A DNA stretch of 64,000 bases from Chloranthus sessilifolius (taxonomy: Eukaryota; Streptophyta; Magnoliopsida; Chloranthales; Chloranthaceae). Positions 1-64,000 of this stretch are shown piece after piece. Location: assembly GCA_021018995.1 (NCBI GenBank), contig CM037588.1:81565765-81629764 (forward strand). Reading direction: 5' to 3'. The notes below the pieces were generated by a model. That model was given only the letters and a program-made list of their open reading frames with translations. It made no database searches and was not told where the DNA came from. Within the stretch, counting starts at the first letter, position 1. Every line of letters begins with the position of its first letter. Position numbers and translations under genes: made by a program.

Positions 1-592
1 CCTACTTTAACCTTGGCGCAACTAATAGTTGCGCCAGGCTTAAAATCTGGGAGAATTGGCTTGGCGCAACTAATAGTTGCACCAGGCAAAATTATCACTG
101 GCACAATTATTAGTTGCGACAGGCCATTTTTGGGGAGAAATAGCCTGGCGCAACTATTAGTTGCGCCAAATCCCTAGGGGGGCCCACTTGATTTTACTCT
201 TATGCCCTCCGGGCTCGGTTTGTCGTATCTTTTGATATATACCTCTAATTGGGGCGATTCTTGGACCGTTGGAAAGCTAACGACCTCTACTTTTGAATTG
301 TATGAGATTCGATCATAGTAGAAGGTTGTAGCTAGTTTCAGTGTACCCCTCCTCAACCATTTGCTTGATAAGGTTAGGTTTAAGTTCAGAATGGGTTGTA
401 AGGGTCGGGATTGATTTCAAAAGGTTCAGGTCAGGTTCCTAAGGGACTAGGGTGATTCCTAAGGGTTTGGAAAGGTTCCTAAGTGTTCTAGGGGGGTTCC
501 TAAAGGTTCCATACATGTCATCAAAAGCTCAGAATTGCACCGCTCTTGAAAGATGTTTCGATCGGGCCTTGGGCCAAATTTAGGTGTCTACA
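1..592 (-). repeat. E1 3' LTR, U3 part only (continues outside window)
   Basis: On the minus strand the LTR starts at 592 with TGTAGACACC and runs off the left edge. It matches the start of the E1 5' LTR (21468 downwards) collinearly, including the palindrome array. Only U3 is visible, so age cannot be judged by full LTR comparison within this window. Confidence 0.88.
14..168. repeat. Array of four 23-nt inverted repeats in Tat U3
   Basis: Four near-identical 23-nt inverted repeats lie at 14-36, 62-84, 99-121 and 146-168. Each has an 11-base arm TGGCGCAACTA, one centre base, and the complementary arm; the first and fourth are perfect. Start-to-start spacing is 48, 37 and 47 bases. The array sits in U3, upstream of the expected TATA position of this LTR family. 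Confidence 0.95.
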
Positions 593-606
593 GACGCCCC
601 TCTTTG
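593..606 (-). promoter_or_regulatory. E1 polypurine tract
   Basis: On the minus strand CCAAAGAGGGGCGTC directly precedes the 3' LTR start. This is the position and composition expected of the plus-strand DNA primer of an LTR retrotransposon. Confidence 0.7.
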
Positions 607-2035
607 GTATCCGATCACTAATGATCGAATGCCAAAGAAAAAAAGACATCCGAAGAGGCCCAAGGCATTACTGACTGGTATGCTGCATTCATAATGAACT
701 TCAAACATCAAATGAGTAACACGATGAGAAATAAAGCCCTGGGACGCCAGGCTAAACATTCGTTTCTCGAGGTAATCGGTTCCCAAGCGCTTAGCGGCAT
801 TACTGGGCATAACCAAGGTGGAATGAGTTGCAAACTCCCTATAGTCGGGAAAGATATTTGCTTCTCAGGATGATTTCAAAGGTATCTGATGTTTAAAATT
901 CATTCTGAATGCAACAACTTCGTGAATTAAAAGGGAGGGGATCGACTCACATTCAAAGATAGGTGGAAAGTAAGCATATGCAAGGCTCTAAAGTTTGTGT
1001 TCAATCCTACGAGGCATTTGATGTCCCCATCTGACTGTTCACGGCCTGCTGAAAGCAGGGTTCAAGTTGTTTGGGTGATCCCATCGATCCCGTAGTTTAT
1101 TTAGCATGGCTGCCTGAGCGAAGTGAATAGATGTCACAACGCTTTTAGGAGTGCGTGCCATTTTTGAAAGCATGCCTTAGATCAACATGACCAATAGTAT
1201 TCAGCTTCAACTACCTTTGAATAGATCCAACCAGACATTGGGGCATCTCCCTAAAGGGACATCCAATCCGGGTCTATGCTGACAATGATCATAAATATCA
1301 ATTAACTATACATAAACATGCACCCATCAGGGGCGATAAGCAACGACAAAGGCGATGGAAGCCCCGACCCGGACTTGCCCAGGTATAATTTACGAGAATA
1401 AATGACCATCATACGGATACCTAGACGCATGATGTACAATTTACAGGGATACCGCTGCCCATACAGGTTTTAAGCCTACAGAAAAATAAAAGGGAAATGA
1501 ACCCTTCTGAATGAATGCTTGTACATAGTTTGATTCATACGTAATCTCATTCTCAATAGGTTGGTCTCAACCAACGATTGACCTTTTCCAATGGAGAATC
1601 TGAAGCTTAAGACACTTAAGTTCATATGAATCCAAAATAAAGCGCTCATCGCAAAGATTTAGTAGTGGAGTCGACTAGATCGAAACATTGATTGTTTGAC
1701 CGGGACTGACACCGTTGCTCCTTCCTTGAAGTAGGATCCAAAATCTTAGGCATGCCTTAGACTTAGGATGTTACTATAACACAGTGGGGTTGCTGATTAA
1801 ATATCAACATTTTATCGCATAAGAACACGCATGTGCGTAGCTCTGTGGGGAAGCATAGATTTATTCTTTCTTTTTCAAAATGATTCTCTCTTTTTTTAAT
1901 AGACTTGACATTAGTGGTGAGATGCTTCATCTGATTTGTCCATCACTGAGAAGTTGCATGCTTCGAGGCATTGGACCATGTGATGTTCCAGCATATTCTC
2001 AAGAAAAGGTCAGTCCCTTTTTTGTTTATACATAT
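607..2035 (-). other. E1 3' untranslated region, distal part
   Basis: Non-coding stretch between the polypurine tract and the inserted solo LTR. The part from about 1690 to 2035 aligns in reverse complement with the end of the visible 3' untranslated region of E2 (about 51550-52080), for example around the shared stretch near 1690-1730 and 51910-51950. The part below about 1650 has no counterpart in the window because E2 is interrupted there by E4. The open frames in it show no recognisable protein. Confidence 0.65.
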
Positions 2036-3164
2036 TGTTGGAGTGTTTGCCTTCCCTCAAATGAGGGTCTAAAATCATCAATAAAACTAGGCAGAACACA
2101 CTCACATAGACCTGCAAGCAATTAGGGTCTGTTGTAGCAAGTTTTACAAAGATGGTGAGTAAGGGAATGTCATCAGGGAGGTTGGTTTAAAAATATGATA
2201 AATCTCTAGATCTGTATTAGATCTACCACCCTAACTAGTGCTATGTTAGCTAAAAGACAGGGGAGAGGTTTAAAATGGATTGTCACTTAAGCTAAGCTAA
2301 AATTAAACATAGACTAACTGTGATCAAGTTTAGGATCTTAGATCTTATAGGGGAAAGAGGTAAAAAGTAGAAAATGAAGAAGAGTAGCTTGGAGATTGGG
2401 TTTTCACTGAAATCAGATTCAATTAATTATGCTACAGAGGTTCAAAGTACACAATTCCCTCAACTGACCATAAGCACAGCTGCAGGGTATAAACTTCACT
2501 CCAATTCGTAGATCAACCTAGTCTTAAGGCTATGATCTGTCCACTTTAATGGTCATAGGCCATCCTATAGACTTTATCGAATCCATGGATTTGCAGCAGA
2601 AGAATCCAATTGGACCCTGAGCTTGGACGAATCTTAAGGTTATGATCTGTCTACTTTAATGGTCACAAACCATCCTAGGGATATCCTCCAGAGCTAAGGC
2701 CTCAGTTAGAACAATTAAAACTACTACAGATGCTGCAATTCCCAGGTCACAGACTCAAAGAATCTCAGGATTATCAGATCTAGGGAGATCGAGTGGTGTC
2801 TAAGAGGCCTACCAGTTAAGTGGGTGAGCTGATCTATAGACTCCTCTACACAAATCTGATCGATCACCAAATGGAACCAAAGGAACTTTAGATTTAATTA
2901 AAGCATTAAAAATAGCATTAACATTGCAATCAACATCACTCTTACAATACAAATACTCTCAGATCTATAGTCTGTGCAGCTAGGAACCTACAATAGCACT
3001 CTTAACCTTACCCAATTACAGATCTAACTTCTCTCCTTGCTACTCTAAGGGAATTAGCCAACCATGGTTGGGCTAAAGGAGGGAAAATAAAATTTCTCTG
3101 TAAGCTCTAATCTCTAAAATTTGGCTCAGATCTCGATCCCCCACCCAATTGCAATTGGGGGTCT

Positions 3165-3174
3165 CTATATATAG
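3165..3174 (-). promoter_or_regulatory. TATA box of Athila-type solo LTR
   Basis: CTATATATAG lies downstream (minus strand) of the TTCGAYAGGTTC motif cluster, in the place where the E3 LTRs have CTATAAATA. It is the likely core promoter of this LTR. Confidence 0.6.
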
Positions 3175-3379
3175 CTTTCTCCTCTATTTTTCCTATCAAA
3201 AATCCCTTCTAGAAGGTCCTCAGAGTTTGTTAGAGTTCAGTTAGAGCATGTGGGCCGGTTAGGGTTTCCTAGGGCATCTTCTGAAACAGTCGTTTCGGTC
3301 ACCAAGTGCCTCGGGTTGCTTGCAGCAGGTCACCAAATCACAACATGTGCACTGCTGAATTTCTGAGAAGTTCTGCACA

Positions 3380-3850
3380 CGCTTTCGACAGGTTCAGGAA
3401 GCTTTCGACAAGTTCAAAATGTAGCATTTTGGTCCTTTCGCTAGGTTCTTAGTTCTCTTCGATAGGTTCCGATATGATGAGCCTTCTCTCAGAGTTTCAG
3501 CATTCTCAGCTCTTGGCCTGGAGTATTCGACAGGTTGGAGGGGCTCTTCGACAGGTTGGAGAACCATTTCGACAGGCTCCTCTCTGCATGCCATCATTTC
3601 GATAGGGTTGCTCTCACTCCTATCGACAAGCTCAAGTACCCTTCGATAGGTTCAGTCCAGCGTCTTCATCTCGATAGGTTTTAAGAAACCATTCGATAGG
3701 TTCCCTTGACTCCTCAGACGAGTTTTCGATAGGATGGTTTCTTCTTTCCTTTCAGCTGCTTGATAGGTTCTGAGATCCTATTGAACTCTTGAATCCACAC
3801 GAGTTCACCATTCTTTTACCTTCAGATCCTGTCGAAACTTCTTCAACTGC
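3380..3850. repeat. Cluster of TTCGAYAGGTTC motifs in Athila-type solo LTR
   Basis: At least ten copies of TTCGACAGGTTC or TTCGATAGGTTC and close variants (for example near 3384, 3402, 3457, 3524, 3546, 3566, 3638, 3690) occur with irregular spacing of roughly 15-60 bases. The cluster occupies the same part of the LTR as the CTCGCGCAGTTC cluster of the E3 LTRs, but the motif differs. Confidence 0.85.
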
Positions 3851-4188
3851 ACGAACTCTTCCTTTCTTTGCTTTCATCTCCTATTGAAGTCTTCAGGTGA
3901 CCAATCGATGGGATGTTCTCAGCCTGTTCTCACGTCCTTCGCCTTGCCCTATTGTAGCCACGCACTCCAATGGTTCATTGATGTGCTACCTTCTGGTGTG
4001 CTGTTGCTGGGTTTGTCTTGTGCTGAGAGATGGCCCCTTTTTAGGCATTCTTGAGTGGTTTTCTGCATTGGTGTCCTCTTTTATTGCTATCTACAAAATG
4101 CACTTGACAAAAGCTTATTAGTGTGCTCACAGGTTTATCAACGGTCTAGTTAAAGGGTGAAAAGTGGCATTTTGAATCCTAAACAACA

Positions 4189-5472
4189 TAAGGAAAAGTA
4201 GATTTCTACCTACATTTTTTCATTTTCAAGATATTTTTTGGATTTTTGTTTTCGAAGATTTTTTATTATTTTTCTTCATTTTTGAGATTGAAATATGATG
4301 CTAGAAATATGAGTAGAAATATATGCACATTTTTTTGGTATTTGGATTTTTCTTGATTTTTTGTTTTTAGCTTTCTCTCTTTTTTTTTTTATGCCTTGAC
4401 AGTGAGATGGAGTAACGAGTCCTATTCTGAGTATAGTCAAACTCTTTCATACAGTTGGACCTGAGTGAGTTTCCTGATTTTACCAAGGCCGAAATGTTGA
4501 TCCCTTTGGATAGAGTTAAACCTTTCTCCTTCCCTCGGGTAATACATTTGATGGTGCAGTTTCACAAAGACATTTTTGGTCGGGACCTGATTCGAACTAG
4601 CATGAGCGTCCCGGTCGGACAAGAGGGTACAGGAAGAGTAACAAAAGGGTTCCTCAAACATCAATCTGCTCAATCAGTCCAAACCTTTCTTTTTCAATTT
4701 TTTTCTCTTTTCTTTTCTTTTTTTTTATTTATCTACTTTTTTTACCTGTGGCGGCCTTTCAGGTTTTGACCACATCTATGGGTTTAGTTCTCTTACCCCA
4801 AGCGCCTTTTCAGGTTTTCACCTGGTCCACACAAGCTCGCTATTTTTACCCATAATGCCCTTTTAGGTTTTCACCACGTCCATCTTGGTTTGAGCTTTGA
4901 TTTTATTTTATTTTTTTATTCTTTCATTTTTTCAAAAGCCATGGCATAGACGTCGATTCTGTCATAGTTGGCTAGATGGGGTTCTGGTGTCGTCTCACAA
5001 CTCACCTCGTGTTGACTTAATAGATATTATGACTGCTTGTAAACCTAAAAAGAGGGCTTCCTTTAGGGTGTAGCTTGGCCATGGGTTAGGTTAGGATTTT
5101 GAAGGTATGCTGGGCTAAAAGGGTTTCCTTGATACGGCTTCAATTTTCTCGACATACTTCCTTCCTTGGGGGTTTTACTATACATGCCCCGTGATTCTTC
5201 TATTTTTTTATTTGTTTTTTTTTGTGTTTCATTTCAGGCAATCTCTTTTTGGGGTTTTGCTTTTCTGATTTTTTTGGATTTTGATAGTAACTTTACTTCC
5301 CTTTTTTTATATATGTACACACACATTTTTTTGGGGAAGGGGGTTATTGAAAGAAAAGCCCAGGCTCAAATGGGGTAGCAAAGGATATCATCATTTTTAG
5401 GGATGCTTTCTAGCTACTGTGTTTGGAATGATGGCCACTTTTGGGTGGTTCTTAAGCAGTCACGTATCTGTT
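4189..5472 (-). other. E1 3' untranslated region, proximal part
   Basis: Non-coding, T-rich on the plus strand, collinear with E2 50224-51555. It includes long T runs and three spaced repeats at 4744-4876. Reading frames across it are shadows without conserved protein. Confidence 0.75.
4744..4876 (-). repeat. Three AAAACCYGAAAGG(G) repeats in E1 3' UTR
   Basis: Three copies at about 4744-4771, 4793-4822 and 4849-4876; on the minus strand the best core is GTGAAAACCTGAAAAGGGC. E2 has the same triplet at 50844-50975, so the structure predates the divergence of the two copies. Confidence 0.7.
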
Positions 5473-6780
5473 TCACCAATACTTACCTTGACGTGATAGA
5501 CTAAGAGTAGAACCGTTGGACGTATCCAGCGTTGATGGGCTCAGGAAGATGATCTTCGTCCATGGTGGCGAGGTGAATGGCGTATCTCGGTAGCACTTCT
5601 CGAATGACGTAAGGTCCCTCCCAATTTGGCTTGAACTTTCCTCTTGGATTGGCATGGAGGGATGGGAAGATCTTCTTCAGTACAGTGTCTCCTACCTTCA
5701 GATCTCGACCGCAGACACATTTATTATAAGCACGTGTGATTCACTCCTGGTATACTTGAGTGTGACACAAGGCTAGGAGTCTCTTCTCGTCCAATAAGTT
5801 TAATTGTTCGAAGTGAAATCTCTCTCTCTCTCTGCTTCAGGTAAGCCTGATTCCATGAGAATTTGAAGCGAGGGTACTTCAACCTCAACCTGTAGGACGG
5901 CCTCGGTTCCATATACAAGGGAGAATGGTGTTGCCCCTGTAGTGATATAGATCGATGTTCTGTAGGCCCACAAAGAAAATGATAGCATTTCGCTCCAATC
6001 TCGGTAGGTGACGACCATTTTCTCAAGGATGCGGATGGTCGTCTTGTTCGCAGATTCCACGGCTCCATTAGTTTGAGGTCGATAAGGTGACGAGCGATGG
6101 TGGTTGATCTTGTATTGCTCACAGAAGGCTCGGATATGCTTATTTGCAAAATTTGTACCATGTCCGTGATGATATCTTTGGGTACTCTAAATCGGCACAC
6201 ATTTGTAATCTTGAGAAACTTCTCGACGTGACTGGCCGTGATGTTGGCGTATGATGCTACTTCTACCCACTTGGTAAAGTATTCAATGGCGACGAGGATG
6301 AACCGATAACCGTTTGATGCTTTTGCGCTAATCATTCTGATGACATCAAGGCCCCATGTAGCAAATGGCCAACGAGTGGTCATGCAGTGTAGATCGATGG
6401 CAGGAGAATGTATCAGACTGGAGTGTTCCTAACACTTGTGGCATTTCTAAACATATTTACAGCAATCTGATTCTATAGCGGTCCAAAAGTATCCTTGCCA
6501 CAGAATTTTCTTAGCAAGCATGTGACCACTGACTTGGGCTCTGCATACTCCTTCGTGGCCCGCCTTCATGATGTTGGTCGCTTCACTTTCAGTAAGGCAC
6601 CTGAGTAGAATGTTGTAAGTTTGCTTATAAAGGCATTCCCCCCAAATGACATAGCCTACTGCTAAACATTGAATGGTTTGTCGATTCATCTTGGATGTTC
6701 CCTTAGGGAAAGTTAGTGTCTTGAGAAAATTCTTGATATCTGAGAACCAAGGTGGCTCATCATTAGGCTTTGTAGGTTCC
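5473..6780 (-). pseudogene. pol: Integrase of E1 (pol 3' end), broken
   Basis: Integrase joins the reverse-transcribed DNA to the host chromosome. On the minus strand the order is: zinc-binding region with HEGVC and GH (about 6500-6570) followed by KCHKC; the catalytic core opening with GLDVI and KASNGYRFILVAIEYFTKWVE (about 6260-6370, first Asp present); IITD with the second Asp (about 6160); and ANKT preceded by the expected Glu (about 6050). The tail extends to 5473. The frame is broken after IITD, at the end of the zinc-binding region (stop codons near 6420-6460) and again near 5810-5830, where a (TC)n run sits. It follows the archaeal-type RNase H directly, as expected for Tat elements. 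Confidence 0.85.
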
Positions 6781-7311
6781 TCAATCTGTAGGCAGAAGGC
6801 CGACTCACTTCTCTGCTCGATCATGATCGGCTTCATCTCAGCACCATACGGGATTTCTATCATTGATGACAACGTTGCTAGTGCATTAGCAAAACGGTTC
6901 CTTATCTGTGGGACGTATGAGAATGTCACGTCTTGGAAGCAAGCTATTAGATCCTCGAGGTGTTCATGATAAGGGATCAGTTTCTCATCCTTTATCTTCC
7001 AATCTCCATTCATTTGGCATATCATCAACTGGGAATCACCAAACACTTGAAGGTGAGTTATATTCAGATCGAGAGCTGCCTGCAGGCCAGCGACACAAGC
7101 TTTGTATTCAGCTATGTTGTTAGTACAAGGGAAATTGAGCTTGATAGAGACCGGTACATGGGACCCTTTTGGTGAAATTAGGATGGCGCCAACTCCTTGG
7201 CCCTCGACATTTGCTGTCCTGTCAAAGTGCATTACCCATGACTCTTCTGCCTCTTCAGTATCGTCTTCTGTCATGAACAAGATATCTTCATCTGGGAACT
7301 CAGTCCTTAAA
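6781..7311 (-). pseudogene. pol: Archaeal-type RNase H of E1
   Basis: On the minus strand the segment encodes HFDRTANVEGQGVGAILISP, then CTNNIAEYKACVAGLQAALD and FGDSQLMICQMNG, the usual order of the second (archaeal-type) RNase H of Tat elements, which removes RNA from the RNA-DNA hybrid. The first acidic position (FDR, usually DGA) keeps its Asp but the following residues are changed; AEY and GDSQ are present. A reading frame continues past 7311 up to 7478, but those residues come from the inserted solo LTR, so the apparent start there is not the gene's own. Confidence 0.82.
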
Positions 7312-7703
7312 GGTTCTGTAGACACCCAAATTCGGCCCAAGGCCCGATCAATCTGTACTTCGGGAGAGATGTACTCATGTGCTTCTGATGGCACCCCCTG
7401 AGCCCTTAGGACCCTACCTAGACTAGTAGAAATCACCCTAAGACCTTTAGAGCCATTCCCCCAATCCTTAGAAGTCACCCCTACACCCTAGAATCCCTTC
7501 CCAGACCTAACTTTAACCCTTCTGGCAGTTGATGGGATGAGAGCCACAAAATTTCACGCAGACCATTACCATGGATGAGCCATATACCTTTGGAAAGAGG
7601 ACTTCTCCAGCTTTCCAACAAGCCAAAGATCACCCAATTTGGAGCTACGGTTCAAATGTTATGGCCGATTGAAGTTTCACATAAAATCATAGGACTTTTA
7701 CTC

Positions 7704-7920
7704 AGGCGTAGATATTACATACGCCCAGCCATTTTTGCCCCAGATTAGTCAGGCGTATATATTATATACGCCTGACTATTTTGGGGAAAATTTGGCCAAG
7801 CGTATATAATATATACGCCCAGTATAGGTGGGACCCACCACGGGTTTCATCTTCTCAAAACTCCCCTGATTTTGGTGAATTTTACTGTTCCTAAACTGGG
7901 TGTATATAATATATACGCCC
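7704..7920. repeat. Array of 23-nt inverted repeats with GCGTATATA arms
   Basis: Four 23-nt inverted repeats lie at about 7704-7726, 7751-7773, 7798-7820 and 7898-7920. The second is a perfect 11+1+11 structure with arm AGGCGTATATA. Starts are 47, 47 and 100 bases apart. The array is placed in the LTR exactly where E1 and E2 carry TGGCGCAACTA arrays. Confidence 0.95.
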
Positions 7921-8200
7921 AGCTTAGCTTCAGTAACTGTCATCAGTTGCTCGAATTTCCTTCATCTAGTTTGACCCTTTGACCATCCCCTTAGTTAAGG
8001 TGGGTGACTTAAGATTGGTTGCACCACCTTTGAGCTTATTGGCAACCCTTAAGTCACCTTTGGTCTCACCCCATCATCTGCCATTGAAATCAGTTTCCCC
8101 AAAACCCTAGGACCTGGAAAACCTAGAAAACCTTAGATGGGGAGATTACCTAATTGCTAAACCCATTAGCTCTTAAGTAAGCCCCTAATCCACCTCTTCT

Positions 8201-8210
8201 CTATAAATAG
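8201..8210 (+). promoter_or_regulatory. TATA box of Tat solo LTR
   Basis: CTATAAATAG followed by a C-rich tract, matching CTATAAATAG at 39036-39045 in the E2 LTR and its reverse complement at 20593-20602 in the E1 LTR. Confidence 0.75.
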
Positions 8211-8919
8211 AGAGGCCCCCCCTCTTCCTTAAGGGTTGGAAAAAATTGGAGGTTAAGGATTTGGAGCTTAAGAGAGAACCCTAGTGAGAGAAAATGCACA
8301 CAATTTTCCAGAATTCCAGCATGCTTAGTTCATCCCTTTCAACCCATTTCCACCATTAGATCACTCCCTTTTGCTAAAATCTAGCCTTTAACCTCACCCT
8401 ACACTTCCTATTTTACCGAATCCTAGTGTTAGAATCCATTTCGATATCGTTTAAGCCATCGAAAGCACGCCAAAGCGAAGATCTTCCACGGTGCAACAAG
8501 GGCCCGTGAGCTCCGGCTCACCCCTCTCTTCCTCTACCTTCTTTGTGTCTCCTCCGTCCAAGGATTCAAGCCGTTACGCCGCCGAAATTTTGGTTTGACT
8601 CAAAGCTTGATAGGACCGTATTGCCTTCGGGCAAGGGGAAACTCCGCCCTTTTTTTCTTAAATTTTGGCCATAGATAGAAACCGCCACGTGCGGGTTGAT
8701 CGTGTGCCTAAACCCTTCCCGATCGATAACCGAAGCCCCTACCCTAGAGCCTTTGGCAAAGACCGGTAAATCAGAGTCATATTTAGCACTTCGATGCTCA
8801 AAATATCGATTTGAAGGTTTCCTGGGTCACCAAAAGCTCCGGGTGGCAACTCTACATTTTCATCAAAAGCGAGTGCATCGCCGCGATGGGTTCGAGAGGA
8901 TCCACGGTCGCACAGGTTC

Positions 8920-10610
8920 ATAATCTGACAAAGGATTGTCGGCAAGATGATCGGCGAGTGCCTGCCTCTTAATCAACTTCTGAGTGACGTACATGATGTC
9001 GAACTCAGATAATAAAAGCTTCCAGTGCGTTGTTTGTCTAGTGAGGGTCGACTTCTCGAACAGCTATTTCAATGGATCCATGCGAGCCAGAAGTAGAACA
9101 GCCTGAGATAGTAAGTAATGGCGAAGCCTCTAAGTAGCCCATACAAGAGCCAGGCATACTTTCTCCAGATGAGAATAGCGCGTTTCATAATTAGTAAACT
9201 ACTTGCTCAGATAGTAAATGGCCTGCTCTCTTCTTTCCGTCTCTTCATGCTGCCCTAAGACACATCCCATCGAAACCTCTGTCATGGAGAGACATCAAGA
9301 GTGGCCTCCCCGGCTTGGGTGGAACCAAAATAGGTGGGTTAAGGAGGTAGATATTGATTTTATCGAATGCTACCTAACAGTCATTGTTCCATTTAATGGC
9401 CAAGTTCTTTCTTAGTAGCTTGAAGATCGATGTGCAGATTAGATTTTGTTGTGTAATGAACTGACTGATATATTGTATTCTACCTAAGAACCCTCTAACT
9501 TCCTTCTCAGTAGAGGGTGGCGGCATTTCCGTGATAGATTTGACTTTGACTAGGTCGACCTCGATCCCTCTCCTACTGACAATGAATCCTAACAATTTTT
9601 TGGACATAGCGCCAAAAGTGCACTTCTGTGGATTCAGGCGTAACCTATACTTTCTCAACCTCTCAAATAGTTTCTGGAGGTTTACCAAGTGATCGCCTTG
9701 CTCTGGTGACTTGGCTATCATATCATTAACATATACCTCAATTTCTCAGTGCATCATGTCATAAAACAGTGCAGTCATAGCCCTTTGGTATGTTACACTG
9801 ACATTTTTCAATCCAAATGGCATGACTCAGTAGCAAAAGGTTCCCCACGGAGTGATGAACGCAGTATTCTCTTGATCTGCGTTCACCATCTTTATCTGAT
9901 TATATTCGAAGAATCCATCCATAAAAGAAATCATCCCATGCTTAGCAGTGTTATCGACCAAGATGTCAATGTGTGACAGTGGTAAATCGTTCTTCGGGCT
10001 CGCCTTGTTCAAATTTGAAAATCGATACACATGCGGACCTTTCCATCTTTCTTCGGTACAGGCACGATATTGGCTAGCCACTGTGAGTATTTGGATACCA
10101 TGAGAAACCCCGCATCATACTGCTTGATGACCTCGTCCTTGAATTTCAACATCCACTCAGGTCGGAGATGTCTCAACTTCTGCTTAACCGGCTTTACATG
10201 AGGGTAGAGAGGCAACTCATGCTCGACCAAATCAGTGTTCAGACCAGGCATGTCCTCTTATGACCAGGCAAAATCATCTTGGTATGACCGAAGGAAGTCG
10301 ATCATGCTCTTTCTTTCTTTGGGAGACAGCGACATTTCGATTTTGGTAATTCGGGGAATCTCCTTAGTCCCTAGATTAACGTCCTCAGTTTCCTCAACAA
10401 TGGGGGTAGGGCCATGCTCAAAGTCGGCGAATCGGTCAAGGAGCTCATTGGGGAGCTCCTCCAAAGGACCATGCTTGTCCAGACTTGTAACACCTACCTC
10501 TTCTTGTATTTCTACAGGGAAGGGGTCGATTTTAAGTGGGACGGGTATTTCGATTAAGGCATCCTTTTGTGGGACTTTTTCTAAAATTTTAAATGACAAT
10601 ATTTTTGGAC
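8920..10610 (-). pseudogene. pol: Reverse transcriptase and RNase H of E1, broken
   Basis: RT copies element RNA into DNA. On the minus strand the RT begins near 10250 with the run ending RPEWMLKFKDEVIKQYDAGF, then WLANIVPVPKKDGKVRMCIDF (about 10040-10110), FMDGFFEYNQIKM, VMPFGLKN, and the active-site block at 9722-9733. That block reads YVND, whereas E2 keeps YVDD, so the second catalytic Asp is lost. It continues with RLNPQKCTFGAMSKKLLGFI, RGFLGRIQYI and a degraded RNase H to 8920. The part from 10258 to 10599 is the linker before RT. Several stops and frameshifts are present. Confidence 0.88.
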
Positions 10611-10840
10611 TTTAGATTTTTTCAATGTTTTTGGGATTTTGTATTTTTTCCATGTTTTTGAGATTTATGTTTTCTTTGGAGATCGACCATTGGCAAGGCG
10701 GGTTGCTATACATACAAGGTATTGCTTGCCAAGGGCTTATCTCACTTTTTATAGGTTGTCTTTTTTGGGAAATGGGTGCCAAATCTTAGGCCACTCCCCG
10801 CTTCCAGAGTTTGGGGCAAAGATGCCCAATTGTATACCTG
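10611..10840 (-). other. Conserved A-rich spacer with stem-loop between protease and RT of E1
   Basis: Non-coding on the minus strand: inverted repeat arms at 10687-10695 and 10727-10735 (CCCTTGGCA with a one-base-changed partner), followed by an A-rich run with repeats of CAAAATCCCAAAAACATTG type. It matches E2 46620-46795 closely. It interrupts the coding sequence in both copies and may be an intron; the exact splice sites are not determined. Confidence 0.6.
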
Positions 10841-11278
10841 ACTTGCTGCCCCTTTACCTTTTTGGATGTAGGAGGCTGGCGAATGTGACTCTTCTGGACC
10901 GGCCTCCATCATATAGACCATAGGTTCGTCTGAGATTTCATCCTCAAATGTCAGCAAAGTCCTATGGTGGTTTACCACAGGAGGAGTTTGTTCAGGTATG
11001 GAATGCTGCTCCTCAAATAGGGATAAGGCAGCCAGATCTATTTCAAGATTGGGAAGGGAGATGTGGGGATTGGTGGGATGGATAGGGGCTATGGGTTTGT
11101 GTGGGGTCAAATGGGTTACCCCATTTCGATCGATCTTTATGACCCCAGAGCTGACAAAGGATTGCCTGCTGTGCAGCCTAGGGCGAGGTTTCTCTTCTAT
11201 GTTGATCCCTCGAGCTCTTTCAGCTGCAGCGACCCTGGCTTTCTCTTTTGCCTCTCGGACCTCTTCCTCTGTGGGCTT
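10841..11278 (-). pseudogene. pol: Linker between G-patch and RT of E1 polyprotein
   Basis: On the minus strand this encodes a low-complexity linker rich in Pro, His and acidic residues, for example HPTNPHISLPNLEIDLAAL (about 11000-11080), preceded by a basic segment around ERARGI (about 11200-11220). The same linker is found in E2 at 46140-46560. No catalytic domain is recognised. It carries a stop just after the G-patch region. Confidence 0.65.
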
Positions 11279-12104
11279 TTAACCTAACCCGAATCGAACT
11301 TTTTGCCCCTTGGCGATAACTGGCTCTTTCCCGAGCCCTCTGCCTTTCTGATAGCCCCATTTCTGAAGCATGGCCACCACTGCTTCCATTCCGCCGACGG
11401 TTGTAGACGTGATATTTCTCAGGGGTTCTGGGCCTACTGCCGATACCTCATACTCAAAACTATGGAGGTCGGTGTCTTCCTCAGTATGTGGCACATCCAT
11501 TACTTTAGGATTTTCAATGTTGTGAGTGGCCTTGTCTTTCTCATTGTGCCCTTCACCAATGACGGTGATCACCTTCTAGCCGAATATGAATTTTAGCTTT
11601 TGATGGAGGGTAGAAGTATCGCCCCGACCTCATGTAACCACGGGCGTCCAATCAATAAATTAAAAGAAGATTTGATATCCATCACTTGAAAGGGTATAGA
11701 GAAGGTCATGGGCCCAATTACAAATTCCAGATCGACCTCTCCCATTAAATCTCTTGATATATTATCAAATCCCCGAGCGCTAGTCCTTGTCGGCCTTAGC
11801 ATACAGGGGTCCACGCCGATCTTGGTGGCAGTCCTCAACGGGCACATATTCAGAGCCGACCCGTTATCAATTAAAACCAAGGGAATTATCATGTTCCCAA
11901 ATTCGACAGTAATGTTGAGCATGACTGTTTCCCTCCTCTGGTAGATTCGACAGTAATGTTGGTGGCAGTCCTCAACGGGTTTAGCATGATTGTTTCCCTC
12001 TGGTAGATCGGCATCCGAAAATGAAATGGCATTGGGTGCCATTGCCTGTCCGATTATTAGCCCGACCTCGTCTAGGCTCACCTGTTGGGACACATGAGCA
12101 TTCT
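11279..12104 (-). pseudogene. pol: Aspartic protease and G-patch of E1
   Basis: The protease cleaves the Gag-Pol polyprotein. On the minus strand its active-site region reads VLIDNGSALN (about 11855-11890) with the Asp intact, then GFDN, FQVMDIKSSFNLLIGRPWLH (about 11630-11700), the usual C-terminal half. A G-patch follows (about 11330-11400), reading LQKWGYQKGRGLGK, a nucleic-acid-binding motif found after protease in some retroelements. A frame extends upstream to 12213, but beyond 12109 it is encoded by the inserted Tekay-like LTR. A stop occurs between protease and G-patch (about 11590). A short local duplication lies at about 11940-12010. Confidence 0.82.
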
Positions 12105-14596
12105 TTAACTGTGACAGCCCAGATTTCGACACCCCGAAACTCGAGCCGTCAGCATGGCCCTCCAGGTCGTACCCTTGAAGTTCATACGGAATATTGGTAT
12201 AACCAACCAACAACTACTCAAAATATGATAGATAACTGAATGACGTAAAATCAAGATAGACTAATCTAAAGCAAAAGCTCAAAAGACAGTTCTTCTTCCA
12301 TGCCAACGCATGAACAGAAGAACCGACCCGAACCATCGGTGATAAATAGATCACCCCAGATGGTTCGCCAAATAGAATATATCATTTAATTGCATTGTTT
12401 CAAAAATAACGCTTGACATACCAAGCCGTAAGAAAAGCTCTCAAAAATAACTATCAAGTGCGCACAAGTCCTCTAGAAGAAGTCCTCAGGAGGATGCTCC
12501 AACTCTTCCCTGGGCACGTAATTCGAATCCCCCAGAGCTATGTCTCCCGAAGCCTCGGCAGCCGCAAGCAATGGACCTGCGACGTATAGTCCAAAGGGGT
12601 GAGCTACATCGTAGCTCAATAGGAAAAACAACAAGTGAATATATAAATTAAGCTCTCACATGTATTCTAAAATAGTTTAAAAGCATGGTTTATCTGATGG
12701 AATTATTGAGAAACAATTTAGATGGACAAAAAAGATATGATAGATGCAACTGTTACTTTACATGGTTTTGTTCATTCTCAACTTACTGGTATTAGTTATT
12801 GATTCGGCCTAATCACTTAAATCTTAACTTAAATAATCCTTGACCAATATAGCATCGAGCCCCGATGGACTACCCACTATCGTCATCTAAATAGACACTT
12901 GTCATATTTGTTACTTACTTGAATACTACCCAGGTCCCTTTCTCATAGGCGACGGGATTCTGATCTCATACATCCCTGGGATGTCAAACTGGTGTACGGA
13001 TTGACCACCGTACCGGTCATGGATATTCTGCCGAGTCAGTCGTGGGTATCCCGCCATGTCGGTGGGGTATTCTGTTCAAACCTTAAATAACAAAAATATC
13101 ATGTGCACTATATATAGTTATTCACTGTGTGATCGTGCTAATTCTAGTATATTAGGCCTTATCAACTTTTCGTTTACTTTCCTGACAATTTCATCTACAT
13201 CCCTGGCATGCCACTAGCTCAACACATCACTTAGATGTGCCTTGTCACAATTTCACGTCCCCTGGGGACCTTATTAGTTTATTTGGTATTAACACACACA
13301 CCCATACTCTTTGAAATCATATTTTGATGCATAAATGTTCATATGAATCACTCTACATGCATGCTTTCAAAATTAAAGTATATGTTCAAGGTGTTTCCTA
13401 CCTCACAGCAAATCCATCAATCTAAACGCAACAGTATCTCTTAGGGGACTAGACGCAACAATTTCACGCCAAACCTATATTGCATGTGCCAAAATATTCT
13501 TAGAAAGGCCTAAAAGGATCTTGAGGACTATAGCCCCCAAGAACAACAAAAATTAATATAAACGTCTATGCAGTGACTTGCGCGAGCGAGCACTATTCAT
13601 CGCTCGAGTGAGCACTTGACCTCGCTCGTGCGATTAAAACGAGGTACCTGGAGTTCACGCGAGGTTCCCCTTCATGAAGGGTATTGCTCGAGCGAGCTCA
13701 GAAATATAGTTTTCCTATTATAATTTGTCCTTCCTCGCGCGAGCGAACACTATTCATCATGCGAGCGAATACTATTCATCGCTCGAGCGATTAAAAGTGA
13801 GGTATCATCCCCAATTAAGCATTACAAAATGAGGCATTTGTAGCTTACACGAACCCTCGCTCACGCGAGCCTTCCCTTCATAAAAGGGTCTCGCTCGAGC
13901 GAGCCCACAACATAGTTTATACTTATATTTTGTGATCCTCCTCGTGCGAACGAGCTATTTAAACCGCTCGAGTGAGGAACGATAATAGTTAATGCTTGAT
14001 CATCTCGAGAATTCCTTCCTGCCTTATTTAATACCCTATTAAATGTCAAAATAATTCCACTAACAATGAAATACACCCTTTTAATGCACATAGCAATATT
14101 AAAACATACCTTAAATCATCAAATCTCTTCTAGATTTGATCCTAGACCAACTCAATAAAGAGGGTTTCCAAAACCCTTCCTCCCAATCCTTTCTTGATCA
14201 TCCACAACTTCAAAACTAATGGATCTTCATCACTCTCTTCACCACACCATCCTCATCTTATGTATTTGAAATCCATAAGGTAAATCCTACCTTTTGCTCA
14301 CAACAATCCCTATTTCCAACTTTTCTTTTAACCAAAGTCCTTTTCTTCTTTCTCCCTATTCACTCTCTCCTTCTAAGCTCAAATAAATAACGTATGGGAG
14401 ACTCCTTTCCCCCCTTTCTCTACTTGCTTTGATTAGTTTGCTAACCACATACACTCTTACATGGTTTTGCACCCACATAGATAACCTATTGAACATATTC
14501 ATTTAAAGTGTACATAGTAATTGTGGTTCCCTTATGAACCACAAACACCCATGCAGACATATATAGTTCCCCCAAAACCAGGGTTAGTACATTAAC
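12105..14596 (-). mobile_element. Solo LTR, Tekay/Del-like, with TTAAC duplication
   Basis: LTR 12110-14591 (2482 bp) with TG...CA ends and 5-bp duplications TTAAC at 12105-12109 and 14592-14596. E2 is continuous here (about 45335-45345), which proves insertion. Minus-strand orientation is inferred: the strand reads a GAGCTACGATGTAGCTCACC block near 12600-12620 and TACCC/GGTAC-type repeats near 12960-13060 like those of Tekay/Del LTRs, and ends GGGCTGTCACA. Related blocks occur at 21750-22200 and 27230-27260. Lineage is less certain than the insertion. Confidence 0.85.
13570..13980. repeat. Cluster of GCTCGAGCGAGC motifs in solo LTR
   Basis: At least eight variants of a palindromic CGCTCGAGCG core or of GCGAGCGA occur, several preceded by ACTATTCATC. 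Examples lie near 13583, 13604, 13688, 13740, 13779, 13893 and 13960. No coding sense is apparent. The position within the LTR corresponds to the clusters at 36095-36530 and 22720-23100. Confidence 0.85.
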
Positions 14597-15929
14597 GCCC
14601 CCATTAATGTTTGGAAATGGAGTCGGGACGTCATCAACATATCCCATACAGTTATATAGGCATGCATTCTTCTCAGCTGAGTCTCCAGTATATCTTCTCA
14701 ACTCATCTTCTCGAAGGGGTTCACTGCACTGTCTTTCTTTCCTTCCGATTGGGTTTGTGCTGCTACCATTGTTGCCTCAGGCTGTTTCGCGATTCTTCCT
14801 AATCTGGTAACGAAGTCCACTGCCCCCTCCCTGTTGTTGCTGCCAGCATTAGCATTGGTTTTCCATAGCTCAGCGGGACTTGATGTGGATCATAGGTTGG
14901 TCCTGAGAGCTGGAAAGGTATGGCTGCCGGTATCAGAAGTGCATGTATCGATGGCTTTGGGATGATAGGTAAGACCTAGCTTACCTCGGTGATGGATGGG
15001 TGGGTGGCAAAATTAGGCCAGGTAGGGGTGGTGAAGCTTAACGATGGTTGTACTGGGGGTAGTGGGGTGGGCGTAGGCCATTGGTAGTTGATGGTTGCGG
15101 GCAGAGGATTGGGAGTTTGATGGGCCACTAGGGAATTGACGGGGATGGTAGAATTTGTGGGTGGTTGAAATGGGGATAATGGGGTTGGTGTAGGCCATTG
15201 GTAATTGATGGGTGGGGGTGGAGAATTGGGGGCCTGATGGCTTATGGGGTAATTCAAGGGTGTGGTGGAATATGGTTGATACACATTTATTTGTACGTAG
15301 TTGATGGGGTTGGGTGATGGGAAATATGCCCTAAGATCTAGGGGTTCAACTGCTGGTGTAGGGATAGGAAAATAATCTGTCAGATTTAGGGGCTTAATCA
15401 CCCCAATGGTTCTCTCTTCTTGGTCTCGCTGCCAGGGGACCACAAAATTTTCTCTGTTACTGATATAATCAGAGGGGTCAAATTCATACTCTTCCTCAAT
15501 TTCCTCTACATTCCCTATGGTGGGTCTGGGACTTGCTATTCCGATAGGGTTTGATGGCAAAGGCACCTGGTGAATATTTACATGGTGGTTTGCTTGGGTG
15601 GGTGCAGGGGGAATGATCTTCCCAGCATCGATTAAATTGTGGATCGCGTGCTTCAATGGGAAGTAGTGATCAGCCGAGTGACCCAGGCCTTGGTGGAAAT
15701 TACAATGAGTATTCGGGTCAAAGTTATATGGAATCGGATTGGGAGGAGGTCGTGGTTGGAGCGCAGTTACTAATCCCTTTTCAAATAATAAAGGTAAAAG
15801 TACACTTAAAGATTGTCCCAAGGACGTAAAAATACAATCATAATGGGATCTCCTTTCCGGGGACATTTGCATTCCCTGCCCATTCCCGGCTCTCTGTACT
15901 GGCCCTGTCCTGACGAGAGCTAGTTGCAT
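14597..15929 (-). pseudogene. gag: Gag C-terminal region of E1 (zinc-knuckle-like and proline-rich)
   Basis: Nucleocapsid part of Gag. On the minus strand: YNFDPNTHCNFHQGLGHSAD with following LKHAIHNLIDAG (about 15625-15745), a degenerate zinc-knuckle in which the last Cys is replaced. Then a conserved acidic block EIEEEYEFDPSDYISNREN (about 15450-15510), and a long proline-rich stretch with repeats of INYQWPTPTPL (three copies, about 15040-15220). Below 14976 is the tail leading to protease, cut by the solo LTR at 14591. Collinear with E2 44090-45340. Confidence 0.8.
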
Positions 15930-16690
15930 TGCTTGAAATTTTAACGGGGTTACATTATTATTGGGCCTGGTATTGGCAATGTTTTGAACATCGGCCCCTA
16001 TCCACTTCTCAGTTCTTTGTTATGAAAATCTCCTAACCCCACTGGGTCCGCTCGGCATGTTCTTATTTAGACGGCCCTCCCTGATGGCATTCTCACATCG
16101 ATTAGCATTTCTCACTAGATCAGCAAAGCTGGACTACTGCTGGTATACCAAAAAGTTCAAGATCACTGGCAGAGTATTCTTTGAGATTATCTCTATTTGC
16201 TCATCATCAGGTATTCTATTTCTGACCTGAGCTGCTAGTGCCCTCCACCGCCCTAGCAAATCGTTGAAGGTTTCGTTTGAGTTCTTCCTCAGACGGGCTA
16301 AATCTAACTTACACGACTTAATGTCTATGTTATAAACATATTGATCTTAGAATTAGTGGGTCAGATCTTTCCACGTCTTCATCATGGAGGGTTCAAGAGA
16401 CGTGAACCACCTCAAGGCCGGACCGGTCAAACTCTTTTAAAGACTTTTATTAGCAGTCTCTCATCCCCCCCGTACTAGCACATGTCCCCACAATAGGACT
16501 TGAGGTGTGCAATCGGGTTGCCCATGCCATTGTACTTGTCGAATATTGGAATTTTAAATTTGGGGGGCAGGGGGACCTCGGAAAATAGACACAAATCTTT
16601 GAAATCTGTGGTGTGGATTTCAGCACCTCCCAACTTCAACAACTGTTTCTAGATCTTGTCTAGTTGCTCCCTTAACTATTCCGATTATTT
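15930..16690 (-). pseudogene. gag: Gag capsid region of E1, broken
   Basis: On the minus strand this corresponds to the E2 capsid frame at 43320-44088, with recognisable pieces such as the segment matching FCDFLGHWRALAAQVRNRIPD around 16190-16280. It is interrupted by stops, so no long frame remains. The capsid would form the particle in which reverse transcription takes place. Confidence 0.72.
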
Positions 16691-18386
16691 GGACATGGGG
16701 GCTACTTTTTCAACCGTCAGTCGGGACTCGCTCTGTGCTATTAGGGGTGGGGTAGCTACCGGTGGAGGATTAATAGTGGTCACTGCCCCGACATAGGCAC
16801 TACTGTTTCTGATCTCGTCCTCCTCATACTGTTGATCTATGTATGGTGCAGTGAGAAAGGGATTCTCAAGCTGTTGTTGCATGGATTGGATGGGATTGGA
16901 TTGGATATGGGTAGGGTGAGCCCCTTGAATGTAAGGGAGGTGTTGTGGGGTGATGGGATGAGTAGTAGTTTGGTTTAGGGGTGGGGCCTGATGGGGTCAT
17001 TGGATATGGGGAAAGGTTTGGATATGGTCTTGGGGTATGGGGCCAAGGTAAAATTGGGTCTGAGGTACGGCATGGGTTTGACCCGATTGTGAAGGTTGGG
17101 GGTGAGTGAAGTTTTGGGGGTATTGTGGTGGGTATGAGTATGGGGCTTGGGCCTTGGGCCCGAGGTAGGTTTGGGCCACAAGGCCTTGATCAGGTTGGGT
17201 TTGGGTAAAGGGCATGGGATTTAGGGGATCTTGGCCTATTAGGCCCTGATGGGTATGGCCCATTGGGCTTTGGAGGGCTTGGGCCATGGGCCATTGGTGG
17301 GTATGGGCCTGAGCCATATGGGTCTGGGTTGTGGGCCCTTAGGGTATGTGGGCCTGGCCCACTAGGTGTTAAGGGGTATGGCCATGGGCCATTGATGGGT
17401 TTAGGCCATGGGCCCTTGGGTGTGGGTTGGGGTGTTGGACCATTGGGCCTTGGAGATCATGGGTGATGGGGTGTTGGGCCATTGGGCCTCGGAGATCATG
17501 AGTGGTGGGGTTTTGGGCCAATGTGCCTTGGAGATTATGGGTGGTGGGGTTTTGGGCCAATGGACCTTGGTGAATGGTGGGATTTTGGGCCAATGGGCCT
17601 TGGGGCATGTGGGAGATAGGGGTTTGGATGGTGTGAATTATGGGGGATTGATGGGGATCATGGTAGAGTGAAGCATGCAGATTAGCTAGGGTATGGGATG
17701 GGTCCATGGATGTGGGGTGTGGATGATGGGAGGTGTTTTAGGAAGCCTTCCATAAGGAGTAGGCTTGGAACATCTCCTCCATCATGGTGATGGAAGGAGG
17801 ATCAGATGTGGGTGGTGGATTTAAGGGATGATTGGGTATAGATGGGGTTGATGTGGAGGGAAAATTGGGCATGGCCATGGTAAGTGATGAGATATGGGAT
17901 GGATTGAAGGAATGGGGTGGGGCATTGGTAAAGGGGGATGGGTTGGGGATGTTTAAGGGTGATGGAGGGTGTGGGTGTTTGGGAAAAACCGGGCATGACC
18001 CAGGTAAAAATGGGCATGACTTGGGGAGATGGGGGGATTGGTGGGGGATTGATAGGGTGGAGGTGACATAGGTGAATGAGGACGGATCGGGCCTATATGG
18101 GGAAGATGAAAAATGGGGCATGGATGTGGATGGGGAAAATGGAGTTGGGTTTTGTATGGATGTGGATGGGGAATGTGTTGGATTTGGCATGGGCATGGGA
18201 GGAAAGGTAGCTTGGGAAAGAAATGGGGAAAGAGATGGGGAAAGGGGCGCCAAACGGGCCGGTAACGGTAAAAGGGGATAGGGTGATGAGGATGGATGTG
18301 AAGGCTTCTCCCAAATGGGAGTGAGTTGGAGAATGTGGCGGGGATGAGTCAGGATCGGCATAAACCGGGTCCACTACCCACGACAT
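16691..18386 (-). pseudogene. gag: Proline/glutamine-rich N-terminal extension of Gag, E1
   Basis: On the minus strand it starts near 18386 with MSWVVDPVYADPDSSPPHSP, nearly identical to E2 (41160). It then becomes Pro/Ser-rich (17740-18360) and, at 16980-17710, a tandem repeat coding for units such as QGPLAQNPTTH and QGPMAQHP. The plus strand is extremely G/T-rich here, which leaves several frames open on both strands. The function is unknown. Some Tat/Ogre-group elements have an extra open frame before gag, so this could be separate from Gag. Confidence 0.65.
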
Positions 18387-18934
18387 CCTTTGGGAACGGG
18401 TTGGGTAAGGGTGCCTTGGACAAGGCCCAAAAATCCTCCTCCTTCTTCCCCTACGAGACGGTGGAGGGTAAGATGATGCCGCTGTGCCGGCACCACAAAC
18501 TATATATTTTTTGGTTTTGATTTGATTTTTACTCTTTTTTTTTTTGGATTAATTTTTTTGAGAAAATTTTGAAAAATAAAGGTTCTGATGCCTTAGAATT
18601 CCCTTCTCAGGTGGCTCTCGTACCCTAATTCAAGACCCACGACGACGATTCTGACGCACATCGGAAGAATTGAAGGAGGACCTCCGATCTATTGAAGGCA
18701 CAAAAATCAAGGAAAACAACCCGATCCCCCGGAATGAGTCAAAAACAAGTTGCCTTCTTTTGATCGGCGGGGGCATATTGGGTGTCGGAGATGGCAGAGC
18801 CCAAACAGAGGTACTAAGTGCACTAATCGGGGGACTCGGGAGGTGAGAAAGCCTCAGATTTTGAGCTGCTGCTGTCCAAGTAAACTTGGTATAACTAATA
18901 CATGTGCCAAGGTAGCAGGGCCTCTTTTTTACAC

Positions 18935-19021
18935 TGGCGCAACTAATAAGCTGGCGCAACTAATAGTTGCGCCAGTTATAAATTCTCAATTTTTGCACTG
19001 GCACAACTAATACTTGTGCCA
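18935..19021. repeat. TGGCGCAACTA inverted-repeat array in E1 leader
   Basis: One half copy (18935-18950), one perfect 23-nt copy (18952-18974) and one diverged copy (18999-19021); the last two are 47 bases apart. The arms are the same as those in this element's LTRs, and the flanking bases resemble the U3 spacers. Confidence 0.9.
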
Positions 19022-19530
19022 GGCAAAAATGATGCTCCAGATTCTAAAACAGGAGGGAACAACAGCCTGAAGGTGGGTATTTTTTTTGGGTTTTGTGGAA
19101 GTTAGGCTTCTGGGAACTGTGCTATTTTTTTGTGATCGGTTCGCTCCTCACCGCACCTAAAGGGTTTGAGTCCGGTATAACTCTCTAGTGCACTCCCTAA
19201 GGGTTTTAAGCTTTGGATTAGGAACACACCCGATATACCTCCAGCGCAAGCGCCTTCTCAGATAATAGGTGGGCTGGGACTTTTCTGGATCATCACCACT
19301 AGGGGCTGCCACCATACTAAGACCCGGGTGATTGTGTGTTTGCCTAATCCCAACCTTTTCAAATCTACCCCGTAAAAGCTAATTAATTAAGCTCCCTAAC
19401 TTGGTTCAATTTTAATTTTTTTCAAAGCTTTTCTCTTTTTTTGGAAGTTTTATTTAGTTCAAAAACTGGGGGTGATGATCCCGTGCCGCCACTACGGGCC
19501 GGCGTCCACTGTTGGGATATGAGTGCTTAA

Positions 19531-19690
19531 GTAGGCCTGTCAATCGCCTAAAGCACTTTAAATGACAGAAAATTAAAGAAATTAAAAGACAATGCTCAAG
19601 TAGGCCCGCAATCGGCTAAGGCATTTAAAATGACGGAAAAGTAAAGAAATTTAAAGACTATGCGCACGTAGGCCCGCCAATCGGCTAAGG
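19531..19690 (-). repeat. Three 68-69 bp tandem units in E1 leader
   Basis: Cores at 19531-19554, 19600-19622 and 19668-19690; on the minus strand TTAGCCGATTGGCGGGCC type. The spacing is 69 and 68 bases. E2 has the same triplet at 39908-40069. Confidence 0.88.
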
Positions 19691-19851
19691 CTCGTAAATG
19701 ACGTAAAAGTAGGGGTAAGTAAAGTGACTTAATCGGAGGGGTTAGTGAAACAAACAGCAAAAATAAAATAAAAAATAAAAAAAAAGCAATAAAATATTAG
19801 GAAAATAAAAAAATAAGGAGGCCTAGTTCACGGGAAAGCTCTACTAGCTAC

Positions 19852-19869
19852 TCCCCAGCAGAGTCGCCA
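19852..19869 (-). promoter_or_regulatory. E1 primer-binding site (tRNA-Arg)
   Basis: On the minus strand TGGCGACTCTGCTGGGGA starts two bases after the LTR end. It is complementary to the 3' end of plant tRNA-Arg with perhaps one or two mismatches, the primer used by Tat/Ogre-group elements. Confidence 0.85.
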
Positions 19870-20592
19870 TCTGTGCAACCGTGGGATTTTTTATGATCTC
19901 GTCACGACGATGCGCTCGCTTGTAAAAAATATAGAGTCGCCACCCGGAGCTTTTGGTGTCCCGGGATACCTTTATAATTTTTATAAGCACCGAAGTGCCA
20001 CAAATATGACTCTGAATCCAGTCCACACCAAAGGCTCTTGGGTAGGGGCTTTGGTTATCGATTGAGAAGGTGCTAGGCACCTGATCAACCCGCTTAACGC
20101 GGTCTCTACTAATGGCTAACATAAAAATAAAGTAAAAGAAAAGAAAATGGCTTCCTCTTGTCCAAATGGGCCTCAAATCTTATTTGTGCCCCTCCATTCC
20201 TACCGAAAATTCAGCAGTGTAACGACACAAATGGGAGGATAGGAAGAGCTAAGGAAGAGATAGCAGAAGAAAGGGGAGAGCCGGAGCCCTCGAGCCCTTG
20301 TAGCACCGTAGGAGAGCCTTGCTTGGCTTGCTTTTGATAAGCTTTTGAAGGGTTGAATGGTGGAAAGAGGGATTCTAACCACGAAGGCTTACTAGCTAAG
20401 AGGTAGAGAAGGGAGGCAAATGGATAGCACACATCTAACCTAGAGGCTTTTTAGGAAAGGTAAGGCACGGAATGAGATTTTGGAATTCTGAAATTTGTAT
20501 GAGCAATGGTGCACCAATGGGAGAATGATTTCTCACTTTAAGCTCTTTCTCTCTTAGGCAAAAATTCTCAACCCTTAAACCAAGGGGGGGCT

Positions 20593-20602
20593 CTATTTAT
20601 AA
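20593..20602 (-). promoter_or_regulatory. TATA box of E1 5' LTR
   Basis: The minus strand reads CTTATAAATAG followed by a C-rich tract, as in the other two Tat LTRs. Confidence 0.72.
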
Positions 20603-20883
20603 GAAAAGGGTAGATTTGGAGATCACTTAGGAGCTAAATGGGTTTAGCAATTAGGTAATCTCAAATCTAAGGTTTTCTAGGATTTTTAGAGTCTTGAAAT
20701 GTATGAGAATGTCCTCCAATGGTGGATGATGGGGTGAGGCTTTAAGCCACTTGAAGGGTTACAAATAGGTAGGGAATGGGTGCAACAGAACTAGAAAACA
20801 CACCCCAATGATCAAGGTGGTCAACAAGTCAAACCCCAATCACGATTTTCAAGGCAAAATCCAGAGATTACTATTCATATGCC

Positions 20884-21045
20884 TGATGCAACTAATAGTT
20901 GCGCTAGAAACAAGTTGGTTTGCAAGGGTGGGCCCCAGCTTTAACCTTGGCGCAACTAATAGTTGCGCCAGGCTTAAAATCTGGGAGAATTGGCGATTAG
21001 TTGCGCCAAGCAAAATTATCATTAGCGCAACTATTAGTTGCGCCA
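20884..21045. repeat. TGGCGCAACTA inverted-repeat array in E1 5' LTR
   Basis: Copies at 20884-20906 (imperfect), 20948-20970 (perfect), 20991-21008 (one arm shortened) and 21023-21045 (nearly perfect). The plus-strand order and the flanks match the array at 14-168 except for small deletions. Confidence 0.92.
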
Positions 21046-22387
21046 AATCCCTAGGGGGGCCCACTTGATTTTACTCTTATGCCCTTCAGGCTCGATTTGC
21101 AGTATCTTTTGATGCATACCTCTGATTGGGGTGATTCTTGAATCATTGGAAAGCTGATGACCTCTACTTTTCAATGGTATGAGATTCGATCATAGTAGAG
21201 GGTTGTAGTTGGTTCCGGTCCACCCATCCTCAACCATTTGTTTGATAAGGTTAGGTTTAGGTTCAGAACAGGTTCTAAGGGTCAAGATTGATTTCTGAAG
21301 GTTTGGATCAGGTTCCTAAGGGATCTAGAGTGATTTCTAAGGGTTTATAAAGATTCCTAAGGGTTCTAGGAGAGTTCCTAAAGGTTTCATACATGTCATC
21401 AAAAGCTCAGAATTACACCTCTCTCGAAAGGTGTTTCGATCGGGCCTTGGGACAAATTTGTGTCTACAAATATATTTTCTTCAAAAATAAAACTAGAAGC
21501 AACAGGAACACCGTATCTTTAGATCATAGATAACGATCTGAATATAGGAACTTGGTACATCCACACACACACATGTGGAAATCAAAGCAGAAAAAAAAAT
21601 AGATGGCACAAAAGGCCGGGCATACCAAGTCGCACAAATCCTTACACAAAACAAGTAACACAACTCTGTCTACTACAAGAACTCCGATAGAGGAAAGTAA
21701 CCTGGATCCTCGTCACTAAAAGCAGCAACAACAAACTCTGAACCTGTGATGTATAGTAAAAAGGGTGAGCTACATCATAGCTCAATAGGGAAATAACTGA
21801 ACATGTAAGACTATCTACTTACACATATTTCATGACTTAGGCGAAGCATGAACTCATACACTGAAAACTGATTAAAACATGTAAATTACTGAAAGCATGA
21901 ACTGCATGCACACGTCACATTTCACATCTTATCTTTTACTTATCCTGTTCTCTTATCACATGAAAGCTTATCTTTAAAACTTAAATCAAATAACTTAAAT
22001 AATTCCTAAGGAATACCCACCATCGTCATTCAATTGAACACTTTTTATGAAACACAGACCCAAGTCCCTTTCCCAACTGTGGCTGGGCACTTAAATTCAC
22101 ATACATCCCCAGGATGTTTACAATGTGTACGGGTATCCCTCTGTACCAGTCACGGATATCCTGCTACGTCAGTCATGGGTATACCGCCGCGTTGGTCGGG
22201 TATTAATCGTTAAATCGTATGTGCAAAATACATATAATTTATCACCGTGTATTTGTGTTAAATATTATATCACAAACCTTTCTTCAATGTTTCACACACA
22301 TATTGATCTCATCACTTAGAGGTTTGCATCACATATACGTCCCTGGGACGTCACATTCACATTTCACTTGCTTGTTTCTTGCTTAGT

Positions 22388-22410
22388 GTTCACACACACA
22401 CACACACTTA
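22388..22410. repeat. (CA)n microsatellite
   Basis: Short run of CACACA repeats within the Tekay/Del-like region. Confidence 0.9.
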
Positions 22411-22719
22411 GTGTCACACACACCCACTTAATGCACATGCTTAGCTCAAATTCGAAAATATAATATTACAATTACATGCTTAAAAATACACCTACATATC
22501 ACTACACACATGTTTTTGTAATCAAGGGTACATGTTAAGAATATTCCCTACCTCACATGGTCCATACGTAAAGCATCAAGGTCCAAAGGAGCTCGCCCAG
22601 CCAAGATTCCATATCCACAATCTAAACACATCAAATCCACAGCTCACACATCAGGAATGATGCAAAATAGAAAGATACAAGATCCCCACACAATCCCCCA
22701 GACGAAACACAACAAAAAC

Positions 22720-23100
22720 CTGAATCAGGCAAATTCGATCAATCGATGCCACATTTAGATCGATCAAATTTGGAATTCGATCGATCGAAAATAATTTGAT
22801 CCGTCGAATCCAAAATCCAATGTCTGGCACCACATACTCGATCGACTAATTCTAATTCGATAGATCAGATTTTAAATTCGATCGATCAAAATAAATTTTG
22901 ATCGGTCGAGTCCAGACAACACAAAAATCCAAAATCCTTGTTACGCCTTTCGATCGATCAACTATTTAACTCGATCGGTCAAAACACATTTCGATCGATC
23001 GAATTTAATTTCAATCAATTGAAATCCTTCAGAAATCGAAGTCCACAAACTCAAATCAATTTTGATCGATCGAATCCAATTTCAATCGATCGAAATCCAC
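22720..23100. repeat. Cluster of TTCGATCGATCGAA-type motifs, first copy
   Basis: More than ten variants of the palindrome TTCGATCGATCGAA occur with irregular spacing. The cluster is repeated in the duplicated segment at 24160-24460. On the minus strand it lies downstream of the TATA-like CTTTAAATATAAAG at 23476-23489. Confidence 0.88.
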
Positions 23101-24159
23101 AGATTTTGCCCATTCTTAATTTTTCCCAAATTTTCCTCTTTTCTCTTCCTTTAGTTCATCATTTTAACATTAAATCGAAACTAAAACATCACATACACCA
23201 TGGATTAACAAAACCTTACCTCAAATCCAACATATGATAGATTCCATGACTCGAATCAAGAGCTAGGGTTCTTAGCTTCGAAATCCCCAAGTCACACGCA
23301 CCTTCCACGCAGTTAAACGCATTGCATGGATTCCACGCACGATCCACGCATCAATCACAAATATCAAAACTCCTTTCCTTTTTCTTCACTCCCTCTCTTC
23401 TTCTTCCTCTTTTTCCCACAAGAAGCCCAAGCCTCAACCTTACAACCGAATAGCTTCTAAGAGAAGCCTCTCCTCCTTTATATTTAAAGAACCCGGTTCA
23501 CCTATAAAACACACATACGCGTATAATGTATATATGGCCCAATCCAATGGTTCTTATACTACACTAGTGTACATTTTCACATCAAAACTAATCCAACCAA
23601 AGTCATCTTGTTGACTTCCACTTGATCAACATAGTGATCAGACAAGCATGCATCCCGAGATACTCTATTCAAAGTCCAAATAAGGAGTAACATTTCTCTT
23701 TTATAATGACCCCAAAATCCTTCACATTTTTCATTTAGAATAACTAAGATTAGCCACGATGAAAATTTTAATCATTCCCATATTTATGCTTTAACTCAAA
23801 ACTATAAACATCCAAAATTTTCTGCTTTTCTCCAAAGGTATCATATCAAAAAAGATAGTATATCAAAATTTGTCTTAAAGATCCGCAGCTATCTTTCGGC
23901 CCTACTCATCTAGTATCCTCATCAAGATTCAACGTCTTCTAAATTACGGTCATCATAATCTCCTCATCTTACAGGAATTTTCGTCCTTGAAAATACGCAT
24001 ACATGTGCACCCCATCTCAGAGTCCACACATTGATACCCGTCACAGGAACACAACCATTCACATAGTCAAGGGAAAACACATCCACAATGTGCATACACT
24101 CATCCAGAGTCAAAATAAAACCCCCTAAACTAGTGTATCCATATAACCCCGATATGAAA

Positions 24160-24460
24160 ATTCCGATCGGTCGAATCCAATATCTGGCACCACAAACTTG
24201 ATCGAACGATTCTAATTCGATCGATTGGATTTTAAATTCGATCGATCAAAATAAATTTTGATCGGTCGAATATAGACAGCACAAAAATCCAAAATCCTTG
24301 TTACGCCTTTCGATCGATCGAGTGTTTAACTAGATCAGTTGAAACACATTTCGATCGATCGAATTTAATTTTGATCGATTGAAATCCTTCAAAAATCGAA
24401 ATCCATAAACTCAAATCAATTTAGATCGATCGAATCCAATTTCTATCGATTGAAATCCAT
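24160..24460. repeat. Cluster of TTCGATCGATCGAA-type motifs, duplicated copy
   Basis: Second copy of the cluster, offset by about 1360 bases, with some sites mutated relative to the first copy. The TATA-like sequence is duplicated too (24836-24849). Confidence 0.85.
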
Positions 24461-25326
24461 AGATTTTGCCCATTCTTATTTTTTCTCAAATTTTCCTCTT
24501 TTCTCTTCCTTTAATTCATCATTTAAACAATAAATCAAAACTAAAACATCACTTACACCATGGATGAACAAAACCTTACCTCAAATCCAACATATGATAG
24601 ATTCCACGACTCGAATCAAGTGCTAGGGTTCTTAGCTTCGAAATCCCTAAGTCACACACACCTTCCATGCAGTTAAACGCATTGCATGGCTTCCACGCAT
24701 GATCCATGCATCAATCACAGACATCAAATCTCCTTTCCTTTCTTCACTCCCTCTCTTCTTCTTCCTCTTTTTCCCACAAGAAGCCCAAGCCCCAACCTTA
24801 CAACCAAATGGCTTCTAAGAGAAGCCTCTCCTCCTTTATATTTAAAGAACCCCTACAAAACACACATACGTGTATAATGTATATATGGCCCAATCCAGTG
24901 ATTAGATGGGCACGCATACTGAGATACTCTATTCAAAGTCCAAATTTTCAGTATGTTACATTCTTCCCTCATAAATTTTCGTCCTTGGAAATTGCCCTAA
25001 GTAGTAACACGTTAACAAAGAAAACACATCAACATCCTTCCACAATCCACACATACACACTTAAGGAGTAACATTTCTCTTCTATAATGACCCCAAAATC
25101 CTTCACATTTGTCATTTAGAATAACTAAGATTAGCCACGATGAAAATTTTAATCATTCCCATATTTATGCTTTAACTCAAAACTATAAACATCCAAAACT
25201 TTCCTCTTTTCTCCAAAGATATCATTTATCAAAAGATTGTATATCAAAATTTTTATTAAAGATCCGCAGCTATCTTTCGGCCCTACTCATCTGATATCCT
25301 CATCAAGATTCAACGTCTTCTAAACT

Positions 25327-25934
25327 AGTGTCATCACAGTTCGAGTTCCAACGTAGTCGATAAGACCAATCACTAGAATCTCTTGTTCCCTAGAATTATT
25401 GTTTGCAATTCTGTAGAACGAAAATGAGATACTATGACGCTTCAAATCGTAGTCTCTACGATTTGGCTCTAAAAATCACAAAAAATCATAAATCCATACG
25501 TTCAAAGTGATTACGATAAAAAAGTCATTACGAGTGAATGTAATTTTATACTCCGTATATCATAGAGTACTTCCAAATATCAAATTATATACATATGCTA
25601 TAGGTGTTTGCTACGGGTGAGTCGGTAGCTCTACAGGTTCTAGAGGAACTCACTTTAAAATAGAGGGAGTTGATGTGCCTCCCATAAATACACATCCTCT
25701 AGACGTATCGACTGCATGTGAAGGGAATAAGTTATTCTCTCTTCCTAAAAGGGTTAGCTGCTTAATTTGAGTTTATAACTTTACGATAGATTTCTGAAGG
25801 TGCTTGAGTAACTGTGTTTGGATAAGGCCATGCTGCATCCAACTTTCAGCTATTTACAACAAGGCTCCCTCTGCAGCAGTATGGTTTTGGGCTTCTGTAG
25901 GGTAAGGAGGAATAGTTGGAGGTTGGGAACCTTC
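25327..25934 (-). other. No gene recognised; probable remnant of E5 downstream of gag
   Basis: Between the duplicated LTR segment and the E5 gag fragment. No frame longer than a few tens of codons and no motif I can name. On the minus strand the end near 25850-25934 reads as proline-rich sequence compatible with the C-terminal part of an Athila-type Gag. The exact junction with the Tekay/Del-like segment is not visible. Confidence 0.4.
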
Positions 25935-26727
25935 CTAAGTTGAGCCATTGTTAGGACAACAGGCTTCTTCTTTTTGAGATGTTGGGTACAATTCTATACC
26001 CACCAGAGATTGAATTTTTGCTTTCCACAACTTCAACCTTGGAAAAGCTTTCAACATTGACTTTAATCCTCCTTGCTTAGGAAGTATATTTGTTACAGTC
26101 TCCGAATCATTCTCACCCGATGCATGGTGTTGCACCGGATCCTTGCTAAGGGTCTAAAATAGTTCCCAATCTTCTTCTGCTATTAATTTTTGAAACATAC
26201 CACCACAAGCCATATCAATCCTGTGCCAGGTTGCATCTTCAAGGCCTTCGTAGAAAGTCAGCACAAGTTTCCAGTGCACAACCCCATGGTGAGGGCACTT
26301 GGGTAGAAGATCCTTAAGACGGTTCCAGCATTCCTGAAGAGATTCATTTGCGAATTGGTGAAATTTTATGATAAGATTCAGGATTTTATTCAACCTGCAG
26401 AATAAGAATTTTGTAAGAAACATATCTTCCAATCCTTCTTAATTAGCAATCAAATAATGAGGCAAAGAGTTTATCCACTGCTTTGCTTCATCTCTCAGAG
26501 AATATGAGAACAAGATTAACTGTATGGATGCTTCTGTCAAGTTCTTAATTCGAATGATAGTGCATACTTTTACGAACTTATTTAAATGTAAATACATATC
26601 TTCATCCGTTAGCCAATGAAAAGTAGGAAGTATTTGAAGCACATTGGGCCTAATTTCAAAAGTCCTATTACCAGCAATAGGGTGTACTTGAATGCATGGG
26701 GGAGTGTAAGAGGTGTCAATTGGTATT
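25935..26727 (-). pseudogene. gag: Gag of E5 (Athila-type), fragmented
   Basis: On the minus strand, capsid-like sequence with LTDEDMYLHLNKFVKVCTI (about 26560-26620), FSYSLRDEAKQWINSLP (about 26455-26505), then LPKCPHHGVVHWKLVLTFYEGL (about 26250-26310) and ACGGMFQKLIAEEDWELF. The order matches the E4 Gag (58680-59220: HIDQFLALC, FLLKDKA, CPHHQIP, VFYQGI, CGGSY, EEAWELF). A degraded zinc-knuckle lies near 25940-25970 (ACCPNNG). Stops divide it at about 26435 and 26150. The N-terminal part is cut off by the LTR starting at 26728. Confidence 0.78.
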
Positions 26728-27700
26728 TGTGACAACCCTGGATTTCCTTACCAAAAACCCGCGCAGTCAGATCATAAACACAAGATCCAATCACAGTGAT
26801 GCTATGGTATCGATGTACAACATCACTCCCCGATAGCTTAATCATTCCACACATTTAAACAATAGAAAGGATCGGGCCATCGCACACTAGTAAGCTTGCA
26901 AATACAAAAGTAAAGTGGTCAAAAGGAATCATAACAAAGTTATAGCAATAACAAAATGACAAAAGAAGCCACCTCTAGCTACTATGTACACATGCTCAAA
27001 AGATTATAAACATCCACCGATGAAGGCCGACCTCCATCTAAACAGCAGATCAAAAATATATGGAACATTTAATTGCACATCTCCATATACCGTTTAATCA
27101 AAAATCTCAAAAAGGGAACTATTCTCATTCCACACCAGCCACTAGGGGAACTGCTCTTCGGGCAAGTCCTCCTCAGCAAGTTTGTAATCCAGATCCTCTT
27201 CTCTTTCAGGATCGCGCTCCAAAGGCACTCCTGCAGCTGTGACGTATAGTCGAGGGGTGAGCTTCATCCAAACTCAATAAGGAAAATACTATGCTAAATC
27301 ACATGTTATCATTTTAGTTCATGTTCTTGATGCATAAGTAAAACAATTAAAAAAACTACATTGTATCATATCAAAATAAATTGATTTCAGAATAACGAAA
27401 ATTTCGTAATTTCCACAAGTCAAATCATGATTTCTGGCAAACGTGCTTATGCAATGCATATCGAGACATGAAATCAAACACGGAATCGAATCATGCCAAT
27501 AGAATGAACATGAATATATGAGATCAAGATTCAAGGCAAAATTGAACGTTTAGCATGGAATCATGATGTAGCATATCACATAGCATGGTTCAAGACATAT
27601 CATATCAAATGGCATTAGGGTAAGTATCCCGTATTAGGGAACAGAGCAGTCCGTAGTAGGACACAAGGTCGTAACCCCGGAGACTCCACCCGTCTCTTGG
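26728..27700 (-). repeat. Tekay-like LTR, part 1 (3' end), split by E3
   Basis: On the minus strand this portion ends ...GGTTGTCACA at 26728, next to the E5 gag. It contains the block GAGGGGTGAGCTTCATC (about 27250) shared with the other Tekay-like LTRs. The remainder continues at 35477. The flank GTATT (26723-26727) has no exact partner beyond 37594, so no clean duplication can be shown. Confidence 0.65.
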
Positions 27701-27929
27701 AGACTTGTTAAGACATGAAAAGTACCACTTTTCACCCCTTAACTTAACCTTTGATTAGACCCATAGCCACTAATAAGTCCTTGTTAAGTGTTTTATGTAG
27801 GTAGTACCCAGCAGTGAAATAAGGCCAGGAATCCTGCTAAAAAGCCTGTTTTAGCACCAGAAGTCCCTTAGAAGGATGAAGTCTGAATCCAGACCTGAAA
27901 ATGAGCCTCAAGCAGTTCAAAGCAGACTT

Positions 27930-28440
27930 CTCTCAACCGCGCACAGTTCGCTCAGAACGGCTGAGAAGAGAGAGCTTCAGAAGACTCCTCATGGAGCTAT
28001 CGCGCAGTCACCGCGGGATGCAATTATTAGAAGAGAACTCCTCGCGCAGTTCTCACGCCATTTAAGAAGAAAGCGTCCTTGCAAAGGCAAAGCCACCTTC
28101 ACAAAGATCAGTTAAGACATGGAACCTCGCGCAGTTCAGAACTCATCAAAGCCTCGCGAGGTAACTCGCGAAGCCCAGTGAAGATAAGTGCTCGCGAAGT
28201 TCTCGCGCTATTCAAATCTATCTTCGCGAAGATCAACCTTGCAACTGCTTAAGCTCCAACCCCGCGACATCTGAGGCTCTGATGTCAACCCAACCTCGTG
28301 ACTGCCTGAAGAGCAAACCAAGCCAACCTCGCAAAGGTAGAAGCTTCAATTTCAAATCATCCTAGCGAAGAACAAAAGCTACCAGGCGACAAGTCTGGGA
28401 AACAATGGCTACCTAGCGATGCTCTGAACCTCAAACTTCC
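27930..28440. repeat. Cluster of CTCGCGCAGTTC / CTCGCGAAG motifs, E3 5' LTR
   Basis: More than ten CTCGCG-containing variants in about 500 bases upstream of the TATA box. The 3' LTR has the matching cluster at 33140-33800; several CpG sites differ by C-to-T or G-to-A. Confidence 0.85.
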
Positions 28441-28604
28441 ATCACTTCAGCTGATGACTTTCTGGGAATTTCCAGCGATTAGGACACGTACTCCCATGCT
28501 CAAATCTCTGTGCATGCGCCCCAAGGCATCGGAGGATCACTATTCGGTGACGTGGCATCGTTAAAATTATGGTTTCCTAACCCTAATGCGCCGCCACACC
28601 ACTG

Positions 28605-28614
28605 CTATAAATAC
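28605..28614 (+). promoter_or_regulatory. TATA box of E3 5' LTR
   Basis: CTATAAATAC in a context shared with the 3' LTR, where the site reads CCATAAATAC (33967-33976). Confidence 0.7.
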
Positions 28615-30109
28615 CCACACTTAGCTTAGGTTTGGGGAGCTTAGACTTTCTTTTCTTTCTACATCTTGGAATAGCTAGGAACCCATCTCATTTCTGGGAG
28701 ACCTGATCTGAGATCGTTTAATTTTTCTTTTTGTAGTTGTAAGTAGCTTTCTTTTTCTTTTTCCTTCTCTCCATAGTCTAGCACTTGCTGACTATGTCTT
28801 TGTGTGTATTTTGAACTAGATTAATGGAAGTTCTGTAATAGGATCTGTACTTTGTGGGATTTATGATTGAATGCGAGATGCTCTGTGCAAGGCTACTACC
28901 TTGTGATCCCCCATTACTTTGGCTGTGTTTCAAAGCAATGGAGGACTGATTCTAAGGCCCACTCAGATCCAAGTGACCTATGTGTCTGGGCTATCATGGT
29001 CCTATACAGCCTTAGCCCCACCACAGGACCCACTAGATTTGAAATCCCCATGGGAGCTTGAGCTGGTAGCCTTGTGACCATGGTGGTAGCAGCGATATTC
29101 TTGTTTTGTCTTAGGCTCCATGAGGAGGATAACCTCTGGGTTAGTCTGTGACCATTTAAGTGGACAGATTATAGCCTTAGGGTGATTCTAATCCACCGAT
29201 CGAAGATGGATCCTTCTTCTTTACACCTGAGCTTGTAGAAGCCTGGTGGGAGATTGTACAGAGGCAGACTCCCCTATATTTGTATAGATCCGCCATCAGA
29301 TGTTGGATTTGATCTAGTTATAGAGATTGTAGGCTGGTGACTGGACCATTGTAGCCTCACTCAAGCAATGGACAACTAGATCGAATGTTGTACTCAATCT
29401 TCTGCTAGTTCTATGTGTCTGGGCTATCATGGTCCTATACAGCCTTAGTCCCATATATAGAGCTTTAGAGGTTGAGGTTCCCTATGGATTCTTGAGCTGG
29501 TAGCCTGGATGAAATAGTACCTGCAATGATTTACTGGTTATGTTTTGACCCATCCCTGGATAGTGGTTCCCCTATGGGATAATCTGTGACCATTTGAGTG
29601 GACAGGTTATACCCTTAAGGGTGGAATCATGGCAGAGTGATGGGTTGGATCCTTTCTCCTCAGTGGTGATAATGTAGCCACTGGACAGGATTTCTATAGC
29701 ATCAGATCTGAATCTGAGTTACAAAACTCCTCTGATCTGGGTTCGATAACATACTTCTCACCCTTTTATATTTATTTCTACACTCCATCCATCCTCTCAA
29801 CCCTTTTTGTAGTTTAGACATTAGAATACTTAGAATAAGTGACCTTAAACTCCCCTCCTTTTAGGACTGCCAGATCTGTAGTCAGATCTAAAGGGACTAC
29901 TAGAGATGGATCCTTTGGAGCTGTAGATCACCTTTCCCTATGGGACAAACTCTTACTTATCAAAACTTGCTACAATGGACCCTGAATCTTGCAGGTCTAG
30001 GATTTCTTAGTTGTGCTGATTCCATCTCCTGTTTTACTCTTTCTTTGATTTTCAAATGACTTTCACCACCAACCAATAAAGTAAGCACACACTCAGAAAT
30101 CCGCTAGCA

Positions 30110-31045
30110 AGTTCCTACTACAGTACCTACACAACCTGTTGGTCCTGCTCAAGTCCCTACTGCAGCTCTTGCTCCTGTCTCAGTGCCCCCCTGGTTCCCT
30201 CTCCTGCTCCCAAAAGAAAATGCACTCCTTCCAAGAAAACTCCCACTTCCAAAAGAGCCACTGCAGCACAAAAGGTAAAAGGCTGGCCCCTCCATCCCCA
30301 CCTCCAAAGGTCACCAGAGCTTCTGCTCAGGATGATCCCCATGGTCGCCTACTTTCCAAAGAGGAATGCAGACAGGCTACTGCTGCCCTTAGATTGGATC
30401 CCACTGAGCTTTTTCCTTCTGACTCCGACTCTGATTCTGCACCACCTAAGGATCCCAATGCCCCCCACTTTTGCTGTTGTTCCTTCCTCAAGCCCTGCTG
30501 AACAATCCTATCCTCAACGAAGGAAGTTTGCTGCCAAGAGGACTACTCCCCCATGTGGCTCTTTGAAAATTGGAAAAGACAAATCTCCCCAGTCTGAAGA
30601 GGCACCACCACTAAGCCAGCCTGTGAAAGGGAAGATCCCTGCCATTCCTGCAGCCAAAGTACAAGAACCATTTTCTGTGGCTCCCCCTAAACCAGTGAAA
30701 GGGATAAGTCCTCTCCTGCCTCAGGTGAAAGCAAAAGCTAAATCCCCTGTTGTCCCTCCTGAGCCAACACCAGCCCAATCCCCTCTTATTCCCCCTCTGG
30801 CCCAACAAGGGCAAGCCTCCAAAGGTAAGGGCCCCAAAGGAAAATCTCCCACCAAACCCCCTGAGCCAACCACTGATAAATCTTTAGAGATCCCTCCTGA
30901 ACCAAAGAAGAGAAAAATGAGGCTTAGGGCTCTAACCATACCCAAAATGGGCGACCAAAGAAAGGCAGAGAGAGAACGAAGGAAGAACGAGGAGGAGGCT
31001 TACCTTCAAGAACATGCCAAGAAAATGGGTTGGGACAAGTTTTGA
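30110..31045 (+). pseudogene. Pro/Lys-rich ORF tail in E3 (envelope-position ORF?)
   Basis: Longest clean frame 30332-31045. Upstream coding sense continues in other frames, suggesting at least two frameshifts. Visible features: a basic Ser/Thr segment near 30225-30275, an acidic serine stretch PSDSDSDSAPPKDP (about 30415-30455), repeated Pro/Lys motifs such as PVKGK and KGKSPTKPPEP (30620-30880), and a charged end with ERRKNEEEAYLQEHAKKMGW. No retroviral enzyme domain is seen. It lies between the 5' LTR and the 3' noncoding region, which corresponds to the third ORF placed after pol in Athila elements; that assignment is an inference. I do not recognise the protein. Confidence 0.5.
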
Positions 31046-32926
31046 GCAAGATTCTGACTAGATTGTCCATAGGATTTTATCTGTTTTCGCACTCTTTTGC
31101 TTATGTTTTCTTCTAGTTTGTACACTTCTAATTTTTAATAGACTTTATTCTTTTATCATTACTATTTTGCTTTGTATGTTGTGTGTTTGTTTCTTGTTCT
31201 GGTCTTTTATGCTATAATAACTCTACTGCATAGACACCTTTGAACCAGTGGGGACACTGCTTCTCATAGGTTTGGGGGTGTGCCAGGCAGATCCTGCCAA
31301 TGGAATAGCTAACATAAGTGCAGCAAACTCATCTGAGCAATATGGAAATGGACCTCTGTTCACTTAAGAATCATGAAAATAAGAAGTTTAAAATTTTTAC
31401 AAACCTTGGACATTATAAACTTCTAATACTCCACATTTCCATGATAATATCACCAAGGAAACTCACTTGTATCAGCACTTAGTGAATTAGTAGAGAGAGA
31501 AAAAGGTGAGGACATACTTAAAAAGTTCAAAGGAAGACCATAACCAGTGAGAATTGGGCCTATATAAAAAAAATTTCCATCTTTTGAGGAGTAACCAAGG
31601 CAATCCCTTCTAGTTCTAAGGACTGACTGAGTCACTATGCTCACTAGAAGTTAGGTAAATCCAAGTTGAAACAATTGACAGTACTCATGAGACTGAGGAA
31701 AGGATCAAGGCCTTCTCTTGGACAGTTTGAGCCTAATAAGACCAACCCTTAAGTAACTGCCCTTGTCCATACTCCCTTTGAGCTTTAAATCCTAAATTTC
31801 TTCAAAATACACCTGAGTACTTGAACCTGCTTCAGCCTACCCTCACTGTGAGAATTCAGAAGGTAAAGGAGAAAAAGTTGAAGATAGACTAGCTATGGTC
31901 AACAGTAGGTGAATGGAAAAGAAATACCTCAAATCTGGCAGTATGATAATTGGGAGCATGGTGGCATTTCTAAAAAGTAAAAACAAAAAAAAATAAAAAA
32001 TAAAAATTAGAAAATTCCACAAGAAGGAAACAAAAATAACAATGAAGAGAAGTAAGGGAGGACTCAAGAGGAACTTTCATTGGAAAATCAAAATCAAGAA
32101 GAGAAACTGATCACTTCAAATCTGAAAATCTCAAAGAAGATGAAAGGAGCTGATTTCAAGAAGGTGAAGTCATGAATCACCTCTGTCACCTACTGATTTC
32201 TCAATTTTGAACCCCTTCTCAACCCTCCATTCTTTCAACCCCACTCCATAAGCCACATTATAGCCCAGTTAAAAGCCCTTGTGATCTAAAAGTTGAGTGA
32301 GCTGTCATGTGAAGATAAAGAGTTATCCAATCTATGGTGAGGAACTGCCAATGATGTCAGCACTTAAGAACTCTGCCTATGCTCATGCTTACAGACCCAT
32401 TTGGGGGATGTAACTGCTCTTGAGCCTGTGAGAGAATGAACCCCTCAACAAAACCCTTATGACAGTATGCCCTGCAAAGTTTTTGGGTCTGAACTTAAAT
32501 GCATTATGTATGACCTTAACCTAATTTTTGACCTAAGGATAAGCTCAGTGCTGGCACACACTAGCGCAGTTTTCTGTGATTGTAAACTAATTAGAAATGC
32601 TGTGCAATCATGAAGAGTTTATGCTGTTTAAGTTACTGTGCAACCAATGAATTAAATTTCTTTTATGCTTAATGATGCAAGAGTAAACTAAGCCTGCCCC
32701 TTGATTGCTCATTGGATGATATTGCACTTTTGTTGACTGTTTCATTGAAGAAGTTTGTGGGTGTCTTCACTGAAAACCCTCCGGAGACTTCACTCCGCCA
32801 CTAGGGATTACCTAGGGGTTTAAAAGGCTTGGTACATATGCTAAATGTATCCGTGCTCCCTACGAAAGTGGCATTTAATTTTTATATTAGATTTAATGTA
32901 GCTTTGCTAAGGGACTAGCAAAGATT
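31046..32926 (+). other. E3 3' noncoding region
   Basis: About 1.9 kb without credible coding sequence, collinear with 53450-55443 in the E4 array. It has an internal purine-rich copy of the polypurine tract at 31268-31282 and a polypurine/LTR junction at its end. Confidence 0.75.
31268..31282 (+). promoter_or_regulatory. Internal polypurine-tract-like sequence, E3
   Basis: AGGTTTGGGGGTGTG, which is identical to the polypurine tract plus first LTR bases at 55444-55458. It lies about 1.66 kb upstream of the 3' LTR and is also present, with changes, at 53772-53787. Confidence 0.55.
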
Positions 32927-32939
32927 AGGTTTAGGGGTG
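32927..32939 (+). promoter_or_regulatory. E3 polypurine tract
   Basis: AGGTTTAGGGGTG immediately before the 3' LTR start TGTTAAG. Confidence 0.75.
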
Positions 32940-35471
32940 TGTTAAGTCCTGAAAAGTATCACTTTTCACCCCTTAACTTAACCTTTGATTAGACCCATAG
33001 CCACCTAATAAGTCCTTGTTAAGTGTTTTATGTAGGTAGTATCCAGCAGTGAAATAAGGCCAGGAATCCTGCTAAAAAGCCTATTTTGGTACCAGAAGTC
33101 CCTCCGAAGGATGAAGACTGAATCCAGACCTGAAAATGAGCCTCGCGCAGTCCAGCTGAGGTTCCCAAGACACCACAACAACTTCCCGCACAGATGATTG
33201 ACTGAAGAGCCTCAGAAACATAAACTGGCACAGCTCTCGCGAAGCTCAAGAATAGAACACCTCGTGCAGTCTCGCGCAGTTCAAAGCAGACCTCTCTCAA
33301 CCACGCAGTTCGCTCAGAACGGCTGAGAAGAGGGAACTTCAAAAGACTCCTCGCGCAGCTGTCGTGCAGTCGCCGCGGGATGCAATTATCAGAAGAGAAC
33401 TCCTCGCGCAGTTCTCGCGCCATTCAAGAAGAAAGCATCCTTGCGAAGGCAAAGCCACCCTTGCGAAGATTAGTTAAGACATGGAACCTCGCGTAGTTCA
33501 GAACTCATCAAAGCCTCGCGAGGTAACTCATGAAGCCCAGTGAAGCTAAGTGCTCACGAAGTTCTTGCACTATTCAAATCTATCTTCATGAAGATCAACC
33601 TCGCGACTAATTAAGCTCCAACCCCGCGACATCTGAGGCTCTGATGTCCACTCAACCTTGCGACTGCCTGAAGAGCAAACCAAGCCAATCTCACGAAGGC
33701 AGAAGCTTCAATTTCAAATCATCCTAGCAAAGAATAAAAGCTACCATGTGACAAGTCTAGGAAACAATGGCTACCTAGCGAAGCTCTGAACCTCAGACAT
33801 CCATCTCTTCAGTTGAGGACTTTCTAGGAATTTCCAGCGATTAGGGCACGTACTCCCATTCTCAAATCTCTGTGCACGTGCCCCAAGGCATCAGAGGATC
33901 ACTATTTGGCCATGTGGCATCATTAAAATTAGGGTTTCCAAACCCTAATGCGTCGCCACAGCACTGCCATAAATACCCACACTTAGCTTAAGTTTGGGGA
34001 GCTTAGACTTTCTTTTCTTTCTACATCTTGGAATAGCTAGGAACCCATCTCATTTCTGGGAGACCTGATCTGAGATCGTTTAGTTTTTCTTTTTATAGTT
34101 GTAAGTAGTTTTCTTTTTCTTTTTCCTTCTCTCCATATTCCAGCACTTGCTGGCTATGTCTTTGTGTATATTTTGAACTAGATTAATGGAAGTTCTGTAA
34201 TAGGATCTGTACTTTGTGGGATTTGTGATTGAATGTGAGATTCTCTGTGCAAGGTTGCTACCTTGTGATCTCCCATTGCTTTGGCTGTGTTTCAAAGCAA
34301 TGGAAGACTGATTCTAAGGGCCACTCAGATCCAAGTGACCTGTGTGTCTGGGCTATCATGGTCCTATGTAGCGTTAGCCCCACCACAGGACCCACTAGAT
34401 CTGAAATCCCCAAGGGAGCTTGACCTGGTAGCCTTGTGACCAGGTGGTAGTAGCGATATTCTTGTTTTGTCTTGGGCTCCGTGAGGAGGATAACCTCTGG
34501 GATAGTCTGTGACCATTTAAGTGGACAGATTATAGCCTTAGGGTGATTCTAATCCACCGATCCAAGATGGATCCTTCTTCTTTACACCTGAGCTTGTAGA
34601 AGCCTGGTGGGAGATTGTACAGAGGCAGACTCCCCTATATTTATATAGATCCACAATCAGATGTCGGATCTGATCTGGTTATAGAGATTGTAGGCTGGTG
34701 GCTGGACCATTGTAGCCTCACTCAAGCAATGGACAGCTAGATCGAAGGTTGTACTCAATCTCTTGCTGGTTTTATGTGTCTGGGCTATCATGGTCCTATA
34801 CAGCCTTAGCCCCACATATAGAGCTTTAGAGGTTGAGGTTCCCTATGGATTCTTGAGCTGGTGGCCTGGATGAAATAGTGCCTGCAATGATTTACTGGTT
34901 ATGTTTTGACCCATCCCTGGATAGTGGTTCCCCTATGGGATAATCTGTGACCATTTGAGTGGACAGGTTATAGCCTTAAGGGTGGAATCATGGCAGAGTG
35001 ATGGATTGGATCGTTTCTCCTCAGTGGTGATAATGTAGCCACTGGACAGGATTTCTATAGCATCAGATCTGAATCTGAGTTACAAAACTCTTCTGATCTG
35101 GGTTCAATAACATACTTCTCACCCTTTTATATTTATTTTCTACACTCCATCAATCCTCTCAACCTTTTCTGTAGTTTAAACATTAGAATACTTAGAATAA
35201 GTGACCTTAAACTCTCCTCCTTTTAGGACTGCCAGATCTGTAGTCATATCTGGAGGGACTACTAGAGATGGCTCCTTTGGAGCTGTAGATCACCTTTCCC
35301 TGTGGGAGAAACTCTTACTTATCAAAACTTGCTACAATGGACCCTGTATCTTGCAGGTCTAGGATTTCTTAGTTGTGCTGATTCCATCTCCTGTTTTACT
35401 CTTTCTTTGATTTTCAAATGACTTTCATCACCAACCAATAAAGTAAGCACACACTCAGAAATCCGCCAACA
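32940..35471 (+). repeat. E3 3' LTR
   Basis: 2532 bp, TGTTAAGTCC ... CCGCCAACA, followed by AGACT. The longer partner of the pair, it keeps the roughly 128 bases (about 33143-33270) missing from the 5' LTR. The motif cluster spans 33140-33800. Confidence 0.95.
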
Positions 35472-35476
35472 AGACT

Positions 35477-37594
35477 CCACTCCCCTTACGACTAACGCAA
35501 CTCATAAACAAGTCACTTGGCAAAGCATCCCATATTAGGGAACTGAACAACCCATATTAGGACACAGGGTTATAACTCGGGGACTCCACCCCTCTCATGG
35601 AGGCTCCACTCCTCATTGCACATGCTCACAGGATCACATCAAGTGGACATGGAACGAGGAAGCATATCATAGAGCACAATAGGATAAGAACACGATGAAT
35701 TGAGCATAATGTGAGATCAAGATGCGAATAATGCGATGTCAAGATTGCGTGTACAAATCATGCAAAGCTTGTGCGAAAAGAATAACAAATCTTCACAATT
35801 GCATGTTTTTAAGATACAAATATCTCTATTTTTTATGGAAACATAATTATTGGTAAATCACATCATAAACATGCTTTCAAGAGAACATATAATCAGGCAA
35901 GGTATTTTCCTTACTTTAAATCTCGTCAAGCACACGCGTCACGTCTCACGAATCTGATGAGGTCGACAATATTGTCCCTCCGTGTGTTTATCCTAAAATC
36001 ATGATGCCCAACAAATGTCTTAATTATCCGGGTCAAACACGCTTAATCACATAGGGCTCACAAGCACACAAGTGTAATTAAGTCAAAACAGGGGTTCCTG
36101 CTCGAGCGTGGTTTATTCCCGCTAGTGCGATCCTCCAATGGTTCCAACAATCACGCTCGAGCGGCTCCTACCCAGTGGAATAAGCCTAGGGATCCCGCTC
36201 GAGTGTAGGCTTCAGGTGATTTCCCACTCGGGCGTTCCCATTCCCGCTTGAGCGTATTCCCAGTACAATCCTATAATTTACACTTGAGCGGTTTTGTCCC
36301 TAGCGATTTAAGATTATGATTCCCACTCGAGCGTATGCCTTCAGGTCTCGTTCCGCTCGAGTGTTTACATTCCCGCTCGAGTGTTGTTTCAGTACAAACA
36401 CCCATATCATGCTCAAGCAGTTTTCTCCCGAGCGATTTAAGCCTAAGATTTCAGCTCGAGCGTAGGCTTCAGATGGTATTCTGCTCGAGCAGTTCCAATT
36501 ACGCTTGAGCATACTATACAGACCTATTCTCTTTAATTGTTCATCATCTCAGCTCAAGCCAACCTTTATGGCTTCTCAAGTGGGTTCAAAAAAACATCAT
36601 ACACATTCAAAATGAGCTATTGCTCATATACGAGACTCCCCTCTTTAATACAATCACTGCGCAGACCAAAAACCTATGCATTCTCTAGTCTTAATTTGTA
36701 ATTTATCCCTAATTTCACTACACATGCAAGGGTTTCAATGATCGAACACAATGCTTCCCTTCAAGCGATTCGCATGCATTCGATCCTTTAAAACTCTGCA
36801 TGCGGCCTCGATTATCACTACTTACCAATAATGCTCGCTTTCTAAAACATGATGCATGCACTAAGAGGTTTACCTTTATTTGCTTTCCTTGCATGCAAAG
36901 ATATACTTCTGGCTGGCGTCGGATCAACGCCGTTGGAACGCTGGTTAAACAATCTTCTCGGTACTCCTGGTCTTGATCGAAAGCGTATGGTTCTAAAAAT
37001 AGAAGAGAAAGATTTTTCTTTGAGGTGGAAAGGGTTTAGATGAAATCCAAAGGTTAGATTTTACAAGAATCCAAGCAAAGAGAAGGGCAATGGCTCTCTT
37101 TGTTTTTCGGTTCTCCTTCACATGCAGCCGATTTCTTCACAACGCAAATGATTTGCATGATTACGTGAAGAGGAATTAATAGAAAGGGGCAGGTTAGGTG
37201 TGTGGCTCTTATACAACAAGACTTGTGTAAGAAATCACTTGGCTCCTATTTCATGAGCTTGAATGCTCCGGTCCGAATGGGTCTTAACCCATCTCATTCT
37301 CACACAAGTCCTAATGGCCTGATGGTTTTACCGGGTCATAAGTGACCGGCTTTCCCCCCTTGGCTCCTGCATTCACGGTGATCCAAAAAAGGATTTAATT
37401 CCCCAAATAGACCCAAGATGGGTTTAATTTCCAATGGGGTTTGTGGGCTTAGGTCCAAATGGGTCTCAGTCTAATTGGTTCCCATATGAGTTTCAAGTGT
37501 ACTAGGGTCTAAGCGGGTCCTTCCTGTTCGAGGTCCAGTGATCTGTGACACACCACATCTCCGGATGTCACTCGTGTGATATTACGGGGTGTCA
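35477..37594 (-). repeat. Tekay-like LTR, part 2 (5' start)
   Basis: Continuation of 26728-27700 beyond E3. On the minus strand it starts near 37594 with TGACACCCCGTAATATC, a start typical of Tekay/Del LTRs. It holds a CGCTCGAGCG cluster at 36095-36530. The ATG-led frames inside are not supported as genes. Confidence 0.62.
36095..36530. repeat. Cluster of CCGCTCGAGCG motifs
   Basis: About fifteen variants of CGCTCGAGCG or CTCGAGTG with repeated flanking words such as TAGGCTTCAG and ATTCC. It occupies a comparable part of the LTR to the clusters at 13570-13980 and 22720-23100. Confidence 0.85.
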
Positions 37595-37926
37595 TAATAA
37601 TACTTCCCTAATGCTTTAGCCACAGATTGGTCTTTTCCTGCCGTTCTTAATTGAGTTAGCGCAAAGCAGGGTGGCTAAAATAGTTAATGTAAATGTCTAC
37701 TTTATTTTTAGTTTTATCTAATTTTAATTCTAGAAAGCAGGGAGGGAAACTAATCTGAGCCTCTAGCTTCTCTGATCAGGGGGAGTTGAAGCATTAATTC
37801 ATTACTCAGAATAAACCTACAAAAGATTAAAAAGTGATCAAAGAAAATTAAAAATATAAAGAAATATAAAAAGAGAAAGATAAATACTCATTTTTTTAAT
37901 TAATATAAATATAATATAAAGCGCTA
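37595..37926 (-). other. E5 leader
   Basis: A/T-rich non-coding sequence between the E5 primer-binding site and the LTR insertion in gag. No gene seen. Confidence 0.6.
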
Positions 37927-37944
37927 TCCCTGGCAACGACGCCA
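37927..37944 (-). promoter_or_regulatory. E5 primer-binding site (tRNA-Asp-like)
   Basis: The minus strand reads TGGCGTCGTTGCCAGGGA, close to the TGGCGCCGTTGCCGGGGA type used by Athila elements. The LTR end lies six bases upstream, at 37951. Confidence 0.75.
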
Positions 37945-37950
37945 AAAAGA

Positions 37951-38246
37951 TGATTCACTGATTATATATATCAAATTAAGTCTTAACCTATTGCAAGGGC
38001 ATAATGAAAATTGTAGAGCTAGTATAGGATCGTTCCCACGAGGATATGTTTATATATTTTCATATATATATATATTAATTTTTTGAAAACTTATACTTAT
38101 CTTTTAAGATCTTAAACTACTTGAAAAATATGAATAAAGAATGGTGTCTTAAACTAAATTGTAGAAAATAAATCCTAAATCCTCCTTCAGATTGTGGTTG
38201 TCAATCACAATCTTAAGCTATTGGATGTTTATAAATTTAAAATACC
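37951..38246 (-). repeat. E5 5' LTR, 3' end piece
   Basis: A/T-rich sequence ending (minus strand) ...GTGAATCA before the primer site. It contains the CCTCGTGGGAACGATCC block often found at the ends of Athila-type LTRs. It is cut at 38246 by E2. Confidence 0.6.
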
Positions 38247-38633
38247 TGTAGACACCCAAATTTGTCCCAAGGCCTGATCGAAATACATTTCAAGAGAGGC
38301 ACATTTTTGAGCTTTTGATGGCATGTATGGAACCCTTAGGAATCAACCCAAACCCTTTGGAATCACCCTAGATCCCTTAGGAACCTACCTTGAACCTTTA
38401 GAAACCAATCCCTACCCTTAGAACCCATTTTGAATCCTAAACCTAACCTTCCTGGGCAATGGATGAAGAGTCGTACACCAAGACTAGCTGACGTCTTCTA
38501 CTGATATCAAATAATATACCATTGGAAATAGAACTTATCCAGCCTTCTAACAAGCCAAGAATCGCCTCAATCGGAGTTGCATATCAAAAGTTATGGCATT
38601 TCCAAGATCAGGCAGAAATTCAAGTTTTTTACT

Positions 38634-38755
38634 TGGCGCAACTAATAGTTGCGCTAGTTTTAAAGTGGACCCCACCCCTCGCGAAGCCAACTTCCAGGCT
38701 ACTGTACAGAACTATTTTATTGTACATTTGCCTGGCGCAACTAATAGTTGGTCCA
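38634..38755. repeat. TGGCGCAACTA inverted repeats in E2 5' LTR
   Basis: Two copies 99 bases apart, one near-perfect and one with a mutated right arm. A third expected copy between them appears deleted or replaced. Confidence 0.9.
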
Positions 38756-39035
38756 GGCATATGAACAGTTACCTCTGATTTTTGCCTTGAAAATCGAGAT
38801 TGGGGTTTGACTTGTTGACCACCTTTATTTTTGGGGTGTGTTTTGCTAGTTTTGTTGCACCCTTTTAGTGCTTATTTACAACCCTTAAGTGATTTGAAAT
38901 ACTAACCTATCATTCACCATTACAACCACCTTCACACCTTTCCAAGCTCTCAAAATCCTAGGAAACGTTAGATTAGAGATTACATAATTGCTAAACCCAA
39001 TTAGCATCTAAGTAGCCTCCTAATCCACCCATTTC

Positions 39036-39045
39036 CTATAAATAG
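39036..39045 (+). promoter_or_regulatory. TATA box of E2 5' LTR
   Basis: CTATAAATAG followed by a C-rich tract, identical to the box of the solo LTR at 8201-8210. Confidence 0.75.
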
Positions 39046-39770
39046 AGCCCCCCTCCCCTTAGATTAAAGGTTGAGAAATTTTCTTAAGAGAGAAAGAGCT
39101 CAAAGTGGGAAGTTCTTCCTCCCTTTTGTACACCATCTTCACATAAATTTCATAATCTCCCAACCTTATTTCAAGCTTACTCATGCATCCAAAACCCTTA
39201 GGCTATGTGTGTGCTCCCCCCTAGACCCCTCACTCTACCTCTTAGCTTTAAGCTTTAGGAGTTAGAATCCTATTTCATACCATACAAAGTCATCAAGAGC
39301 TCATCAAAGCAAGCCATCACAAGGCTCTCCTACAGTGCTACAAGGGCCCTAGGGCTCTAGCTCTCCCCTTTCTTTTCCTATCTCTTCCTCAGCTCTTCCC
39401 ATCCTCTCATTTGTGTTGTTACGCCGCCGAATTTTTAGTAGGAACGGAGGGGCACAAATAGGGTTTAAGGCCCATTTGGGTAAGAGGAAGCTATTTTCTT
39501 ATCTTTTACTTTATTTTTGTGTTGGCCATTAGTAGAGACCACGTTAAGCTGGTTGATTGGGTACCTAACACCTTCCCGATCGATAACCGAAGCCCCTACC
39601 CAAGAACCTTTGGTGTGGACCGGATTCAGATTCATATTTATGATACTCTAGTGCTTATAAAAATAATATAGGTTTCTCGGGACACCAAAAGCTCCGGGTG
39701 GCGACTCTATATTTTTGCTAGCGTGCGTATCACAGCAATGAGATTGTCACAAATTTCACGGTTGCACAGA

Positions 39771-39788
39771 TGGCGACTTTACTGGGGA
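39771..39788 (+). promoter_or_regulatory. E2 primer-binding site (tRNA-Arg)
   Basis: TGGCGACTTTACTGGGGA, two bases after the LTR end. It is the same site as in E1 with two differences that look like C-to-T changes. Confidence 0.85.
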
Positions 39789-39907
39789 CAACTTGTAGAG
39801 CTTCTCCTTGAAATTTGACCATTTATTTTTTATTTTACTAACCTTTTTATTGTTTTTCATATTATTTTTTATTTTTTACTCACCCCTACTTTCCCATCAT
39901 TTACGAG

Positions 39908-40069
39908 CCTTAGCCGATTGGCGGGCCTACATGCGCATTATCTTTTAATTCTCTTTACTTTTCTGTCATTTTAGGTGCCTTAGCCGATCGGTGAGCCTAC
40001 TTGAGCATTGTCTTTTAATTTTTTAAAATTTTTATCATTTAAAGAGCCTTAGCCGATTGGTGGACCTAC
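39908..40069 (+). repeat. Three 68-70 bp tandem units in E2 leader
   Basis: Cores with TTAGCCGATTGGCGGGCCTA at 39908-39930, 39978-40000 and 40046-40069, starting about 120 bases after the primer-binding site. Copies differ by point changes but keep spacing and the CTTTTAATT inter-unit tract. Confidence 0.88.
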
Positions 40070-40574
40070 TTGCGCAATCATATTTCGACACTGGACGTCG
40101 GCTCGTAGTGGCAGCACAGGGTCATTACTCCTGGTCTTTAAACTAAAGAAAACTTCAAAAAAAGACTTTTTTAAAAAAAATTAAAATTGAACCAAGATAG
40201 GGAACTTAATCAATTTGTTTTTATGGGGTACATTTTAAAAGGGTTGGGTTTAGGCACACATACAACCACCCAGGTCTTAGTATGGCGGCAGTCCCTAGTG
40301 GTGATGATCCAAAAATGTCCCAACCCACCAAGTATCTGAGAAGGCACATGCGCCGAAGGTATTGGGTGGGTTCCCATTCCTACAAGCTTAAAACCCATTA
40401 GGCAGTGCATTAGCGAGTTATACCGGACTCAAACCCTTTAGGTGCGGTAAGGAGAGAATCGATCATATAAAATCAGTCAGTTCTCGGAAGCCTAGCTTCC
40501 ACAAAAAAGCTAAAAAGAGACTTATTTCTCACAGAAACTGCTGCTGTCAAGCATTCTAGAAACCCAATTTTGCC

Positions 40575-40681
40575 TGGCGCAAGTATTAGTTGCACCAATA
40601 CAAAAATTCACTGGCACAACTAATAGTAGCGCCAGGCTTATTTAGGGAACTTTTGTTTTGGCGCATGTATTAGTTGCGCCA
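40575..40681. repeat. TGGCGCAACTA inverted-repeat array in E2 leader
   Basis: Three 23-nt copies at 40575-40597, 40612-40634 and 40659-40681, 37 and 47 bases apart. This is the same spacing as copies two to four of the U3 array at 62-168, and the flanking bases are recognisably related. Confidence 0.92.
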
Positions 40682-41053
40682 GTGTTGTTCTAAGCAGTCC
40701 AGCCCGATTCTGTGGCCCTTTTCCACATTTCGAGTCCCCCGATTCGTGTGTTTAGTGCCTCTGTTTGAGCTTTGTCATCTCCGACACCCAATATGCCCCC
40801 ACTGATGAAAAGAAGGTAACATCTTTTTGACTCATTTCGAGGGATCGAGTTATTCGCCTCGATTTTTGTGCCTTCAATAGATCAAAGGCCTTCCTTTGAT
40901 TCTTCCGAAGTACTCAAGAATCGTCGCCACGGGACTTAAATTAGGGTACAAAAGCTACCCGAGAAGGAAATTCCAAGGCCTCAGAACCTTTGTTTTCAAG
41001 AAAATTTCTCAAAAAATTTTTATTAAAAATCATAACCTAAAGATAGAGTCTTT

Positions 41054-43319
41054 GTGGTGCTGGCACAACGGCATCATCTTACCCTCCATCGTCCTATAGG
41101 GGAAGGAGGAATTTTTTTTGGGCCTTATCCAAGGCACCCATACCAAACCCGCCAACGAATGATGTCGTGGGTAGTGGACCCAGCTTACGCCGATCTCGAC
41201 TCATCCCCACCACATTCACCAACACACTCCCATTCGGGAGACATTTTCACATCCATCCCCCTTACCCAATCATCCTTTATCGTTATCGGCCCATTTGGCG
41301 CCACCATTTTCCCAACCACCACTTCCCAAAATATCCAAAATCAACCCCCCCATTCCCCATCTTTTGCCCAAACCATTCCCATTCTTCCTCCCACATCCAT
41401 GCCCAATCCAACACATTTCCCATCCACATCCATACAAAACCCAACCCAATTTTTTCCATCCACATCCATGCCCCATTTTCCATCTTCCCCATATAGGCCC
41501 GATCCGCCCTCATTCACTTATACCTCTTCCGCCTTATCCAACCCCCCACACATCCCCCCATCTACCAGAGTCATGCTCATTTTTATCGGGGCCATGCCCG
41601 ATTTTGCCCAAACACCCACACTTCACCCTTCATCATCCCTAAACATTCCCAACCCATTCCCCTTGGCCAATGCCCCACATCATTCCTCCAATCCACCCCA
41701 TATCCCATTCCTTACCAGGGTCATGCCCGATTTTTCTGGGACCATGCCCAATTTACCCTTCACATCCCCTCCAAACCTTAAGTCCCCCATCTCTATTCGA
41801 TCCTCCTTCTATGGCCATGATAGAGGAGATGTTCCAAGCCTACTCCATGTGAAAGGCTTCCCAAAATACCTCTCCTCATCCACACCACACATCCATGAAC
41901 CCATCCCATACCTTAGCCAACCTCCATGCTTCACTCCCCCATGACCCCCATCAACCCCCCATAATTCACACAATCCAAAACCCCATCTCCCACATGCCCC
42001 AAGGCCCATTGGCACCTACCATTGACCAAGGCCCATTGGCCCAAAACCCCACCACCCATGATCTCCAAGGCCCAATGGCCCAACACCCCATCACCCATAC
42101 ACAAGGGCCCATGGCCCAAACCCATCAAGGACCCATGGCCTAAAACCATCAAGGGCCCATGGCCCAAAACCATCAAAGGCCATGGCCCATACCCCTCAAA
42201 ACCCAGTGAGCTAGATCCACATACCCCAAGGGCCCATTGCCCAAACCAATACCCAAGGGCCCATGACCCAAACCCATCAAGGGCCCATGGCCAAAACCAT
42301 CAAGGGCCCATGACCCAAAAACGTCAAGGGCCCATGGCCCAAACCCACCAATGGCCCATGGCCCATACCCCTCAAAACCCAGTGGGCTAAGCCCACATAC
42401 CCCAAGGGCTCATTGTTCAAACCCTTACCCAAGGGCCCATGGCCCATACCCATTTGGCCCAAACCCATTTGGCCCAAGCCCAAACCCTCCAAGAGCCCAT
42501 GGCCCATACCCACCAATGCCCCATGGCCATACCCCTAAAAACCTAGTGGGTCTAGCCCACATACCCCAAAGGCCCACAATAGAGACCCATCTGGCCCAGG
42601 CCCATACCCACCAATTGCCCATGGCCCAAGCCCTCCAAAGCCCAATGGGCCATACCCATCAAAGCCTAATCGGCCAAGATCCCCCAAATCCCATGCCCTT
42701 TACCCAAACCCAACCTGATGAAGGCCTTGTGGCCCAAACCTACCCCGGGCCCATGGCCCAAGCCCAAACCTCTTACCCTCCACAATAACCCCAAAATTTC
42801 ACCTACCCCCAACCTTCACAACCAGGTCAAACCCATCCCATACCTCATACCCAATTTTCTTATGGCCCCATAGCCCAAGACCATCCCCAAACCTTCCCCC
42901 ATGTCCAATGGCCTCATCAGGCCCCACCAACCAAACTACCACTCATCCCATCACCCCACAACACTTCCCTTATATTCAAGGAGCTCACCCAACCCATATC
43001 CAATCCAATCCTATCCAGTCCATACATCAACATGAAAATCTTGTCCTCACTACACCATATGTAGACTAGCAGTATGACGAGGACGAGATCAGAAACAGTG
43101 GGGCCTATGCCGAGGCAGTGACCAATGCCAATGCTACACTTATAATTACCCCACCCCAACAGTCTAAAGTGAGTCCAGGCTAATAATTGAGAAGATGGCC
43201 CCCATGTCTAAGGAGTCGGAATAGCTAAAAGAACAGTTGGATAAAATCCAGAAGCAATTATAGAAGATGGGTGGTGCTGAAACCCACGCCACAAACTTCA
43301 CATATTTATTCCTATTTGC
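41054..43319 (+). pseudogene. gag: Proline/glutamine-rich N-terminal extension of Gag, E2
   Basis: Begins MSWVVDPAYADLDSSPPHSP (41160), the same start as in E1, then a Pro/Ser-rich stretch with repeats of HPHPYKT/FPSTSIQNPT type (41390-41470). From about 42000 to 42780 it is a tandem repeat on the theme AAGGGCCCATGGCCCA, coding for units such as QGPMAQTH. The plus strand is strongly C/A-rich, so several overlapping frames are open and the true frame must be chosen by comparison with E1. No known domain is present. The end (about 43050-43140) is an acidic segment before the capsid, also present in E1. A separate ORF before gag is an alternative reading. Confidence 0.65.
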
Positions 43320-44088
43320 TGAGGTCTCCCTACCCTCAAAATTAAAAATGTAAACGTTCGACAAATACAATGGCACCGGGAACCCTATTGCACACCGTAA
43401 GTCCTACTGTCGGGACATGTGCCAATACGGCGGAGATGAATGACTCCTCAAAGTATTCCAGAAAAGTTTAACCGGCCCAGCTTTAAGATGGTTCACATCT
43501 CTTGAACCATCAATGATTAAAATGTGGAAGGATCTAACCCACCTATTCCAAGAGCAATATGTCTACAACATAGACATTGAGCCCCGCAAGTCAGATCTAG
43601 CCCGATTAAAGCAGAACTCCAATGAAACCTTCTGTGATTTCTTAGGGCATTGGAGAGCACTAGCTGCTCAAGTCAGAAATAGGATACCTGATGATGAGCA
43701 GATAGAAATGATCTTAAAAAATACTTTGTCAATGATCTTAGATTTTCTTGTATACCAACAGCACTCTAGTTTTGCTGACTTGGTAAGGAACGCCAACCAC
43801 TATGAGGACGCCATCACAGAGGGGCAGTTGCACAAGAATGAATTCAGGAGACCGAACGGGGTTAGGAGGTTTACCGAGCAGAGAAATGATAGAAGAATAG
43901 GGGCAGAGGTACAAAATATTGCAAACACTTGGCCCAATAATAACAATGTAGCCCCCTTCCAATTTAAAGTAGCGCAACCAGCTCCCGCCAGGACAGGGCC
44001 AGTACAGAGAGTCGGGAATGGGCAGGGAATGAAAATGACCCCAGAGAAGAGAGCCTATTATGATCGAGTCTTTATGCCCTTGGGGTAA
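43320..44088 (+). pseudogene. gag: Gag capsid of E2
   Basis: Coding sense starts near 43327 and runs through FDKYNGTGNP and LTGPALRWFTSLEPS (about 43350-43520) to a clean frame 43513-44088 with WKDLTHLFQEQYVYNIDIEP, FCDFLGHWRALAAQVRNRIPD and SFADLVRNANHYEDAI. This is the usual retrotransposon Gag core of Tat elements. Stops near 43350 and 43440 separate the first part. After 44088 a stop separates it from the nucleocapsid part. Confidence 0.82.
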
Positions 44089-45420
44089 TCCCTGAGTGTA
44101 CTTTTGCCATTATTAATTGAAAAGGGTTTAATAACTGTTCTCCAACCATGACCTCCTCCCAATCTGATTCCATATAATTTTGACCCCAATACTCATTGCA
44201 ATTTCCATCAGGGTTCAGGTAACCCAACTGATCACTTCTTCCCACTGAAGCACATGATCCAAGACTTAATCGATGCTGGGAAGATCATTCCCCCTACACC
44301 CACCCAAGTAAACCAGTATGCGAATATCCATCAAGTGCCTTTATCACCAGACCCTATCGGAATAGCAGGTCCCAGACTCACCATAGGGATGGTAGAGGAA
44401 ATTGAGGAAGAGTATGAATTTGACCTCTCTAATTACATTAGTAACAGAGAAAATTTTATGATCCCAAGGCAGTAGGACCGAGAAGAAAGAACCATTGGGG
44501 TGATTGAACCCCTGAATCTGGCAGATTACTTTCCCACTCCTACACCACAAGCCAAACCCCTAGATCTTAGGGCCTATTTTTCACCATCCACTCCCATAAA
44601 TTACGTACAAATAAATGTGTATCAACCATACTCCACCAACTCCTGGAATTACACAATAAGCCATCAGGCCCCCAATTTTCCACCCACACCCGTCAATTAC
44701 CAGTGGCCTACACCCACCCCATTATCCCCATTTCAACCACCCACCAACTCTATCACCCCCATTAATTCCCTAGTGGCCCATCAAACCCCTAATCCTCTAC
44801 TAGCACCCATCAACTACCAATTGCCTACGCCCACCCCACTACCCCTGGTGAAACCACCGGTAAACTTCACCCCCCTACCTGGCCTAATTTTGCCACCCAC
44901 CCATACATGACTGAGGTAAGCCATGTCTTACCTACCCTCCCGAAGCCATCAGTACATGCACTTCAAGTGCCGGCAGCCATACCTTTCCAGTTCTCAGGAC
45001 CAACCTATGATCCACATCAGGTCCCGCTGAGCTATGAGCAAACCAATGCTAACATCGGCAGCAGCAGCAGCAGGGAGGGGGCAGTAGACTTCATTACCAA
45101 ATTGGGAAAATTCTCAAAATAGCCCGAGGCAACAACAAAAGAATTCTAATAGCAATAAAGAATAAAGACCAAAGATAAACACGTACCAGAAGGGAAGAAG
45201 GACAATACCCACCTGCTTGAGAAGATGAGTCGAGAGCACATTGAGACTTCGATTAAGAAGGATGCCATTATATCCTTTATGCAGGATCTTTTGATGACGT
45301 CCCCACACCATTTCCAAGCTCTAATGGGGGCGTTAAAGAATGCCCATGTGTCCCAACAGGTGAGTCCAGACGAGGTCGGGCAAATAATCGGACAGGTGAT
45401 GGCATGACTGTTACCTGAGG
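44089..45420 (+). pseudogene. gag: Gag C-terminal region of E2
   Basis: NTHCNFHQGSGNPTDHFFPL (about 44190-44250) is the counterpart of the zinc-knuckle-like segment, then LKHMIQDLIDAGKI, EIEEEYEFDLSNYISNREN (44395-44460) and the proline-rich repeats NYQWPTPTPL (44690-44840). Stops at about 44086 and 44475 and a change of frame near 44910 break it. The 45225-45407 frame (NAHVSQQVSPDEVGQIIG) is the segment leading into protease, which in E1 is cut by the solo LTR. Confidence 0.78.
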
Positions 45421-46086
45421 AGGGAAACAGTCATGCCAAATCCCTCAATATTACTGTCAAATCCGAGAACATGATAATTCCCTTAGTTCTAATTGATAAT
45501 GAGTCAGCTCTGAATGTGTGCCCATTGAGGACTGCCACCAAGATTGGCGTGGACCCTTGTATGCTAAGACCGATAAGGACTAGCGCTCAGGGATTTGATA
45601 ATACAAGGAGATATAATGGGAGAGGTCAATCTGGAATTACTAATTAGGCCCATGACCTTCTCTATACCTTTTCAAGTGATGGATATCAAATCTTCTTTTA
45701 ATTTGATGATAGGATGCCCGTGGTTACATGAGGTCGGGGCGATACCTTCTACCCTCCATCAGAAGCTAAAATTCATATCCGGGCAAAAGGTGATCACCAT
45801 CATTGGTGAAGGGCACAATGAGAAAGACAAGGCCACCCACAACATCAAAAATCCTAAAGTAGTGGATGTGCCACATACTGAGGAAGATACCGACCTCCAC
45901 AATTTTGAGTATGAGGTGTCGGCAGTAGGCGCGGAAGTTCCGAGAAACATAATGTCAACAATCGGCGGTGGAATGGAAGCAGCGATGGCCATGCTCCAGA
46001 AATGGGGCTATCAGAAAGGCAAAGGACTAGGGCCTAGACAGTTGGGCAGAAGAGAGCCAGTTGTTGCCACGTGGCAGAAAGTTTGA
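45421..46086 (+). pseudogene. pol: Aspartic protease and G-patch of E2
   Basis: The active-site block reads LIDNESALNVCP (about 45489-45525); E1 has LIDNGSALN, so the Gly after the catalytic DN is replaced by Glu. FQVMDIKSSFNLMIGCPWLHE follows (about 45680-45735; Arg of the usual GRPWLH is Cys). A G-patch occupies about 45963-46040 with LQKWGYQKGKGLG. A frameshift is visible near 45600, where the frame resumes in 45595-46086. The enzyme would be inactive or impaired. Confidence 0.82.
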
Positions 46087-46540
46087 TTTGGGTTAGGTTA
46101 CAAGCCCACAGAGGAAGAGGTTTGATAGGCCAAAGAGAAAGCCATGGTCGTCGCAGCTGCAAGAGCTCGAGGAATCAACATAGAAGAGAAACCTCACCGT
46201 AGGCCGCACATTAGGGATTCCTTTGTCAGCGCTGGGGTCGTAAAGATCGATCGAAATGGGGTAACCCATTTGACCCCACAGAAACCCATAACCCCTGTCC
46301 ATCCCACCAATCCCCACATTACCCTTCCTAGCTTGGAGATAGATTTAGCCGCATTGTCCCATTTCGAAGAATGATGGCCAGTACCTGAACAAACTCCCCC
46401 TGTGGTAAATCACCACAAAATGGTATTGATGTTTGATGACATCATCTCAGATGAAATGGGGATCAATATGATGGAGACTGACTCCAAAGAGCCATATCGG
46501 TCAACACCCTCCATCCAAACAAGTAAAGGAGTAGCCCCTC
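46087..46540 (+). pseudogene. pol: Linker between G-patch and RT of E2 polyprotein
   Basis: Stop just after the G-patch (46084-46086). Then EKAMVVAAARARGINIEEKP and HPTNPHITLPSLEIDLAAL (about 46290-46350), matching E1 10840-11280. No catalytic domain is recognised. Confidence 0.65.
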
Positions 46541-46796
46541 AGGTACGTAATTAGGTATCTTTACCCCAAACCCTAGAAGTGGGGAGTGGCCTAGCATTTG
46601 GCACCTATTTTCTAAAAACAATAACCTATAAAAAGTGAGATAAGCCCTTGGCAGGCAATACCTTGTATATATAGCAACCCGCTTTGCCAAGGGTCCGTCT
46701 CTAAAGAAAACGAAAATCTCAAAAACATTGGAAAAATACAAAATCCCAAAACAATTGAAAAAATACAAAACCCAAAAATATTGTCTTTTAAGATTC
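46541..46796 (+). other. Conserved spacer with stem-loop before RT; possible intron
   Basis: Coding sense fades after about 46540-46625 and returns near 46796. The spacer has an inverted repeat CCCTTGGCA / TGCCAAGGG (46645-46653 and 46685-46693) and an A-rich tract with repeats of the CAAAATCCCAAAA type. A splice-donor-like CAG|GTACGT is at about 46540-46550 and acceptor-like TTCTAG at about 46792-46797. Ogre/Tat-group elements are known to carry an intron between protease and RT. Exact boundaries are uncertain, because weak coding similarity continues to about 46620. Confidence 0.5.
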
Positions 46797-47985
46797 TAGA
46801 TAAAATCCTATGAAAAGTTGCCTTAATCGAGATACCCGTCCCATGTAAAATTGACCCCTTTCCTATAAAAATACAACAAGAGATAGGAGTTACGAGTTTG
46901 GATGAGGATAGTCCTTTGGAGGAGCTCCCCAATGAGCTCCTTGACTGGTTTGTCAAATTTAAGCATGGCCCTACCCCCATTGTCAAGGAAACTAAGGAGG
47001 CTAATCTAGGGACCGAGGAGATTCCCCGAATTACCAAAATCATAATGTCGCTGTCTCTCGAAGAAAGAAAAAGCATGATCAACTTCCTTCAGTCATACCA
47101 AGACATTTTGGCCTTGTCGTACGAGGACATGCCTAGTCTGGACGCTGATTTGCCTCTCTACCCTGATATGAAGCCGATTAAGCAGAAGCTAAGACGTCTT
47201 CGACCCGAGTGGATGTTGAAAGTCAAAGATGAGGTCATCAAGTAGTATGATGCAGGGTTTCTCATGGTATATAAATACCCACAGTGGCTAGCCAATATTG
47301 TTCCTGTACCAAAGAAAGATGGAAAGGTCCGTATGTGTGTCGATTTTTGCAATTTGAACCAGGCAAGCCCGAAGGACGATTTTCCATTACCGCACATCGA
47401 CTTATTGGTCGATAACAATGCTAAGCATGGGATGCTTTCTTTTATTGACGGATTCTTTGAATACAATCAGATAAAAATGGCAGAGGCAGATCGAGAGAAG
47501 ACTGCATTCATCATTCCTTGGGGAACCTTTTGCTATAGAGTCATGCCATTTGGACTAAAGAATGCTGATGCAACATACCAGAGAGCTATGACTGCACTCT
47601 TCCACGACATGATGCACTGAGAAATTGAAGTGTATGTTGATGATATGATAGTAAAGTAACGGAGCAAGGCGATCACTTGGAAAACCTCCATAAACTGTTT
47701 GAGAGGCTGAGAAAGTATAGGTTACGTCTAAATCCACAGAAGTGCACTTTTGGCACTATGTCCAGAAAATTGTTAGGATTCATCGTCCGCGGGAGAGGGA
47801 TCAAGGTCGACCCAGTCAAAGTCAAAGCTATCATAGAAATGCCACCACCGTCTACTAAGAAGGAAGTTAGAGGGTTCTTAGGTAGAATACAATATATCAG
47901 TCGGTTCATTGCACAGCTAACGCCTATCTGCATACCAATCTTCAAGCTACTAAGGAAGAACTCGCTTGTTGAATGGAACGATGAT
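46797..47985 (+). pseudogene. pol: Reverse transcriptase of E2
   Basis: Linker with LEERKSMINFLQSYQDILALSYEDMP (47050-47130), then RT blocks: RRLRPEWMLKVKDEVIK (ends at 47243 with a TAG where E1 has CAG), WLANIVPVPKKDGKVRMCVDF (47280-47345), FIDGFFEYNQIKM, VMPFGLKN, and intact YVDD at 47633-47644. A TGA just before it (47618-47620) and a frameshift at about 47655 break the enzyme. The thumb region follows with RLNPQKCTFGTMSRKLLGFI and FLGRIQYISRFIAQ. The RT copies RNA to DNA inside the particle. Confidence 0.88.
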
Positions 47986-48440
47986 TGTCATGCAATGTTC
48001 GATAAAATCAAAAGCTACCTCCTTAACCCACTTGTGTTGGTACCACCCGAGCTGGGGAGACCACTCTTGTTGTATCTCTCTATGACGAAAGTTTCGATGG
48101 GATGTGTCTTAGGGCAGCATGACGAAATGGGGAGAAGAGAGCAGGCCATTTTCTATCTGACCAAGAAGTTTACTAATTATGAAATGCATTATTCTCATAT
48201 GGAGAAAGCATGCTACTCAGAGGCTCCGCCACTACTTGCTCTCCTAAGCCATTCTACTTTTGGCCCGAATGGATCCGTTGAAGTACCTTTTCAAAAAGCC
48301 AGCTCTCACTGGGTGGACAGCACGGTGGCAACTCCTCTTATCCGAGTTTGACATCACGTACGTCACTCAAAAATTGATCAAGGGGCAGGCACTTGCCGAT
48401 CATCTTGTCGACAATCCTTTGCCAGATTATGAGCCTTTGA
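47986..48440 (+). pseudogene. pol: RNase H (first, RT-linked) of E2
   Basis: Segment LLLYLSMTKVSMGCVLGQHD and QAIFYLTKKFTNYEMHYSHMEKACY (48060-48215), then WISK/MDPLKYLFKKPALTG-like (48260-48305) and LSEFDITYVTQKLIKGQALADHL (48336-48408). The frame changes once near 48240-48260. The first acidic residue of a canonical RNase H (YLS.TD) is not obvious, so this domain may be degenerate, as in many Tat elements. In E1 this is where the solo LTR entered. Confidence 0.78.
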
Positions 48441-48945
48441 GAACTGAGTTCCCAGATGAAGATATCTTGTTCATGATAGAAGACGATGCAGAAGAAGCAG
48501 AAGAATCTTGGGTAATGCACTTGGACGGGGCAGCTAATGCCAAGGGTCAGGGAGTCGGTGCAATTCTAATTTTGCCAAAAGGATCCTATGTACTAGTCTC
48601 TATCAAGCGCAACTTCCCTTGCACTAACAGCATGGCTGAATATGAAGCTTGTGTTGTCGGTCTGTAGGTGGCTCTCGATCTGAATGTAACCCACCTCCGG
48701 GTAATTGGCAATTCACAGTTAATTATATGCCAGACGAATGGTGAGTGGAAGACGAAAGATGAGAAACTGATCCCTTACCATGAGCACCTTGAGGATCTGA
48801 TTGCTTGCTTTCAAGACATGACATTCTCATATATCCCTCGAATAAGGAATCGCTTTGTCGACGCACTAGTGATGTTGGCATCAATGATAGAAATCCTGTA
48901 TGGTGCTTAGATGAAGTCGATTATGATCGAACAGAGGAATGAGAT
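48441..48945 (+). pseudogene. pol: Archaeal-type RNase H of E2
   Basis: HLDGAANAKGQGVGAILILP (48520-48580) with DGA intact, CTNSMAEYEACVVGL (48617-48667), then TAG where E1 has CAG, then VIGNSQLIICQTNGEWKTKDE (48698-48765; E1 has GDSQ, here Asp is Asn). It ends around MLASMIEILYGA before TAG (48908-48910), where E1 has GAG. Confidence 0.83.
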
Positions 48946-50223
48946 GGCCTTTTGCCTCTAGATTGAGGAATCTACAAAGCCTTATGATCGGCCACCTTGG
49001 TTCTTAGATATCAAGAATTTTCTCGAGACACTAACTTTCCCAGATGGTATGTCCAAGACGGATCGACAAAACATCCAACGTTTAGCAGTAGGCTATGTCA
49101 TTTACGGGGAGTGCCTTTACAAGCAATCTTACAATAACATCTTACTCAGGTGCCTTACAGAAAGTGAAGCAACTAATATCATGAAGGAGATCCACGAAGG
49201 AGTATGTGAAGCCCATGTCAGCAGTCACATGCTCGCTAAGAAAATTTTACGACAGGGATACTTTTGGACCACTATGGAATCAGATTGCTACAAGCATGTT
49301 TAGAAATGTGACAAGTTTCAGGAACATTTCAATCTAATACACGCTCCTACCATCAATCTTCATTGCATGACCACTCTTTGGCCATTTGCTACCTGGGGAC
49401 TTGACATCGTCGGAATGATTAAACTAAAAGCATCAAACGGACAACGGTTCATCCTCATCGCCATTAAATACTTCACCAAGTGGGTAGTGGCGGTGTCATA
49501 TGCCAACATTATGGCCAGTCACATCGAGAAGTTTTTCAAGAATGATATTGTGTGCCAATTCGGAGTACCCAAAGATATCATCACAAACAATGACACAAAC
49601 TTTGCGAATAAGCGCATTCGAGCCTTCTGCGAGCAATAAATGGTCAAGCACCATTGCTCGTCACCTTATCGGCCTCAAAGTAATGGAGCAGTGGAAGCTG
49701 CGAACAAGACGATCATCTGCATCCTTGAGAAGATGGTCGTCACTTACCGAGATTAGAGCAAAATGCTACCATTTACTATGTGGGCCTATAGGGGCAACAC
49801 CATTCTCCCTTGTGTATGGAACTGAGGTCGTCCTACCAGTTGTGGTTGAAGTACCCTCGCTATGAATCCTCATGGAATCAGGCTTACCCAAAGCAGAGAA
49901 AGAGAGATACTACTTCAAACAATTAAACTTATTGGACGAGTAGAGACTCTTAGCCTTGTGTCACACTCAAGTTTACCAGGGGCGAACCGCACACGCTTAT
50001 AATAAATGTGTCCGTGGTTGAGATCTAAAAGTAGGAGACACTGTGTTAAAGAAAATCATCCCATCCCTCCATGCCAATCCAAGAGGGAAGTTCAAGCCGA
50101 ATTGGGAAGGACCTTACGTCGTTTGAGAGGTGCTACCGAGATATGCCATCTACCTTGCCACAATGGACGGAGATCATCTTCCTAACCCCATCAACGCTGG
50201 ATACGTCCGATGGTTCTACTTTT
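48946..50223 (+). pseudogene. pol: Integrase of E2
   Basis: Zinc-binding part with IHEGVCEAHVSSHML (49186-49235) and KCDKF (E1 has KCHKC, so one Cys is lost), a TAG before it (49300-49303), then the core: GLDIVGMI (first Asp), KASNGQRFILIAIKYFTKWV (49425-49485), IITNNDTNFAN where the second catalytic Asp is Asn (about 49575-49610), and VEAANKT-like Glu near 49690. The C-terminal tail has degraded GPI/ATPFSLVYGTEVVLPV (49786-49840). At least three frame disruptions. Integrase is not functional. Confidence 0.85.
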
Positions 50224-52100
50224 AGTCTATTGCGATAAAGTAAGTATTGGTGAAACAAATGCGTGACTGCTTAAGAATCACTCGAAAGAGGCCATCATTC
50301 CAAGCACAGTGCTAAAAAAAGCGTCCCTAAAAATTATGATAACCGTTGCTACCCCATTTGAGCTTGGGCCTTTCTTTCAATAAATCCTTTTTCAAAAAAT
50401 GGGTGTACATATACAAAAAAGGGGAAAGTAAAGTTACTATCAAAATCCAAAAAATCTAAAAAGTAAAACCTCAAAAAGAGATTGCCTGAAATAGAGCAAA
50501 AAGAACAAAAAATAGAAGAATCATGGGGCATGTACAGTAAAACCCCCCATGGAAGAAAGTATGTCTAGAAAACTGAAGCTGTATCAAGGAAACCCTTTTA
50601 GCCCAACATACCTTCAAATCCTAACCTAACCCATGGAAAAGCTACACCCTGAAGAAAGCCCTCTTTGTCGGTTCGGAAGCAATCATAATATCTGTTAAGT
50701 CAACACGAGTCGAGTTGTGAGACGACACCAGACCCCGTCCAGCCAGCTATGACGAAATCGATGTCCATGTCGTGGCTTTTAAAAAAAAAAGAAAAGAAAA
50801 AAAAAGAAAAAAATAAATGCAAGTTCAAAGTAAGATGGATGTAGTGAAAACCCGAAAGGGTGCTACGGGTAAAAACAGTGAGTTTGTGCGGACCAGGTGA
50901 AAACTCGAAAGGGCGCTTGGGGTAAGAGAGAAAAGCCCATGGACGTGGTGAAAACCCGAAAGGGCACCACAGGTAAAAAAAGGAGATAAATAAAAAAGAA
51001 GAAAAAGAAAAGAAAAGAAAGGTTTGCACTGATTGAGAAGATTGATGCTTGAGTAGCCCTCTTGGTTACTCTCTTTGATACCCTTTTTTCGGCTGGGCCA
51101 CTCATGTTAGTTCAAGACGGGTCCCGACCGGAATTGTCTTTGTGAATTTGCTTTGTCAAATGTATGACTCAAGGTAAGGAGAAAGGTTTTACTCAGTCTA
51201 AAGGGATTAACGTTCCGGCCTTGGTAAAATCTAGAAACTCACTCAGGTTCGACTGCATGAAAGAGTTCGAGTATGCTCAAAATGGGGCCTGTTACTCCAT
51301 CTCACTGTCAAGGCATCAAAACCGAAAAAAAAGAGCCAAAAAAAAAAATCAAGAAAAATCCAAATACCAAAAAATGTGCATATATTTCTACTGATTTTCA
51401 TGTACATATTTCGAGCATCATATTTCAATCTCAAAAATAAAGAAAAATACCAAAAAATCTCTGAAAATAAAATTCTAAAAAATATCTTGAAATTGAAAAA
51501 GTGTAGGTAAAAATTTATTTCTCCTTCTGTTATTTAGGATGCATTTTCTTTATATATGTATAAACAAAAAAGAAAGAGACTGATGTTTTCTTAAGAATGT
51601 GCAGGAACATCAAAACGGTCGGAAGCCTCGAACCCGGCAACCTCTCGGTGATGAACAAATAAGATGAAGCACCTCACCACTGACATCAGGTCTATTAAAA
51701 AAAAGAGAAAAAAAGAAAGAAAATCATTGTGAAAAAAAAAAATAATAAATAAATAAATAAAATTATAAATCTGTGAACTTTTTACTCACAGCTATGCACT
51801 TGCATAATTTCGATATGGTAAAATGTCAATATTTTACCAGCAATGCAGCTGTGCAAAATTAATGTCCTAGGTCTAAGGTTCTCCTTGGATCCATGGATCC
51901 TATTTCAAAGTAGGAGCAACGGTGTCAATTTCGGTCAAACAGTCAATGCTTGGATCGAATTTATTCCACTACTATATCTTCACCCTGATCACTCCATATT
52001 TCGATTTTAGGTGAATTTGAGTGCCTTGTACTTAAAGTTCGTCATGTGATATTTTCGGAGGTGTAAACTCTTGGTCAGCACTGTCCAGGCGAGCGCCCTA
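50224..52100 (+). other. E2 3' untranslated region (cut by E4)
   Basis: Non-coding, A-rich, collinear with E1 5470 down to about 1650 once the solo LTR is removed. It contains three repeats at 50844-50975. It ends where the Athila-type LTR starts at 52101. Confidence 0.78.
50844..50975 (+). repeat. Three GTGAAAACCCGAAAGGG repeats in E2 3' UTR
   Basis: Copies at 50844-50871, 50898-50925 and 50948-50975, spaced 54 and 50. Each contains CCCGAAAGGG or a one-base variant, a potential short hairpin with a GAAA-type loop. Conserved with E1 4744-4876. Confidence 0.8.
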
Positions 52101-52838
52101 TGTTATTCATTGAAAAGTACCACTTTTTACCTCTTCACTTAGCCTTTGATGGACCTTGAAGCCCACTAATAATTATTTGTTAAGTATATTTTGCAGTTAG
52201 TAATCAAATGTGCTGCCTAATACAAACTCCTTGCTTTTTGGCCTAAAAGAGAGAGAGAATGCACTCAAAGATTATAGTTGAGACAAAGCCTGATGGAACA
52301 CCTTAGTAGTGCTCACCATGGTGACTCATAGTTGCTGATCATCATTGACCAATGTCTAGTAGATGAATGAAGTTAGCTGAGAAAGGAGAATGCTGCAACA
52401 GCAGTAAGTGTAGTGCAGCAGAGTGTCAAGAAACAGACCTCACAGAGTTGAGGAGCTTCCTCACGCAGCTAAAGATGCAGTGGAAGAAGCTCTCGCACAG
52501 ATATGCTGAGTAGTCAAGAGGAGAGTTATAAAAACATCACGAAGATCTTGCGGCATAAAACCTTCAGAATTCATGGTCACGAAGCTCTCGCTGAGATCAA
52601 GCCTCAAAGCAGCCGTGTGAGGAACACAGCGAGCCCATATGCATATAGAACAGAAAGTCACCTCGTGGAGTTCTCGCGTGGCCCTGGAAGAGTGAGACGC
52701 CCATAATTCCCCTCGTGCAAATCTCACGCACTCTGGAGCCTTACAAGTTACTACGTGAGCGTAGGAGCCCACCTGCACAAGTACTTAGCGAGAGAGAATT
52801 CCTGAAGCTCTACTGTGCTAAAAACCCTGGCTCTCTAG
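52101..52838 (+). repeat. Truncated Athila-type LTR
   Basis: Collinear with 55457-56195, including part of the CTCGCG motif cluster, and lost beyond ...CTGGCTCTCTAGAT. No TATA box of this LTR family remains. Confidence 0.85.
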
Positions 52839-53450
52839 ATCACGGAGCTATTTGCTTTTGCGTGATGTACCTTCTCGCGGAGGTACATCTGTACTGCGTG
52901 AGAACTCTACCCCATGAGCACTTAGGAAAACTCCATGAAACGCGGGATTCCCTTAATTCCCTATGCCAAATTTAAACCACAATTTATTGCGAGCTCTAGC
53001 TCCCCAAATAGGTTGTGCGATTTATCAGTCCCAGAACAATCACAATTTATTGCCACGCTCGGAAAGAGGCGAAAGTTAATGTGCCCATCCGTATTCCACC
53101 GTCAAAGTACTTTAAATATAGGGGCAGTTTGTTTTCATCTCACCCATTCTCCTCTAACCTTAGTAGTCCCTCCTTACTCACAACCATGGCGGACGACAAC
53201 ACACCGAGTTCCTAAACAAATTCTATCCAATGTGGTTAGACCCCCCACTGCCTAAGGAGTCAGACCCACTACAATTTCTTTGGGATGAGTACGAAGAGGT
53301 CCAAAGAATCCTGGCCAAGGAGGAGAAGAAAAAGGAGAAGGAAAAGAAGAAGAAGCAAAAAACCGAACCACCTGCATCTCCCCCACCATCTTCTTCAAAA
53401 CCCCCACCACCTGCTCAACACCCATCTCCATGATCCTCGTCTTCCCCCTC
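52839..53450 (+). pseudogene. Unplaced segment with TATA-like promoter and Lys/Pro-rich ORF
   Basis: This replaces the rest of the LTR. A TATA-like TTTAAATATAGGGGC at about 53110 is followed about 70 bases later by a good plant start context AACCATGGCGGA (53186), but that frame stops after nine codons. A second frame, 53230-53433, reads ESDPLQFLWDEYEEVQRIL, then a lysine/glutamate run and a Pro/Ser-rich tail. The two frames could be one ORF separated by a frameshift. It lies where E3 has its Pro/Lys-rich ORF tail, so it may be the same element ORF in diverged form or captured host sequence. I do not recognise the protein. Confidence 0.4.
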
Positions 53451-55443
53451 CTCCTGGCTTACAGTTCCCCTTTCACAGCAAGTTGAGGATATCCCTAAGC
53501 CAGGAGGAAGAACCATTTTGTTTGATAGGATATTTTCCTTAAATTGTTCTTAGGTTTATAATTTTCTATCTTTTTGTAATGTATTTGCTTTTGTATCTAT
53601 AATAAAATCTCGTTTCTCGACAATCTGTCACTATTTTGCTGATACGTGTGCCTAATTACTTGTTTGTTTTTGTGTGTTAATTTCTCTTTTGTAGTTTCTA
53701 TTTTGTTAATTTCTAGGTTTTATACCCGCTGCACATCTCACCTTTGAATCAGTAAGGACACTACTCCTCATAGGCTTAGGGGTGTGGCAGGTTCTGCCAA
53801 AGAAATAGTTAACCTAAGTGCAGAAGATTCAAGTGAGTAAGATAGAAACAGAACCATGTTCACCTAAGGATCATTAGAAAAATGAGAAATTTAAAATTTT
53901 GCAGACCTATAGGCATTACAAGCTTTTAAATTTTAACTTTTCCATGATGTGAACACCAAGTAAACTCACTTGTATCAATACTGAGTGAATCCTTCAAGAG
54001 AGAAAAAGGTAAGGACATACTTAAAAGTTCATTGGAAGACCATAACCAGTGAGAGTTAGGCCTATAAAAAAAAAAAAAAATTTCCTTCCATTGTGGAATG
54101 ACTGAGGTAATTCTTCTAACTCTAAGGACTGGTTGAGGCAAGGCCCTCACTAGAAGTTAGGCATCTCCAAGTTGAAACAACTGATAGCACTCATGAAACC
54201 TAGGAAAAGATCAAGGCCTTCTCTTGGACAGTTTGAGCTTAAACATACCAAATCCTAATCAACTGCCCTTGTGCACACACCTGTTGAGACTTAATTTCTA
54301 ATTTTCTTCAAAATACACCTGAGTACTTGCACCTGAACCTATGGACCTGACTCAAACCTACCCTCACTCTGAGAATTCAGAAGGTAAAGGAGAAGGAGCT
54401 GAAGATGGACAAGATAGGGTCAACATTGGATGAATGGAGAAGAGATACCTAAAGTTGAGCAGTATAGCAGCTAAGGAAAGAGGTGGCAAGTCACAAATAC
54501 AAAAATAAAAACAAAAATAGAAAGAAAAATGCAAGAAAAGAAAGAAAAACAATAATGAAGGGGAGTGAGAGAGGAGTCAAGAGGAACAGTTCATTGGAAA
54601 AATCAAAATGAAGAGGTGAAGCTAGCCACTTCAAGTCTGAAAATTTTGAAAGAAAATGAAAGGGACTGAACTACAAATGGGTGAAGTCATGAATCACCTC
54701 CTTCACTTACTGATTTCTCAATTTTGAATCCCTTTTTAACCTTCCATTCTTTATAACCCACTTCATAAGCCACATCACAACCCAGCTAAAGACCTTGTGA
54801 TCCAAATTTTAATGAGCTGCCATGAAGATACAAGGATTTGTCCAATCTATGGTGAGGATATGCCAATGATGTCAGGACTTAGGTGCTTTGCCTATGCTCA
54901 TTCTTATAGACCCATTTGGAGGTTGTAACTGCCCTTGAGCTTGAGAGAAAATGAAATCCACAAGGTCCCTTGTGAGAGTACGCCCTGGTAAGGATTGGGG
55001 GCTGACGTTAAATGTATTATGCATGGCCTATAACCTAATTTATGAATTAATGATGAGCTCAATGCTGATATACATGTGTTGTCCCCCTTGCTGTGAGATA
55101 ATTGGAAATATTGTGCACTTAGGTAGAGTTTGTGATGATTAGATGTCTGTGCTTTTCATGTCAAAATTCCTTACATTTTTATTGAATCAAAGGTGAACTG
55201 ATTCTCTGATTCTTTGACAGCTGACTTGATAATGTTGCACCTTTGTTAACTGTTTCATTGAGAAGTTTGTGGGTATCTTCACTGAAAACCCTCAAGAGAC
55301 TTCACTCCTCCACTAGGGATCACCTAGGGGTTTAAAAGGCTTGGTACATATGTTAAATGTATCCGGGCTCCCTACGAAAGTGGCATTTCAATTCTTAGAG
55401 TAGTTGTTTTAATTTTTCCTTTGCTTAAGGACTAGCAAAGATT
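53451..55443 (+). other. 3' noncoding region of E4-prime
   Basis: No credible gene. It contains a polyadenylation-like ATAATAAAAT near 53600, an internal polypurine-like tract at 53772-53787 and a long A run near 54068. Collinear with E3 31046-32926. Confidence 0.72.
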
Positions 55444-55456
55444 AGGTTTGGGGGTG
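55444..55456 (+). promoter_or_regulatory. Polypurine tract before E4 LTR
   Basis: AGGTTTGGGGGTG directly precedes TGTTATTCAC. This shows the LTR at 55457 was once a 3' LTR for the sequence on its left. Confidence 0.8.
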
Positions 55457-55789
55457 TGTTATTCACTGAAAAGTACCACTTTTCACCTCTTAACTTAGCC
55501 TTTGATGGACTTTGAAGCCCACTAATAATCATTTGTTAAGTATGTTTTTCAGTTTGTAATAAAATATGCAGCTTAATACAAACTCCTTGCTTTTTGGCCC
55601 AAAAGAGAGAGAGAATGCACTCGAAGATGACAGCTGAGAAAAAGCCTGATGGAGCACCGTGGTAGTGCTCACCATGGTGACTCATTGTTGCTGATCATCA
55701 TTAACCAATGTCTAGCAGATGAATGAAGTTGGCTGAGAAAAGAGGATGTTGTAACAGTAACAAGTGTAGTGCAGTAGAGTGTCAAGAAA

Positions 55790-56280
55790 CTTACTCGCTG
55801 AGTTGAGGAGCTTCCTTGTGCAGCTAAAGATGCAGTGGAAGAAGCTCTCACACAGATATGCCATGCAGTCAAGAGGAGAGCTGTAAAGACAACATGAAGA
55901 TCTCGCGGCATAAAACCTTTAGAATTCATGGTCGCGAAGCTCTCGCAGAGATCAATCCTTAAAGTAGCCGTGCGAGGAACACAACGAGCCCATATGCATA
56001 GAGAACAGAAAGTCACCTCACAGAGTTCTCACATGACCTTAGAAGAGAGAGATGCCCAGAATTCCCCTCGTGTAGATCTCATGCACTCTAGAGCCTTACA
56101 AGTTTCTATGCGAGCGCAGGTGCCCACCTGTGCGAGTACTTAGCGAGAGAGAGCTCCTGAAGCTCTACTGTGCGAAACACCCTGGCTCTCTAGATAATCT
56201 CCACGACAGCACTGGGATGTGAAGCAATTGCGTGATTCACGAAAGGTTTACTACGTGAATGAGCCCTTCCCATCGGCAAA
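55790..56280. repeat. Degenerate CTCGCG motif cluster, E4 LTR
   Basis: Recurring words such as CTCGCGGCATAAAAC, GCTCTCGCAGAG, CGAGCGCAG and TGCGAAA in about 500 bases upstream of the TATA box. More degenerate than in E3, with many CpG sites apparently changed to TpG or CpA. Confidence 0.7.
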
Positions 56281-56527
56281 AGGCAACTTTGTGAAAGGGA
56301 AGCAACTGCGGAGTGAACTAAAATAGTTACCAGCCTCTTGAAGCGCAGGCTCTCCACTTCTCCATTTTAACTCAGGGACCTTTTGGGAATTTCCTAAGGC
56401 TAGGGCACACTTCCCAAGGCATAGATTTCAAAACGTACATCTCGAGACATTCAAGGGTTGTAATAGTCTCACGTTTGCTGGAAAAATTAGGGTTAATCTC
56501 TTTAGAGCCAAGGTCATTTTGACAGAG

Positions 56528-56535
56528 TATATAAG
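56528..56535 (+). promoter_or_regulatory. TATA box of E4 LTR
   Basis: TATATAAG at the expected position downstream of the motif cluster. Confidence 0.65.
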
Positions 56536-58145
56536 CTGTACTTAGAGCTTATTATTATCATCTTTCCTTCATCCTCTATTGGCCGAGAGCTCTAGCAGGC
56601 TAGGGTTAGGGTTTGATCACCTCTTTTTCGTATTTCACTTCTCTCTTAGCTCAACACTTACTGGCTAATCCCCCTATAAGCAACTAGGTTTAGTTTTATT
56701 TCAGTCTTGTAATATATTTTATATACATTGGGATTGTGGATGAGCAGTTGTGTATAGGCTGCAGCCAAGAGACAGTTCATTGTAAGTTTTGTTTTTGTTA
56801 ATGAAGTGTTATTTTAATGCTTAATCAAATTTATAAATCTTATGGTTTTTTTAGATGTCTATAGGATCCATCTATTTGGGACTAGCCCATTCAGTTTCAA
56901 GTAGATCTGTTATTTACCATCTGATTTCCCTTAGTTTGATAGACACATGGAAAGCAATGTTGGATCTGTAGTGAGATCCAGGGAGCTCGGAGGCCTGTTG
57001 ACCATGGTGGTTGCAATAGTTTTCGTGTTCTTTCTCAGGCCTCTGTGGGATGGACAGACCAATGGGATACCCTGTGACCATTCAAGTGGACAAAGTATAG
57101 CCCTAAGGTTATTTCCATTCACATGTTTGAGAAGGATTCGTCTCTTCTATACATGAGCTTCTAGAGCCTCGTGAAGAGGTTTGTATAGTAACTGGCCCCC
57201 CTCTGTTCTACCTAATCGATATCAGATGTTAGATCTGATCTCATGTAGTAATTGCAGCTTGAGGCTGAGTCATTGTAGGCTATTTGTAGCAATGACTAGC
57301 TGAGGTAAAAGTCTTATTCAACCTATTGCATGGTCTTTTCTGTAGGCACTAGTGAGCAGTTAGCCTTAGCAAAGCACTTAGGATCTTATGAGTTGGAATA
57401 CCTATGGATGTCAGCCAGGTCTATGCGCACATCAGGGATGCTTGTAGCATTGACATTACATAGTGCTGCAATAGTATTCATGGCTAGAGCTGGTCCAGTG
57501 GCTTTGGAGATGATCGATCCACTCTTCTGGATTAGACTAGCGAATTTCTGGTTTAACTAATGGGATTTGATAGACTTTATCAGATACCCTGTGACCATTG
57601 GAGTGGATAAAGTATAGCCGTAAGAGCGCCCCAAATGGCATGGGTTAAACTGGGAGCTTATACCTTGTTGAGGCTTTTAATAGCGTCTCAGCAAGGAGCA
57701 CTGCACAGACAGACTAAATCTGAGTTACATTACTGCATCATTAACTCTAGCTTAACCTACGTACTTCTCATAATTTTTGTATTTTATTTTGGCACACGCT
57801 ACCACCATCTTCTTCTTAACCCTTTCTTTAGGATAGGGCTACATTTGATTCCTTTGCTTTTAGGATTAATTTAATATAGTCGTGACACCTAACTCCCTTT
57901 CTTTAGGATTGTCAGATCTGGAGGCCTACTATTGTAGCCCATTTTAGGTTCTTGATCAATTTCTCTGTAGGACAAACTCTTACTTATCAAAACTTGCTAT
58001 AATAGACCCTGTATCTTATAGGACTGTGTTTATTTCAGACTTGCTGTGCTGACCCATCTCTAATTCCCCACTCTTGATTTATTCTCTCCACTGTTTTTAA
58101 TAAAATAGTAACAAGACTCGCGAAATTAAAGAACCAACAAGTTTT

Positions 58146-58163
58146 TGGCGCCGCTGCCGGAGA
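58146..58163 (+). promoter_or_regulatory. E4 primer-binding site (tRNA-Asp)
   Basis: TGGCGCCGCTGCCGGAGA, six bases after the LTR end. It is complementary to the 3' end of plant tRNA-Asp except for two positions. Confidence 0.85.
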
Positions 58164-58482
58164 TATTGATCTTTTTAGTAGACCAGAGTTGTATTATAAC
58201 TTAAACTAACAAATTCTTTGTAGTTGTGTTTAATTTAGAATTAAAGTACTACTGATTCTTTATGGAATTTTGCAAAAATGGACAGTAGAAGAAAGGAAAA
58301 GCTTAAGCTGCAAGTGGAGTGTAGCTAGGTCTATTTGCACTTTCTTTCCCCTAAATCACATGCCATTTATGTTGAATCTCCTGTTATTTTGTTTAGTGTA
58401 AATCTGTGTAGTTATTATTTTTTTTTATATTTGAAATTCTTTCTGTGTGCTTGTAAGCATTTTTATTACTGTTGGTGACTGT
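58164..58482 (+). other. E4 leader
   Basis: Short A/T-rich non-coding region. No gene seen. Confidence 0.65.
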
Positions 58483-59690
58483 ATGCTTCGTAGAAGGTCC
58501 TTAAACCCTGACTTGGAACCCCCAAATCCAGAGGTGGAAAGGATCCTTAGACCTAGACACACCACACAAAGCCCTGCTATTAAGACTGAACCAGCTACCA
58601 TGGCTGAGAGGCAGAGGACATTGAAAGAATACAATGCACCTGGGGAGTACACCTCTCCCTTCTACATTCAGTTTCCCTCTGTTGAGGGGAACTATGAAAT
58701 TAAATCCTCTACCATCAATATGCTGCTTTCATTTCATGGGCTGAGTAAAGAAGATCACTACAAGCATATTGACCAGTTTTTAGCACTTTGCACTACCTTC
58801 AACATTGCTGGCTTGGGGCCTGAGGCCACAAAACTGAGGCTTTTTCCTTTCTTATTAAAGGACAAAGCCAGCACATGTCTATCAAAGCTCCCAACCAACA
58901 TCATACAGTCATGGAGTGACCTTCAAACCAAATTCTTGGCTAAATTTTTCCCCATGAACAAAACAAGCCAGATGAGGATAAATATTTTGTCATTCACTCA
59001 GTCCTCAACTAAGAGCTTTAATGAAGCTTGAGAAAGATTCCAGGAGATCTTAAAATAATGCCCCCACCACCAAATCCCAATGTGGCAGCTTGTTCAAGTG
59101 TTTTATCAAGGAATTAATGCTAAGAGTAGAGATATGGTGGATGCTTCCTGTGGTGGTAGCTACCTCCACAAGACAGTTGAGGAAGCATGGGAGCTGTTTG
59201 ACATAATAGGGGAAAATTTTATGCAACAGGAGTCTCTATCATGCAATGATAGTCAGATTCTAGCTAAAATGGTGAAAGAGGCCACCTTTAGAGGTGGAAT
59301 ATATGAAGTGAATGTGCAAGGTAATCTTAAGAGGAAGCTGAACAACTTGAGCTTGAGGTTTGATAAATTGATGAATGTGATGCAACCTCGAACGGTTGCA
59401 CAGATGGAGGAAGCATGTCTGTTATGCCAATCTCCCACACATTCTATTCACGATTGTCCATCTGCCAACCAATTTTCATATTTTATTTATGGAGCATGCC
59501 AACACTTCTCAAACCTTTGGGCAGCAGCCTGCTGGGTATTCTTGGAGGAACCACCCAAATCTGAAGTGGAGACAAGACTCATATCCTCAACCCCAGCAAC
59601 AGCAAATGGTAGCTCCCTACATACCCCAACACCAGTTTAATCAAAGTTATCCACCAAGAAAAAATTTCCTGTTACCTACCCCATAGTCTA
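58483..59690 (+). pseudogene. gag: Gag of E4
   Basis: Start chosen at 58483 (ATG followed by basic RRRSLNP). Capsid blocks: RTLKEYNAPGEYTSPFYIQF (58615-58675), LSKEDHYKHIDQFLALCTTF (58740-58800), LFPFLLKDKASTCLSKLP (58840-58895), FFPMNKTSQMRINILSF. A TGA at 59029 (normally Trp) and a TAA near 59055 interrupt it; coding continues with CPHHQIPMWQLVQVFYQGI, CGGSY and EEAWELFDIIGENF. The zinc-knuckle CLLCQSPTHSIHDC (59416-59457) fits C-x2-C-x4-H-x4-C. A frameshift near 59500 moves the tail (YSWRNHPNLKWRQD and a Gln/Pro-rich end) to another frame. Confidence 0.88.
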
Positions 59691-60300
59691 ACCAGTTATC
59701 TCTGCCTCGACAACAGCCCAGATCCTCTTCATTTGAAGAGCAGATGCTTGCTTCAATGCAAAACTTAGGGAGCTTGGTGTAGACTATCAATTCTCATGGA
59801 CAGAGCATCAAAAAGATTGAGGACCAGATGGGATAGATTTGTATTGCTTTGAACATGAGGGAGGAAGAAAAATTGCCCAGTCAGCCCCTATCCAATTCAA
59901 AAGGGAAGCTCTTGCTTGGAGAAACACCCTTCACCCATGACGATGTTGATGCCATAACTATCCTTAGGAGTGGCAGGGTGGTTGACAATTTAGTGGGCAG
60001 TGAACAGGAGGAGGTCACAGAAAAAGAAATTGAAAGGATTATTAGAGTCAAGGAGTCGAGGCTTGTGTCCCCTGCTGTGGATCAGCTAGGGCAAAATAAT
60101 GGGGCTGATGTTGAGCCCTAACATAAAGATATAAATGAAGATAAAAGAAAAAAAAATAAAAAATGACCATGATGGTAGTAGGCATGCAGCAGTGGCACCA
60201 GCAGTGCAACAGCTACCATTTCCTCAAGCTCTAGCTGGCCCATCCCCTCTTAGTAAAGGGAATGCTTAGATGGAGGAAATGCTGGAGACTTTCATGTAGG
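59691..60300 (+). pseudogene. gag: Gag-protease linker of E4
   Basis: Coding sense resumes as 59849-60121 with LPSQPLSNSKGK and DVDAITILRSGRV, blocks usually found between Gag zinc-knuckle and protease in Athila elements. A TAA at 60121 and an A-rich stretch (60130-60170) interrupt it. Confidence 0.72.
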
Positions 60301-61080
60301 TTCGGATCAACTTGCCCCTGTTTGATGCCATAAAGCAAGTCCCTGCCTATACGAAATTTTTAAAAGACCTCTGCACTCAAAAGAGGAAAGTTAGGGTGCA
60401 ATTGTCTTATAGAGTTTTTACTGTTGAACATGTTGAGTCAGTTCTGTCCATCGCCACACCTGAAAATTACAAGACCCAGGGGTACCTACTATCCTTTCCA
60501 TAATCGGAGACCACACCATTGGAAAAGCCCTCTTAAATTTAGGGGCCAATGTAAACTTACTCCCTTATTCAGTGTATGAGGAGCTAGGTTTGGGGGAGCT
60601 TAAACCTACATCAGTTGTGCTTCAACTAGCTAACAGGTCTGAGATGAGACCTGTGGGCGTGGTAGAGGATGTTTTAGTTGGGGTGGACAAATTCTATTAT
60701 CCAATTGATTTTCTTGTTTTACATATGGACCCTTGTAAAAGCAAAACCCCAATTCCTATTATCCTTGGCAGACCATTCTTGACTACTGCAAATGCTTGCA
60801 TACAATGAAGGTCAGGGGTAATGGAGGTTACCTTTGGGAATATGAAAGCCTAGTTAAATGTGTACCATGCTGCTATAGTGCCTCAGATTAACATTGAGGA
60901 CTATTGTGTAGTAGATGTACTAGATGGCCTGGTAGAAGAAGAAATATCCAATCTGTTGGATTGGGATAATCTGACTGAAAGCCTGGAAAGTGTTTGTAGT
61001 CTATATGAAAGGGAGGCCCAAATTCCCATGATAGGAGAAAATATAAACACTGAGCCTTCTGTGGGCCTAGTGTAACACAT
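60301..61080 (+). pseudogene. pol: Aspartic protease of E4
   Basis: LPLFDAIKQVPAYTKFLKDL (60312-60370) precedes the domain. The active-site block reads LLNLGANVNLLP (about 60528-60565), where family members have Asp at the third position; AAT for Asn replaces it. It then shows LGELKPTSVVLQLANRS (60590-60640), VDKFYYPIDFLVLHMDP and PIPIILGRPFLTTANA (60750-60800). A frameshift near 60490 and stop at 60806 break it. Loss of the catalytic Asp would abolish cleavage. Confidence 0.83.
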
Positions 61081-62216
61081 ATTGCTGCCCCTTCCTTAAG
61101 CCACTAAGGCACCTCTGTTGCCATCAATTGAATGTCCTCCTGAGCTAGAGCTGAAGCAGCTCCCAGCCACATTAAAATATGCCTTCTTGGGGCTAGATAA
61201 CAAGCTTCCCGTGATTATCTCCTCCTCTCTCACTAGTGAGTAGGAGGAGGAATTACTAAATGTCCTTAAGAAGCATAAGAAAGCAATTGGGTGGACAATA
61301 GCTGACCTTGGAGACATTGATGCCTCAGTGTGCATGCACAGGATTCACCTGGATGAGGGTGCAAAACCCTCAAGGGAGATGCAGAGGAAGCTAAACCCTC
61401 ACATGCAGGGGGTAGTCCTTAAGGAAATAGTAAAATTGTTGGATGCAGGGGTGATTTATCCCATTTCAGATTTCGAATGGGTGTCACCTATCCAGGTGGT
61501 AGCTAGAAAGTCAGGCATCACAGTTGTTACTTCCGATTCTGGGGAGTTGATTCCAGCCAGAGAGACCACTAGCTAGAGAGTGTGCATTGATTATAGGAAG
61601 CTCAACTCCAAAATTAGAAAGGACCACTCCCCTCTCCCTTTTATTGACCAAATCCTAGACAAATTGGTTGGAAAGGCATACTATTATTTTCTTGATGGAT
61701 ACTCAGGTTATAACCAAATCCCTGTGGATCCTTAAGACCAGGAGAAAACTACATTCACATGTCCCTTTAACACCTTTGCTTACAAAAGGATACCTTTTGG
61801 ACTTGCAATGTCCCAGCCACTTTTTAGAGGTGCATGTATGCAATTTTTTCTGATATGATTAACAAATTCCTGGAAATCTTCATGGATGATTTCTCTGTAT
61901 TTGGAGATAGCTTTAGCCAGTGTCTAGTCCACCTTGAAAAAGTTTTGCAAAGATGTGAGGAGACCCACTTGGTCCTAAGTTGGGAAAAGAGACACTTCAT
62001 GGTGACCCAAGGTATTGTATTAGGCCATGTGATCTCTCACAAAGGAATTGAGGTGGACAGGGCTAAAGTAGATTTGATTTCACATCTGCCCCAACCAAGG
62101 ACTGTCAAGCAGATCAAATCTTTTTTAGGACATGCTGGATTCTACAGGAGGTTCATCAAGGACTTCAGCAAGATTACCAAACCATTGTGCCACCTGCTCT
62201 GCTAGGATGTGCCATT
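61081..62216 (+). pseudogene. pol: Reverse transcriptase of E4
   Basis: Linker ending CMHRIHLDEGAKPSREMQRK (61330-61390), then LNPHMQGVVLKEIVKLLDAG, VSPIQVVARKSG (61480-61525), a TAG at 61574, CIDYRKLNSKIRKDHSPLPF (61582-61640), FLDGYSGYNQIP (61690-61725) and a stop within it (normally Glu), then a frameshift near 61820 and the catalytic block IFMDDFSVFG (FMDD at 61879-61890, intact). It ends with LVLSWEKRHFMVTQGIVLGH and IKSFLGHAGFYRRFIKDFSK. TAG at 62203-62205 replaces Trp. Confidence 0.9.
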
Positions 62217-62700
62217 TTTATTTTCTGCTAAATGCCTTAAGCCCTTTGAGGCTTTGAAGAAGTGTCTCACCACTGCCCTGTAATCCAAGCCCCAGATTAC
62301 TCACTCCCCTTTGAGCTGATGTGTGATGCATCAGACTTGGCCATAGGTGTTGTCTTAGGATAGAGGAAAGATAAGCTGCTTGTAGTGATCTATTATGCTA
62401 ACAGAACACTAGCTGAAGCTCAGCTGAACTACACTACAACTGAGAAGGAGCTACTTATAGTAGTGTTTGCTATGGACAAGTTTAGACCCTACTTGTTGGG
62501 GTCTAAGATTATAGTTTTTATAGATCACTCAACCCTAAAATACCTATTGGCTAAGAAGGATGCAAAGCCTAGATTGATCAGAAGGATTCTCCTCTTGCAA
62601 GAGTTTAATCTTGAGATCAAAGACAAGAAGGGAGTTGAGAATGTGGTGGCTGACCACCTCTCTAGGATCATCTTGGAAGAATGTGTAGTAGCACCTATTA
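62217..62700 (+). pseudogene. pol: RNase H of E4
   Basis: PFELMCDASDLAIGVVLG (62310-62360), a TAG where Gln is usual, [33 protein letters not shown] (62386-62485), [20 protein letters not shown] (62518-62577), [21 protein letters not shown] (62607-62668). The four acidic positions (CDAS, TEKE, IDHS, ADHL) are present. A frameshift near 62280 joins it imperfectly to RT. Confidence 0.88.
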
Positions 62701-64000
62701 ATGAGTTGTTCCTCAATGAGCAGCTTTTTGTTGCGCAGTCTAATGTGCCCTGGTTTGCACACATTGTTAATTTTCTTGCTATTGGTAGGATCCCTGCACA
62801 CTGGTCTAAAGTGGACAAAGACCTATTCTTCTCTGAGGTTAGGCAATTTCTGTGGGAAGATCCATACCTTTACAAGCATTATGCAGACCAGGTCATTAGG
62901 AGATGTGTGCCTGAAAATGACTTCCACAACATTCTTTCAATGTACTATGAGCAAGGCTGTGGAGGTCATTTCAATGGCAAAAAGACTGCAGCAAAAGTGC
63001 TCTAATATGGTTTTTATTGGCCTTCTTTGTTCAGAGATGCAAACTTGCATTGTAAGGCCTGTGAGAGATGTCAAAGGATGGGAGGCATTTCGAAGAGAGA
63101 CTTCATGCCATTACAGCCCATCCTAGTTGTAAAACTTTTTGAAATTTGGGGCATTGATTTTATGGGCACCTTTCCTTCATCTATGGGATTGAATTACATA
63201 CTTGTGGTAGTGGACTATATGTCCAAATGGGTAGAAGCCATTGCCACACAGACCAATGATCACACAGTTGTCTTTAAATTCTTGAAGGACAATGTCTTCT
63301 CACGATTTGGTATCCCCATAGCTATTATTAGTGATGGGGGGAGCTACTAATGTAACAAACATTTCGAGAACCTGCTCAAAAGGTATTCTATTACACACAG
63401 AATTACAACTCTCTACCACCCATAGACCAGTGGGCAAGTTGAAAATTCCAATAGGGAGATTAAGCATATTTTGGAGAAAACTGTGAGGACTGATAGGAAT
63501 GATTGGGCACCAAAGCTGAATGATGCTTTGTGGGCTTATAGGACTGCCTATAAGACTCCTATTGGCATGTTCCTATTTAGACTGGTGTATGGCAAGGCCT
63601 GCCACCTACCGGTGGAGTTAGAGCACAAAGCCTATTGGGCTATCAAAGCAATGAATGTAGATCTAAGTTCTGTTGGTTCTCACAAGAAGTTGCAAATGGC
63701 AGAACTTGATGAAATGAGGCTAGAAGCCGATGCCAATGCAAGAATGTACAAGGAGAGATCAAAAGCATTCTTTGACAAGAAGTTGTTAAGGAAGGACTTC
63801 ATTGCTGGCAACAAGGTTTAGCTTTTTAACTCCAGACATAAATTCTTTCCAGGGAAGCTGAAATCCATATGGGATGGACCTTATACTGTCATCAAAGCCT
63901 CCCCATCTGGTGCTGTGGAGATATTGGACCCAAAGTCAGGGCATATCATGAATGTAAATGGTCAGAGGCTCAAGATTTGTGTAGAACAACCAGTGGAGCT
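62701..64000 (+). pseudogene. pol: Integrase of E4
   Basis: [14 protein letters not shown] (62960-63003) with a TAA after it, then CKACERCQRMGGISKRD (63051-63100) completing the zinc-binding region. Core: IWGIDFMGTFPSSMGLNYI (63148-63205, first Asp), VVDYMSKWVEAIATQ, AIISDGGSY (63320-63347, second Asp), a TAA, HP then TAG where HPQ is usual, and [12 protein letters not shown] (63448-63483, Glu). The C-terminal part [20 protein letters not shown] (63523-63580) and GPYTVIKASPSGAVEILDPKSG (about 63878-63940) follow. Premature stops make it inactive. Confidence 0.88.

Follow-up and report, generated by a model that had tools for sequence, protein, structure and literature searches.

Mirror-symmetric palindrome classes in the LTRs of a Chloranthus retrotransposon family: putative sites of a symmetric regulator

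Palindromic LTR motifs, and the co-evolution of a factor with its motif, are already known from plant transposons. In Sireviruses, which are Ty1/copia elements, short multicopy palindromes (RM) are present in U3 upstream of the TATA box, further copies are found upstream of another gene, env, and the sequence varies among elements around a fixed CGG-CCG core (Bousios 2010, PMC2829016). VANDAL transposons encode VANC anti-silencing proteins; short motifs in their non-coding tandem repeats co-diverge within an element, and related elements have different motifs (Hosaka 2017, PMC5735166). Tat/Ogre elements have an RNase H-like domain just before the integrase and Plant Mobile Domain (PMD) open reading frames between pol and the 3' LTR (Neumann 2019, PMC6317226; Ikeda 2017, PMC5418596); a PMD extra open reading frame is found in 57% of Ogre elements (PMC6317226), and the binding of PMD to DNA is a hypothesis (PMC7156037). 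These statements, and those on the same papers below, extend to the portions of text accessible in each source.

How does the present locus compare? The palindromes analysed here are also short and multicopy, lie in U3 upstream of the TATA box, have further copies upstream of another gene and vary around a fixed core, as in Sireviruses. Like the VANDAL motifs, they are set in non-coding tandem repeats, co-diverge within an element (a V-class element and the LTR L007 are exceptions) and differ between related elements. The host element resembles Tat/Ogre both in its RNase H-like domain just before the integrase and in its PMD open reading frames between pol and the 3' LTR. The feature is real and ordered: a palindromic site occurs at several promoter-like places, and its classes are mirror-different between subfamilies.

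The palindromic unit and its slot in the LTR

The window, i.e. the whole stretch of DNA analysed, consists of 64,000 nucleotides (contig CM037588.1, positions 81,565,765 to 81,629,764) within the 2.17-Gb host genome of Chloranthus sessilifolius. Units of all classes have the common frame GCG-NNNN-TA-W-TA-NNNN-CGC, and the class is defined by the four inner arm bases: CAAC denotes T (most), TATA denotes S, TGTG or TGTA denotes U, and CAAG, CATG or CATC denotes V, with TATG in addition. The S and T arms agree at seven of 11 positions (GGCG.A..TA). In the T class, dyad symmetry ends abruptly: it is.98 at 11 bp and.54 at 12 bp. The edge is softer in S and U. GCG and TA-W-TA are constant and the four bases between them vary. 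Units in the genome sample were sought with the frame GCG/TA/TA/CGC, which other frames would escape; the same units and the same pattern of constant and variable bases were obtained when the first 70 sampled LTRs were scanned for palindromes without the frame.

The window holds a minus-strand Gypsy element (A), a plus-strand relative (B) and a solo LTR (S) inserted in the pol region of A (Table 1). Both halves of element A, which flank the solo LTR, align contiguously with B. An RVT_3 domain is present in the window at 6447-7487. Two pairs of direct repeats, 27706-30111 / 32940-35473 (~93% identity) and 52101-52840 / 55457-56195 (~88% identity), resemble the LTR pairs of other, younger elements.

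Table 1. Coordinates of the LTRs, palindromic units and arrays in the window
Feature	Positions	Strand	Remarks
Solo LTR S (TG..CA)	7317-8914	+	TATA-class palindromes; GGTTC target-site duplication at 7312-7316 and 8915-8919; alignment of element A with B contiguous across the insertion
S unit 1	7704-7726		Semi-symmetric; left arm TAGA, right arm TATG; three arm mismatches
S unit 2	7751-7773		Perfect 11+1+11 palindrome
S unit 3	7798-7820		
S unit 4	7898-7920		100 bp past unit 3; 281 bp ahead of the TATA box
TATA box of LTR S	8202-8209	+	TATAAATA
Element A 3' LTR	1-592	-	Cut by the window start; T-class units 14-36, 62-84, 99-121, 146-168
Element A 5' LTR (A5)	19872-21468	-	T-class units 20884-20906, 20948-20970, 21023-21045
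Element A leader array	18952-19021	-	T class; extra decayed copy 18887-18909
Element B 5' LTR (B5)	38247-39768	+	T-class units 38634-38656, 38733-38755
Element B leader array	40575-40681	+	Three units; T class with one-arm variants

An earlier note on this DNA had proposed that the Tat LTRs are homologous along their length and that the solo LTR carries a different palindrome in one U3 slot. Both statements are borne out. Flank homology between the solo LTR and A5 has z values of 27 to the left of the slot and 71 to the right, and the values for the solo LTR and B are 31 and 67; a lack of homology at the flanks, which the note had named as a possible objection, did not hold. Four AGGCGTATATA-type units occupy the slot of the solo LTR, and the LTRs of A and B have TGGCGCAACTA units (each 0 in 100 shuffles). 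The proposed 11+1+11 architecture is thus present, but unit 1 departs from it by its mismatches. The proposed spacing of about 47 bp describes the first two intervals of the solo LTR, 47 and 47 bp, but not the third. Across the interval from unit 3 to unit 4, relatedness is weak between the solo LTR and A5 (z 3.1) and absent between the solo LTR and B (z -0.2). From the last unit to the TATA box there are 281 bp in the solo LTR, 282 bp in A5 and 281 bp in B5. Helical phasing of the spacings (37, 47-48, 97-101) is not claimed because the copies are related.

The spacers form one 24-bp family. That they are related, as the note held, is correct in so far as some pairs match in either orientation, but the pair it quoted compares opposite strands, as element A is on the minus strand. 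Inverted ends, GGCCATTT...AAATGGCC, are common among the 24-bp spacers (window 122-145 and 7727-7750 are examples); the 47-bp repeats are consequently near-identical on either strand, and some spacers appear inverted between LTRs. Between S units 3 and 4, at 7827-7839, is GGTGGGACCCACC, itself a perfect palindrome, which we take to resemble a TCP-factor site; GGGGCCCACCC and GTGGACCCCACC stretches are found near the corresponding place in A5 and B5.

Classes of unit and the steps between them

The two main cores are abundant. The T core GGCGCAACTA is present at at least 9,336 places in the host genome, the S core GGCGTATATA at at least 8,531 and the U core at at least 915. A T|S chimera with one arm of each is found at two places. 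The viral collection has no exact match to either core (T or S), and prokaryote genomes, which were searched with the T core only, have no exact match to it.

An LTR-start pattern gave 8,109 genome matches, and the LTR sample consists of 90 of the 100 places listed, all on C1. At least one unit is present in 72 of these 90 LTRs, with 204 units in total. No unit was detectable in the other 18 (L006, L008, L013, L021, L023, L046, L047, L049, L053, L067-L069, L073, L074, L087-L089, L093), where the unit type may be outside the frame or the array may have been lost. Array copy number differs among LTRs. The tabulation of units per LTR that the earlier note called for shows discrete types that are nearly uniform within an LTR: judged by the left arm, with unclassified arms excluded, 198 of 208 same-LTR pairs agree in class, and classes are mixed in five of the 97 tabulated LTRs. 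A mixed S/U element at C1:98402759/98403889 (1.1 kb apart) was considered and set aside, as an S LTR encloses the S units but not the U unit, and it is read as neighbouring or nested elements.

Could one class have replaced another in a single event? On a quick tree of 78 LTRs, made from the flanking sequence with the array excluded, 10 class changes suffice, versus 25 with shuffled labels. Its labels are majority arm classes, whereby L009 and L011 (CATC and CAGG units) count as T; the 18 unit-less LTRs and L091, whose unit is beyond position 700, were left out; and the tree joins two long branches (L072, L092). S is one clade, except for one TATG-majority LTR within it; U, TATG and part of V are beside S, and CAAG-carrying LTRs are also found within T. 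Two TATG-class LTRs 145 kb apart, L075 (C1:75643133) and L076 (C1:75788566), have a flank distance of zero on this tree and may represent either a recent duplication or an assembly duplicate.

The arms form a graded series in the putative order CAAC, CAAG, CATG, TATG, then TATA or TGTG, then TGTA, and each of these is found with both arms alike. This series, together with the common frame, argues for stepwise mirrored change and not a single swap. The earlier idea that units were replaced together and spacers kept is therefore retained in part: units do shift more sharply between types than spacers, but the one-step swap is abandoned, since a graded series of units, which the note had itself named as evidence against a swap, exists.

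One-arm changes are seen as well. Heterotypic CAAC|CAAG units are common, with 970 places in the host genome; among the matches listed, at least 11 of 100 such places are 150-156 bp from a leader marker, and window elements A and B have a CAAG-left, CAAC-right unit at that same leader place, 150-156 bp from the marker. A one-arm change is thus able to fix at a single unit. The semi-symmetric units TGGA|TGTG, TAGA|TATG and CATC|CATG are fixed. Those with a TAGA or TGGA left arm recur at a fixed array place, i.e. in S unit 1 and in the last U3 units of the U LTRs L020, L029, L039, L061 and L066, and may have their own role.

The two arms of a unit tend to agree. Exactly homotypic units make up 41 of the 84 sampled units with a non-T arm, versus a shuffle mean of 9.7 and a maximum of 20 in 2,000. 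Decay within the T class has produced 169 one-arm sites and 18 two-arm sites; 14 are mirrored, where per-position base rates predict 10.3. If two mixed LTRs are left aside, the numbers are 12 mirrored and 10.0 expected, and eight of the 12 are at position 5, in CpG. The T arms decay almost independently, so that copying of arm onto arm, the template-driven process suggested at first, is not evident in dead copies. Dead copies have a slight mirrored excess at most, and the mirrored differences sit between classes, i.e. between lineages that were replicating.

Arrays and antisense PMD reading frames outside U3

The palindromes are not confined to U3. Elements A and B have a second TGGCGCAACTA array in the leader, between the PBS and gag, and five units outside the LTRs start at 18952, 18999, 40575, 40612 and 40659 (0 in 100 shuffles); both elements have T in U3 and leader alike. 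Elsewhere, U3 and leader share class S at L095, where the PBS is between the arrays, and at L003 with L096. In L098 and L099, two U arrays 1.9 kb apart are of the same class, with their identity as U3 and leader assigned from this distance. Fixed-offset leader probes detected no unit in five of eight cases; one decayed unit was found in L097 and one T-like unit in L102. L007 has CAAG in U3, but its leader (L105, downstream) has T-like mixed units.

Further arrays are present between pol and the 3' LTR. In an S element, whose two LTRs (L030 and L031) are assigned to one element by orientation, a 21.6-kb distance and pairing on the tree, there are two additional S arrays: array 3 with four units (L109:189-354) and array 4 with two (L109:4265-4334). 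No perfect S core was found at its leader among the matches listed. Arrays 3 and 4 are both T in two T elements, L043-L042 and L044-L045. By the genome match list, L043-L042 has a T core at the leader offset as well, and a further element, at C1:79331107-79352561, has S cores at the U3, leader, array-3, array-4 and 3' U3 offsets. The V element L085-L084 is less regular, with units that as a set lack both uniformity and symmetry: its leader (L104) has CATA|CGTG and CATG|CGTC, and its array 4 has CATG|CGTG, CGTG|CATG and TGTG|TGTG. No array 3 was found in the stretch probed there. In the U element L065-L066, neither array 3 nor array 4 was found in the stretches probed.

Of interest are the open reading frames next to these arrays. 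Array 3 of the S element is directly upstream, in antisense, of ORF1, and array 4 is 1.3 kb upstream of the antisense ORF2. Both have matches to the Plant Mobile Domain (PF10536), ORF2 with an E value of 5.4e-16 and ORF1 with an E value of 4.2e-8 and 33.2 bits, below the Pfam cut-off of 34.9. ORF1 is beside array 3 in both T elements also, but no U or V copy of its PMD part was recovered. The distance from the end of array 3 to the aligned ATGGACCC start is 176 bp in the S element and 168 and 168 bp in the two T elements. In this interval a script search finds TATAAA in S only, 24 bp ahead of the ATG; in the T elements the script finds no TATAAA, and only TTTATATG is seen by eye. The open reading frame that follows ORF1 has a coiled-coil appearance by eye.

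Between S and T, ORF1 is 55-58% identical and has a dN/dS of.165-.172, with dS near saturation, which indicates that it is maintained as a protein. Its pN is.27-.28, compared with.146 at similar pS in two long pol segments (versus window copies with stop codons) and.24-.25 in two pol segments closer to the integrase C-terminus. ORF1 may thus have a higher rate of change than the pol core, though not than all of pol.

Sequence L108 carries, in a single frame, RVT_3 followed by Integrase_H2C2 and rve, with H2C2 under its cut-off; a first RH domain was not identified ahead of RVT_3. The extra RNase H-like domain just before the integrase and the PMD extra open reading frames are Tat/Ogre features, and by this domain order and these reading frames the host element is assigned to the Tat/Ogre-type Gypsy elements. 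ORF1 is encoded in the part of L108 past position 3,700, and neither A nor B contains DNA that matches this part; nor do ORF1 and ORF2 have a match in A or B at the protein level; ten antisense and other open reading frames of element A contain no PMD or TRP28 domain.

Possible roles and comparison with described systems

What do the palindromes represent? Sites of one class recur ahead of the TATA box in U3, between PBS and gag in the 5' leader and, among full-length relatives, ahead of the antisense PMD open reading frame and at a further place between pol and the 3' LTR; this holds for the elements mapped, apart from exceptions in one branch. Within the main classes, the inner arm bases change in mirror on both arms, and spacers and flanks drift. 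The palindromes are probably cis-regulatory sites of a symmetric (dimeric) DNA-binding regulator, common to several promoters of one retrotransposon and with a specificity that differs by subfamily. Selection for a binding site, one of the options first raised, is the best fit and extends past the LTR to the leader and the antisense genes. A regulator with an altered base preference would select new sites at its promoters. It might be element-encoded, most simply, as a guess, an antisense PMD protein or its partner, and the element's own PMD proteins are candidate regulators. The spread of a new site would probably be aided as U3 is copied to both LTRs and as arrays undergo small expansions. 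The binding step and the identity of the binding protein we infer from sequence. On balance, the mirrored class differences across subfamilies appear to be of the kind that a control site would show if it kept pace with a protein that changes.

Might the reader of the site be a host protein? Binding by a host transcription factor or repressor, where subfamilies either escape repressors or come under different host factors whose sites are related, is somewhat unlikely. We know of no host factor with this palindrome site. Palindrome arrays in U3 upstream of TATA do resemble the regulatory motifs proposed for Sireviruses, in the accessible text of that study (PMC2829016), but a site that changes in several promoters, that of the element's own antisense gene included, is more simply understood if the reader changes too. 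An element-encoded regulator could be taken one step further. Subfamilies would then constitute separate regulatory circuits, in which an antisense PMD protein reads its own palindrome in the element's promoters, its own included, and the inner four bases act as a private address that co-changes with the protein, with no cross-activation. This extension is rather doubtful.

Neutral concerted evolution would require no binding protein: 47-bp tandem turnover by slippage or unequal exchange, arm copying by hairpin or template switch, and recombination between arrays could together generate uniform classes. The 47/48-bp period in U3 and other arrays with related spacer ends, the variable number of copies per LTR, mirrored variation at one outer base in S units and at two positions in U units, and the small mirrored excess in T are all in keeping with it. 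Turnover of whole 47-bp repeats should, however, level the spacers too. Unit identity, which the choice of units by frame biases upward, is.866 within T,.576 for T vs S and.572 for T vs U; the spacers reach.651 within T,.744 within S,.573 for T vs S and.609 for T vs U, against a shuffled baseline of.342. Thus, between T and S the units have diverged as much as the spacers, and inside T the units are far better conserved. Arrays 2-20 kb apart also share class in the mapped S and T elements, and GCG and TA-W-TA stay fixed as the four bases between them change, in the frame-free scan as well. A neutral origin is accordingly unlikely.

A role as RNA hairpins in genomic or antisense RNA (packaging, dimerisation or a source of small RNA), whose stem pairing mirrored changes would preserve, is very improbable: transcripts would include the units of the leader and of the 3' U3, and the palindrome-rich LTRs of Sireviruses are hot spots of small RNA (cited in the accessible parts of PMC10760457 and PMC5311732), but G-U mismatches are not favoured over A-C (102 vs 127, other 73; most of these represent decay), U3 arrays are upstream of the TATA box, and TA-W-TA at the centre hardly varies, a constancy that a hairpin loop would not require.

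Sites of a symmetric DNA-binding regulator would bear on the role of antisense open reading frames in plant Gypsy elements and on that of transposon-encoded PMD proteins, to which the silencing proteins MAIN and MAIL1 are related. The palindrome classes offer matched and mismatched protein-DNA pairs from one genome. The two main cores, with approximately 18,000 copies between them, and the graded series constitute a natural record of a symmetric site that changes yet stays symmetric.

No paper on such arrays in PMD-bearing Ogre retrotransposons was found in the accessible open-licence literature. In Tat/Ogre accounts, the term 'palindrom' is absent from the available text of PMC6317226, and that of PMC5418596 mentions no such arrays. 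The antisense TRP28 open reading frames of Retand encode a domain other than PMD, and in the accessible text 'palindrom' is present only in a cited title (Vicient 2025, PMC11963269). VANC differs in that it binds its motif by experiment, and the motif, YAGTATTAY, is non-palindromic (PMC5735166); here the element is an LTR retrotransposon, the candidate is PMD and the system is known from sequence. Sirevirus RM differs in its host, Ty1/copia and not an element with Gypsy/Tat-type pol order and antisense PMD open reading frames, and in its CGG-CCG core, in place of GCG...TA-W-TA...CGC. The Chloranthus sites, unlike those described in the available Sirevirus text, also occur within the leader and ahead of antisense PMD open reading frames, and they form classes within one family and one genome, with mirrored graded steps and genome-wide counts.
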